NCBI GenBank assembly: GCA_944381165.1
Contig: CALWKC010000030.1
Span: 1-33,768, forward strand
Direction of reading: 5' to 3'
DNA length: 33,768 nucleotides
Source: an uncultured Lachnospira sp.
GTDB lineage: Bacteria > Bacillota > Clostridia > Lachnospirales > Lachnospiraceae
The notes under the pieces were generated by a model. The model saw only the letters and a program-made list of their open reading frames with translations, searched no databases and was not told the DNA's origin. Numbering within the stretch: position 1 is the stretch's first letter; each line of letters starts with the position of its first letter. This document shows positions 1-33,768 of the stretch, piece by piece. The position numbers and the translations under genes were made by a program.

Positions 1-813
1 ATAGAGGAAGCAAACGTCTGCCATGAGATTATAAAGGATTACGACCTTAACTACCCTATATTCTATGATGTTGAGGGTGATACGGTAAGATACATGTCAG
101 ACAATGGAGTGACGGCTTCAACAGACCTCATAAGCGGAATAATTGAAGCGTTTGCGAACAGAATGAGCGAGCTGGGACACAGCGTGGGCGTTTATTCAAA
201 TCTGAATTTTGTTAAAAATTTTCTTGACGACAGAGTAAAAAAATACCCGCTCTGGGTTGCCTGTTATCCTGAAAATCCTGCTCTCGATGATAAATTTGAG
301 GTTGACGGATTTAATACGGTAATGTGGCAGTACACGTCTACGCAGGGGAATATAGAGGGAGCACCGGCTCATCTCGATGTAAATATCTGCTATGTAGAGC
401 CGGAAGGAGCAATAGGGAACGCTCAGGACACGGTAACAGACAGCTCTGAGACAAATTCATCTAACGACACTAAATATCATATTGGGGATTATGTCTCTTA
501 CAATGTTATTTACACATCGTCTACATCGGAAGAGGCACTCACTCCGGCAGTGAGCGAAGGCACTGTCACAAAGGTAATACCGGGAGCGAGAAATCCTTAT
601 CTTATTAACGACGGGACAGGTTGGGTCAATGACGAGGCTATAAACAATACTTCGGAAGCTCAGAAAAGGGTATATGCTGTTCAGTCAGGAGACTCTCTTT
701 GGAGTATTGCAGAAAGGCTTTACGGTGACGGCAGCAGATACACAGAGCTTGCCGATAAGAATAACATTGAAAACGCCGCGATAATCTACGCGGGACAGCA
801 GATTAGATATTAA
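1..813 (+). CDS. GH25 lysozyme with C-terminal LysM domain (5'-truncated by window edge)
   Basis: The reading frame is open from base 1, so the gene starts upstream of the window. Near the start the translation runs YPIFYDVEGD, the Asp-x-Glu strand of glycoside hydrolase family 25 muramidases, and NTVMWQYTS is the usual late GH25 strand. The catalytic domain is followed by a spacer, an SH3-like segment (roughly IGDYVSYNVIY to GWVNDEAIN), and a final LysM peptidoglycan-binding motif beginning YAVQSGDSLWSIAERLYGDG. The expected role is cleavage of the peptidoglycan beta-1,4 MurNAc-GlcNAc bond. Its neighbours are an antirepressor, a repressor-like regulator and a tRNA-derived attachment site, so I infer a prophage endolysin. 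No signal peptide can be judged because the N-terminus is missing. A strong terminator follows the stop. A second GH25-LysM gene with a very similar LysM lies at 32418-33203. Confidence 0.9.
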   Translation: MEEANVCHEIIKDYDLNYPIFYDVEGDTVRYMSDNGVTASTDLISGIIEAFANRMSELGHSVGVYSNLNFVKNFLDDRVKKYPLWVACYPENPALDDKFEVDGFNTVMWQYTSTQGNIEGAPAHLDVNICYVEPEGAIGNAQDTVTDSSETNSSNDTKYHIGDYVSYNVIYTSSTSEEALTPAVSEGTVTKVIPGARNPYLINDGTGWVNDEAINNTSEAQKRVYAVQSGDSLWSIAERLYGDGSRYTELADKNNIENAAIIYAGQQIRY

Positions 814-821
814 ATGATTTT

Positions 822-854
822 AAAGACGCCAGTCACAGAACTGGCGTCTTTTTT
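822..854 (+). terminator. Rho-independent terminator after the GH25 gene
   Basis: A perfect 12-bp stem, AAAGACGCCAGT (822-833) with ACTGGCGTCTTT (840-851), has a 6-nt loop and runs into a T tract. It begins 8 bases after the lysozyme stop codon. Confidence 0.9.
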
Positions 855-1021
855 AGTTCCGTAGGTAGGGCGGAAAAATCTCACTTTATAAAAATTTAAT
901 AATCACCTCAAATAAACAGGGATTTTGCTTTGTATTACATAATGCGTATCTTGCAAAATGAATTTTTGCAACTAAATATTAGAAATGTGTAAATATCACT
1001 CAAATTGCGCTGTTTTAGGGC

Positions 1022-1153
1022 GATTTACAAAAATCTTACGGCGTGATACTGTATGAATATGATGTATTATGTCTTGAAAAAGTTGATTAAAAAGAAAGGG
1101 CTGAGGCTATTAGACGCGGGGTTAAGAAATTAAAAGATGATATAAAAAGATAG
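1022..1153 (+). pseudogene. possible remnant of a small gene with an internal stop
   Basis: In one frame the sequence reads SYGVILYEYDVLCLEKVD, a TAA at 1088-1090, then KERAEAIRRGVKKLKDDIKR and a TAG at 1151-1153. Both halves look protein-like (the second is a charged amphipathic helix) and lie in the same frame, so this may be the decayed 3' end of an element gene. I do not recognise the family and see no convincing start codon or ribosome binding site. The rest of 855-1269 is AT-rich with no other supported gene. Confidence 0.25.
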
Positions 1154-1189
1154 AGTAGTTGTCCACCTACCAAGAAAAACAACTACTCT
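1152..1189. repeat. 11-bp inverted repeat upstream of the antirepressor
   Basis: AGAGTAGTTGT (1152-1162) and ACAACTACTCT (1179-1189) form a perfect 11-bp stem with a 16-nt loop. No T tract follows, so it is not a standard terminator. It lies in the upstream region of the antirepressor and could be an operator or an RNA hairpin. Confidence 0.5.
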
Positions 1190-1269
1190 GTAACAGAAAT
1201 AAGAAAAACTCATTTCAAGAGTATTTTAACTTATTTCTGAAAAAAAATCAATTTTTGGAGGAAATAAAA

Positions 1270-2010
1270 ATGAAACAATTAATAAATATTGAGGATGGAT
1301 TAGTGCCAGTATATGAGACAAGCACTGGGGAGAAAGTTGTATATGGCACAGAGCTTCACGAGGTGCTTGGGGTAAAAAGTAAATTTGCTGACTGGATTAA
1401 AAATCGTTTGAACGATTGTGAAGCCGTAGAAAACGATGACTTTGAAGCGTTTTCTAAAAATTTAGAAAACGGCGGAAGAACAAAAGAGTACATTATCAAA
1501 CTCGACACAGCCAAAGAAATGGCAATGCTTGAGAGAAACGAGAAAGGCAAGCAGGTCCGCCGGTACTTTATTCAGATTGAAAAGAAATATAAAGCAAACT
1601 CCCTTGCAGACCTTTCAACAGAACTTCAGGCAGTCATTGTAGTAGATAAGCGAGTAACAAAGGTTGAACAGCGTGTTGAACGATTAGAGTACGATATTCC
1701 CCTGTATGCGGCAGAAGCAGACGAGTTAAGTAACCATGTCAAACGCAAAGGCGTTGAACTGCTTGGCGGCAAAAACAGCAATGCGTATAAAGATACCAAA
1801 ATACGTGCATCTGTATACAGGGATATATACAATCAAATAAGACGTGAGTTCGGCTTATTTGATGATAAAGGCAGCTATAAATCATATAAAGCATTAAAGA
1901 GGCGCTATATATACGACGCTCATGAGCTGGTAGACGCATATGAGCTTCCGACATATTTAATTGAACAGATTAGGAACTGCAACGCGCAGATGAATATGGA
2001 GGTGGCTTGA
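1270..2010 (+). CDS. phage antirepressor, AntA/AntB type with ORF6C-like C-terminal domain
   Basis: A 246-aa protein. Residues about 1-110 (GLVPVYETSTGEKVVYGTEL, then an LGVKSKFADWIKNR segment and a KEYIIKLDTAKEMAMLERNEKG segment ending RRYFIQIEKKY) match the AntA/AntB antirepressor pattern. The C-terminal about 90 residues (VKRKGVELLGGKNSNAYKD onward) resemble the phage ORF6C domain. Such proteins counteract phage repressors or act at the lysis-lysogeny decision; their exact target varies. The start at 1270 is chosen because GGAGG lies at 1257-1261 with an 8-nt spacer; the frame is open to an upstream TTG at 1159, but that one lacks a ribosome binding site and overlaps the inverted repeat. 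It is followed immediately by a tiny ORF and lies convergent to an XRE regulator, a typical prophage control cluster. Confidence 0.85.
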   Translation: MKQLINIEDGLVPVYETSTGEKVVYGTELHEVLGVKSKFADWIKNRLNDCEAVENDDFEAFSKNLENGGRTKEYIIKLDTAKEMAMLERNEKGKQVRRYFIQIEKKYKANSLADLSTELQAVIVVDKRVTKVEQRVERLEYDIPLYAAEADELSNHVKRKGVELLGGKNSNAYKDTKIRASVYRDIYNQIRREFGLFDDKGSYKSYKALKRRYIYDAHELVDAYELPTYLIEQIRNCNAQMNMEVA

Positions 2011-2011
2011 T

Positions 2012-2122
2012 ATGGTGGAGAGCATAAGACATCAGGTCTGTGATTTACTTTTAAATATCACAGACGAGCACAAATTAAAGGTTATATTGCAATTCATATT
2101 GGGTATTAAAAGCAGTAAGTAG
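2012..2122 (+). CDS. 36-aa small protein downstream of the antirepressor
   Basis: The ATG at 2012 lies one base after the antirepressor stop and is preceded by a strong GGAGGTGG inside the end of that gene (1999-2006). The product begins MVESIRHQVCDLLLNITDEH and ends KSSK. It is short and helical-looking, with no recognised domain. The ribosome binding site and tight coupling argue that it is translated with the antirepressor; the function is unknown. Confidence 0.55.
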   Translation: MVESIRHQVCDLLLNITDEHKLKVILQFILGIKSSK

Positions 2123-2126
2123 CGAA

Positions 2127-2158
2127 ACAGGCACAGCGAAAGGCTGTGCCTGTGCTGT
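2127..2158 (+). terminator. hairpin ending the antirepressor operon
   Basis: ACAGGCACAGC (2127-2137) pairs with GCTGTGCCTGT (2143-2153) around a GAAAG loop. The following T run is short (GCTGTTT), so termination is probable rather than certain. Confidence 0.6.
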
Positions 2159-2217
2159 TTAATCCACGACAAATTGTCACGGATTAACTTTCTTAGTTAA
2201 ATTTTCACAAATAGTGC

Positions 2218-2904
2218 CTAAATATTCAGTCGCTCGGTGCACTTCGCCAGCGAAGCCACACATTCGAGCAGAACAGCTCTCTTTTCCGGGGTGAAATTTT
2301 CCCACACACTTTTTATAATCTGAAGCTTCCTGTCGCTCATATTCATAAAGAGAGAAGGCTGACAGCCTGATATATCATACAGAAACAAAAGCATCTCGGC
2401 ATCCGGATAAATGTTCTCACGCTCCAAAGCCCTGTACTTTTTAATGCCAAGACCGAGGTGTTCAGCCATATCTATCTGATTGAGCTTAAGCCTTGAACGC
2501 ACAAATCGCAGCATTGAGAAGTTGTCCCATGAACGGCTGAGAGCTTCGAGCAGCAAGAAGTTGTCTGTCATTGCGTCGGAGTTTTTTCGGAAATCATTTA
2601 AGATAATCTCGACAAGAAGTTTTAAAATAAAATTCTTTGTTTCGCCCGCTGTTATGGAGCTTATTGCGCTTTCCAAGCGGTGAGCTTTATAGTTATAAGT
2701 CTTTCCGGCAATAAGCGTGTCAACGCTTAAGCCGATAGAGTCAAATTTAATTAAAAGACAACTGTTTATTAAAACGCGACCGTTTTCAATGTAAGAGTAT
2801 TGTTCCTGGCTTAATCCAACCTTTACGGCAAGTTCTCGTTGTGAAAGTCCGAGAAGTTTTCTGTACAAAACAAGACGTTTGAGCACGTCCGTATAATCCC
2901 CCAT
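2218..2904 (-). CDS. XRE-family regulator with two helix-turn-helix domains
   Basis: A 228-aa protein. The N-terminal HTH is LLGLSQRELAVKVGLSQEQY followed by SYIENGR, a classic Cro/CI-type motif at about residues 15-45. A second HTH-like segment (LKLNQIDMAEHLGLGIKKYR, then ALERE) lies around residues 140-165. The middle and C-terminal regions are helical, with no known sensor domain. The start is set at 2904: on the minus strand GGGGG (2914-2918) sits 9 nt from the ATG at 2904, while the in-frame ATG at 2913 is too close to it. The gene is convergent with the antirepressor and is the last gene before the tRNA-Thr attachment site, so it is probably the element's repressor or a lysogeny-module regulator. 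That role is inferred from context. Confidence 0.8.
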   Translation of the reverse strand: MGDYTDVLKRLVLYRKLLGLSQRELAVKVGLSQEQYSYIENGRVLINSCLLIKFDSIGLSVDTLIAGKTYNYKAHRLESAISSITAGETKNFILKLLVEIILNDFRKNSDAMTDNFLLLEALSRSWDNFSMLRFVRSRLKLNQIDMAEHLGLGIKKYRALERENIYPDAEMLLFLYDISGCQPSLFMNMSDRKLQIIKSVWENFTPEKRAVLLECVASLAKCTERLNI

Positions 2905-3191
2905 GTAAATCATCCCCCATAATGTTTTATAAGAATGATATTAAGGGATTATTATGTTGCCTGAATATATAAATATTTAAATGGAATTAAAAATGTAATA
3001 AACAAAGAATAGCTAATTATGTACAAATATATTAATGGTTTAATTATGACATCTAATTACATTTAACGCTTATTTATACTTTGAAATTTTAATAAATTTA
3101 TATATAATAATTTATGTTATTTGGTAGTCAAATGGTGTTCAGCTGTTTGGAAAGTACAGATAAAACCTGCGTTTGGGGCATTTAACATATT
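2905..3191. other. AT-rich intergenic region between the XRE gene and the attachment site
   Basis: About 290 bases of strongly AT-rich DNA with no ORF that has a ribosome binding site. It must hold the promoter of the leftward regulator and would be the place for integrase arm-type sites next to the attachment core. I see short related AT motifs (ATTAAAAATGTAAT near 2985 and CTAATTACATTTAA near 3053) but no clear repeat array. Confidence 0.4.
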
Positions 3192-3192
3192 A

Positions 3193-3234
3193 TTGGTAAT
3201 GAAGAGGTCAGGGGTCCGACTCCCCCCATCAGCT
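3193..3234 (+). pseudogene. 3' half of tRNA-Thr(GGU): probable attachment site of the integrated element
   Basis: The sequence reads as tRNA positions 32-73: anticodon loop TTGGTAA with anticodon GGT (3195-3197), stem TGAAG, variable loop AGGTC, T arm AGGGG-TCCGACT-CCCCC, acceptor CATCAGC and discriminator T. There is no 5' half: upstream bases do not supply GCTGATG or a D arm. The T loop has C at position 55 instead of the near-invariant T, and T-stem pair 49-65 is mismatched. This is the pattern left when an element integrates into the 3' end of a tRNA gene; the intact tRNA-Thr would lie at the other end of the element, left of the window. Confidence 0.8.
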
Positions 3235-3240
3235 TAATTA

Positions 3241-3288
3241 AAAACTGCCGCCAGACCAGCATATTTAATGCGTTTGGCGGCGGTTTTT
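3241..3288 (+). terminator. terminator just after the tRNA-Thr fragment
   Basis: AAAACTGCCGCCAGAC (3241-3256) pairs with GTTTGGCGGCGGTTTT (3272-3287), with two G-T pairs, and ends in TTTTT. Its place 7 bases after the tRNA fragment suggests it is the original tRNA terminator, left behind on the chromosomal side of the junction. Confidence 0.85.
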
Positions 3289-3318
3289 GTGTTTGTGTCT
3301 GAAAAAGCTGTAATTTAA

Positions 3319-3582
3319 CTAAGCCTGAACACTCCATGCGCATTCATATAAGTGATAGGTAAGCTCAATGAATTTCACAATATTATTATCAACTATCTCG
3401 CATCGGTATTTAAGCTTGCTTCTTGCAGCGTGCATCGGTGAGCTGGAATAAATTTTATATGAAATCCCGTTTAGTCTGACATATAAGGGCTTGACTTCTC
3501 CGCCGGTACTAAAAGAGGCTATAACAGGAACGATAATAATATTCGGGGTATCGAAAATGGAAGATGAAAAAGCTGCCGCCAT
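3319..3582 (-). CDS. 87-aa conserved-looking hypothetical protein
   Basis: The product begins MAAAFSSSIFDTPNIIIVPV and continues with a beta-rich stretch (VKPLYVRLNGISYKIYSS and KYRCEIVDNNIVKFIELTYH). GGAGG at 3587-3591 on the minus strand sits 4 nt before the ATG, a strong site that supports real translation. I see no signal peptide, membrane segment or known domain. It resembles small hypothetical proteins I have seen in Lachnospiraceae, but I cannot name a family. It is the first chromosomal gene beyond the attachment site. Confidence 0.65.
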   Translation of the reverse strand: MAAAFSSSIFDTPNIIIVPVIASFSTGGEVKPLYVRLNGISYKIYSSSPMHAARSKLKYRCEIVDNNIVKFIELTYHLYECAWSVQA

Positions 3583-3803
3583 ATTGCCTCCTTAGCAAAT
3601 AATAATGTATAGTATTTGCACAAGGAGTAAATTTATAACGATATAAATATAAAATGGCGGCATGCAACGGCAGAAAGAAAATAAAGGTTTTGGCATGGCT
3701 TATTCATAGTTGCAGATATTAAGATTTATTATTTTGTTTATATATTATATGCCGAAAAAAATTGAGTGATAGTTTATGTAAGCAGGGCAAATGCCATGCC
3801 GTG

Positions 3804-3982
3804 TCAGCACTCTGATTTAGGAGGCTTTTTATCGCAGTCATCAAGAATAGGCTTTACTAATTTTCGCCTTCAGCGTTGAGAATGTGAGATATAGCGGTTT
3901 CCTCCAGTGCGATAGACTGCACAAGAGAAGCTGCGGCACAACATTTACTTATGTTTGTGCACTCAATTTTAGGCATGCTCAT
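3804..3982 (-). pseudogene. small SIALEE...NAEGE protein gene, frameshifted near its 3' end
   Basis: The ATG at 3982 has AAGGA about 7 nt upstream and opens a 41-aa frame starting MSMPKIECTNISKCCAAASL and ending SIALEETAISHILNAEGEN, stop at 3857. Small Firmicutes proteins with an SIALEE-H-ILNAEGEKL pattern are familiar to me, some linked to spores, and normally continue after EGEK. One base more in the A run at about 3860-3865 would restore the continuation KLVKPILDDCDKKPPKSEC to a stop at 3804. So this is either a real one-base frameshift or a homopolymer sequencing error. Function is unknown. A sigma-K-like promoter lies upstream. Confidence 0.55.
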
Positions 3983-4009
3983 AAAAAAGTCCTTTATTCG
4001 TTTTCAATT

Positions 4010-4036
4010 TATTATATGAGGCAGAGCAGTAAAGGT
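4010..4036 (-). promoter_or_regulatory. possible late-sporulation (sigma-K-like) promoter
   Basis: On the minus strand, AC (4036-4035), a 16-nt spacer and CATATAATA (4018-4010) fit the loose sigma-K form AC-N16-CATAnnnTA. Transcription would start about 20 nt before the ATG at 3982. The motif is short and could occur by chance; TATAAT within it could also be a sigma-A -10 box. Confidence 0.3.
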
Positions 4037-4093
4037 TAAAATGCGCGATATAATTGTCCATATATTAATAAGGTTAATAAGGAGAAATTAGGA

Positions 4094-4801
4094 TTGATAG
4101 AAAGGTGTTTTCGCCCTATAGGTTATATATATACGGATTTTCCGTGCAAGTTTGGAATTCCAAGACAGAGCGGGCTTGTAGATGAGCTTAAGGGAAAGAT
4201 TATATTTGAGCCGGAGTTCAGGCAGGTACAGGCATTTCGGGGACTTGAGGAATTTTCACATATATGGGTTTTGTGGGGATTTTCAGAGTCGAAAAGGGAG
4301 CGCTGGGCAGCTACGGTCACTCCTCCGAGACTGGGAGGACGAAAAAGAATGGGGGTGTTTGCAACCAGAGCGCCGTATCGTCCGAATAATATAGGGTTGT
4401 CCTGTGTAAGGCTGGAAAAAATTGAGATTACACAGGAGTACGGACCTGTGGTCAATGTGGCGGGAATTGATATGGTAAGCGGTACTCCCGTATATGACAT
4501 AAAACCGTATATAGTGTATACCGACTGTCATCCTGATGCCGCGCAGGGATATGTGAGCGGCACAATAAAACACAGACTGTCAGTTGTATTTCCGGGTGAA
4601 TTGCTGTCGGTACTGCCTGAGAAAAAGAGAGACGCGGCTGTAAAAGTCCTTGAGCAGGACCCCAGACCTGCATATGATACGGATGAGACAAGACTGTATG
4701 GCGTTGAGTTTGCCGGATATGATGTAAGATTCCGTGTCGCGGGAAATATTCTTACGGTGTATGAGGTGGAGAAACTGACGCAGCGGGAAAGCGGTTTATA
4801 A
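4094..4801 (+). CDS. trmO: tRNA (t6A37) N6-methyltransferase TrmO
   Basis: A 235-aa protein of the TrmO/TsaA (YaeB) family, which uses S-adenosylmethionine to methylate N6 of threonylcarbamoyladenosine at position 37 of certain tRNAs (classically tRNA-Thr GGU). Visible family signatures are the start FRPIGYIYTDF, GLEEFSHIWVLWGF around residue 50, GVFATRAPYRPNNIGLSCVR (the most conserved block, about residues 85-105), GIDMVSGTPVYDIKPYI, and the C-terminal DPRPAYD. The length is typical of the long bacterial form. The start is TTG at 4094, with GGAG at 4081-4084; no ATG suits the conserved N-terminus. It is convergent with the C39-like gene and appears monocistronic. Confidence 0.92.
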   Translation: MIERCFRPIGYIYTDFPCKFGIPRQSGLVDELKGKIIFEPEFRQVQAFRGLEEFSHIWVLWGFSESKRERWAATVTPPRLGGRKRMGVFATRAPYRPNNIGLSCVRLEKIEITQEYGPVVNVAGIDMVSGTPVYDIKPYIVYTDCHPDAAQGYVSGTIKHRLSVVFPGELLSVLPEKKRDAAVKVLEQDPRPAYDTDETRLYGVEFAGYDVRFRVAGNILTVYEVEKLTQRESGL

Positions 4802-4839
4802 ACGCGCACCAAAAAAGCTTTTCCGCTGCATCTTAAATA

Positions 4840-5700
4840 TTATTTTATGACTGCTGCCTGATAGAAGTATTTTTGATAAAAATAGGTAAATTCGTCGATT
4901 GTGTGTGTCACTATGCCGTAAGTCGGATCTGCGAATGTAACTGTGTTGTCGTTTAAATTATACCCTGAGAGTACTACACAGTGCTCATAGGCAGGCCATG
5001 AAAAATATTCTCCGTTTGACAGAGGAACATCTCTGTATGTGACGTCGGTTATGGAGTAGTCATATGAGGTCCATACGATTACTGGGTGTCCGTCAGCCAC
5101 CTCCTCTAGAAGAGTGTGTACGGACGAATAGCTGATTACATATGCCGTGAGGTTTGATGAGTGGTCGCTTAAGAATGCGTTGGCAGCTTTCACAATAGCC
5201 GGGGCGAAGCAGCCGCTTCCGCGCTCATCCCACGGAGAGCCCAGAAAATAATCTATAAAACAGCCCTCGTCTGCTGTATCTTTCATGGGAAGATAATTTT
5301 TCGCAAGTTCTTCCTTGTCAATATTGTATCCGTAGAAATTTAAAACCTCTGCCAGAGAGGTAATCTCACAGCCGGTCGGAAGCTCAGGCTCCTGATTGAT
5401 AAATTCCACATTGAGCTGTGTGCTGTTGGGAATTGTCCGGTTATCATCAGCCGCAGTTGTGTATTGAATACTGTCAGAATAAATGTTTTCCGTGTCGGCT
5501 GCGGAGGTCTCTGTTGAATTGGAGATTATGACCGAGACGCTGTTTTTGTCTTCTTGCTGCTTTGTTGTCTGTATATATGCGTATACAACAAATACCAGAG
5601 CAGCAACTGAGGAAAGCAGTATAAATGTTTTTAATATGTTTCGCTTGGATTTCTTCAATTTTAGTTTAGTCTCCGTTTCTGCATGGCAAAACTGCAACAT
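4840..5700 (-). CDS. membrane-anchored C39-like cysteine peptidase
   Basis: A 286-aa protein with one N-terminal membrane anchor (TFILLSSVAALVFVVYAYI), a Ser/Thr/Asn-rich linker, and an extracytoplasmic papain-fold domain of the Peptidase_C39_2 type. The catalytic Cys is C111 in LPTGCEITSLAEVL; the His is H240 in YEHCVVLSGY; the Asp is D258 in FADPTYG. There is no C39 ABC transporter domain, so it is not a bacteriocin exporter; targets are unknown. The start is uncertain. The ATG at 5700 would sit only 2-3 nt from the transcription start predicted from the promoter at 5709-5737 and has no ribosome binding site. An in-frame TTG at 5658 gives a more natural N-terminus (MKKSKRNILKTF) with GGAG 12 nt upstream. 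It is divergent from purA. Confidence 0.8.
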   Translation of the reverse strand: MLQFCHAETETKLKLKKSKRNILKTFILLSSVAALVFVVYAYIQTTKQQEDKNSVSVIISNSTETSAADTENIYSDSIQYTTAADDNRTIPNSTQLNVEFINQEPELPTGCEITSLAEVLNFYGYNIDKEELAKNYLPMKDTADEGCFIDYFLGSPWDERGSGCFAPAIVKAANAFLSDHSSNLTAYVISYSSVHTLLEEVADGHPVIVWTSYDYSITDVTYRDVPLSNGEYFSWPAYEHCVVLSGYNLNDNTVTFADPTYGIVTHTIDEFTYFYQKYFYQAAVIK

Positions 5701-5708
5701 TTATTTTC

Positions 5709-5737
5709 ATTATATACAGAATAATGATTGATTGCAA
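5709..5737 (-). promoter_or_regulatory. sigma-A promoter for the C39-like gene
   Basis: Minus strand TTGCAA (5737-5732), 17-nt spacer, TATAAT (5714-5709). The -35 hexamer is its own reverse complement and also serves the divergent purA promoter. Confidence 0.6.
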
Positions 5738-5760
5738 TTCCAAAGATATGGTATTATACT
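5732..5760 (+). promoter_or_regulatory. sigma-A promoter for purA
   Basis: TTGCAA (5732-5737), 17-nt spacer, TATACT (5755-5760), giving a leader of about 65 nt to the purA start. It shares its -35 box with the leftward promoter. Confidence 0.65.
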
Positions 5761-5832
5761 AAAGTACGGTTGTAAAAACCATGATTTAAGTTTATGCATG
5801 CTGATAAAGGTTTTCAGCGGAATGGAGGAAAT

Positions 5833-7128
5833 ATGGTAAAAGCTATCGTTGGCGCTAACTGGGGTGACGAGGGTAAAGGTAAGATTACGGACATGCTTGC
5901 TGAGGAATCTGATATTATTGTCAGATTTCAGGGAGGAAGCAACGCAGGACATACCATTATCAATGATTACGGCAAATTCGCACTTCATCTTCTGCCATCA
6001 GGCGTTTTCTATAATCATACAACAAGTGTTATCGGCAACGGTGTTGCTCTCAATATTCCTTATCTTATTCAGGAATTAAAGAGCCTGACTGACAGAAATG
6101 TTCCTATGCCGAAAATCCTTGTTTCGGACAGAGCACAGATTTTGATGCCTTATCATGTGGATTTTGATACATATGAGGAGGCAAGACTTGCAGGAAAGTC
6201 ATTTGGCTCAACAAAGTCCGGTATCGCGCCATTCTATTCAGATAAATATGCAAAAATCGGATTTCAGGTAAGCGAGCTGTTCGGCGATGAGACTCAGCTT
6301 AAGGAAAAGATTGAAAATGTATGTGTTTTGAAAAATGTAATGCTTGAGCATTTATATCATAAACCTCTTTTAAATCCTGATGATATATTCAAAACATTAA
6401 TGGAATATAAGGAAATGGTTGCTCCATATGTAACTGATACGTCAGCATATCTTCATCAGGCGCTGAAGGAGGGAAAGAAAATCCTTCTTGAGGGACAGCT
6501 TGGCTCATTAAAGGACCCTGACCACGGAATATATCCAATGGTTACATCGTCTTCCACACTGTCGGCATACGGAGCTATCGGAGCCGGAATTCCGGCTGCG
6601 GCTATTAAGGATGTCATTACGGTTGTAAAGGCATATTCTTCGGCAGTCGGCGCAGGCGCGTTTGTCAGTGAGATTTTCGGAGACGAGGCAGACGAGCTCA
6701 GACGGCGCGGAGGAGACGGCGGTGAATTTGGAGCTACAACGGGCCGTCCAAGAAGAATGGGCTGGTTTGATGCAGTTGCCACACGCTACGGTGTGAGAAT
6801 GCAGGGAACGACTGAGGTCGCTCTCACGGTTGTCGATGTTCTGGGGTATCTTGACGAGATACCAATGTGCGTAGGCTATGAGATAGACGGAAAGGTAACT
6901 AAGGATTTTCCTACAACATGTCAGCTTGAGAAGGCAAAACCGGTTTTAAAGACATTTCCGGGCTGGAAATGTGACATCAGAGGAATTACAAAATACGAGG
7001 AACTTCCTGAGGCGTGCAGAAATTATATAGAGGCAATCGAGGAGGCAATCGAGGCTCCTATAACAATGGTTTCAAACGGTCCGGGAAGACATGAGATAAT
7101 TCACAGAGAGAGTAAATATTCTAAATAA
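5833..7128 (+). CDS. purA: adenylosuccinate synthetase
   Basis: This enzyme joins IMP and aspartate using GTP in the first committed step from IMP to AMP. The 431-aa length matches the family. The N-terminus [17 protein letters not shown] holds the GTP-binding loop, with catalytic D12 and GDEGKGK; H40 in SNAGHTI is the second catalytic residue. [15 protein letters not shown] and the C-terminal [11 protein letters not shown] are also typical. The start at 5833 is set by GGAGG at 5824-5828 and by the family N-terminus; an in-frame ATG at 5794 would add 13 atypical residues. It is transcribed from the promoter at 5732-5760 and followed at 92 bases by deoC. Confidence 0.97.
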
Positions 7129-7130
7129 AT

Positions 7131-7206
7131 GCACCGCAGAGAGCATTTGCGGTCTTATGACGGGCGGCTGTATATTGCAGCCGCTTATTGTGAAATATGG
7201 CGGTGC
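7131..7206 (+). promoter_or_regulatory. structured leader before deoC
   Basis: GCACCGC (7131-7137) can pair with GCGGTGC (7200-7206), enclosing a hairpin GCGGCTG (7164-7170) / CAGCCGC (7178-7184). An alternative hairpin CCGCA (7134-7138) / TGCGG (7148-7152) competes for the outer strand. The 3' strand ends just before the deoC ribosome binding site AGGGG (7211-7215). No T tract follows any hairpin. It may be a translational switch or simple processing structure; I do not recognise it as a known riboswitch. Confidence 0.35.
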
Positions 7207-7219
7207 GGAAAGGGGCAAA

Positions 7220-7873
7220 ATGAAATTTGAGAAGTATTTTGATCACACGATTTTAAATTCCGACGCTAAGGCTGAGGACGTTGTTCGTGTATGTGATGAG
7301 GCAAAAGAACACGGTTTTGCGTCAGTATGTGTAAATTCGTGTTATACAGAGCTGGTAAAAAACGAGCTTTCCGGTACGGAGATTTCGGTGTGTGTTGTAG
7401 TGGGATTTCCGCTGGGAGCATGTATGGGAAGCGTTAAGGAATTTGAGGCGCGTGAGGCAGTCATGGCCGGCGCGGACGAGATTGATATGGTAATAAATGT
7501 CGGCGCGTTAAAAGCCGGCAGGGATGAGGAAGTATTAAACGATATTAAGCTTGTGCGGGAGGCATGTGAGGGAAAGGTCTTAAAGGTAATTATCGAGACC
7601 TGTCTTCTGAGTGATGAGGAGAAGGAGAGAGCATGTGAGCTCGCAGTGAAAGCAGGGGCTGATTTTGTCAAAACCTCAACAGGTTTTGGCAAGGGTGGCG
7701 CGACTCTGCGCGATGTAGCGCTGATTAAAAAGATTGTCGGCGACAGAATCAAGGTAAAGGCTTCAGGCGGAATACGCGATTACCACACGGCGATAGCTAT
7801 GATAGAAGCCGGCGCAGACCGGCTTGGGACAAGCGCGACAGTAAAGATAGTGGCTCAGCGCGCAAACAGCTGA
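7220..7873 (+). CDS. deoC: deoxyribose-phosphate aldolase
   Basis: It cleaves 2-deoxyribose 5-phosphate to glyceraldehyde 3-phosphate and acetaldehyde in deoxynucleoside salvage. The 217-aa product has the family's short TIM-barrel layout: FDHTIL near the N-terminus, D89 in [14 protein letters not shown], the Schiff-base lysine K151 in [16 protein letters not shown], and K180 in [11 protein letters not shown]. The start at 7220 is chosen because AGGGG (7211-7215) precedes it and [10 protein letters not shown] matches the family; the frame is open to an ATG at 7157 inside the structured leader. The other deo genes (deoA, deoB, pdp) are not adjacent. Confidence 0.95.
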
Positions 7874-7919
7874 AAATATAAATCGTCGGTTAAGCATAAG
7901 CGCTGAGAGGGCTTTGATT

Positions 7920-8117
7920 TTATTTCTTTGAGAGAAATCTGTAAACCATCATCATTGCGTAGATGACAATAGGAAAAACTATGTCTGTGTAGATGAGACC
8001 TTTAAATAATGTTTTGGCAGCAGGTGTGTTTATAAATGCTGTTACAAGTGTAATAATTATTAATATGCCCCATAGCACAACGGCTGTGAGAGCGGCGATG
8101 CGTTTAAAATTTTTCAT
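7920..8117 (-). CDS. 65-aa two-TM membrane protein
   Basis: A small hydrophobic protein starting MKNFKRIAALTAVVLWGILI and ending YRFLSKK, with two predicted membrane helices (about 8-28 and 42-60) and positive residues at both cytoplasmic ends. AGGAG lies just upstream of the ATG on the minus strand, supporting expression. Similar two-helix small proteins are common in Lachnospiraceae; the role is unknown. It sits alone between deoC and the adenylation-enzyme operon, divergent from the latter. Confidence 0.7.
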   Translation of the reverse strand: MKNFKRIAALTAVVLWGILIIITLVTAFINTPAAKTLFKGLIYTDIVFPIVIYAMMMVYRFLSKK

Positions 8118-8241
8118 AATACTCCTTATTCCGGTGAAGGTGTTTTGTGTGTTCAGAATTATTTATCTGTTTCAATTTATAATAACATATTTTAATTAAA
8201 AAAACTAATACAAAAACAAGTATAAAACATGGAGGCTTATA

Positions 8242-9780
8242 ATGGTTAAAAGCGTATTGGATTATCTTGAACAGTCTGCTGCCAGATTTCCGTCAAAGAC
8301 GGCGGTTGCTGATGATAAGAGCAGCATGACTTACGAGGAACTTCAAAATAATGCAAAAAATATTGCTGCCGGACTTCTTCCTTATGTAAAGGCGAGACAG
8401 GCAGTTCCTGTTTATATGGATAAAAGCTGCAGGGCGCTTGCTCTTTTTATGGGGGCTGTGACAGCGGGCTGTTTTTATGTTATGCTCGACCCAAGCCAGC
8501 CGGCAGAGCGTATCAATATGATTTTAGGTACACTTGAGGCTGAGCTTATGGTGGTTGACGAGAAATCAGCCAAAAAGCAGGCAAAGCTTGGCTTTGAAGG
8601 TACTGTTCTCTCTGTGGAGGAGCTTCTGTCACATACGGCGACACCAGGCGAGCTTGCCGAGCTTGAAAAAATCCGCTCGGAGGCGCTTGATATAGACCCT
8701 CTGTATTCTATCTTCACTTCGGGCTCAACGGGAGTTCCTAAGGGAGTTATTGTAAATCACCGCTCTGTAATTGATTTTATTGATTGCTTTACCGATACGT
8801 TTAATATAACTGAAAACGATATATTGGGAAATCAGGCTCCGTTTGACTTTGATGTCTCTGTCAAGGACATTTATTCCGCTTTAAAATGCGGTGCGACTGT
8901 TCAGATTATACCAAAGCAGCTTTTTTCATTTCCGACAAAGCTGCTTGATTATCTTGACGATAATAAGGTCACAACACTTGTGTGGGCGGTATCGGCGCTG
9001 TGTATTGTGACAACGCTCAACGGCTTTGAATATAAGATTCCTTCGTGTATAAACAAGATTATTTTTTCAGGAGAGGTTATGCCGATTAAGCATCTGAATA
9101 TGTGGCGCAGGGCGTATCCGCAGGCGATGTTTGTAAATGTATACGGACCTACTGAAATAACATGCAACTGTACTTATTATATCGTTGACCGTGAGTATGA
9201 GCTTGATGAGACGCTTCCAATGGGAAAGGCTTTTCCGAATGAGCGTGTGTTCCTGCTCGATGATGACGACAGGCTTATAACACAGGAGCAGCCGGGAACG
9301 ACAGGGGAAATCTGCGTTTCGGGGACTGCCGTCACAATGGGCTATTACAACAATGCCGAAAAGACAAATGCGGCGTTTGTTCAGAATCCTCTCAACAATA
9401 AATATAACGAGATAATCTACCGCACGGGAGATTTGGGATATTACAATAAGGATGGTCAGATGTGTTTTTCGTCGAGAAAAGATTTCCAGATTAAGCACAT
9501 GGGACACAGAATTGAGCTCGGTGAAATAGATATGGCTATAAATGCGGTTGACGGCGTTGTGAGAGCGTGCTGTATTTTTCATCAGGAGGCAAATAAAATT
9601 CTCGGATTTTATGAGGGGGAGGCCGATAAAAAGACGATAACACACGTCCTTATGAGCAAGCTTCCTAAGTTCATGATACCGCAGGAATTTGTGCAGGTAG
9701 GCGCTATGCCTATAACAAAGAACGGAAAGATTGACAGAAAACTTCTTATGGAGAATTATATCGGAGGCGAAAATGCTTAG
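8242..9780 (+). CDS. DltA-like amino acid adenylation enzyme
   Basis: A 512-aa ANL-superfamily ligase with the layout of D-alanine:carrier-protein ligase DltA. Core motifs: A3 TSGSTGVPKG (159-168), A4 region FDFDVSVKD (201-209), A5 NVYGPTEITC, A7 YRTGDLGYY, and the A10 lysine in NGKIDRKLL. It should activate an amino acid with ATP and load it on the phosphopantetheine arm of a carrier protein, most likely the one at 11142-11369. The start ATG has GGAGG 6 nt upstream. It overlaps the next gene by 8 bases. No DltB (MBOAT) or DltD gene is near, so calling it dltA and assuming teichoic acid D-alanylation is not justified; the substrate is unknown. Confidence 0.88.
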   Translation: MVKSVLDYLEQSAARFPSKTAVADDKSSMTYEELQNNAKNIAAGLLPYVKARQAVPVYMDKSCRALALFMGAVTAGCFYVMLDPSQPAERINMILGTLEAELMVVDEKSAKKQAKLGFEGTVLSVEELLSHTATPGELAELEKIRSEALDIDPLYSIFTSGSTGVPKGVIVNHRSVIDFIDCFTDTFNITENDILGNQAPFDFDVSVKDIYSALKCGATVQIIPKQLFSFPTKLLDYLDDNKVTTLVWAVSALCIVTTLNGFEYKIPSCINKIIFSGEVMPIKHLNMWRRAYPQAMFVNVYGPTEITCNCTYYIVDREYELDETLPMGKAFPNERVFLLDDDDRLITQEQPGTTGEICVSGTAVTMGYYNNAEKTNAAFVQNPLNNKYNEIIYRTGDLGYYNKDGQMCFSSRKDFQIKHMGHRIELGEIDMAINAVDGVVRACCIFHQEANKILGFYEGEADKKTITHVLMSKLPKFMIPQEFVQVGAMPITKNGKIDRKLLMENYIGGENA

Positions 9781-11002
9781 TATTGAGAAGATAACACAAC
9801 TTGCGCGTGAAAACGGCACGCCGCTTTATATTTTTGACAAGGATGAGCTGAGCTCAAGGATTGAGTCAATAAGAGAGATTTTGGGTGAAGACGTAGACAT
9901 ATGTTACGCTATGAAGGCTAATCCGTTTCTTGTGGACGCTGCCAGACAGCAGCACGTAAGGTTTGAGGTCTGTTCTCCCGGGGAGTTTTCGATATGCGAG
10001 CGTGAGAACGTAGTCATGTCTGACATTGTTTTGTCAGGCGTCAACAAGGAAAAGCATGATATAGAGCATGTTATGGATGACTGCGGCGGAGCAGGAATGT
10101 ATACGGTTGAGTCTTTAAGCCAGTTTGAGCTGCTGTGTAAATGCGCGCAGAATAGAGGAATTATTGTTCCTGTGCTTCTGAGAGTTACAAGCGGTAATCA
10201 GTTCGGACTTGACGAAGCAGAGATTGAGCGGCTTGTATGTGAACGCGACAGCCATAAAAATGTTGATATACACGGTATTCAGTGCTACACGGGAACTCAG
10301 AAAAAAAAGCTTTCGCATATCGTTGAAGAGCTTGAATGGCTGGACGGGCTGTGCGGCAGACTTAAGGAAAAATACGGATTTACAGTGCGCGAGCTTGAAT
10401 ACGGACCGGGACTTCCTGTATCATATTTCGGCGATGAGGCGTTTGACAACTCGTTTGATATGCTTAAAGGTTTTGCGGAGGCGCTCAAGCCTCTCAAGAG
10501 CAAATACAAAATTACGCTTGAGATGGGGCGCTTTATCGCAGCCACATGCGGAATATATGTGTCTGCCGTTGCGGACACAAAGACTAATAAGGGGCAGAAT
10601 TACTGTATTATAGACGGAGGAATCAACCATATTAATTATTACGGGCAGACAATGGCGATGAAAATACCGGGATATAGCTTTGTGAAGGTGGACGGAACTG
10701 TTGCGGCGGGATACGGAGCAGACGGAGACAGAGCGTCTGAAAGTCCGGAGAAATGGACTGTTTGCGGCTCATTGTGTACCGTTGCGGATGTGATTGTAAA
10801 AAATCTTCCGATAGGTGAGCCGGAAACAGGAGATTTGCTGATTTTTTACAATATAGGTGCATATTCTGTTACAGAGGGAATATACTTGTTTCTGAGCCGG
10901 AGAATGCCGAAAATAATTGCTTACAGTGAAAGTGAAGGTGTTTCGCTATACAGAGATTTTAAATTTTCCGACATTTTAAATTCAAGAGAGAATTTAGAGT
11001 AA
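9773..11002 (+). CDS. PLP-dependent fold-III decarboxylase, LysA-like
   Basis: A 409-aa protein related to diaminopimelate/ornithine decarboxylases. The PLP lysine is K48 in CYAMKANPF; HGIQCYTGTQ replaces the usual HVGSQ block; EYGPGLPVSYF is the glycine-rich phosphate loop; LEMGRFIAATCG stands for EPGR; CGSLCTVADVIVKN carries the active-site cysteine from the partner subunit; YNIGAYSVTEG is near the C-terminus. Motifs are shifted from true LysA, so meso-DAP is not an assured substrate. The start ATG at 9773 lies within the end of the adenylation gene with GGAGG at 9763-9767, so the two are translationally coupled. I infer that it decarboxylates either the amino acid activated by that enzyme or the carrier-bound form. 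Confidence 0.85.
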   Translation: MLSIEKITQLARENGTPLYIFDKDELSSRIESIREILGEDVDICYAMKANPFLVDAARQQHVRFEVCSPGEFSICERENVVMSDIVLSGVNKEKHDIEHVMDDCGGAGMYTVESLSQFELLCKCAQNRGIIVPVLLRVTSGNQFGLDEAEIERLVCERDSHKNVDIHGIQCYTGTQKKKLSHIVEELEWLDGLCGRLKEKYGFTVRELEYGPGLPVSYFGDEAFDNSFDMLKGFAEALKPLKSKYKITLEMGRFIAATCGIYVSAVADTKTNKGQNYCIIDGGINHINYYGQTMAMKIPGYSFVKVDGTVAAGYGADGDRASESPEKWTVCGSLCTVADVIVKNLPIGEPETGDLLIFYNIGAYSVTEGIYLFLSRRMPKIIAYSESEGVSLYRDFKFSDILNSRENLE

Positions 11003-11033
11003 ATAAACTTCATTTTTTATTTGTAAAATATGC

Positions 11034-11062
11034 TTGACTAACACTGTAAGATGTTATATTTT
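11034..11062 (+). promoter_or_regulatory. possible promoter before the carrier-protein gene
   Basis: TTGACT (11034-11039), 17-nt spacer, TATTTT (11057-11062), about 80 nt before the ACP start. It implies that the ACP gene may be transcribed separately from the two genes before it, across a 139-base gap. Confidence 0.4.
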
Positions 11063-11141
11063 AAATTCGACATACAAAGGGTAAAGAAATAAGCCTAAAA
11101 AGTCGATATAATTTAATGAAAGAAAGGTCAGGATTTTTATA

Positions 11142-11369
11142 ATGGATCAGTTAATGGACATTTTGACAGAGGTTAATGCAGACGTGGATTTTGAGACATG
11201 TGATACACTTATCGATGACGGTATACTTGACTCGTTTGATATTGTATCAATAGTCGGTGAGTTGAATGACACATTTGATATTGAAATCACTCCGGTTGAT
11301 ATTGTTCCTGAGAACTTTAATTCCGCAGAGGCAATGTGGGAGATGATTCAGAGGCTTCAGGACAACTGA
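11142..11369 (+). CDS. acyl/aminoacyl carrier protein
   Basis: A 75-aa acidic four-helix carrier protein. The phosphopantetheine attachment serine is S31 in DDGILDSFDIVSIV, equal to the DSL/DSF motif of ACP and DltC proteins; the length is close to DltC. It should carry an amino acid as a thioester on the 4'-phosphopantetheine arm. It follows the adenylation enzyme and decarboxylase, and I infer that it is their partner. The ribosome binding site (AGAAAGG at 11121-11127) is somewhat far from the ATG. The next gene begins 65 bases downstream. Confidence 0.88.
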   Translation: MDQLMDILTEVNADVDFETCDTLIDDGILDSFDIVSIVGELNDTFDIEITPVDIVPENFNSAEAMWEMIQRLQDN

Positions 11370-11434
11370 TTCGGGCATTAACGTGACATTAAGGCAAGGA
11401 GGCCTACCATTATCAGAACAAGGAGGATGATGAT

Positions 11435-12196
11435 ATGTCAGGTTTATATTCGTACAATGTTTCGGTGTTATTTTCGTCACTTGGAAATAACAGCTCAACC
11501 AACACAACAGGCATAAATATGCTGGCGGGACTTGATTTGAATACGCTGTCAAGTATCCGGAACGGCTCTTACAGAAAGCTGCTTAACGCGTACTACGACA
11601 AGACAGGAGGAAACTCTGATGCCGTATCTTCTCTGGCAGGCTCAGAGACTGAGCTTTCAAAGACAAAGGTTAATGCGGCAAATGTTCGTGACGAGGCTTC
11701 GGCTTTAAGCAATGCGGTTGAAGAGTTAAACAAGTCCGATTTATGGAAAAAGAAGAAGGTTACGGCTGAAGACGGAAGCGTAACCGAGGAATATGATAAG
11801 GACGCAATATACAAGGCGGTTTCTTCTTATGCAGAAGAGTATAATCTGCTTATTGACGGCACCGGAAATTCGGAGAATACCTCGATATTGAGAACTGCGT
11901 CCAACATGGTAAGTTATACCAAAGCCAACAGAGATATGCTGGCGTCTATAGGTATCACCATAGGAATTGACAATAAACTTACCGTTGATGAAGATACTTT
12001 TAAGAACTCATCGATGACGGCAGTCAAGTCTGCATTTACAGGCGCCGGCTCGTATGGAAAGAGTGTTCAGTCGAGCGCCACTATGATTTACGGCTCTGCT
12101 GTTTCACAGCTCGCGAAGCTGTCTTCAAGCGGATTGTATTCTGGAAGCGGGTCATATTCGTATATCAGCGGTTCTATTTACAACAGATTTTTATAA
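11435..12196 (+). CDS. protein resembling the C-terminal part of flagellar cap FliD
   Basis: A 253-aa protein, Ser/Asn-rich, without signal peptide or membrane helix. The segment around residues 150-215 (ANRDMLASIGITIGIDNKLT, then VDEDTFKNS) follows the FliD_C pattern of a helix, SIGI, and a short beta hairpin with DE.F, and the ends are low-complexity like secreted axial proteins. The N-terminal D0 and hypervariable parts of a full FliD (usually over 450 aa) are absent. GGAGG at 11422-11426 precedes the ATG. It may be a secreted axial-type or cell-surface protein; the flagellar link is only a weak similarity, as no flagellar gene is adjacent. Confidence 0.5.
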   Translation: MSGLYSYNVSVLFSSLGNNSSTNTTGINMLAGLDLNTLSSIRNGSYRKLLNAYYDKTGGNSDAVSSLAGSETELSKTKVNAANVRDEASALSNAVEELNKSDLWKKKKVTAEDGSVTEEYDKDAIYKAVSSYAEEYNLLIDGTGNSENTSILRTASNMVSYTKANRDMLASIGITIGIDNKLTVDEDTFKNSSMTAVKSAFTGAGSYGKSVQSSATMIYGSAVSQLAKLSSSGLYSGSGSYSYISGSIYNRFL

Positions 12197-12214
12197 TAAG
12201 GCGGAGAATTAAAG

Positions 12215-12718
12215 ATGGCTTTACTTGAAACTTGGAGAAAGTTAGCATATGAGACAGAGATGAACCAGAAACAGGCTGCTGAATTCTGGGGAAATTATTT
12301 TAATCTTGAAAAGGGAATTTACGAGCAGATATTAGCTGATCCGGAAAATCCTGTTTCAGGGACAGTCAAGGAACTTGCGGAGAAGTATAATGTTGAGATT
12401 TTAATTATGACAGGCTTCCTTGACGGAATTAATGACAGCTTAAAACAGCCTAATCCTATTGAGACTATGGATGAGGACACGCAGGTAAGTCTCGACTATG
12501 ATAAAGAAAAGCTTTACTACAATATGGTAGGCGCTAAAGCTGACTGGCTGTATGGTCTTCCTCAGTGGGACAACCTTTTGGACGAGGCGGTAAGAAAGGA
12601 GCTTTACAAAAAGCAGAAGCTCTCCGGCACTGTTATAAAGGGCAGAAAGATTGGAAGAAACGAGCCGTGTCCTTGCGGAAGCGGCAAAAAGTATAAAAAC
12701 TGCTGCGGAAGGAATTAA
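12215..12718 (+). CDS. SEC-C motif protein
   Basis: A 167-aa soluble protein. The last 25 residues hold a complete SEC-C zinc motif, [19 protein letters not shown], of the kind found at the SecA C-terminus. The N-terminal 140 residues are helical ([20 protein letters not shown] onward) and belong to no family I can name, though such proteins of this length with this tail are common in Clostridia. It lies 18 bases after the FliD-C-like gene with a GGAG site, so it is probably cotranscribed; a strong terminator follows. Confidence 0.8.
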
Positions 12719-12785
12719 TAAATTCTTTTATTTCTGATGGTTTGTATTCTCAGCGGTTTGCTTAGATGATAATTAAAATATAATA

Positions 12786-12825
12786 CTGCGGCGTGAAGTT
12801 TTTACCTCACGCCGCAGCTTTTGTT
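12786..12825. terminator. bidirectional terminator between convergent genes
   Basis: CTGCGGCGTGA (12786-12796) pairs perfectly with TCACGCCGCAG (12807-12817), loop 10 nt, followed on the plus strand by CTTTTGTT and on the minus strand by TATTATATTTT. The stop codon of the leftward gene (12802-12804) lies inside the loop, so one arm is also coding sequence. Confidence 0.8.
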
Positions 12826-13443
12826 ATGTGCTGATTTTTTGTCCGTTGTCTTAGACGGTTTGGATTTGATGACAATATACACGGCTGAAATTACGGTTGC
12901 GATTATTCCGGAAATTGCCGTCAGCGCAATAGTTATATACAGCGGCAGGCTGTAATGGTATTCGCTTACCACAACTGTGCCGGTGTGAGCCGAAAGCCCC
13001 GAATAATTCCAGTTTAAGTCCGCAGCCATATATTCGAGCAGCGGTTTAAGATATGGATCATTTTTTTTAAGCGCTGCATTCAGAGATATATTTTCAAGCG
13101 TCAGAGGCGGTTTGCCCGCGTTGTTAAGGTAATCGCACGAAATAAGGTATATTGTGCATTTTTCGTTCTCAAGGGAGTAATAGTAGTGTCCCCTTACGCT
13201 GTTGCGCACAAGATAGTCATAACCTGTATAGTAGAGCTTTTCTGCTGAGATTTTCAAATATTTATCTCCCGCGTCATAATGAGAATCCATATCGTCTGAG
13301 GAGCTGCACTCTACAGGCGAAAAGCCGGAGAATATTGAGAGCCTTATACAGGCGGACACCGAAAAAATTGTAAAAATAAAAATCAGTATAAAGAGCTGAA
13401 AATAATGATTGTGTATATTAATCTGAGGTCTGGTAAGTTTCAT
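12802..13443 (-). CDS. two-TM membrane protein with extracytoplasmic domain
   Basis: A 213-aa protein: N-terminal membrane helix (FQLFILIFIFTIFSVSAC, about 16-33), a 130-residue outside domain with several tyrosines and two Cys (KCTIYLISCDYL), a second helix (ITIALTAISGIIATVISAVY, about 170-195) and a basic tail. AAAGGA lies 8-9 nt before the ATG. I do not recognise a family. Its last codons (SCGVR) are encoded by the terminator stem. It is divergent from the methyltransferase gene. Confidence 0.7.
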   Translation of the reverse strand: MKLTRPQINIHNHYFQLFILIFIFTIFSVSACIRLSIFSGFSPVECSSSDDMDSHYDAGDKYLKISAEKLYYTGYDYLVRNSVRGHYYYSLENEKCTIYLISCDYLNNAGKPPLTLENISLNAALKKNDPYLKPLLEYMAADLNWNYSGLSAHTGTVVVSEYHYSLPLYITIALTAISGIIATVISAVYIVIKSKPSKTTDKKSAHNKSCGVR

Positions 13444-13745
13444 TAATTTGTTCCTTTGTAATATCTAAGCTGTTATATCTGAGTTTGAAATATATATGTT
13501 TTAGTATAGAGCATATGAGCCGTCAATTCAACCAAAAGCCGTGTGAAAAATAAGCTGCCGGAATTATTTTTCAATCTGAGACCTCAAAGACATCGTTAAA
13601 AAATGTATTATAAAATGCACTGTAAATTGTGTTTTTTTATACATTGCTTTTTTTACAAAATCTTGTTACATTATATAGATAGATTAAGGGCAACAGGCTG
13701 TCATAAGCGTGATTACAGCGCAGCGCGCCGGAAATGAGGAGTATT
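13444..13745 (+). promoter_or_regulatory. divergent intergenic region with a likely promoter
   Basis: About 300 AT-rich bases between divergent genes. On the plus strand TTTACA (13652-13657), a 16-nt spacer and TATAGA (13674-13679) form a plausible sigma-A promoter for the methyltransferase-hslO pair. I find no ORF, repeat or RNA gene here. Confidence 0.4.
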
Positions 13746-14495
13746 ATGGAAGCATATACTGGCTTTGCATATGTTTATGATGAATATATGGATAATATTC
13801 CATATGAAGAGTGGGGCAGATATTTGATAGAGCTGTTAAAGGAGCAGGGAGTAACGGCGCCAATGACGGTTGCCGAGCTTGGCTGCGGTACGGGAACAGT
13901 TACAAGGATGCTTGATAGGGAAGGGTATGACTGCATAGGAATAGACTTGTCTGAGGATATGCTGATGATTGCGTCCGAGAAAACATATGACAGTGAGCAG
14001 CAGATTGTATACAGTCATCAGGATATGAGGGATTTTGCGCTGCCGTATGAGGCGGAGGCGATGGTGAGCATAGGCGATTCAATGAACTATATAACAAATA
14101 CAGATGATCTGGAGTCTGTATTTTCCTGCGTAAAAAACGGACTTGCCGAAAACGGCGTGTTTATATTTGATTTAAAGACAATCCACTTTTTCAGAGATGT
14201 GTTAAGCGATAACACATATGCCGAAAACCGGGATGAATCCGCTTTTATATGGGATAACAGCTTTGACGGAGAAACCTGCAACAATTTCTATAATCTGGCT
14301 GTGTTTGTCTTAAATGAGGAGGGAAGCTTCGACAGGTACGAGGAAAATCACTGTCAGCACGGATTTACCCGGGAAGAAGTGCTTTTAGCGGCACGGCGAG
14401 CGGGACTGAAAAGTATTGCTGTATACGATGCGTTTACTCATGACGAGCCAAAGCAGGATAGCGAGAGGCTCTACTATATATTTAAGAGGAGTTAA
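13746..14495 (+). CDS. class I SAM-dependent methyltransferase
   Basis: A 249-aa Rossmann-fold methyltransferase. Motif I VAELGCGTGTVTRML (about residues 39-53) and the acidic motif II IGIDLSED bind S-adenosylmethionine; SIGDSMNYI is motif IV-like. The substrate cannot be told from the sequence. The start is ATG 13746, because AGGAG (13737-13741) precedes it with a 4-nt spacer; the in-frame ATG at 13734 overlaps that site. hslO begins 10 bases after the stop, so the two form an operon, as is common in Clostridia. Confidence 0.88.
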   Translation: MEAYTGFAYVYDEYMDNIPYEEWGRYLIELLKEQGVTAPMTVAELGCGTGTVTRMLDREGYDCIGIDLSEDMLMIASEKTYDSEQQIVYSHQDMRDFALPYEAEAMVSIGDSMNYITNTDDLESVFSCVKNGLAENGVFIFDLKTIHFFRDVLSDNTYAENRDESAFIWDNSFDGETCNNFYNLAVFVLNEEGSFDRYEENHCQHGFTREEVLLAARRAGLKSIAVYDAFTHDEPKQDSERLYYIFKRS

Positions 14496-14505
14496 AAGTT
14501 AAGTA

Positions 14506-15369
14506 ATGAAAGATTATATTGTAAGAGGAATTGCGGCAGATGGACAGATACGTGTGTTTGCCGCAACTGCAAAAGATGTGGTTGAGACGGCAAGACAGCG
14601 CCATGAGATGAGCCCTATTGCCACGGTAGCGCTGGGGCGTCTGCTCACAGCCGGGGCAATGATGGGTACAATGATGAAAAACGATTCGGATATTGTCACT
14701 ATACAGATTAAGGGAAACGGTCCTATAGGCACAATGACAGTGACGGCGGATGCGCGCGGGCGTGTTAAGGGATTTGTCAGCAATCCGGGAGTTATGCTTC
14801 CATTAAAGGACGGAAAGCTTGACATTGCCGGGGCTCTGGGCATCGGTGTTTTGAGTGTTATAAAAGATATAGGACTGAGAGAGCCTTATGTGGGCGATAC
14901 AATTCTTGTGACAAGCGAGATAGGCGATGATTTGACATATTATTTTGCTGCGAGTGAGCAGGTGCCGTCGTCAGTAGGTCTCGGAGTTCTTATGAATAAG
15001 GATAATACTGTCGCACAGGCAGGTGGATTTATTATTCAGCTTATGCCGGATGCAAAGGAGGAGACGGTTGCGGAGCTCGAAAAGCGCATAGGCGAGGTGA
15101 AGTCTGTGACGGAGCTCCTGGAGCAGGGAATGACGCCTGAGGAAATTCTTTCGCATATTCTTGGTGATATGGGGCTTGAAATCCTTGACAAAACAGAGAC
15201 TCAATTTTACTGCAACTGCTCAAAGGAGAGGGTTGCGAAAGCGGTTATGAGTATAGGAAGAGAAGAACTTGAACAGATGATAGAGGAGAATAAGCCGATA
15301 GAAGTCAAGTGTCATTTCTGCAATACAGCTTATAATTTCAGCGTGGACGAGCTCAAGGCTATGTTTTAG
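14506..15369 (+). CDS. hslO: Hsp33 redox-regulated chaperonin
   Basis: A 287-aa protein covering the whole family. It is a holdase that is activated when oxidation releases zinc and forms disulfides. The zinc cysteines are C236 and C238 (YCNCSKER) and C269 and C272 (KCHFCNTAY), a CxC-X30-CxxC arrangement. The N-terminal domain has the expected TAGAMMGTMMKNDSDIVTIQ and GNGPIGTMTVTADARG blocks. AGAGGAG overlapping the end of the preceding methyltransferase gene is the likely ribosome binding site, with a long spacer. Confidence 0.96.
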   Translation: MKDYIVRGIAADGQIRVFAATAKDVVETARQRHEMSPIATVALGRLLTAGAMMGTMMKNDSDIVTIQIKGNGPIGTMTVTADARGRVKGFVSNPGVMLPLKDGKLDIAGALGIGVLSVIKDIGLREPYVGDTILVTSEIGDDLTYYFAASEQVPSSVGLGVLMNKDNTVAQAGGFIIQLMPDAKEETVAELEKRIGEVKSVTELLEQGMTPEEILSHILGDMGLEILDKTETQFYCNCSKERVAKAVMSIGREELEQMIEENKPIEVKCHFCNTAYNFSVDELKAMF

Positions 15370-15387
15370 GCAGAAACGCTTCGGGAT

Positions 15388-15546
15388 AGGAGGCAAGTGT
15401 GAAAAATCACGCTGATGCGCTGATTTTCCACACGGCTATTTGTTTCTGAGCGAAAGCAAATAGCCCTGATGGCAGATGAGAAACCGCCTGCGCGGATTTC
15501 TCATCGCCTCTTCGCGACAAGTCGCTCAGAAATGAGGATTGGTGTG
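15388..15546 (+). ncRNA. three-hairpin element with loop-tail pseudoknot, copy 1 (before the AroK-like gene)
   Basis: Core 15397-15532. Hairpin 1: GTGTGAAAAATCA (15397-15409) / TGATTTTCCACAC (15421-15433), one mismatch, with an inner CGC/GCG. Hairpin 2: GGCTATTTG (15434-15442) / CAAATAGCC (15457-15465). A 5-nt linker. Hairpin 3: GGC, bulged A15474, GATGAGAAA / TTTCTCATC, GCC (15471-15508), tip CCGC-CTGC-GCGG. The hairpin-2 loop TTTCTGAGCGA (15443-15453) is perfectly complementary to the tail TCGCTCAGAAA (15522-15532), which ends 3 bases before the AGGA that serves the GTG start at 15544. At the 5' side AGGAGG and GTGAAAAAT (15399) mimic the real gene start. The same architecture with different stem sequences is at 27012-27145. 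I do not recognise it as a named RNA. Confidence 0.7.
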
Positions 15547-16044
15547 AAAAATATTATACTTATCGGAATGCCCGGAAGCGGCAAGAGCACGCTGGGGGTT
15601 GTTCTGGCTAAAAAGCTGGGATACAAATTTATTGATTCTGACCTTTTAATTCAGGAGAAATACGGCAAGACGCTTGAGAGACTGATTGAGGAGTATGGTG
15701 ACGCCGGTTTTATCAAGCTTGAGAATGACGTGAACTGCGGCATTGAGGCAGAGCGCACGGTCATTGCGACAGGAGGCAGCGCTGTGTACGGAAGCGAGGC
15801 TATGGAGCATTTTAAGAAGACAGGAACTGTAATTTACCTTGAGGTTTCCGGGAGCGAGCTTGAGGAGCGCGTAGGCAGTCTTAAGGAGCGCGGAGTAGTA
15901 TCAAACGGAAAGACAAGCGTGGAAGAAATATTTGCCGACAGGAAAAATCTTTACCGCAAATATGCGGATATAACGCTCAGTCAGAACGGAAAGAAAATCA
16001 GAGAGTCAGTTGAGGAGATTTATAATATCGTTGTCGGTTTATAA
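15544..16044 (+). CDS. shikimate-kinase-like P-loop kinase
   Basis: A 166-aa protein of the shikimate kinase/gluconokinase fold. Walker A is GMPGSGKST (residues 8-16), IDSD carries the Mg-binding acidic residue, ATGGSAVY is the shikimate-loop Gly-Gly, and RGVV followed by DRKNLYRKYAD covers lid and core. The FRxxE substrate motif of true AroK is changed to GFIKLEN (Lys instead of Arg), so shikimate may not be the substrate. The GTG at 15544 (MKNIILIGMPGSG) is the likely start, with AGGA at 15535-15538; the frame is open through the structured element to an ATG at 15469. No other aromatic-pathway gene is adjacent. It may be controlled by the element just upstream. Confidence 0.8.
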   Translation: MKNIILIGMPGSGKSTLGVVLAKKLGYKFIDSDLLIQEKYGKTLERLIEEYGDAGFIKLENDVNCGIEAERTVIATGGSAVYGSEAMEHFKKTGTVIYLEVSGSELEERVGSLKERGVVSNGKTSVEEIFADRKNLYRKYADITLSQNGKKIRESVEEIYNIVVGL

Positions 16045-16109
16045 TTGTTTGCAACGCATTGTAAAATGTTTTATACTTAAATAACGGAGCGTTTAGGAGG
16101 AAAAATCAA

Positions 16110-17774
16110 ATGGAAAATGAAGCTGTTTCAAAAAATTTTATTGAACAGATTATAGATAAGGATATAGCTGAGGGATACTGTAAAAAGGTTGTCACGAGAT
16201 TTCCGCCGGAGCCTAACGGTTATCTGCATATAGGACATGCCAAGTCAATATTATTAAATTACGGGCTGGCTGAGGAGTATAACGGACAGTTTAACATGAG
16301 ATTTGACGACACAAATCCAACGAAAGAGAAGGAAGAGTTTGTTGATTCAATTAAACAGGACGTCGAGTGGCTGGGAGCAAAGTGGCACGGAGATGTGCTT
16401 TTCGCGTCGGGCTATTTTGACGAGATGTATGAGGCGGCGGTTAAGCTTATACGAAAAGGGAAGGCATATGTGTGCGATTTGACTCCCGAACAGATAAGGG
16501 AGTACCGGGGTACGCTCACCGAGCCGGGAAAAGAGAGCCCTTACAGAAACCGCTCGGTAGAGGAAAACCTTGAGCTTTTCGAGAATATGAAAAACGGCGT
16601 TTACAGGGACGGGGAGAAGGTGCTTCGCGCAAAGATTGATATGGCGTCCCCGAATATCAATATGAGAGACCCTATTCTGTACAGAGTTGCGCATATACCG
16701 CACCACAGGACAGGAGATAAATGGTGTATTTACCCTATGTATGATTTCGCGCATCCTATAGAAGACGCCATTGAGGGAGTTTCACACTCAATCTGCACGC
16801 TTGAGTTTGAGGACCACAGACCGCTCTATGACTGGGTTGTAAGAGAGCTTGAGTATGAAAATCCTCCAAAGCAGATAGAATTTGCAAAATTGTACCTCAA
16901 CAATGTTGTCACAGGAAAAAGATACATTAAAAAGCTTGTCGAGGAGGGAATTGTCGACGGCTGGGATGACCCAAGACTTGTTTCAATAGCCGCTCTCAGG
17001 AGAAGAGGCTTCACGCCGGAATCGATAAAGATGTTTGTCGAGCTTGTCGGTGTTACAAAGAGCCAGGGTGCAGTCGAATATCCTATGCTTGAGTACTGTA
17101 TACGAGAAGATTTAAAGCTTAAGGCACGCCGTATGATGGCGGTTATAAATCCTGTAAAGGTTATTATTGACAATTATCCCGAGGGTCAGGTTGAGTATAT
17201 GGAGGTCCCTAATAATCAGGAAAATCCTGAGCTCGGAATGAGAAAAGTTCCGTTTACAAGGGAGCTTTATATTGAGAGAGACGACTTTATGATAGAGCCG
17301 CCTAAAAAGTATTTCAGAATGTTTCCGGGAAACGAAGTGCGTCTTATGAATGCGTATTTTGTGACCTGCGTTGATTACAAGACTGATGAAGACGGAAATG
17401 TAACCGAAATACACTGTACCTATGACCCGCAGACAAGAGGCGGCAACTTTGAGGGACGCAAGGTAAAGGGAACTATTCACTGGGTATCCGCTACAGAGGG
17501 TAAGCAGGTGGAAGTTCGTCTCTATGAAAATATTGTAGATGAAGAAAAGGGAGTATACAATGAGGAGGACGGCTCAATCAATGTAAATCCTAATTCACTT
17601 ACGGTTATAAAAAACTGTTATGTAGAGCCGGAGCTTGTAAAGGCGGAAAAGGAAGATAAATTCCAGTTTGTGAGAAACGGTTATTTTTGCGCCGATATGA
17701 AAGACAGCGAAGCGGGAAGACCTGTTTTCAACAGAATAGTTTCGCTTAAAAGCTCGTTTAAGCTTCCAAAATAA
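16110..17774 (+). CDS. glnS: glutaminyl-tRNA synthetase
   Basis: A 554-aa class Ic synthetase that charges tRNA-Gln directly. Visible are [15 protein letters not shown] (HIGH motif), [54 protein letters not shown], and the C-terminal beta-barrel blocks [13 protein letters not shown] and [15 protein letters not shown], co-linear with the E. coli enzyme. The KMSKS-like loop reads [10 protein letters not shown] where E. coli has VMSKRKL, so only the Lys-Arg pair is kept. Ribosome binding site AGGAGG about 9 nt before the ATG. It follows the AroK-like gene by 65 bases. Confidence 0.97.
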
Positions 17775-17844
17775 GACCGTTAAAAATAAGGCGCTTGATA
17801 ACGGCGGCGCTGTCTGAAAATTCCGAAACGGAGAATGAATTGTA

Positions 17845-18609
17845 ATGAGTGAAATGACTAATAATATAGCGGAAGAGAGCGCTTATATTTTTGAAAAAAA
17901 GATTGACTGTCCGATATGCCGTAAAGAGTTTTCCGCGATGCAGGTAAAGACAGGAAAAGCAAGATTTCAGGGAACGGATGATGATTTAAGACCGAGGTAT
18001 CAGGGCGTTGACACGATAAAATATGATATTTATATGTGTCCGCACTGCGGATATGCTGCAGTCGCGCGTGAGTTTAACAATGTCACGCCAAAGCAGAGAC
18101 AGCTTATCATGTCTGAAATAGGCAATAAATATGCCGGCTCGGATACTCATCATGAGGGCGCATACACCTATGACGAGGCGATTGTGCGGTATAAAATGGC
18201 GCTCCTGACAGCGATAAAGAAACCTTCAAAGCTCAGTGAATGCGCGTATCTGTGCCTCAAGCTGTCATGGCTTTACCGTGCAGCAGGGGAGCAGCTTGCT
18301 GCTGACGCGCAGGGACGCGAGCTGTCGCCAAATGAAAGGAAACATCTTGAGGATTGCAGACAGGGCGAGCGGCAGTATCACAGTCAGGCATATAACGGGC
18401 TTAAGGAGGCTTTGCTCAAGGAATATCCTCCTATATGCGGAATGGATGAGGATACACTAAATTATCTTATGTCTGTGCTTGCCTATCACTGTGAAGATAC
18501 AGGCAGCGCAAGCCAGTTCGGCTACATGGTGCTCAGTTCACGCACGGCATCATCAAAGCTTAAAGAAAAAGAGCGTGAAATTATGGAAATAATGAAGACG
18601 GAGAGTTAG
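17845..18609 (+). CDS. DUF2225 family protein
   Basis: A 254-aa soluble protein with two zinc-binding pairs: CPICRKEF (about residues 19-26) and CPHCGYAAV (about 67-75), separated by a KARFQGTDDDLRPRYQGVD segment, which is the DUF2225 signature. The C-terminal part is helical and repeat-like (TPR-like). The function of the family is unknown. Its stop is 2 bases from the start of the LtaS-like gene, so the two are probably cotranscribed. Confidence 0.88.
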   Translation: MSEMTNNIAEESAYIFEKKIDCPICRKEFSAMQVKTGKARFQGTDDDLRPRYQGVDTIKYDIYMCPHCGYAAVAREFNNVTPKQRQLIMSEIGNKYAGSDTHHEGAYTYDEAIVRYKMALLTAIKKPSKLSECAYLCLKLSWLYRAAGEQLAADAQGRELSPNERKHLEDCRQGERQYHSQAYNGLKEALLKEYPPICGMDEDTLNYLMSVLAYHCEDTGSASQFGYMVLSSRTASSKLKEKEREIMEIMKTES

Positions 18610-18611
18610 AT

Positions 18612-20621
18612 TTGAAAAGGTGTCTTTTGTGGTGCAAATCCGCAGCGATTTACGGACTGCATACAGAGGTGGGAAGAATATTTGTGTTTTCACTGCTCAT
18701 AAATATTCTGGTAGAATGTTTGAATCACAGAAATTTATGGGGATTGACAGAGCTGTTTGTCAATCCCGTTGTGTTTTTGTATAACACGCTTATTATTATG
18801 CTTACAATGTGCGTTTCGCTTTTTACGAGGCGCAAGATTTTTGCGGGCGTGACAATCGGAGGTATATGGGTGGTACTTGCGGTTATAAATTTTGTCGTGC
18901 TGTCATCGAGAAAGACGCCTTTTACCGCAATGGACATATATCTCATTCAGGACGCTATAAAGGTTATACCTGTGTATCTTAACGTGTTTCAGATTATCCT
19001 TATAGTGGTCGCGGTTATAGCCGGTATTGCAGGCCTGGTGTTTTTGTGGATTAAAGGGCCTAAAGTGCCGACAGAGTTAAATCTTAAATCCAGGCTGTTA
19101 TGGGCTGCAGTAAAGACGGCAGTTGTCGGAGTACTGGTTTTGGGACTGACGCTTGTTCTTATTCCGATGGGAGTTCTCGGACGCAATTTCGGCAATCTCG
19201 GAAACGCGTATAAACAGTACGGATTTGCGTACTGCTTTTCCTGCAGTGTTGTAGGGCGGGGTATAAGCAAGTCGGATGATTATTCTGAGGAATATATGGA
19301 TGGTATAAAGGAGCAGCTTGATACGAGTCAGGGAGTAGAAAATTCACAATCACATCCGAATATTATTTTTGTCCAGCTCGAGTCATTTTTTAATCCTGAG
19401 CGCATAAAGGGAGTAGAGTTTTCAAGCGAGCCGCTGCCTAATTTTAAAAAGTATTCGACAGAGTACTCTGCCGGGTATATTTCTGTGCCTTGTTTCGGAG
19501 CGGGCACTGCAAATACCGAATTTGAGGTGCAGACAGGTATCAACCTCGATGATTTCGGCCCCGGAGAATATCCGTACAAGACAGTGCTTCAGTCGGCAAT
19601 CTGCGAATCCGCGGCATATAATCTGAAAAGCTTAGGTTACAGTACACATGCACTGCACAACAACGACGGAACATTTTACAACAGAAATAAAGTGTTCCCG
19701 CATCTTGGATATGACAGCTTTACATCTGTTGAGTATATGACAAATATTGAGTACACTCCTACAGGCTGGGCTAAGGATAAAATACTTACGGGTGAAATTG
19801 AAAAGCTCCTTGACAAGACCGATGGCTCTGATTATATTTATACAATTTCTGTTCAGGGACACGGGGATTATCCTTCACAGATGCCCGAAGGGTATACTCC
19901 TGAAATCAAGGTTGAGGGCTTCTTTGACGAGGACAGCGAAGAGGCGTTTGAGTATTATGTAAATCAGCTTCACGAGATGGATAAGTTTATCGGCGAGCTG
20001 GTGGATATGCTTTCGAAACGAGGGGAGGAGACTGTGCTTGTAATGTACGGCGACCATCTTCCGGGATTTTCATTTACGGACGATAATCTGTCATACGGTG
20101 ATATATATCAGACGCCTTATTTTGTATGGGATAATATAGGGCTTAAGAGAGAGTATAAGAATATTGAGGCATATCAGCTTTCATCATATCTTTTTGAAAG
20201 ACTTGGCATAACAGAAGGGTATATCAACAGGTATCATCAGAAATATAAATATTCTGAGGATTATCTTAAAAATTTAAAAATCCTTGAGTATGATATACTA
20301 TACGGAGATCATGAAATTTACGGCGGAGAAAATCCGTATAAGGCCACAGATATGGTTATGGGTACCGACGAGATAAAAATAACAAAGGCGTATGCTTACG
20401 GAGACCATGTATGTGTAGAGGGTGAAAATTTTAATGATTTCAGTGTTGTGCTTGTAAATGAAAAAGAATATCCTACCGTTATTGTCAACGGAAATATGCT
20501 TACGGTAGAGGGAGTGAAGCTTAAAGCAGGTGATAAAGTTTCTGTCATTCAGCGAGGAAAGGATAAAATTGAACTCAGCAGGGTAACTCTTGAACTGACG
20601 GTTGACAATACAAAACCGTAA
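18612..20621 (+). CDS. LtaS-type phosphoglycerol transferase / sulfatase-family membrane enzyme
   Basis: A 669-aa protein with five N-terminal membrane helices (about residues 20-195) and an extracellular alkaline-phosphatase-superfamily domain starting at PNIIFVQLESFFNPERIKG. The likely nucleophile is T299 in GAGTANTEFEVQTG; TISVQGHGDYP and MYGDHLPGF supply metal-site residues. This is the layout of lipoteichoic acid synthase, which transfers glycerol phosphate from phosphatidylglycerol. After the catalytic domain there is an extra beta-rich domain of about 75 residues (ITKAYAYGDHVCVEGENF to the end), not part of classical LtaS. The start is TTG 18612, with GGAGAG overlapping the end of the DUF2225 gene; no ATG fits the first helix. 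Confidence 0.88.
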   Translation: MKRCLLWCKSAAIYGLHTEVGRIFVFSLLINILVECLNHRNLWGLTELFVNPVVFLYNTLIIMLTMCVSLFTRRKIFAGVTIGGIWVVLAVINFVVLSSRKTPFTAMDIYLIQDAIKVIPVYLNVFQIILIVVAVIAGIAGLVFLWIKGPKVPTELNLKSRLLWAAVKTAVVGVLVLGLTLVLIPMGVLGRNFGNLGNAYKQYGFAYCFSCSVVGRGISKSDDYSEEYMDGIKEQLDTSQGVENSQSHPNIIFVQLESFFNPERIKGVEFSSEPLPNFKKYSTEYSAGYISVPCFGAGTANTEFEVQTGINLDDFGPGEYPYKTVLQSAICESAAYNLKSLGYSTHALHNNDGTFYNRNKVFPHLGYDSFTSVEYMTNIEYTPTGWAKDKILTGEIEKLLDKTDGSDYIYTISVQGHGDYPSQMPEGYTPEIKVEGFFDEDSEEAFEYYVNQLHEMDKFIGELVDMLSKRGEETVLVMYGDHLPGFSFTDDNLSYGDIYQTPYFVWDNIGLKREYKNIEAYQLSSYLFERLGITEGYINRYHQKYKYSEDYLKNLKILEYDILYGDHEIYGGENPYKATDMVMGTDEIKITKAYAYGDHVCVEGENFNDFSVVLVNEKEYPTVIVNGNMLTVEGVKLKAGDKVSVIQRGKDKIELSRVTLELTVDNTKP

Positions 20622-20630
20622 TGTTAATAT
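20602..20630 (+). promoter_or_regulatory. strong promoter for the cold-shock gene
   Basis: TTGACA (20602-20607), 17-nt spacer, TAATAT (20625-20630). The -35 box lies in the last codons of the LtaS-like gene. The leader to the cold-shock start would be about 50 nt. Confidence 0.65.
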
Positions 20631-20687
20631 GAACTTGATGTATTGCTATAGCTGCGGTCATCACATATTTTTTTGGAGGTACTTGAA

Positions 20688-20885
20688 ATGAAAGGTACAG
20701 TAAAGTGGTTCAACAATCAGAAAGGGTACGGCTTCATCAACGATGAGAACGGGAATGATGTTTTCGTACACTATTCAGGTCTTAACATGGAGGGCTTTAA
20801 GTCATTAGACGAGGGCGCTCAGGTTGAGTTTGACGTTACAGAAGGGGCAAAGGGTCCTCAGGCTACTAACGTAACAAAATTATAA
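20688..20885 (+). CDS. csp: cold-shock protein (CspA family)
   Basis: A 65-aa single OB-fold protein that binds single-stranded RNA and DNA and acts as an RNA chaperone. It shows the start [17 protein letters not shown] (RNP1 KGYGFI) and RNP2 VFVHYS. The start at 20688 is set by GGAGG (20675-20679) and by the family N-terminus; the frame is open to an ATG at 20673, which lies before that site. It has its own promoter inside the end of the preceding gene. Confidence 0.96.
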
Positions 20886-21073
20886 TCCGAAAGTTTTACA
20901 GTGTGCCTTTTTTAATATACAATCCAGTTATTGAAAAGATATATTGTTATGCAATCAAGATTATGAGGGGAGCAGCTGCATATTTTGTGGCTGCTTCTTG
21001 TTTGTTGGAGGACAGTCTTTTGTGATGATATACAAGCAGCTTGCAGATAAAATTTAACGAAATGAGGTAGTTT

Positions 21074-21892
21074 ATGGAAGGTATTGATTTTACACAGCAG
21101 CTTCCGAATGGTGTTGAAGGAATGATAATGGCGGGAGGAATTTTGCTGCTGTCATTTTTCATTGTTATGTTCATTGTTGTCAAGAAGCGTTGGAAAGGAA
21201 AGCTGATGCCGTTCTTTCTTGGATTTATGACATATACAATTTTTGTGTTTATGTGTGTAAATCTTATAACATCTGCACTGGCTCTTATACCGAGTGTAGA
21301 TATGGCGTTTACTTATAATCAGACCGCTTATATAATTCTGTACTATCTGCTTGCGGGTATAGCGTTTCTTATAGCCAGAATGGTTTTGACGCGTATGCTC
21401 ACAGAGCGTTTTGAGACACGGGGAGACGTGTATATGGCGGGGCTGGGACTTGGAATAGGTGACAGTATTCTGTATGGCGTTACGGCGGTTTCTTATTACG
21501 TATGGTGTATAGCAATCAGGGGCGAGGGTCTTGAGTCCGCGTTTGCGGGGCTTTCGAGCGAGGATGTGATCGCAACCTACGAATCAATAACGACGCTGTT
21601 TACATCACCAATAATTCTGTGGTTTCTGTTGGGGATAAGCTGTATAATGGATATGCTTATTCAGTTTGCACTTGTGATTACGGCATACGGACAGCTTAAA
21701 GGATACCTGCCGGGATACTGGAGTATGTTGTCGGTCGGAATTTATTTTGTGAATGCAATTTCATTCCAGCTCTATGACAGCCGGTCTGTTGTAAGCATAG
21801 CAATAGCATTTGCCGTTAAGCTTGTGATATTTGCCGCATCAATGTACTATGCACTTTATGTCGCCGGAAGGCAGATAAAATACGAGGAATAA
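21074..21892 (+). CDS. polytopic membrane protein, YhfC-like topology
   Basis: A 272-aa protein with about seven membrane helices (first GGILLLSFFIVMFIVVKKRW, last VVSIAIAFAVKLVIFAASMYY). The layout recalls the YhfC family, but the GHGxxE-like metalloprotease motif of that family is not evident; the matching place reads GLGLGIGDSILYGV. The family assignment is therefore weak. It lies 12 bases before the P-type ATPase gene, with which it is probably cotranscribed. The upstream 20886-21073 gap holds only a weak hairpin (AGCAGC 20971-20976 / GCTGCT 20990-20995). Confidence 0.7.
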   Translation: MEGIDFTQQLPNGVEGMIMAGGILLLSFFIVMFIVVKKRWKGKLMPFFLGFMTYTIFVFMCVNLITSALALIPSVDMAFTYNQTAYIILYYLLAGIAFLIARMVLTRMLTERFETRGDVYMAGLGLGIGDSILYGVTAVSYYVWCIAIRGEGLESAFAGLSSEDVIATYESITTLFTSPIILWFLLGISCIMDMLIQFALVITAYGQLKGYLPGYWSMLSVGIYFVNAISFQLYDSRSVVSIAIAFAVKLVIFAASMYYALYVAGRQIKYEE

Positions 21893-21904
21893 TTACGAGG
21901 AAGA

Positions 21905-24262
21905 ATGATAGAAGTTAAAACACCTGATACTGATATTGATAACGGACTTTCTATGGAGGAAGTTGACAGACTGACGAGAGCGGGACTCTACAATGAGCCC
22001 GTTAAGAGTCAGTCTAAAAGTGTTTGGCAGATAATAGCGGGAAATGTATTTACGTATTTCAATTTAATATTTGCAATTTTTGCAGCGCTTTTAATTCTGG
22101 TAAGGTCATATATTAATATGACCTTTCTTCCGATTTTAATCATAAATACGATGATTGGAATTGTGCAGGAGATAAGGACAAAACATGTACTGGACAAACT
22201 TACGCTTCTTAACGCTCCCAAGACAAGGGTTATAAGGGAGGGGAGTGAGAGCGAGGTGGATTCCGAGACGCTGGTGCAGGGGGACTTATGCGTTTTTTCG
22301 GCGGGTAAGCAGATTTGCGCAGATGCGCGTATTGTTCGGGGAAACGTCCGGGTAAATGAATCTCTTGTAACCGGTGAATCCGATGAAATCACAAAGAGTC
22401 CGGGAGACGCTCTTCTTTCGGGAAGCTATGTGGTATCCGGCGAGTGCCGTGCCGTTCTTGAACATGTTGGACTTTCGTCATATGCGTCAAAGATTGCGCT
22501 CGAGGCGAAGGCATCGAGAAAAAAACAGCAGACTGAGATGATGCGCTCTTTGGACAAGCTGGTAAAGGTTATCGGAATTGCTATTATTCCTATAGGTTTA
22601 CTGATGTTTTGCAGCACATTCTTTTTCCTTAAAAATTCTTTTCAGCAGAGTGTTGTATCAGTGATTGCGGCTCTTGTCGGAATGATACCTGAGGGGCTTT
22701 ATCTTCTTGCAAGTGTTGCATTGGTTGTCAGCGTTATGCGTCTTGGCAGAAAAAAGGTTCTTGTCCATGAAATGGCATGTGTTGAAACGCTTGCGAGGGT
22801 TAATGTTCTGTGTGTAGACAAGACCGGAACTATAACAGAGGAAAAGATGTCTGTTTCAGAGGTTGTGCCTCTTGAAAATTATAATACCGGAAATTATCCG
22901 TCGCTTCACGAAATGATTGGAAATCTTGTAAACAATCTTCCGGCGGACAATATAACGGTTGAGACGCTTAAGGAATATTTTAACGCAGAGCACAGTATGG
23001 ATGCGGAAAGCGTCTGTCCGTTTTCGTCAGAGACAAAATACAGTGCGGCTGCATTTGGTGACGGTCAGGTGTACATTATGGGAGCACCGGAAAAGGTGCT
23101 TCTGGAGCGTTACGGAGTTTACCGGAAGCAGATTGAGAGATATGCACGCAGAGGGCTGCGTGTAATGATTTTCGGAGTGTGCTCCGTCAATCCTGCCGGA
23201 AAGCCGCTTCAAAAGCCAATAGAGCCGCTCGCCCTTATCGTGCTTGGAAACGCAATACGTGATGACGCAAAGGAAACCTTTAAATATTTCGCCGACCAGG
23301 GTGTTGAAATAAAGGTAATATCGGGAGATAATCCTATAACTGTATCAAGCGTGGCAAAGGACGCAGGAATTGCAGGCGCAGAGAATTGTGTCGACGCATC
23401 GTCTCTTGACACTGATGAAAAGCTTGCCGAGGCGGCAGTTAAGTATACGGTGTTCGGAAGAGTTCAGCCTGACCAGAAACGCCGTATTGTCCAGGCATTG
23501 AAGGCTTCGGGAAAGGTCGTGGCGATGACGGGAGACGGCGTTAATGATGTGCTTGCGTTAAAAAGCGCCGACTGCAGCGTGGCATTTCGCTCGGGAAGCG
23601 ACGCGGCATGCAACGCGGCTCAGATAGTACTGCTGGAATCGAATTTTTCGTGCATGCCTTCAGTTGTTCTCGAGGGCAGGCGCGTTGTAAATAATATACA
23701 GAGAACGGCGGCATTATTTCTCGTGAAAAATATTTTTTCAATGCTGCTTGCTGTATTTACGCTTATAGCAGGTCACAGGTACCCGCTTTATCCTACGCAG
23801 CTGTCGCTGCTGGGAGCTTTTACAATCGGAGCTCCGGGTTTTCTGCTCGCGCTTCAGCCGAATAAAAATATAATAAGCGGCAACTTTCTTGTCAATGTCA
23901 CTATAAAGGCGCTGCCCGCGGCGCTGACGGATTTTCTGCTTGTTGCGCTGTTTTCATTGTACAGCAATTTCAGCGGAATACCGCACGAACAGCTTTCTAC
24001 CACTGTGGCATTTATTCTGCTCACGGTCGGAATGGCGGAGCTGGTTCGTGTGTGCAAACCGCTGAATTGGATAAGAACATGTATATGTGCGGCTATGGGA
24101 ATAGGTATAGTAATCAGCGTGATATTTTTCGGTGAGCTTTTTGCAATCAGCGCGCTCACGCCGGGAATGTGGGTACATACAATTATCTGGATGGTATGTT
24201 CAATCCCTATCTTCTACGTAATGTGCAGGCTTGTCGGAAAATTATTTGACAGATTTCTCTGA
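21905..24262 (+). CDS. cation-transporting P-type ATPase, CtpE-like
   Basis: A 785-aa P-type ATPase. The phosphorylated aspartate is D305 in CVDKTGTITEE; the actuator loop is NESLVTGESDEI; the hinge is MTGDGVNDVLALKSAD. The ion-site helix has GMIPEGLYLLASVAL, the PEGL form seen in CtpE-type and calcium/magnesium-type pumps rather than the CPx of heavy-metal pumps. There is no N-terminal metal-binding domain. Ca2+ is the best guess by analogy with mycobacterial CtpE, but the ion is not proven by the sequence. The ribosome binding site is GAGGAAG. Its 3' end overlaps the converging lipoprotein gene by 21 bases. Confidence 0.88.
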   Translation: MIEVKTPDTDIDNGLSMEEVDRLTRAGLYNEPVKSQSKSVWQIIAGNVFTYFNLIFAIFAALLILVRSYINMTFLPILIINTMIGIVQEIRTKHVLDKLTLLNAPKTRVIREGSESEVDSETLVQGDLCVFSAGKQICADARIVRGNVRVNESLVTGESDEITKSPGDALLSGSYVVSGECRAVLEHVGLSSYASKIALEAKASRKKQQTEMMRSLDKLVKVIGIAIIPIGLLMFCSTFFFLKNSFQQSVVSVIAALVGMIPEGLYLLASVALVVSVMRLGRKKVLVHEMACVETLARVNVLCVDKTGTITEEKMSVSEVVPLENYNTGNYPSLHEMIGNLVNNLPADNITVETLKEYFNAEHSMDAESVCPFSSETKYSAAAFGDGQVYIMGAPEKVLLERYGVYRKQIERYARRGLRVMIFGVCSVNPAGKPLQKPIEPLALIVLGNAIRDDAKETFKYFADQGVEIKVISGDNPITVSSVAKDAGIAGAENCVDASSLDTDEKLAEAAVKYTVFGRVQPDQKRRIVQALKASGKVVAMTGDGVNDVLALKSADCSVAFRSGSDAACNAAQIVLLESNFSCMPSVVLEGRRVVNNIQRTAALFLVKNIFSMLLAVFTLIAGHRYPLYPTQLSLLGAFTIGAPGFLLALQPNKNIISGNFLVNVTIKALPAALTDFLLVALFSLYSNFSGIPHEQLSTTVAFILLTVGMAELVRVCKPLNWIRTCICAAMGIGIVISVIFFGELFAISALTPGMWVHTIIWMVCSIPIFYVMCRLVGKLFDRFL

Positions 24263-25261
24263 AAAGCTTGTGTCAACAAGTTTATCGTAAGGAACATCCT
24301 CGTTGAGTTCGCCAGCCTGCTTTAAAATATCGGTGAGCAGGTTGAATGACTCCTCTGTGAATATTGTGTCGCTCTTCCATGTGTCCTGAGATTTGTAGCG
24401 CTCTACAATTTTTGTGAGTGTGTCAGTGTCGGTCTCTGTAAACTGCGGAGCTATAACTGCTGCAATCTCAGCGCTGGTATGGCTGTTTACATAGTCGAGT
24501 CCCTTCTGGATTGCGTTGGTGAAGGACTGTATTATTTCAGGATTTTTTTCTATATAACTCTTCTTTGCGCAGTACGCGGTATAAGGTACATATCCGCTGT
24601 CTACTCCGAGAGATGCGACAACGTAACCTTTTCCCTCGGCTTCTATTGCTGTGGCAGACGGCTCAAACTCGGCGGTGAAGTCTCCGAGGCCTGAGGCGAA
24701 GGCGGCAGCGGTGGAGCCGAAATCAATATTCTGTACAATCTCTACGTCTGTTTCGGGGTCGATCCCGTTCTTTTTGAGAATATATTCGAGAAGCATCTGA
24801 GGCATTCCGCCTGCTCTGCCGCCGAGAACGGTTTTTCCTTTAATGTCATCCCATTTAAAATCGGTTATATTATCCCTTGAGACAAGGAAGTTGCCTGCAC
24901 GCTGTGTGAGCTGTGCAAAATTCACGGCATAATCAGATGAGCCTCCCGTATATATATAGATAGACGATTCAGAGCCCATAAAGCCTATATCCGCATCTCC
25001 GCTTATAAGAGATGTCATAACCTTGTCGGCACCGAAGCCGGTGACAAGAGTAAGCTCAATACCTTCCTCTTCAAAGTATCCGTTTTCGATTGCAACATAC
25101 TGAGGCGCATAGAAGATAGAGTGAGCAACCTCATTGAGCGTAAGTTTGGTGGTCGTGGTATCGTTGTTTTCGGTCTTTTTTGACGAACATCCAACCAGGC
25201 CTGAACATACCATGACGATGCACATTATAACAGCAAAAAAACGCTTGAATTTAAAATGCAT
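24242..25261 (-). CDS. ABC-transporter substrate-binding lipoprotein (NMT1/SsuA-ThiY type)
   Basis: A 339-aa secreted lipoprotein. The signal peptide ends in the lipobox SGLVGCSS, with lipidated Cys at about residue 25. The mature part starts KLTLNEVAHSIFYAPQYVAI, then ENGYFEEEGIELTLVTGFGA, the usual opening of the NMT1/OpuAC-like periplasmic-binding fold that carries thiamine precursors, sulfonates or nitrate; GSTAAAFASGLGDFTAEFEP follows. GGAG lies 5 nt before the ATG. No permease or ATPase gene is adjacent, so it is an orphan here. Its stop codon overlaps the end of the convergent P-type ATPase gene. Confidence 0.88.
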   Translation of the reverse strand: MHFKFKRFFAVIMCIVMVCSGLVGCSSKKTENNDTTTTKLTLNEVAHSIFYAPQYVAIENGYFEEEGIELTLVTGFGADKVMTSLISGDADIGFMGSESSIYIYTGGSSDYAVNFAQLTQRAGNFLVSRDNITDFKWDDIKGKTVLGGRAGGMPQMLLEYILKKNGIDPETDVEIVQNIDFGSTAAAFASGLGDFTAEFEPSATAIEAEGKGYVVASLGVDSGYVPYTAYCAKKSYIEKNPEIIQSFTNAIQKGLDYVNSHTSAEIAAVIAPQFTETDTDTLTKIVERYKSQDTWKSDTIFTEESFNLLTDILKQAGELNEDVPYDKLVDTSFSEKSVK

Positions 25262-25498
25262 ATTTACTCCATTGATATTTTTTATTATAATATGTGAGAA
25301 AAAATAAGTGTTTCATTTTTTTCCCTTTTATGGTATTATGTTTATAATTATAAGAGGGTATCAAAGCAATTAAAGTTGTCCGATAGCTTATTATTTTACG
25401 GCGTGATTATTTTCGGTGATTGCGGGGCTTAAGCCGGAAAACTGAGTACTGTTGGAGAAAGCTGTACAGGCTGTATGGGCGGAAGGAGAGAATGCACT

Positions 25499-26905
25499 AT
25501 GTTTGGGAAGAAGAAAGAAATTACGGCGAAGGACAGTGATATTAATATCCTTATGCAGATGATGGATGAGATTATAGCCGGTAATTATAATGATGTTGAT
25601 GTGGCTGCGTTTGAGGAGCCTGCGTATGGAGAGAAGCTTAATGAGCTGATCCATGCTTTTAAGAAGGCGAACAACAACTTTGTCATGAGACTTAACGAAG
25701 CTATGGAGTCAATCGGTGATAATTCTTATGTAAAAAAGACCCTTGATTTAGTTCAGGAGCAGACGCAGTCGATAGCTGACATGGAGGAGGAAAGCCATAA
25801 TCTTGAGAGCTCTATTAACAGCATATCAGACGCGATGGGTCATATTCAGGACAATACGCATGAGATGCTTGCCGTTGCTCAGAACAGTACGGCGAATATG
25901 AACGAGAGCATTAAGGTTGTAAATGAATCTTCTGACAAGATCAGCACAATAAATGCTCAGGTACAGGAGTTCCAGGATAAGATAGACAAAATCAGCGAGA
26001 TTGTCGATATTGTAAAAAAGGTTGCAAGCCAGAGTAATCTGCTTGCTTTGAATGCATCCATTGAAGCGGCGAGAGCAGGAGAGGCAGGAAAGGGCTTTGC
26101 TGTTGTTGCCGACCAGGTCAGACAGCTTTCGAGCAATACGTCTGAATCGGCAGAGGATATTGTAAAGTATGTAAATGAGTTAAAGACTGATATAGGCACG
26201 CTTGCGGAGTCTATGAACGATACCACGAGAAAGCTTGAGGAGGGCAATCAGAAGGTTGAAGAGTCGCTTACGGATATTGAGAAGATGACCACTCAGATGA
26301 CTGAGATAAAAGAGAAAATTGATGATATATTCTCTGATATTGATAAGCAGTCAGATGTTATGTCTGCTTTTACAAAGCAGGTTGCAGGAATTTCAGACAG
26401 CTATGATGAGCTTTCTAAGGGCTGTACTGAGCAGGGTGTTCATGTATACAAGATTGGACGCTACATAGATACGACAAGAAGCGATATGGTGCGCGGTTTT
26501 GCGGAGGTAACTCTTCAGGATTGGCTGAGAATTTTTGAGATTGATCACTTTATACTTATGTGGCGTGTATACAACAATGTTGTTGAATTTGAGCACTTAA
26601 AGATTACGCAGCTCAATAACCCTGAGAAATGCAAGCTTGGTCTTTGGATTAATTCACAGACTGACCCTGCTGTTACCGGATGTCCTGAGTTTGCTAATCT
26701 CAAGGCGGCTCATTACGATGTGCACAAATATGCTACCGAGTCTTGGAAGGCTAAGGATGCAGGTGACACGGAGCTTGCAATGGAGTATTTCAATAAGACA
26801 TATGATGCATTCTTTGTATACCAGAAGGCTATTAGGAAGATGCAGGATAAGTTCAGACAGCTCGGAGAGACAGAGAAGACAGAGATAGTGATTTTCCGCG
26901 CTTAA
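25499..26905 (+). CDS. soluble methyl-accepting chemotaxis protein with C-terminal CZB zinc domain
   Basis: A 468-aa cytosolic chemoreceptor with no membrane helix. A short helical N-terminal region is followed by the coiled-coil signalling domain, whose hairpin tip reads [20 protein letters not shown], then [16 protein letters not shown]. The C-terminal 110 residues form a CZB (chemoreceptor zinc-binding) domain: H in [10 protein letters not shown] in [10 protein letters not shown], and two H in [10 protein letters not shown] give the 3-His/1-Cys site. CZB receptors are known to sense zinc or oxidants such as hypochlorous acid. The start is ATG 25499, with AGGAG 10 nt upstream; an ATG at 25475 lies before that site. 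No chemotaxis kinase gene is near. A terminator follows. Confidence 0.92.
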
Positions 26906-26937
26906 ATCAGCGGCGGAGTGACGAGGGTATACTGCAT

Positions 26938-26988
26938 AAGACTGTTATATTCGGTATTTTAGGCGTACCGGTTATGGCAGTCTTTTGT
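26938..26988 (+). terminator. terminator after the chemoreceptor gene
   Basis: AAGACTG (26938-26944) pairs with CAGTCTT (26978-26984); the stem extends inward through wobble pairs and CGGTA/TACCG. It is followed by TTTGTG. Confidence 0.7.
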
Positions 26989-27003
26989 GATTTATTTGCG
27001 AAT

Positions 27004-27161
27004 GGAGATTAGCTTGAAAAATAAGCTCGATAGCTTATTTTTCAAGCGTCTGTTTGTGCCGGAGCGTCACAAACAGATATTATCGCAGAAGAAAAATTGC
27101 CTGCGCGAATTTTTCTTCGCGTTCCGTGCGCGTGAAACGCTCCGGAATGGAGATTGATATG
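27004..27161 (+). ncRNA. three-hairpin element with loop-tail pseudoknot, copy 2 (before the pyrophosphatase)
   Basis: Core 27012-27145. Hairpin 1: GCTTGAAAAATAAGCT (27012-27027) / AGCTTATTTTTCAAGC (27032-27047), perfect 16 bp. Hairpin 2: TCTGTTTGTG (27049-27058) / CACAAACAGA (27068-27077). A 5-nt linker. Hairpin 3: CGC, bulged A27087, GAAGAAAAATT / AATTTTTCTTC, GCG (27084-27121), tip GC-CTGC-GC. The whole 9-nt hairpin-2 loop CCGGAGCGT (27059-27067) is complementary to ACGCTCCGG (27137-27145), 3 bases before the GGAG (27149-27152) serving the ATG at 27159. Lengths match copy 1: hairpin 1 is 36 versus 37 nt, hairpin 2 is 31 versus 32, hairpin 3 is 38 in both. It begins 16 bases after the preceding terminator, so it belongs to the pyrophosphatase mRNA. 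Confidence 0.72.
27014..27157 (+). CDS. possible 47-aa ORF inside element copy 2
   Basis: A TTG at 27014 with GGAG at 27004-27007 opens a 47-codon frame through all three hairpins (starting MKNKLDSLFFKRLFVPERHK, ending ARETLRNGD), with a TGA one base before the pyrophosphatase ATG. Copy 1 has the matching start (MKNHADALIFH) but stops after 16 codons. This could be a coupled leader peptide or simply the coding shadow of an RNA structure; the latter seems more likely to me. Confidence 0.22.
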   Translation: MKNKLDSLFFKRLFVPERHKQILSQKKNCLREFFFAFRARETLRNGD

Positions 27162-28799
27162 GAAAAGCCTGTATACGTTATAGGACATAAAAACCCCGAT
27201 ACAGATTCAGTGTGTTCGGCAGTGTGTTATGCGAGATTAAAGTCGCTGATAACAGGGAAAAATTATATTGCAAAGAGGGCGGGACATCTTAATGAGGAGA
27301 CACAGTATGTTTTTGACAGCTTTAAGATTAAGCCTCCCGAGTATATAAATGACGTAAGACCGCAGGTAAAGGATGTGGATATTTATGAAATAGACGGTGT
27401 TGATGAGCAAATTTCCATAAAAGAGGCGTGGAATATTATGAAAAGTAATAATGTTGTAACGCTTCCTGTAACTGAGGGAGAGGAGCTTAAAGGGCTAGTC
27501 ACAATAGGAGATATTTCGCGCTCTTATTTTGAGGTTTATGACAGCGATATTCTCGCGCGGGCAAATACAAGGTTTATGAATATTGTTGACACGCTTAAAG
27601 CCAGAGTTATAACAGGAAATACCGAGCAGACAGTTGACAGCGGAAAGGTTGTGATTGCCGCGGCAAATCCCGAGCTCATGGAGCAGTTTATAGAGGACGG
27701 GGATATAGTGATACTTGGAAACAGGTATGAGGCGCAGCTCTGTGCAATAGAAATGAATGCCAGATGTATTGTGGTCTGTGAGGGAGCGCAGGTGTCAAAA
27801 ACTATTGTCAAGGTGGCGGACGAGAATAACTGCGCTGTCATTGTCACGGATTATGACACATATACAGTTGCCAGGCTTATAAATCAGAGTATGCCTATAA
27901 GCTATTACATGATGAAACGCAGCGGACTGGTAACCTTCTGTCTTACTGATTACATAGAGGACATTCAGGACGTAATGTCAAAAAAGCGTTTCAGTAATTT
28001 TCCGGTTGTCGATGAAAACGGAAAATATGCAGGTATGATTTCCAGAAGAAATCTTTTAAGACATGGCAGAAAGCAGCTTATTTTAGTAGACCACAATGAG
28101 AGGAGCCAGGCTGTGAGCGGAGTAGACACAGCAGACATACTTGAGATTATCGACCACCACAGAATAGGCTCAATTCAGACGATGTCGCCGGTGTATTTCA
28201 GAAATCAGCCGCTGGGCAGCACAGCCACAATTATTTATCAGATGTATAAAGAAAATAACCTTGTGCCTGACAGGGAAACGGCTGAGCTTTTGTGCGCGGC
28301 AATTATATCAGATACACTGATTTTAAAGTCGCCGACATGTACACAGACAGATATTGATGCGTGTCAAAGTCTCGCAAAGCTTTCGGGAATTGATATAGAC
28401 AGCTGCGGCAGAGCCATGTTTAAGGCGGGCAGCAATATTTCCAGCAAGACGCCTAAAGAGCTGTTTAACCGTGATTTTAAGAAGTTTGCTGTGGGCGACA
28501 TCGTTGTAGGAGTTGGACAGGTAAACTGTATGGAAGTAGATGAGATAGCGAACGTTCAAAAAATAATGGGAGGCTATATAGATGAAGTCACTGGGGAGAA
28601 TGGTCTGGACATGGCATTTTTCATGATTACCAATGTGCTTGACGGCTGTTCTGAGGTTTTGTGCGGCGGAAAGAATGCTGTTCAGACGCTCTCTATGGCG
28701 TTTAATGTTCAGCCGGCGGGAGAGTCTGTGCATCTTGATGGAGTCGTATCGCGCAAGAAACAGCTCTTTCCGGTAATTATGGAGGCGCTGCAGCAGTGA
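27159..28799 (+). CDS. ppaC: manganese-dependent inorganic pyrophosphatase with CBS and DRTGG domains
   Basis: A 546-aa family II (DHH) pyrophosphatase that hydrolyses PPi in the cytoplasm. GHKNPDTDSVCSA (H10, D14, D16) is the first metal motif, VDHNERSQAV and IDHHRIGS the second and DHH motifs; the DHHA2 domain is C-terminal. The insert after about residue 70 contains a CBS domain (IKEAWNIMKSNNVVTLPVTE), a DRTGG-like domain and a second CBS (VMSKKRFSNFPVVDENGKYA), which in related enzymes bind AMP, ADP or diadenosine polyphosphates for control. The ATG at 27159 is chosen from GGAG 27149-27152 and the family N-terminus; the frame is open to 27054 through the structured element. map follows at 21 bases. 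Confidence 0.94.
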   Translation: MEKPVYVIGHKNPDTDSVCSAVCYARLKSLITGKNYIAKRAGHLNEETQYVFDSFKIKPPEYINDVRPQVKDVDIYEIDGVDEQISIKEAWNIMKSNNVVTLPVTEGEELKGLVTIGDISRSYFEVYDSDILARANTRFMNIVDTLKARVITGNTEQTVDSGKVVIAAANPELMEQFIEDGDIVILGNRYEAQLCAIEMNARCIVVCEGAQVSKTIVKVADENNCAVIVTDYDTYTVARLINQSMPISYYMMKRSGLVTFCLTDYIEDIQDVMSKKRFSNFPVVDENGKYAGMISRRNLLRHGRKQLILVDHNERSQAVSGVDTADILEIIDHHRIGSIQTMSPVYFRNQPLGSTATIIYQMYKENNLVPDRETAELLCAAIISDTLILKSPTCTQTDIDACQSLAKLSGIDIDSCGRAMFKAGSNISSKTPKELFNRDFKKFAVGDIVVGVGQVNCMEVDEIANVQKIMGGYIDEVTGENGLDMAFFMITNVLDGCSEVLCGGKNAVQTLSMAFNVQPAGESVHLDGVVSRKKQLFPVIMEALQQ

Positions 28800-28820
28800 C
28801 AGAATGGATGGAGGATTAAT

Positions 28821-29693
28821 ATGAGAAAATTGAGAAAAGATGAGCCGTGCTGGTGCAGAAGTCAAAAGCCGTATGGAGAGTGCCATGCCGAATTTGACAA
28901 AAAGATTGAAATATACAGAAAGAAATTTCACAAGGTACCGCCGAGAAGCATTATAAAGAATGAGTTTCAGCTTGAGAAAATGAGGGAGAGCGCAAAAATC
29001 AATATTGCAGTTCTTGATTATGTCGGAGAGCATATCCGCGCAGGTATGACTACGGAGGAAATTGACCGTATGGTTTATGAAAAAACAACTGCAATGGGAG
29101 GAATTCCGGCTCCTCTTAATTATGAGGGATTTCCGAAGAGCGTGTGCACATCGATTAATGAGCAGGTTTGTCACGGTATACCGTCAAGCAGTGTCGAACT
29201 GGTTGACGGAGATATTATAAATGTTGACTGCTCAACTATTCTGGACGGATACTTTTCTGATTCTTCCAGAATGTTCTGCATAGGAAATGTCACGCCCGAG
29301 AACAGGAGACTTGTCGATGTGGCTAAAGAGTGTGTGGAGCTCGGGCTTAAACAGGTTAAACCGTGGGGACATCTGGGAGATGTGGCTCAGGCTGTCAATG
29401 ACCATGCAAGAGCAAACGGGTATTCGGTTGTAAGAGAGGTTGGAGGACACGGAATAGGTCTTGAGTTTCATGAGACGCCGTTTGTGAGCTATGTGATTAA
29501 GAAGGGGACCGGAATGGTAATGGCTCCGGGAATGGTATTTACAATAGAGCCTATGATTAACATGGGGTCTGCTGATATATACATAGATGAGAATAACGGC
29601 TGGACAATTTACACAGACGATGAGAAGCCTTCAGCACAGTGGGAGATTATGGTGCTTGTCACAGAAACGGGTTACGAGGTTATGTGCTATTGA
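28821..29693 (+). CDS. map: methionine aminopeptidase type I with N-terminal SEC-C motif
   Basis: A 290-aa enzyme that removes the initiator Met from nascent proteins. Residues 1-25 carry a zinc SEC-C-like motif, DEPCWCRSQKPYGECH, found in the longer Clostridia and actinobacterial type-Ic forms and probably helping ribosome binding. The catalytic pita-bread domain has the metal ligands in INVDCSTILDGYFSDSSRMF (two Asp), GGHGIGLEFHE (His), FTIEPMI (Glu) and QWEIMV (Glu). It lies 21 bases after ppaC, with GGAGG before the ATG, so it is likely in the same transcript. There is no obvious terminator before the cotJ promoter region. Confidence 0.95.
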   Translation: MRKLRKDEPCWCRSQKPYGECHAEFDKKIEIYRKKFHKVPPRSIIKNEFQLEKMRESAKINIAVLDYVGEHIRAGMTTEEIDRMVYEKTTAMGGIPAPLNYEGFPKSVCTSINEQVCHGIPSSSVELVDGDIINVDCSTILDGYFSDSSRMFCIGNVTPENRRLVDVAKECVELGLKQVKPWGHLGDVAQAVNDHARANGYSVVREVGGHGIGLEFHETPFVSYVIKKGTGMVMAPGMVFTIEPMINMGSADIYIDENNGWTIYTDDEKPSAQWEIMVLVTETGYEVMCY

Positions 29694-29762
29694 TTTAATA
29701 CGGGCTGCAAAAGAGGCATGAAGTTTTGTTCAAAGCTGACAGGATAGCAAATCTGAAGTAAG

Positions 29763-29790
29763 GAACAAAATTGTATTCACAACATAGATT
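29763..29790 (+). promoter_or_regulatory. possible sporulation (mother-cell) promoter of the cotJ operon
   Basis: CATAGATTA (29783-29791) resembles the CATA-type -10 box of sigma-E or sigma-K, with GAACAAA (29763-29769) at roughly -35 distance. cotJ is sigma-E dependent in Bacillus subtilis. The match is loose. Confidence 0.3.
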
Positions 29791-29820
29791 AAATAGAACA
29801 CTTTTTTATATGAGGTTTCT

Positions 29821-29973
29821 ATGGACTGTATGAAATCGGCTTCGCTTCAGGTCGTTGGTATGGCATATGTGCCGTGGCAGCGATGGGGTGATATTTATGA
29901 GCCATGCAAGGCGTTATCCAGAGGTACGTTGTTTGCGGTTCTTGATAAACCTTTCAAGGGAGGATGCAGATGA
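29821..29973 (+). CDS. cotJA: spore coat-associated protein CotJA
   Basis: A 50-aa protein. GMAYVPWQRWGDIYEPCKAL, followed by SRGTLFAVLDKPF, is the CotJA core (MAYVPWQ, YEP, AL-RGT-F-LD-PF). The first gene of the cotJABC operon; its product belongs to the inner layers of the spore coat in Bacillus. The start ATG has GAGG about 5 nt upstream. Its stop TGA overlaps the start of cotJB (ATGA at 29970), so translation is coupled. The stretch is short, but the family match is clear. Confidence 0.85.
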   Translation: MDCMKSASLQVVGMAYVPWQRWGDIYEPCKALSRGTLFAVLDKPFKGGCR

Positions 29974-30446
29974 ACAATAATTATTCGGGAAATATGATGA
30001 ATTCGAGAAACTGCACCCAGAACAGCAGAGGTAATATGAATGCCAGAAATAACATGGACGGTATGGGCTGTATGAATGACAGAAACAGAATGGATGGCAT
30101 GAACAGAATGAACAGAATGGACGGCATGAGCAACATGAACAGCAGGAACAATATGAACAGAATGAACCGTTCAAATATGGGCTCTGAGGTTGTAAGTGAT
30201 AAAAAGAGACTTATGATGAACGTATATGAGCTGGGCTTTATCATGACGGAAACTCTTTTGTATCTTGACACTCATCCTGATGATACAGAAGCTCTTGCCT
30301 ATTTTAACAAAATGAAGCCGCGTTATCAGGAGGCGGTTGCAATGTATGAAAAGCATTGTGGTCCGCTCAATTTTACGAGTGTTGAGAGCGATAATTACTG
30401 GACATGGGTAGCGACACCTATGCCGTGGGAAATGGAGGGATGCTGA
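29970..30446 (+). CDS. cotJB: spore coat protein CotJB with long Met/Asn/Arg-rich N-terminal extension
   Basis: A 158-aa protein. The C-terminal about 85 residues are the CotJB domain: LMMNVYELGFIMTETLLYLD, then THPDDTEALAYFNKMKPRYQ and the end NYWTWVATPMPWEMEGC. The first about 70 residues are a low-complexity tract built from Asn, Met, Arg, Gly and Asp (for example NRMDGMNRMNRMDGMSNMNS); CotJB proteins are often only the C-terminal domain, so this is an added coat-like extension. The start is ATG 29970: GGGAGG ends 6 nt before it, while the ATG at 29964 directly abuts that site. It is coupled to cotJA upstream and to cotJC one base downstream. Confidence 0.88.
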   Translation: MNNNYSGNMMNSRNCTQNSRGNMNARNNMDGMGCMNDRNRMDGMNRMNRMDGMSNMNSRNNMNRMNRSNMGSEVVSDKKRLMMNVYELGFIMTETLLYLDTHPDDTEALAYFNKMKPRYQEAVAMYEKHCGPLNFTSVESDNYWTWVATPMPWEMEGC

Positions 30447-30447
30447 T

Positions 30448-30660
30448 ATGTGGAATTATGAAAAACGTCTTGAGTATCCGATTAACATAAAGCAGACCAA
30501 CCCGACCCTCGCGGCAATGATTATAAGCCAGTACGGAGGACCGGACGGAGAGCTCGGTGCATCTATGAGATATATTTCACAGCGCTATTCAATGCCGTAC
30601 AGGGAAGTGGCAGGTCTGCTTACGGATATAGGTACGGAAGAATTTGCACATAGAGGTTGA
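30448..30660 (+). pseudogene. cotJC: cotJC (manganese-catalase-like coat protein) truncated after codon 68
   Basis: The 70-aa frame starts MWNYEKRLEYPINIKQTNPT and continues with ISQYGGPDGELGASMRYISQ and TDIGTEEFAH, the N-terminal third of CotJC, a ferritin-fold manganese catalase of about 190 aa. Homology stops at H68 (codon 30649-30651); the next codons AGA GGT TGA replace the expected Leu-Glu-Met continuation. The stop is 6 bases from the end of a convergent large serine recombinase gene, so the gene has been split by an integrated element. The 3' part of cotJC is not in the rest of the window. As it stands, the product would lack most metal ligands. Confidence 0.85.
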
Positions 30661-30666
30661 CGGCGT

Positions 30667-32070
30667 TTACTGTCGAAAAAAAATATCCAGTTCGTTTGAA
30701 ATGTTTTGTCTGCCGGCGGATTTAAAGGTTTTGCAGGTTATCTCCGAAATGAAAGACTTGTAGAATTTATTTTTCTCTTCGGCTGGTATTTGGGGCGATT
30801 TTAGAGCGTTAATACACTCGTCGGAGAGCAGCTCTTTTTTAAAATCACCGGGCATAACGCAAAAGTGCCCATCGTTGTTTTTTATATTTTCGAATTTCTT
30901 CGTACAGGTTTCGGTAAGGCAAGGCTTCAGGCATTTAAGCACACAGTCCTCAAAAATTTCGTACTTTATTGAGGCTCTGCATTTGCACGAGGGGTTTATG
31001 CAGGTAAGAGTCTGGGACTGTGCGGAAGCGGGAAACGTCTGTTTTGTGCAGCGGCGTTTCAGGGAAAGCATTCTGCCGCAGGAGGCGCACCGCGCAATTC
31101 CGGCAAAAGGATTTTTGAGAGTGCGGTCGTTTCGCGAGCTTGTAAGCGTCGTGCCCTTTTGCAGAGCTGCGTAAAAGGTTGCGTCGCCAATAATTCGCTT
31201 ATGTTTTCCGTTAACATAGATAAACTCGCTGTCATCAGAGGCTTTGGGACGGTATTTTGCTATTTTTCCGTCAACCATCCGTCTTTGGGTTTTGCGGTAA
31301 TTCCAGCGGATTTTTCCTATATATACGGGATTTTTAAGCATGCCGCGGATTGCCGCGGCAGACCAGTGTGTGCTTTTTCGGGGCTTTATATTTAATTCAT
31401 CGAGATATTCTGCGATTTTTGCAGGCCCCTTGTCCTCATGCACATACATTTGAAACATGATACGCACAGCCTGGGCTTCGGCAGGGTTTATTTCCAGCGT
31501 GTGAAAGGCGCTTTTCCCGGAGCCGACGACCGCTTTTTTGTATCCGTACGGAGCTGTTGAGCCGATAAAATTGCCTTGCTTTACGGAGGCAATCCTTCCC
31601 CGGTTCAGTATTTTTTTTGTGTATTCGAGATAATCGTTGCCCCGTGTAAGCTCCATTTCAAAAAATTTGCGGTCGTATTCCTCCGAGAGGTCGTAGATTT
31701 TTGGAGGAGTTAAGACAAGTGTACGGGTATATCTGAAGGTATTGACAATTCTTCCGCAGTCCTCAAGGTCGCCTCTGGAGAGGCGCTGCGGCTCGATTAC
31801 GAGTACGCCGTATATATCGCCGCGCTCAAGCATTCGCAGAATGTATTTTATTACCGGACGGTTTTCTATTGTTTCGGCGGAGCCTACTTCGCGGTAGATA
31901 AATTCAGGCGGTATCTCGCCTCCGAGATTTAAGACAGCGTATTCCTGAAGCTGCTGCTCGTGTTTGGACAGAACGGCCGATAAAGGAAGCGTCGGGTCGT
32001 CTGAACGCGATTTTCTGAGATACATAATAACTGAGCCGGAACTTAAATTTATGGGGTGTTCTGATGACAT
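30667..32070 (-). CDS. large serine recombinase (site-specific integrase/excisionase)
   Basis: A 467-aa recombinase. The catalytic serine lies in VIMYLRKSRSDD at the N-terminus (Y-R-S pattern of the resolvase domain), RLSRGDLED is a conserved catalytic Arg region, a Recombinase domain follows (TAPYGYKK, then INPAEAQAVRIMFQMYVHED), then a zinc ribbon CASCGRML/CINPSCKC and a coiled C-terminal part. Such enzymes integrate and excise phages and skin-type elements. The start at 32070 is set by GGAG at 32076-32079; the open frame runs back to 32283 without a good site. Its 3' end lies exactly at the break in cotJC, so cotJC is very likely the attachment target. Confidence 0.9.
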   Translation of the reverse strand: MSSEHPINLSSGSVIMYLRKSRSDDPTLPLSAVLSKHEQQLQEYAVLNLGGEIPPEFIYREVGSAETIENRPVIKYILRMLERGDIYGVLVIEPQRLSRGDLEDCGRIVNTFRYTRTLVLTPPKIYDLSEEYDRKFFEMELTRGNDYLEYTKKILNRGRIASVKQGNFIGSTAPYGYKKAVVGSGKSAFHTLEINPAEAQAVRIMFQMYVHEDKGPAKIAEYLDELNIKPRKSTHWSAAAIRGMLKNPVYIGKIRWNYRKTQRRMVDGKIAKYRPKASDDSEFIYVNGKHKRIIGDATFYAALQKGTTLTSSRNDRTLKNPFAGIARCASCGRMLSLKRRCTKQTFPASAQSQTLTCINPSCKCRASIKYEIFEDCVLKCLKPCLTETCTKKFENIKNNDGHFCVMPGDFKKELLSDECINALKSPQIPAEEKNKFYKSFISEITCKTFKSAGRQNISNELDIFFRQ

Positions 32071-32165
32071 ATAAACTCCAGTTTTCGGTTTACTGAGACA
32101 GTTCCGAAATATGTTTTTCAAAATTAATATATGAAAATCACATGTCCGATATGTTTTTGCGGTAT

Positions 32166-32194
32166 TTGCTTTTTGGCTGAGGCATATGTATAAT
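32166..32194 (+). promoter_or_regulatory. promoter for the small ORF and the second lysozyme
   Basis: TTGCTT (32166-32171), 17-nt spacer, TATAAT (32189-32194), about 30 nt before the ATG at 32226. It diverges from the recombinase gene. Confidence 0.6.
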
Positions 32195-32225
32195 GAAAGT
32201 AAATATTTGCGTGAGGAGTGAGGGG

Positions 32226-32390
32226 ATGAAAACGGAATACAATATTTTGGAGTCAAGGATAAACGAATGTAAAATAAGAGCACATATGCCTGTTATTGCG
32301 GAAAAACAAACGCAGAACGGGCATGAAGAGCGGCTTATGGCGCTGAAGGCTTTTGTGGAGCACAGCAGAGGAGAACATGAATATAAATAA
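32226..32390 (+). CDS. 54-aa small protein of the element
   Basis: It begins MKTEYNILESRINECKIRAH and ends EHSRGEHEYK, charged and helical, with no known domain. GAGGAG (32213-32218) lies 7 nt before the ATG and a good promoter precedes it, so it is probably expressed. It sits 27 bases before the lysozyme gene and divergent from the recombinase, the place where small phage control or lysis-associated genes are found; the function is unknown. Confidence 0.55.
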   Translation: MKTEYNILESRINECKIRAHMPVIAEKQTQNGHEERLMALKAFVEHSRGEHEYK

Positions 32391-32417
32391 TATCAGAGGA
32401 AGAAAAGGGGAAAAAAT

Positions 32418-33203
32418 ATGTATAGCGGAATTGATGTGTCAAATTTTAACGGAAATATTGATTGGGACAGGACGGCAAATGATATTGATTTTGCTGTGAT
32501 TAGAATTGGCTGGGGCTCGGATTACGAAAACCAGGATGATCCTGAGGCGGAAAGAAATATGCAGGAATGCGAAAGACTTTCAAAACCGTATCAGGTATAC
32601 TTATACTCATATGCTCTCAACGAGGAGGATGCGAGGAGCGAAGCCGCGCATGCCCTGAGAATGATAAAAAACCATTCGCCGCAGCGAGTATGGATAGATA
32701 TGGAGGACGGCGACGGATATAAGGAACGGCACGGAGTTAATCCGTATGAGTCGCGCCAGCTGCTTACGGATGTGTGCAGAATATTTTGCAGCGAGGTAGA
32801 GTCTGCCGGGTATAAGGCGGGAGTTTATGCCAATAAGAATTATTGGGATAATGTACTTTTTCGCGACCAGCTCACGGACTATTCGGTATGGCTGGCGCAC
32901 TGGAATATAGATAAACCTTCGATGGATTGTCTTATGTGGCAGTATACCTCTGACGGAAGTGTTTCAGGCATAAAGGGGCGTGTTGACATGGATTATTATT
33001 ATGGTGAGCTTGAGAACACACAGGGCGGAAATACACAGCCGGAGCGTGAATATGTTGTTGAGAGCGGAGATTCGCTCTGGGCTATTGCCGAGAGATTTTA
33101 CGGGGACGGAAGCAAGTATACGGTAATTGCATCAAGAAATAATATTGAAAATCCTGAATTGATATATGCGGGGCACAGACTGATAATACCTGATATAGAC
33201 TGA
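32418..33203 (+). CDS. GH25 lysozyme (endolysin-like) with C-terminal LysM domain
   Basis: A 261-aa muramidase. The GH25 barrel starts MYSGIDVSNFNGNIDWDRTA (D6), has the catalytic pair D94 and E96 in VWIDMEDGDG, and ends MWQYTSDGS then GRVDMDYYY. A linker (TQGGNTQPERE) leads to one LysM motif, YVVESGDSLWAIAERFYGDG, close to that of the gene at 1-813, but without the SH3-like segment of that protein. There is no signal peptide, as for holin-dependent phage endolysins. It lies in the same transcript as the 54-aa ORF and beside a serine recombinase, so it is probably element cargo. Confidence 0.92.
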   Translation: MYSGIDVSNFNGNIDWDRTANDIDFAVIRIGWGSDYENQDDPEAERNMQECERLSKPYQVYLYSYALNEEDARSEAAHALRMIKNHSPQRVWIDMEDGDGYKERHGVNPYESRQLLTDVCRIFCSEVESAGYKAGVYANKNYWDNVLFRDQLTDYSVWLAHWNIDKPSMDCLMWQYTSDGSVSGIKGRVDMDYYYGELENTQGGNTQPEREYVVESGDSLWAIAERFYGDGSKYTVIASRNNIENPELIYAGHRLIIPDID

Positions 33204-33223
33204 GAGGAATACGGGTTAAATAA

Positions 33224-33257
33224 ATCGGGTCCGGAATGTAATTATTCCGGACCCGAT
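33224..33257. terminator. 14-bp hairpin between the lysozyme and tRNA-Gly(CCC) genes
   Basis: ATCGGGTCCGGAAT (33224-33237) pairs perfectly with ATTCCGGACCCGAT (33244-33257). On the minus strand it is followed by TTATTTAA, so it could end the leftward tRNA transcript as well as the rightward lysozyme transcript. Confidence 0.7.
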
Positions 33258-33328
33258 AGTGCTCTTTAATTAGGAAAAACAGCGTGGTGCGTTTTGACCG
33301 TCTTAAGAAGCTTTTTACGAAATAAAAA

Positions 33329-33399
33329 AGCAGATAACGGGAATCGAACCCGCCTTTCCAGCTTGGGAAGCTAGCGTTCTACCGATGAACCATATCTGC
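33329..33399 (-). tRNA. tRNA-Gly, anticodon CCC
   Basis: On the minus strand: acceptor GCAGATA (33399-33393) pairs with TATCTGC (33336-33330), D arm GTTC...GAAC, anticodon arm CTAGC-TTCCCAA-GCTGG with anticodon CCC, T arm GCGGG-TTCGATT-CCCGT, discriminator T. The CCA end is not encoded. All arms pair (one T-G in the anticodon stem and one G-T in the T stem). Confidence 0.93.
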
Positions 33400-33411
33400 G
33401 CTGTTTACGAT

Positions 33412-33439
33412 ATTATAACATATTCAATGTAAAATTCAA
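33412..33439 (-). promoter_or_regulatory. promoter of tRNA-Gly(CCC)
   Basis: Minus strand TTGAAT (33439-33434), 16-nt spacer, TATAAT (33417-33412), close upstream of the tRNA 5' end at 33399. Confidence 0.55.
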
Positions 33440-33464
33440 GTGCAATAAATTTTAAAAATAACTA

Positions 33465-33493
33465 TTGACAAATACCGTAAATATATGTAAAAT
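33465..33493 (+). promoter_or_regulatory. promoter of tRNA-Gly(GCC)
   Basis: TTGACA (33465-33470), 17-nt spacer, TAAAAT (33488-33493), about 85 nt before the mature 5' end. Near-consensus sigma-A promoter. Confidence 0.7.
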
Positions 33494-33583
33494 AGCATTT
33501 GCGTTCAGCGCTTAAGACAAAGGTAATTATAAGTTTGGTTTTAAGAGAAGCAGATACAGAACGCGTATACAGTTTTCAGTTTT

Positions 33584-33655
<72 letters not shown>

Positions 33656-33660
33656 CTACA

Positions 33661-33698
33661 AAAAGGTGTGCCTGCAATTCTGCCGGCACACCTTTTTT
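33661..33698 (+). terminator. terminator of tRNA-Gly(GCC)
   Basis: AAAAGGTGTGCC (33661-33672) pairs with GGCACACCTTTT (33685-33696), ending in a T6 run. Beyond it, 33699-33768 shows no feature. Confidence 0.9.
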
Positions 33699-33768
33699 AC
33701 TTTATAGGAAATTCCGAGTTTTAAAGAATCAAAAGAAAACAAGAGTTTACCGAACGTATGTTAGATAA

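What the first reader, a model, noticed from the sequence alone, without database searches (positions are those of the whole stretch)
15397..27145. Two copies of an unnamed three-hairpin RNA element with a loop-tail pseudoknot next to the start codon
Cores at 15397-15532 (136 nt) and 27012-27145 (134 nt) differ in nearly all stem bases but keep the architecture: hairpin lengths 37/36, 32/31 and 38/38 nt, a 5-nt linker before hairpin 3 in both, a bulged A after an outer 3-bp stem in hairpin 3 (GGC/GCC versus CGC/GCG), the same GC-CTGC-GC tip, and a bulged purine just after it. In both, the hairpin-2 loop is perfectly complementary to the tail 3 bases before the Shine-Dalgarno site (TTTCTGAGCGA with TCGCTCAGAAA; CCGGAGCGT with ACGCTCCGG). 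Changed bases on both strands with kept pairing is covariation. Two functionally unrelated genes (AroK-like kinase and pyrophosphatase) carry it, so it could be a riboswitch-like translational switch, a protein-binding leader, or a dispersed repeat whose transcript folds.
Basis: seen in the sequence. Interest (0 to 1): 0.87.

Follow-up and report, generated by a model that had tools for sequence, protein, structure and literature searches.

The report
Mobile RNA hairpins targeting ribosome-binding sites
The two matching RNA shapes are copies of a small jumping DNA element of gut bacteria that lands where ribosomes load onto genes, copies that loading signal so the gene keeps one, and has spread to about fifty places in this genome.

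Summary
Both cores are at the stated coordinates, fold as described, and match no Rfam family above its threshold. The copies are less diverged than claimed: 26 of 37 modelled pairs are unchanged.

The riboswitch reading does not hold. A covariance model from the two copies finds 50 strong matches in this 2.57 Mb genome, 51 in a sister species, and none in 9 of 22 genomes of the genus. 103 of 119 examined copies end just before an ORF start, against 912 of 4760 random spots. The genes are unrelated.

Sister-species comparison shows insertion. Empty alleles have one Shine-Dalgarno (SD) site; filled alleles have one on both sides of the element, with a duplicated stretch in 15 of 19 mapped pairs (13 of 19 at 6 nt or more; median 10). 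Own-locus junction matching exceeds permutation (8.98 vs 6.75±0.24).

Stems and the loop-tail pseudoknot covary strongly.

Best reading: a non-autonomous, sense-oriented mobile element that targets ribosome-binding sites and leaves an SD next to the gene. The enzyme is unknown: no RVT_1 reverse transcriptase was found in this genome or its sister. Known kind (small mobile repeats), apparently new target class.

The parts
15386..15396 (+). copy 1: SD-like sequence (AGGAGG) upstream of the element, left (5') junction
   Evidence: sequence; the equivalent position in other copies is the duplicated target. In copy 1 itself a duplication is not clear (ATAGGAGGCAAG vs AAATGAGGATTGG)
15397..15433 (+). 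copy 1 hairpin H1
   Evidence: covarying
15434..15465 (+). copy 1 hairpin H2; loop 15443-15453 pairs with the tail
15471..15508 (+). copy 1 hairpin H3 with bulged A and CTGC tip
15522..15532 (+). copy 1 tail, 3' strand of the loop-tail pseudoknot
   Evidence: covariation
15534..15537 (+). copy 1: presumed working Shine-Dalgarno (GAGG) of the downstream gene
   Evidence: an SD is found for 101 of 103 copies with an ORF of 60 aa or more
15544..16044 (+). shikimate kinase-like gene (GTG start) behind copy 1; not part of the element
   Evidence: Pfam SKI, 1.4e-34; NCBIfam's best match, homoserine kinase, is below its cut-off
27001..27011 (+). copy 2: left copy of the duplicated ribosome-binding site AATGGAGATTA
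   Evidence: matches AATGGAGATT at 27146-27155
27012..27047 (+). copy 2 hairpin H1
27048..27078 (+). copy 2 hairpin H2; loop 27059-27067 pairs with the tail
27084..27121 (+). copy 2 hairpin H3
27137..27145 (+). copy 2 tail, 3' strand of the pseudoknot
27146..27155 (+). copy 2: right copy of the duplicated ribosome-binding site, presumed working SD
   Evidence: no R1 match near this gene in 16 loci of 10 other genomes of the genus below E 1.6
27159..28799 (+). Mn-dependent inorganic pyrophosphatase gene (CBS/DRTGG type) behind copy 2; not part of the element

Best explanation
A small (about 135-160 nt) non-autonomous mobile element inserts in the sense direction into ribosome-binding sites and duplicates the SD region. 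The old SD is left upstream of hairpin H1, and an SD stays next to the start codon. As transcribed RNA it forms H1, H2, H3 and a pseudoknot between the H2 loop and the tail that abuts the SD. SHOWN: multicopy dispersal, position before starts, insertion polymorphism with duplication, covariation. INFERRED: the fold is a self-contained domain that leaves the SD usable so insertion is tolerated before housekeeping genes, and the same fold (as RNA or single-stranded DNA) marks the element's ends for an enzyme acting in trans that is not yet identified.
For: Model R1 finds 50 copies at E <= 2.4e-8 in the own genome and 51 in G020, with 0 in 9 of 22 genomes of the genus at E <= 0.001. 103 of 119 copies end at the start of an ORF of 60 aa or more vs 912 of 4760 random spots in the same loci; 101 of 103 have an SD. 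Joined-flank searches found the other species' alleles for 11 of 12 and 9 of 12 copies; empty alleles have a single SD, filled ones an SD on both sides. The shared stretch is positive in 15 of 19 pairs, 6 nt or more in 13 of 19, median 10. Permutation of junction pairing: 8.98 vs 6.75±0.24, 5000 permutations, maximum 7.81. Pair covariation: 0 of 500 shuffles reach the observed values on A5 and A6; pseudoknot helix 92.7% paired, both-side changes in 7 of 9 pairs. Own loop-tail run 7.80 vs 5.84 permuted and 3.79 shuffled (181 of 198 copies); without the pattern-selected set 7.86 vs 5.79±0.18 (103 copies). Copies adjoin remnants of older copies: motif screen 5 of 119.
Against: No mobilising gene or autonomous copy was found. 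Four of 19 mapped pairs show no overlap (L003, L004, L119, L129) and two only 1-5 nt (L014, L011); L121 has only a decayed relative; four of 24 gave no pair. Window copy 1 shows no clear duplication. There are no terminal inverted repeats by eye. Apparent duplications vary because the element ends resemble an SD, so true length is uncertain. Without the pseudoknot, predicted SD openness is no better than with a shuffled element (0.34 vs 0.385, p 0.06); the 0.50 with the tail held in the pseudoknot is partly built into the constraint (81 copies). 'Harmless to translation' is therefore inference.
Confidence: 0.87

Rival explanations
1. Riboswitch or protein-binding translational leader: the pseudoknot and an alternative tail hairpin (tail pairing with the GCGA/GCGT just upstream of it) switch SD access in response to a signal.
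For: Covarying structure next to the SD; predicted SD openness rises from 0.34 to 0.50 when the tail is held in the pseudoknot. Many tails can form a competing local hairpin (read).
Against: Unrelated genes, absent from the same genes in relatives, presence differs between sister species, H1 and H3 are swapped or missing in many copies, 9 of 22 genomes of the genus have no match.
Confidence: 0.07
2. Ordinary MITE mobilised by a DDE transposase of a resident insertion sequence with a strong SD-like target preference.
For: Direct repeats of the target, high copy number, patchy presence.
Against: No terminal inverted repeats seen by eye, apparent duplication length varies, copies are sense-oriented, structure covaries as an internal fold with a pseudoknot. 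DDE genes were not searched for.
Confidence: 0.35
3. HUH/Y1 (IS200/IS605 or RAYT-like) single-strand transposition of a hairpin-ended element.
For: Hairpin at the 5' end; Y1_Tnp present in G000, G020, G012, G016, G031.
Against: Y1_Tnp is also in genomes without R1 matches (G002, G003, G014, G021) and was not found in G004, G005, G015, which carry copies (G004 and G005 are incomplete); the G000 enzyme is an IS200-like gene without element ends nearby; these enzymes normally leave no target duplication (recalled).
Confidence: 0.2
4. RNA-mediated, SINE-like spread: the 5' UTR RNA is copied back into DNA and joined at SD homology.
For: Sense-oriented insertion at sites defined in mRNA, variable duplication length, fold conserved on the sense strand (G-T cells 187 vs A-C 109 over three model-fitted alignments).
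Against: No RVT_1 reverse transcriptase at E <= 1e-5 in G000 (100% complete by markers) or G020 (85%), nor in G004, G005, G012. The G-T excess may come partly from the model used for alignment.
Confidence: 0.12

Closest known systems
bcr1 repeats of the Bacillus cereus group
   Same: 100-400 bp repeats, on average 39 bcr1 copies per strain, mobile features, a repeated target motif (TTTAT) (passages of PMC6542083)
   Different: Another group of bacteria; the passages seen name no ribosome-binding-site targeting and no SD-adjacent pseudoknot; sequences not compared
BOX, RUP and SPRITE repeats of Streptococcus pneumoniae
   Same: Folded repeats cotranscribed with genes, BOX modular; such repeat families are called likely non-autonomous mobile elements (passages of PMC3049150)
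   Different: Modules A-B-C instead of H1-H2-H3; the passages seen do not describe insertion at SD sites; sequences not compared
REP palindromes and Rickettsia palindromic elements
   Same: Short hairpin repeats in high copy number, linked to RAYT transposases or without a dedicated one (passages of PMC3733652)
   Different: 20-40 bp, GTAG or CGTC tagged; CGTC families reported from Proteobacteria, Chlorobi, Bacteroidetes, Spirochaetes, Thermotogae; no pseudoknot in the passages seen
R2-derived non-autonomous retrotransposons (eukaryotes)
   Same: Small structured element with a defined 5' end inserting at one kind of site (search listing of PMC3414825)
   Different: Eukaryotic, needs a reverse transcriptase; none found in this genome

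Membership tests
Rfam families (riboswitches, leaders and others) | score at or above the family's gathering threshold | tested here: not met
   Only tRNAs in the window and one tRNA in 16 diverse loci; sub-threshold matches only, best E 0.099, in the two regions
Riboswitch / cis-regulatory leader | association with functionally related genes, inherited with them | tested here: not met
   Unrelated genes; empty sites in the sister species and relatives
MITE / small non-autonomous mobile element | dispersed multicopy element with insertion polymorphism and target duplication | tested here: met
MITE / small non-autonomous mobile element | terminal inverted repeats matching a resident insertion sequence | tested here: inconclusive
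IS200/IS605 (Y1) derived element | element ends shared with a resident Y1 transposase gene | tested here: not met
   No R1 match below E 0.5 around six Y1 loci, G000 and G020 included; distribution does not follow
Retroelement / SINE-like | reverse transcriptase available in the genome | tested here: not met
   RVT_1 not found in G000 and G020 at E <= 1e-5; an unusual or lost RT is not excluded
bcr1, BOX, RUP, REP | sequence homology | not tested
   No sequences of these families were compared; only passages of papers were seen

The most novel reading that the evidence does not exclude
A bacterial counterpart of a SINE: a structured RNA with no gene of its own whose site choice is made at the RNA or single-strand level, so that it enters translation-start sites in the sense direction with variable target duplication, using the SD itself as homology; the conserved pseudoknot both marks its end and keeps the gene translated.
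Probability: 0.15. Interest if true: 0.95.

Novelty: new variant of a known kind. Interest (0 to 1): 0.76.

Why it matters
A mobile element whose landing site is the ribosome-binding site is, as far as the searches show, not described in the open-licence library. It would be a clean natural case of a parasite that spares its host by duplicating the signal it lands in, and it rewrites the 5' UTRs of dozens of genes between sister species. It gives ready-made natural experiments (filled vs empty alleles) on how UTR structure affects translation, and a tractable search for an unknown mobilising enzyme. It also warns that covariation-rich leaders before unrelated genes can be mobile elements rather than riboswitches.

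Tried and rejected
Leader peptide: several copies read as an ORF from the 5' SD, but H1 variants such as GTGTAA stop at once and H1 changes are compensatory, so coding constraint is rejected. Group II intron end (5' GUGYG, recalled motif): not kept (GTATG, GATTG, GGTTG variants). ORF 27054-28799 is the pyrophosphatase ORF opened upstream through the element. Resident Y1 gene as partner: no element ends around it. Carriage by plasmids: no match. Phages: three unannotated 'Bacteriophage sp.' faecal records match, two over 89-97% and one over 45% of the query; two were opened; they could be bacterial contamination. The one IMG/VR hit, L290, looks like a chance match (by eye). A different insert before the pyrophosphatase of G013 is single copy there and scores only 9.3 bits, E 1.6. 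Ten literature searches (one search aimed at bcr1 and at BOX-like repeats) listed no paper on this element or on ribosome-binding-site targeting as far as titles and abstract starts show; long result lists were seen only in part, and the library lacks most subscription papers.

Rows dropped: own genome, 49 of the 51 matches were analysed (the E 0.0355 match and an overlapping tandem match were left out, and an antisense fragment). G020, 45 of 51 matches (39 stretches searched; one antisense fragment dropped). Other relatives, 25 copies. GTDB set, 79 of 87 matches (cut-off or fragment rows dropped), from 80 loci held of at least 116 stretches. One search used 59 of 119 (67 judged full length by a simple hairpin rule, a few of them doubtful; orthologues removed). 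H2 inner pairs are fixed by the search pattern and say nothing. In some searches at most 7 candidates per genome were scored, so copy numbers there are lower bounds; one search used stricter filters.
Full report
Observation. Both copies are present as described, fold much better than shuffles and reach no Rfam threshold (16 further loci). With E up to 5 only seven sub-threshold matches appear, best E 0.099.

What it is. A covariance model from only these two copies (R1) finds 51 matches at E <= 1 in the own genome, 50 of them at E <= 2.4e-8, with bit scores from 182 down to 45. Printed with flanks, the copies form two main subfamilies (loop TTTCTGAGCGA and loop GCCGGAGCGTC). H2, H3 and tail are similar within a subfamily, while H1 varies by compensatory changes, may be missing, or is joined or replaced by another palindrome. 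In 119 examined copies (49 own, 45 G020, 25 other genomes) the copy end lies at the start of an ORF of 60 aa or more in 103, or 104 if ORFs running off a contig are allowed, against 912 of 4760 random places in the same loci. 101 of the 103 have an SD. Genes tested by Pfam are a shikimate kinase, a pyrophosphatase, a mannose-1-phosphate guanylyltransferase-like protein, a tetrapyrrole-methylase-family protein and GreA. Others I name by recall from the start of the translation: peptide deformylase, UvrA, RuvB, PyrE, FtsW.

It is mobile. Of 41 genomes searched, own included, 15 have matches; within the genus 13 of 22 have them and 9 of 22 have none at E <= 0.001. The sister species G020 (downstream flanks 90-99% identical for orthologous copies) has 51 matches; 24 of 49 own copies have a G020 partner at the same gene among the copies fetched, and 21 of 45 G020 copies have none in the own set. 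Queries made of joined flanks found the own-genome place for 11 of 12 G020-only copies (one in two pieces, plus three weak hits to element copies) and the G020 place for 9 of 12 own-only copies. The alleles show one SD in the empty site and an SD on both sides in the filled one, e.g. L005 AATGGAGATTA, L109 AAAAGGTGAATAGTATGGAAAAT, L108 AACGCTCAGAAATGGAGATTA, L110 GGGATA. Mapped by script, 20 of 24 pairs could be placed, 19 with a short gap. The duplicated stretch is positive in 15 of 19 and 6 nt or more in 13 of 19, median 10; it is absent in L003, L004, L119, L129. L014 counts only 1 there because the empty allele has its own small tandem repeat; by eye its duplication is longer. Over 59 non-orthologous copies judged full length, the longest stretch shared by left and right junction averages 8.98, against 6.75±0.24 for permuted partners. 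Copies lie behind remnants of older copies (5 of 119 by a motif screen), as expected if the restored SD can be hit again. Near the Mn-pyrophosphatase gene of 10 other genomes of the genus (16 loci) R1 finds nothing below E 1.6, while the G020 control locus scores 168 bits. At one gene the two sister species carry different subfamilies (L008 and L107), and at another different H1-H2 parts (L019 and L123).

Junctions. In 5 of 19 mapped pairs target identity on the left stops exactly at TA before the first G of H1 (L005, L007, L027, L108, L110; read); in others it stops earlier or runs on into H1, so a sharp left end is suggested, not shown. In L109 the left arm of H1 carries the target's own ATGGAAAAT while the right arm complements ATGAAAAAT. 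On the right the boundary slides, and it can carry target letters into the pseudoknot tail (L106, by eye). Because both ends resemble an SD, the true staggered length cannot be fixed from sequence.

Structure. On 25 copies of other genomes, 46 pairs including the pseudoknot are 95.4% paired with 35 pairs changed on both sides; 0 of 500 shuffles reach this, and slid versions fall to 35-47%. The pseudoknot alone is 92.7% paired, 7 of 9 pairs with both-side changes. On 87 matches from named genomes (some partial), 31 of 37 pairs change on both sides. These alignments were fitted to the model and lean towards it. The loop-tail test does not depend on them: own loop and tail pair over 7.80 nt on average, 5.84 with permuted partners, 3.79 with shuffled tails (181 of 198 copies). 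Leaving out the set that was selected by its loop pattern gives 7.86 against 5.79±0.18 (103 copies). The excess of G-T over A-C cells (187 vs 109) points to the sense strand, with the same caveat about fitting.

Distribution. R1 matches 46 of 396 genomes sampled from the family, 42 of 393 from the order, two of them in another family, and 1 of 398, the window's own genome, in a sample across the phylum.

How it works. Best supported: a non-autonomous element moved in trans into ribosome-binding sites, tolerated because an SD is re-created beside the start codon. Folding predictions give SD openness 0.34 without and 0.50 with the tail held in the pseudoknot, and 0.385 for shuffled elements (81 copies). 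This is weak support that the pseudoknot protects the SD from the element's own tail, since holding the tail open partly builds the result in. The enzyme is unknown. RVT_1 was not found in G000 and G020. Y1 transposases do not follow the element, and the own Y1 gene lacks element ends. DDE transposases were not searched.

Known or new. The passages seen on bcr1, BOX/RUP/SPRITE, REP, MITEs and stem-loop families (PMC6542083, PMC3049150, PMC3733652, PMC10969869, PMC2267715) describe the same general kind but no ribosome-binding-site target. Ten full-text searches listed no description of it. I therefore call it a new variant of a known kind: a new family with an apparently new target class.

Noticed in passing
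window 13544-13573 (- strand): A lone palindrome resembling H1 (R1 E 0.014) between genes, perhaps a terminator or an H1 remnant.
   Followed up: no
window 15376-15385: Just upstream of copy 1 the sequence ACGCTTCGGG resembles the tail of an older copy, so copy 1 may have landed beside a remnant.
   Followed up: partly
L024, L030, L034, L126, L113: An extra palindrome around GCATGCAAAGCATGGC or a variant sits between H1 and H2 or in place of H1, and other species carry other palindromes there, suggesting module exchange.
   Followed up: no
L085 about 1420-1511: In G013 a different hairpin-rich insert ending AATGGAG precedes the pyrophosphatase start; single copy in that genome, R1 E 1.6.
   Followed up: partly
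L155 (G000 allele of L121): An internally deleted copy keeps part of H1 and the tail but lost H2 and most of H3, a decay intermediate.
   Followed up: no
L008 (gene behind the copy): The gene behind this copy stops after 6 codons in G000, while the G020 sequence at the same start differs there (L107), so it may be a broken gene.
   Followed up: no
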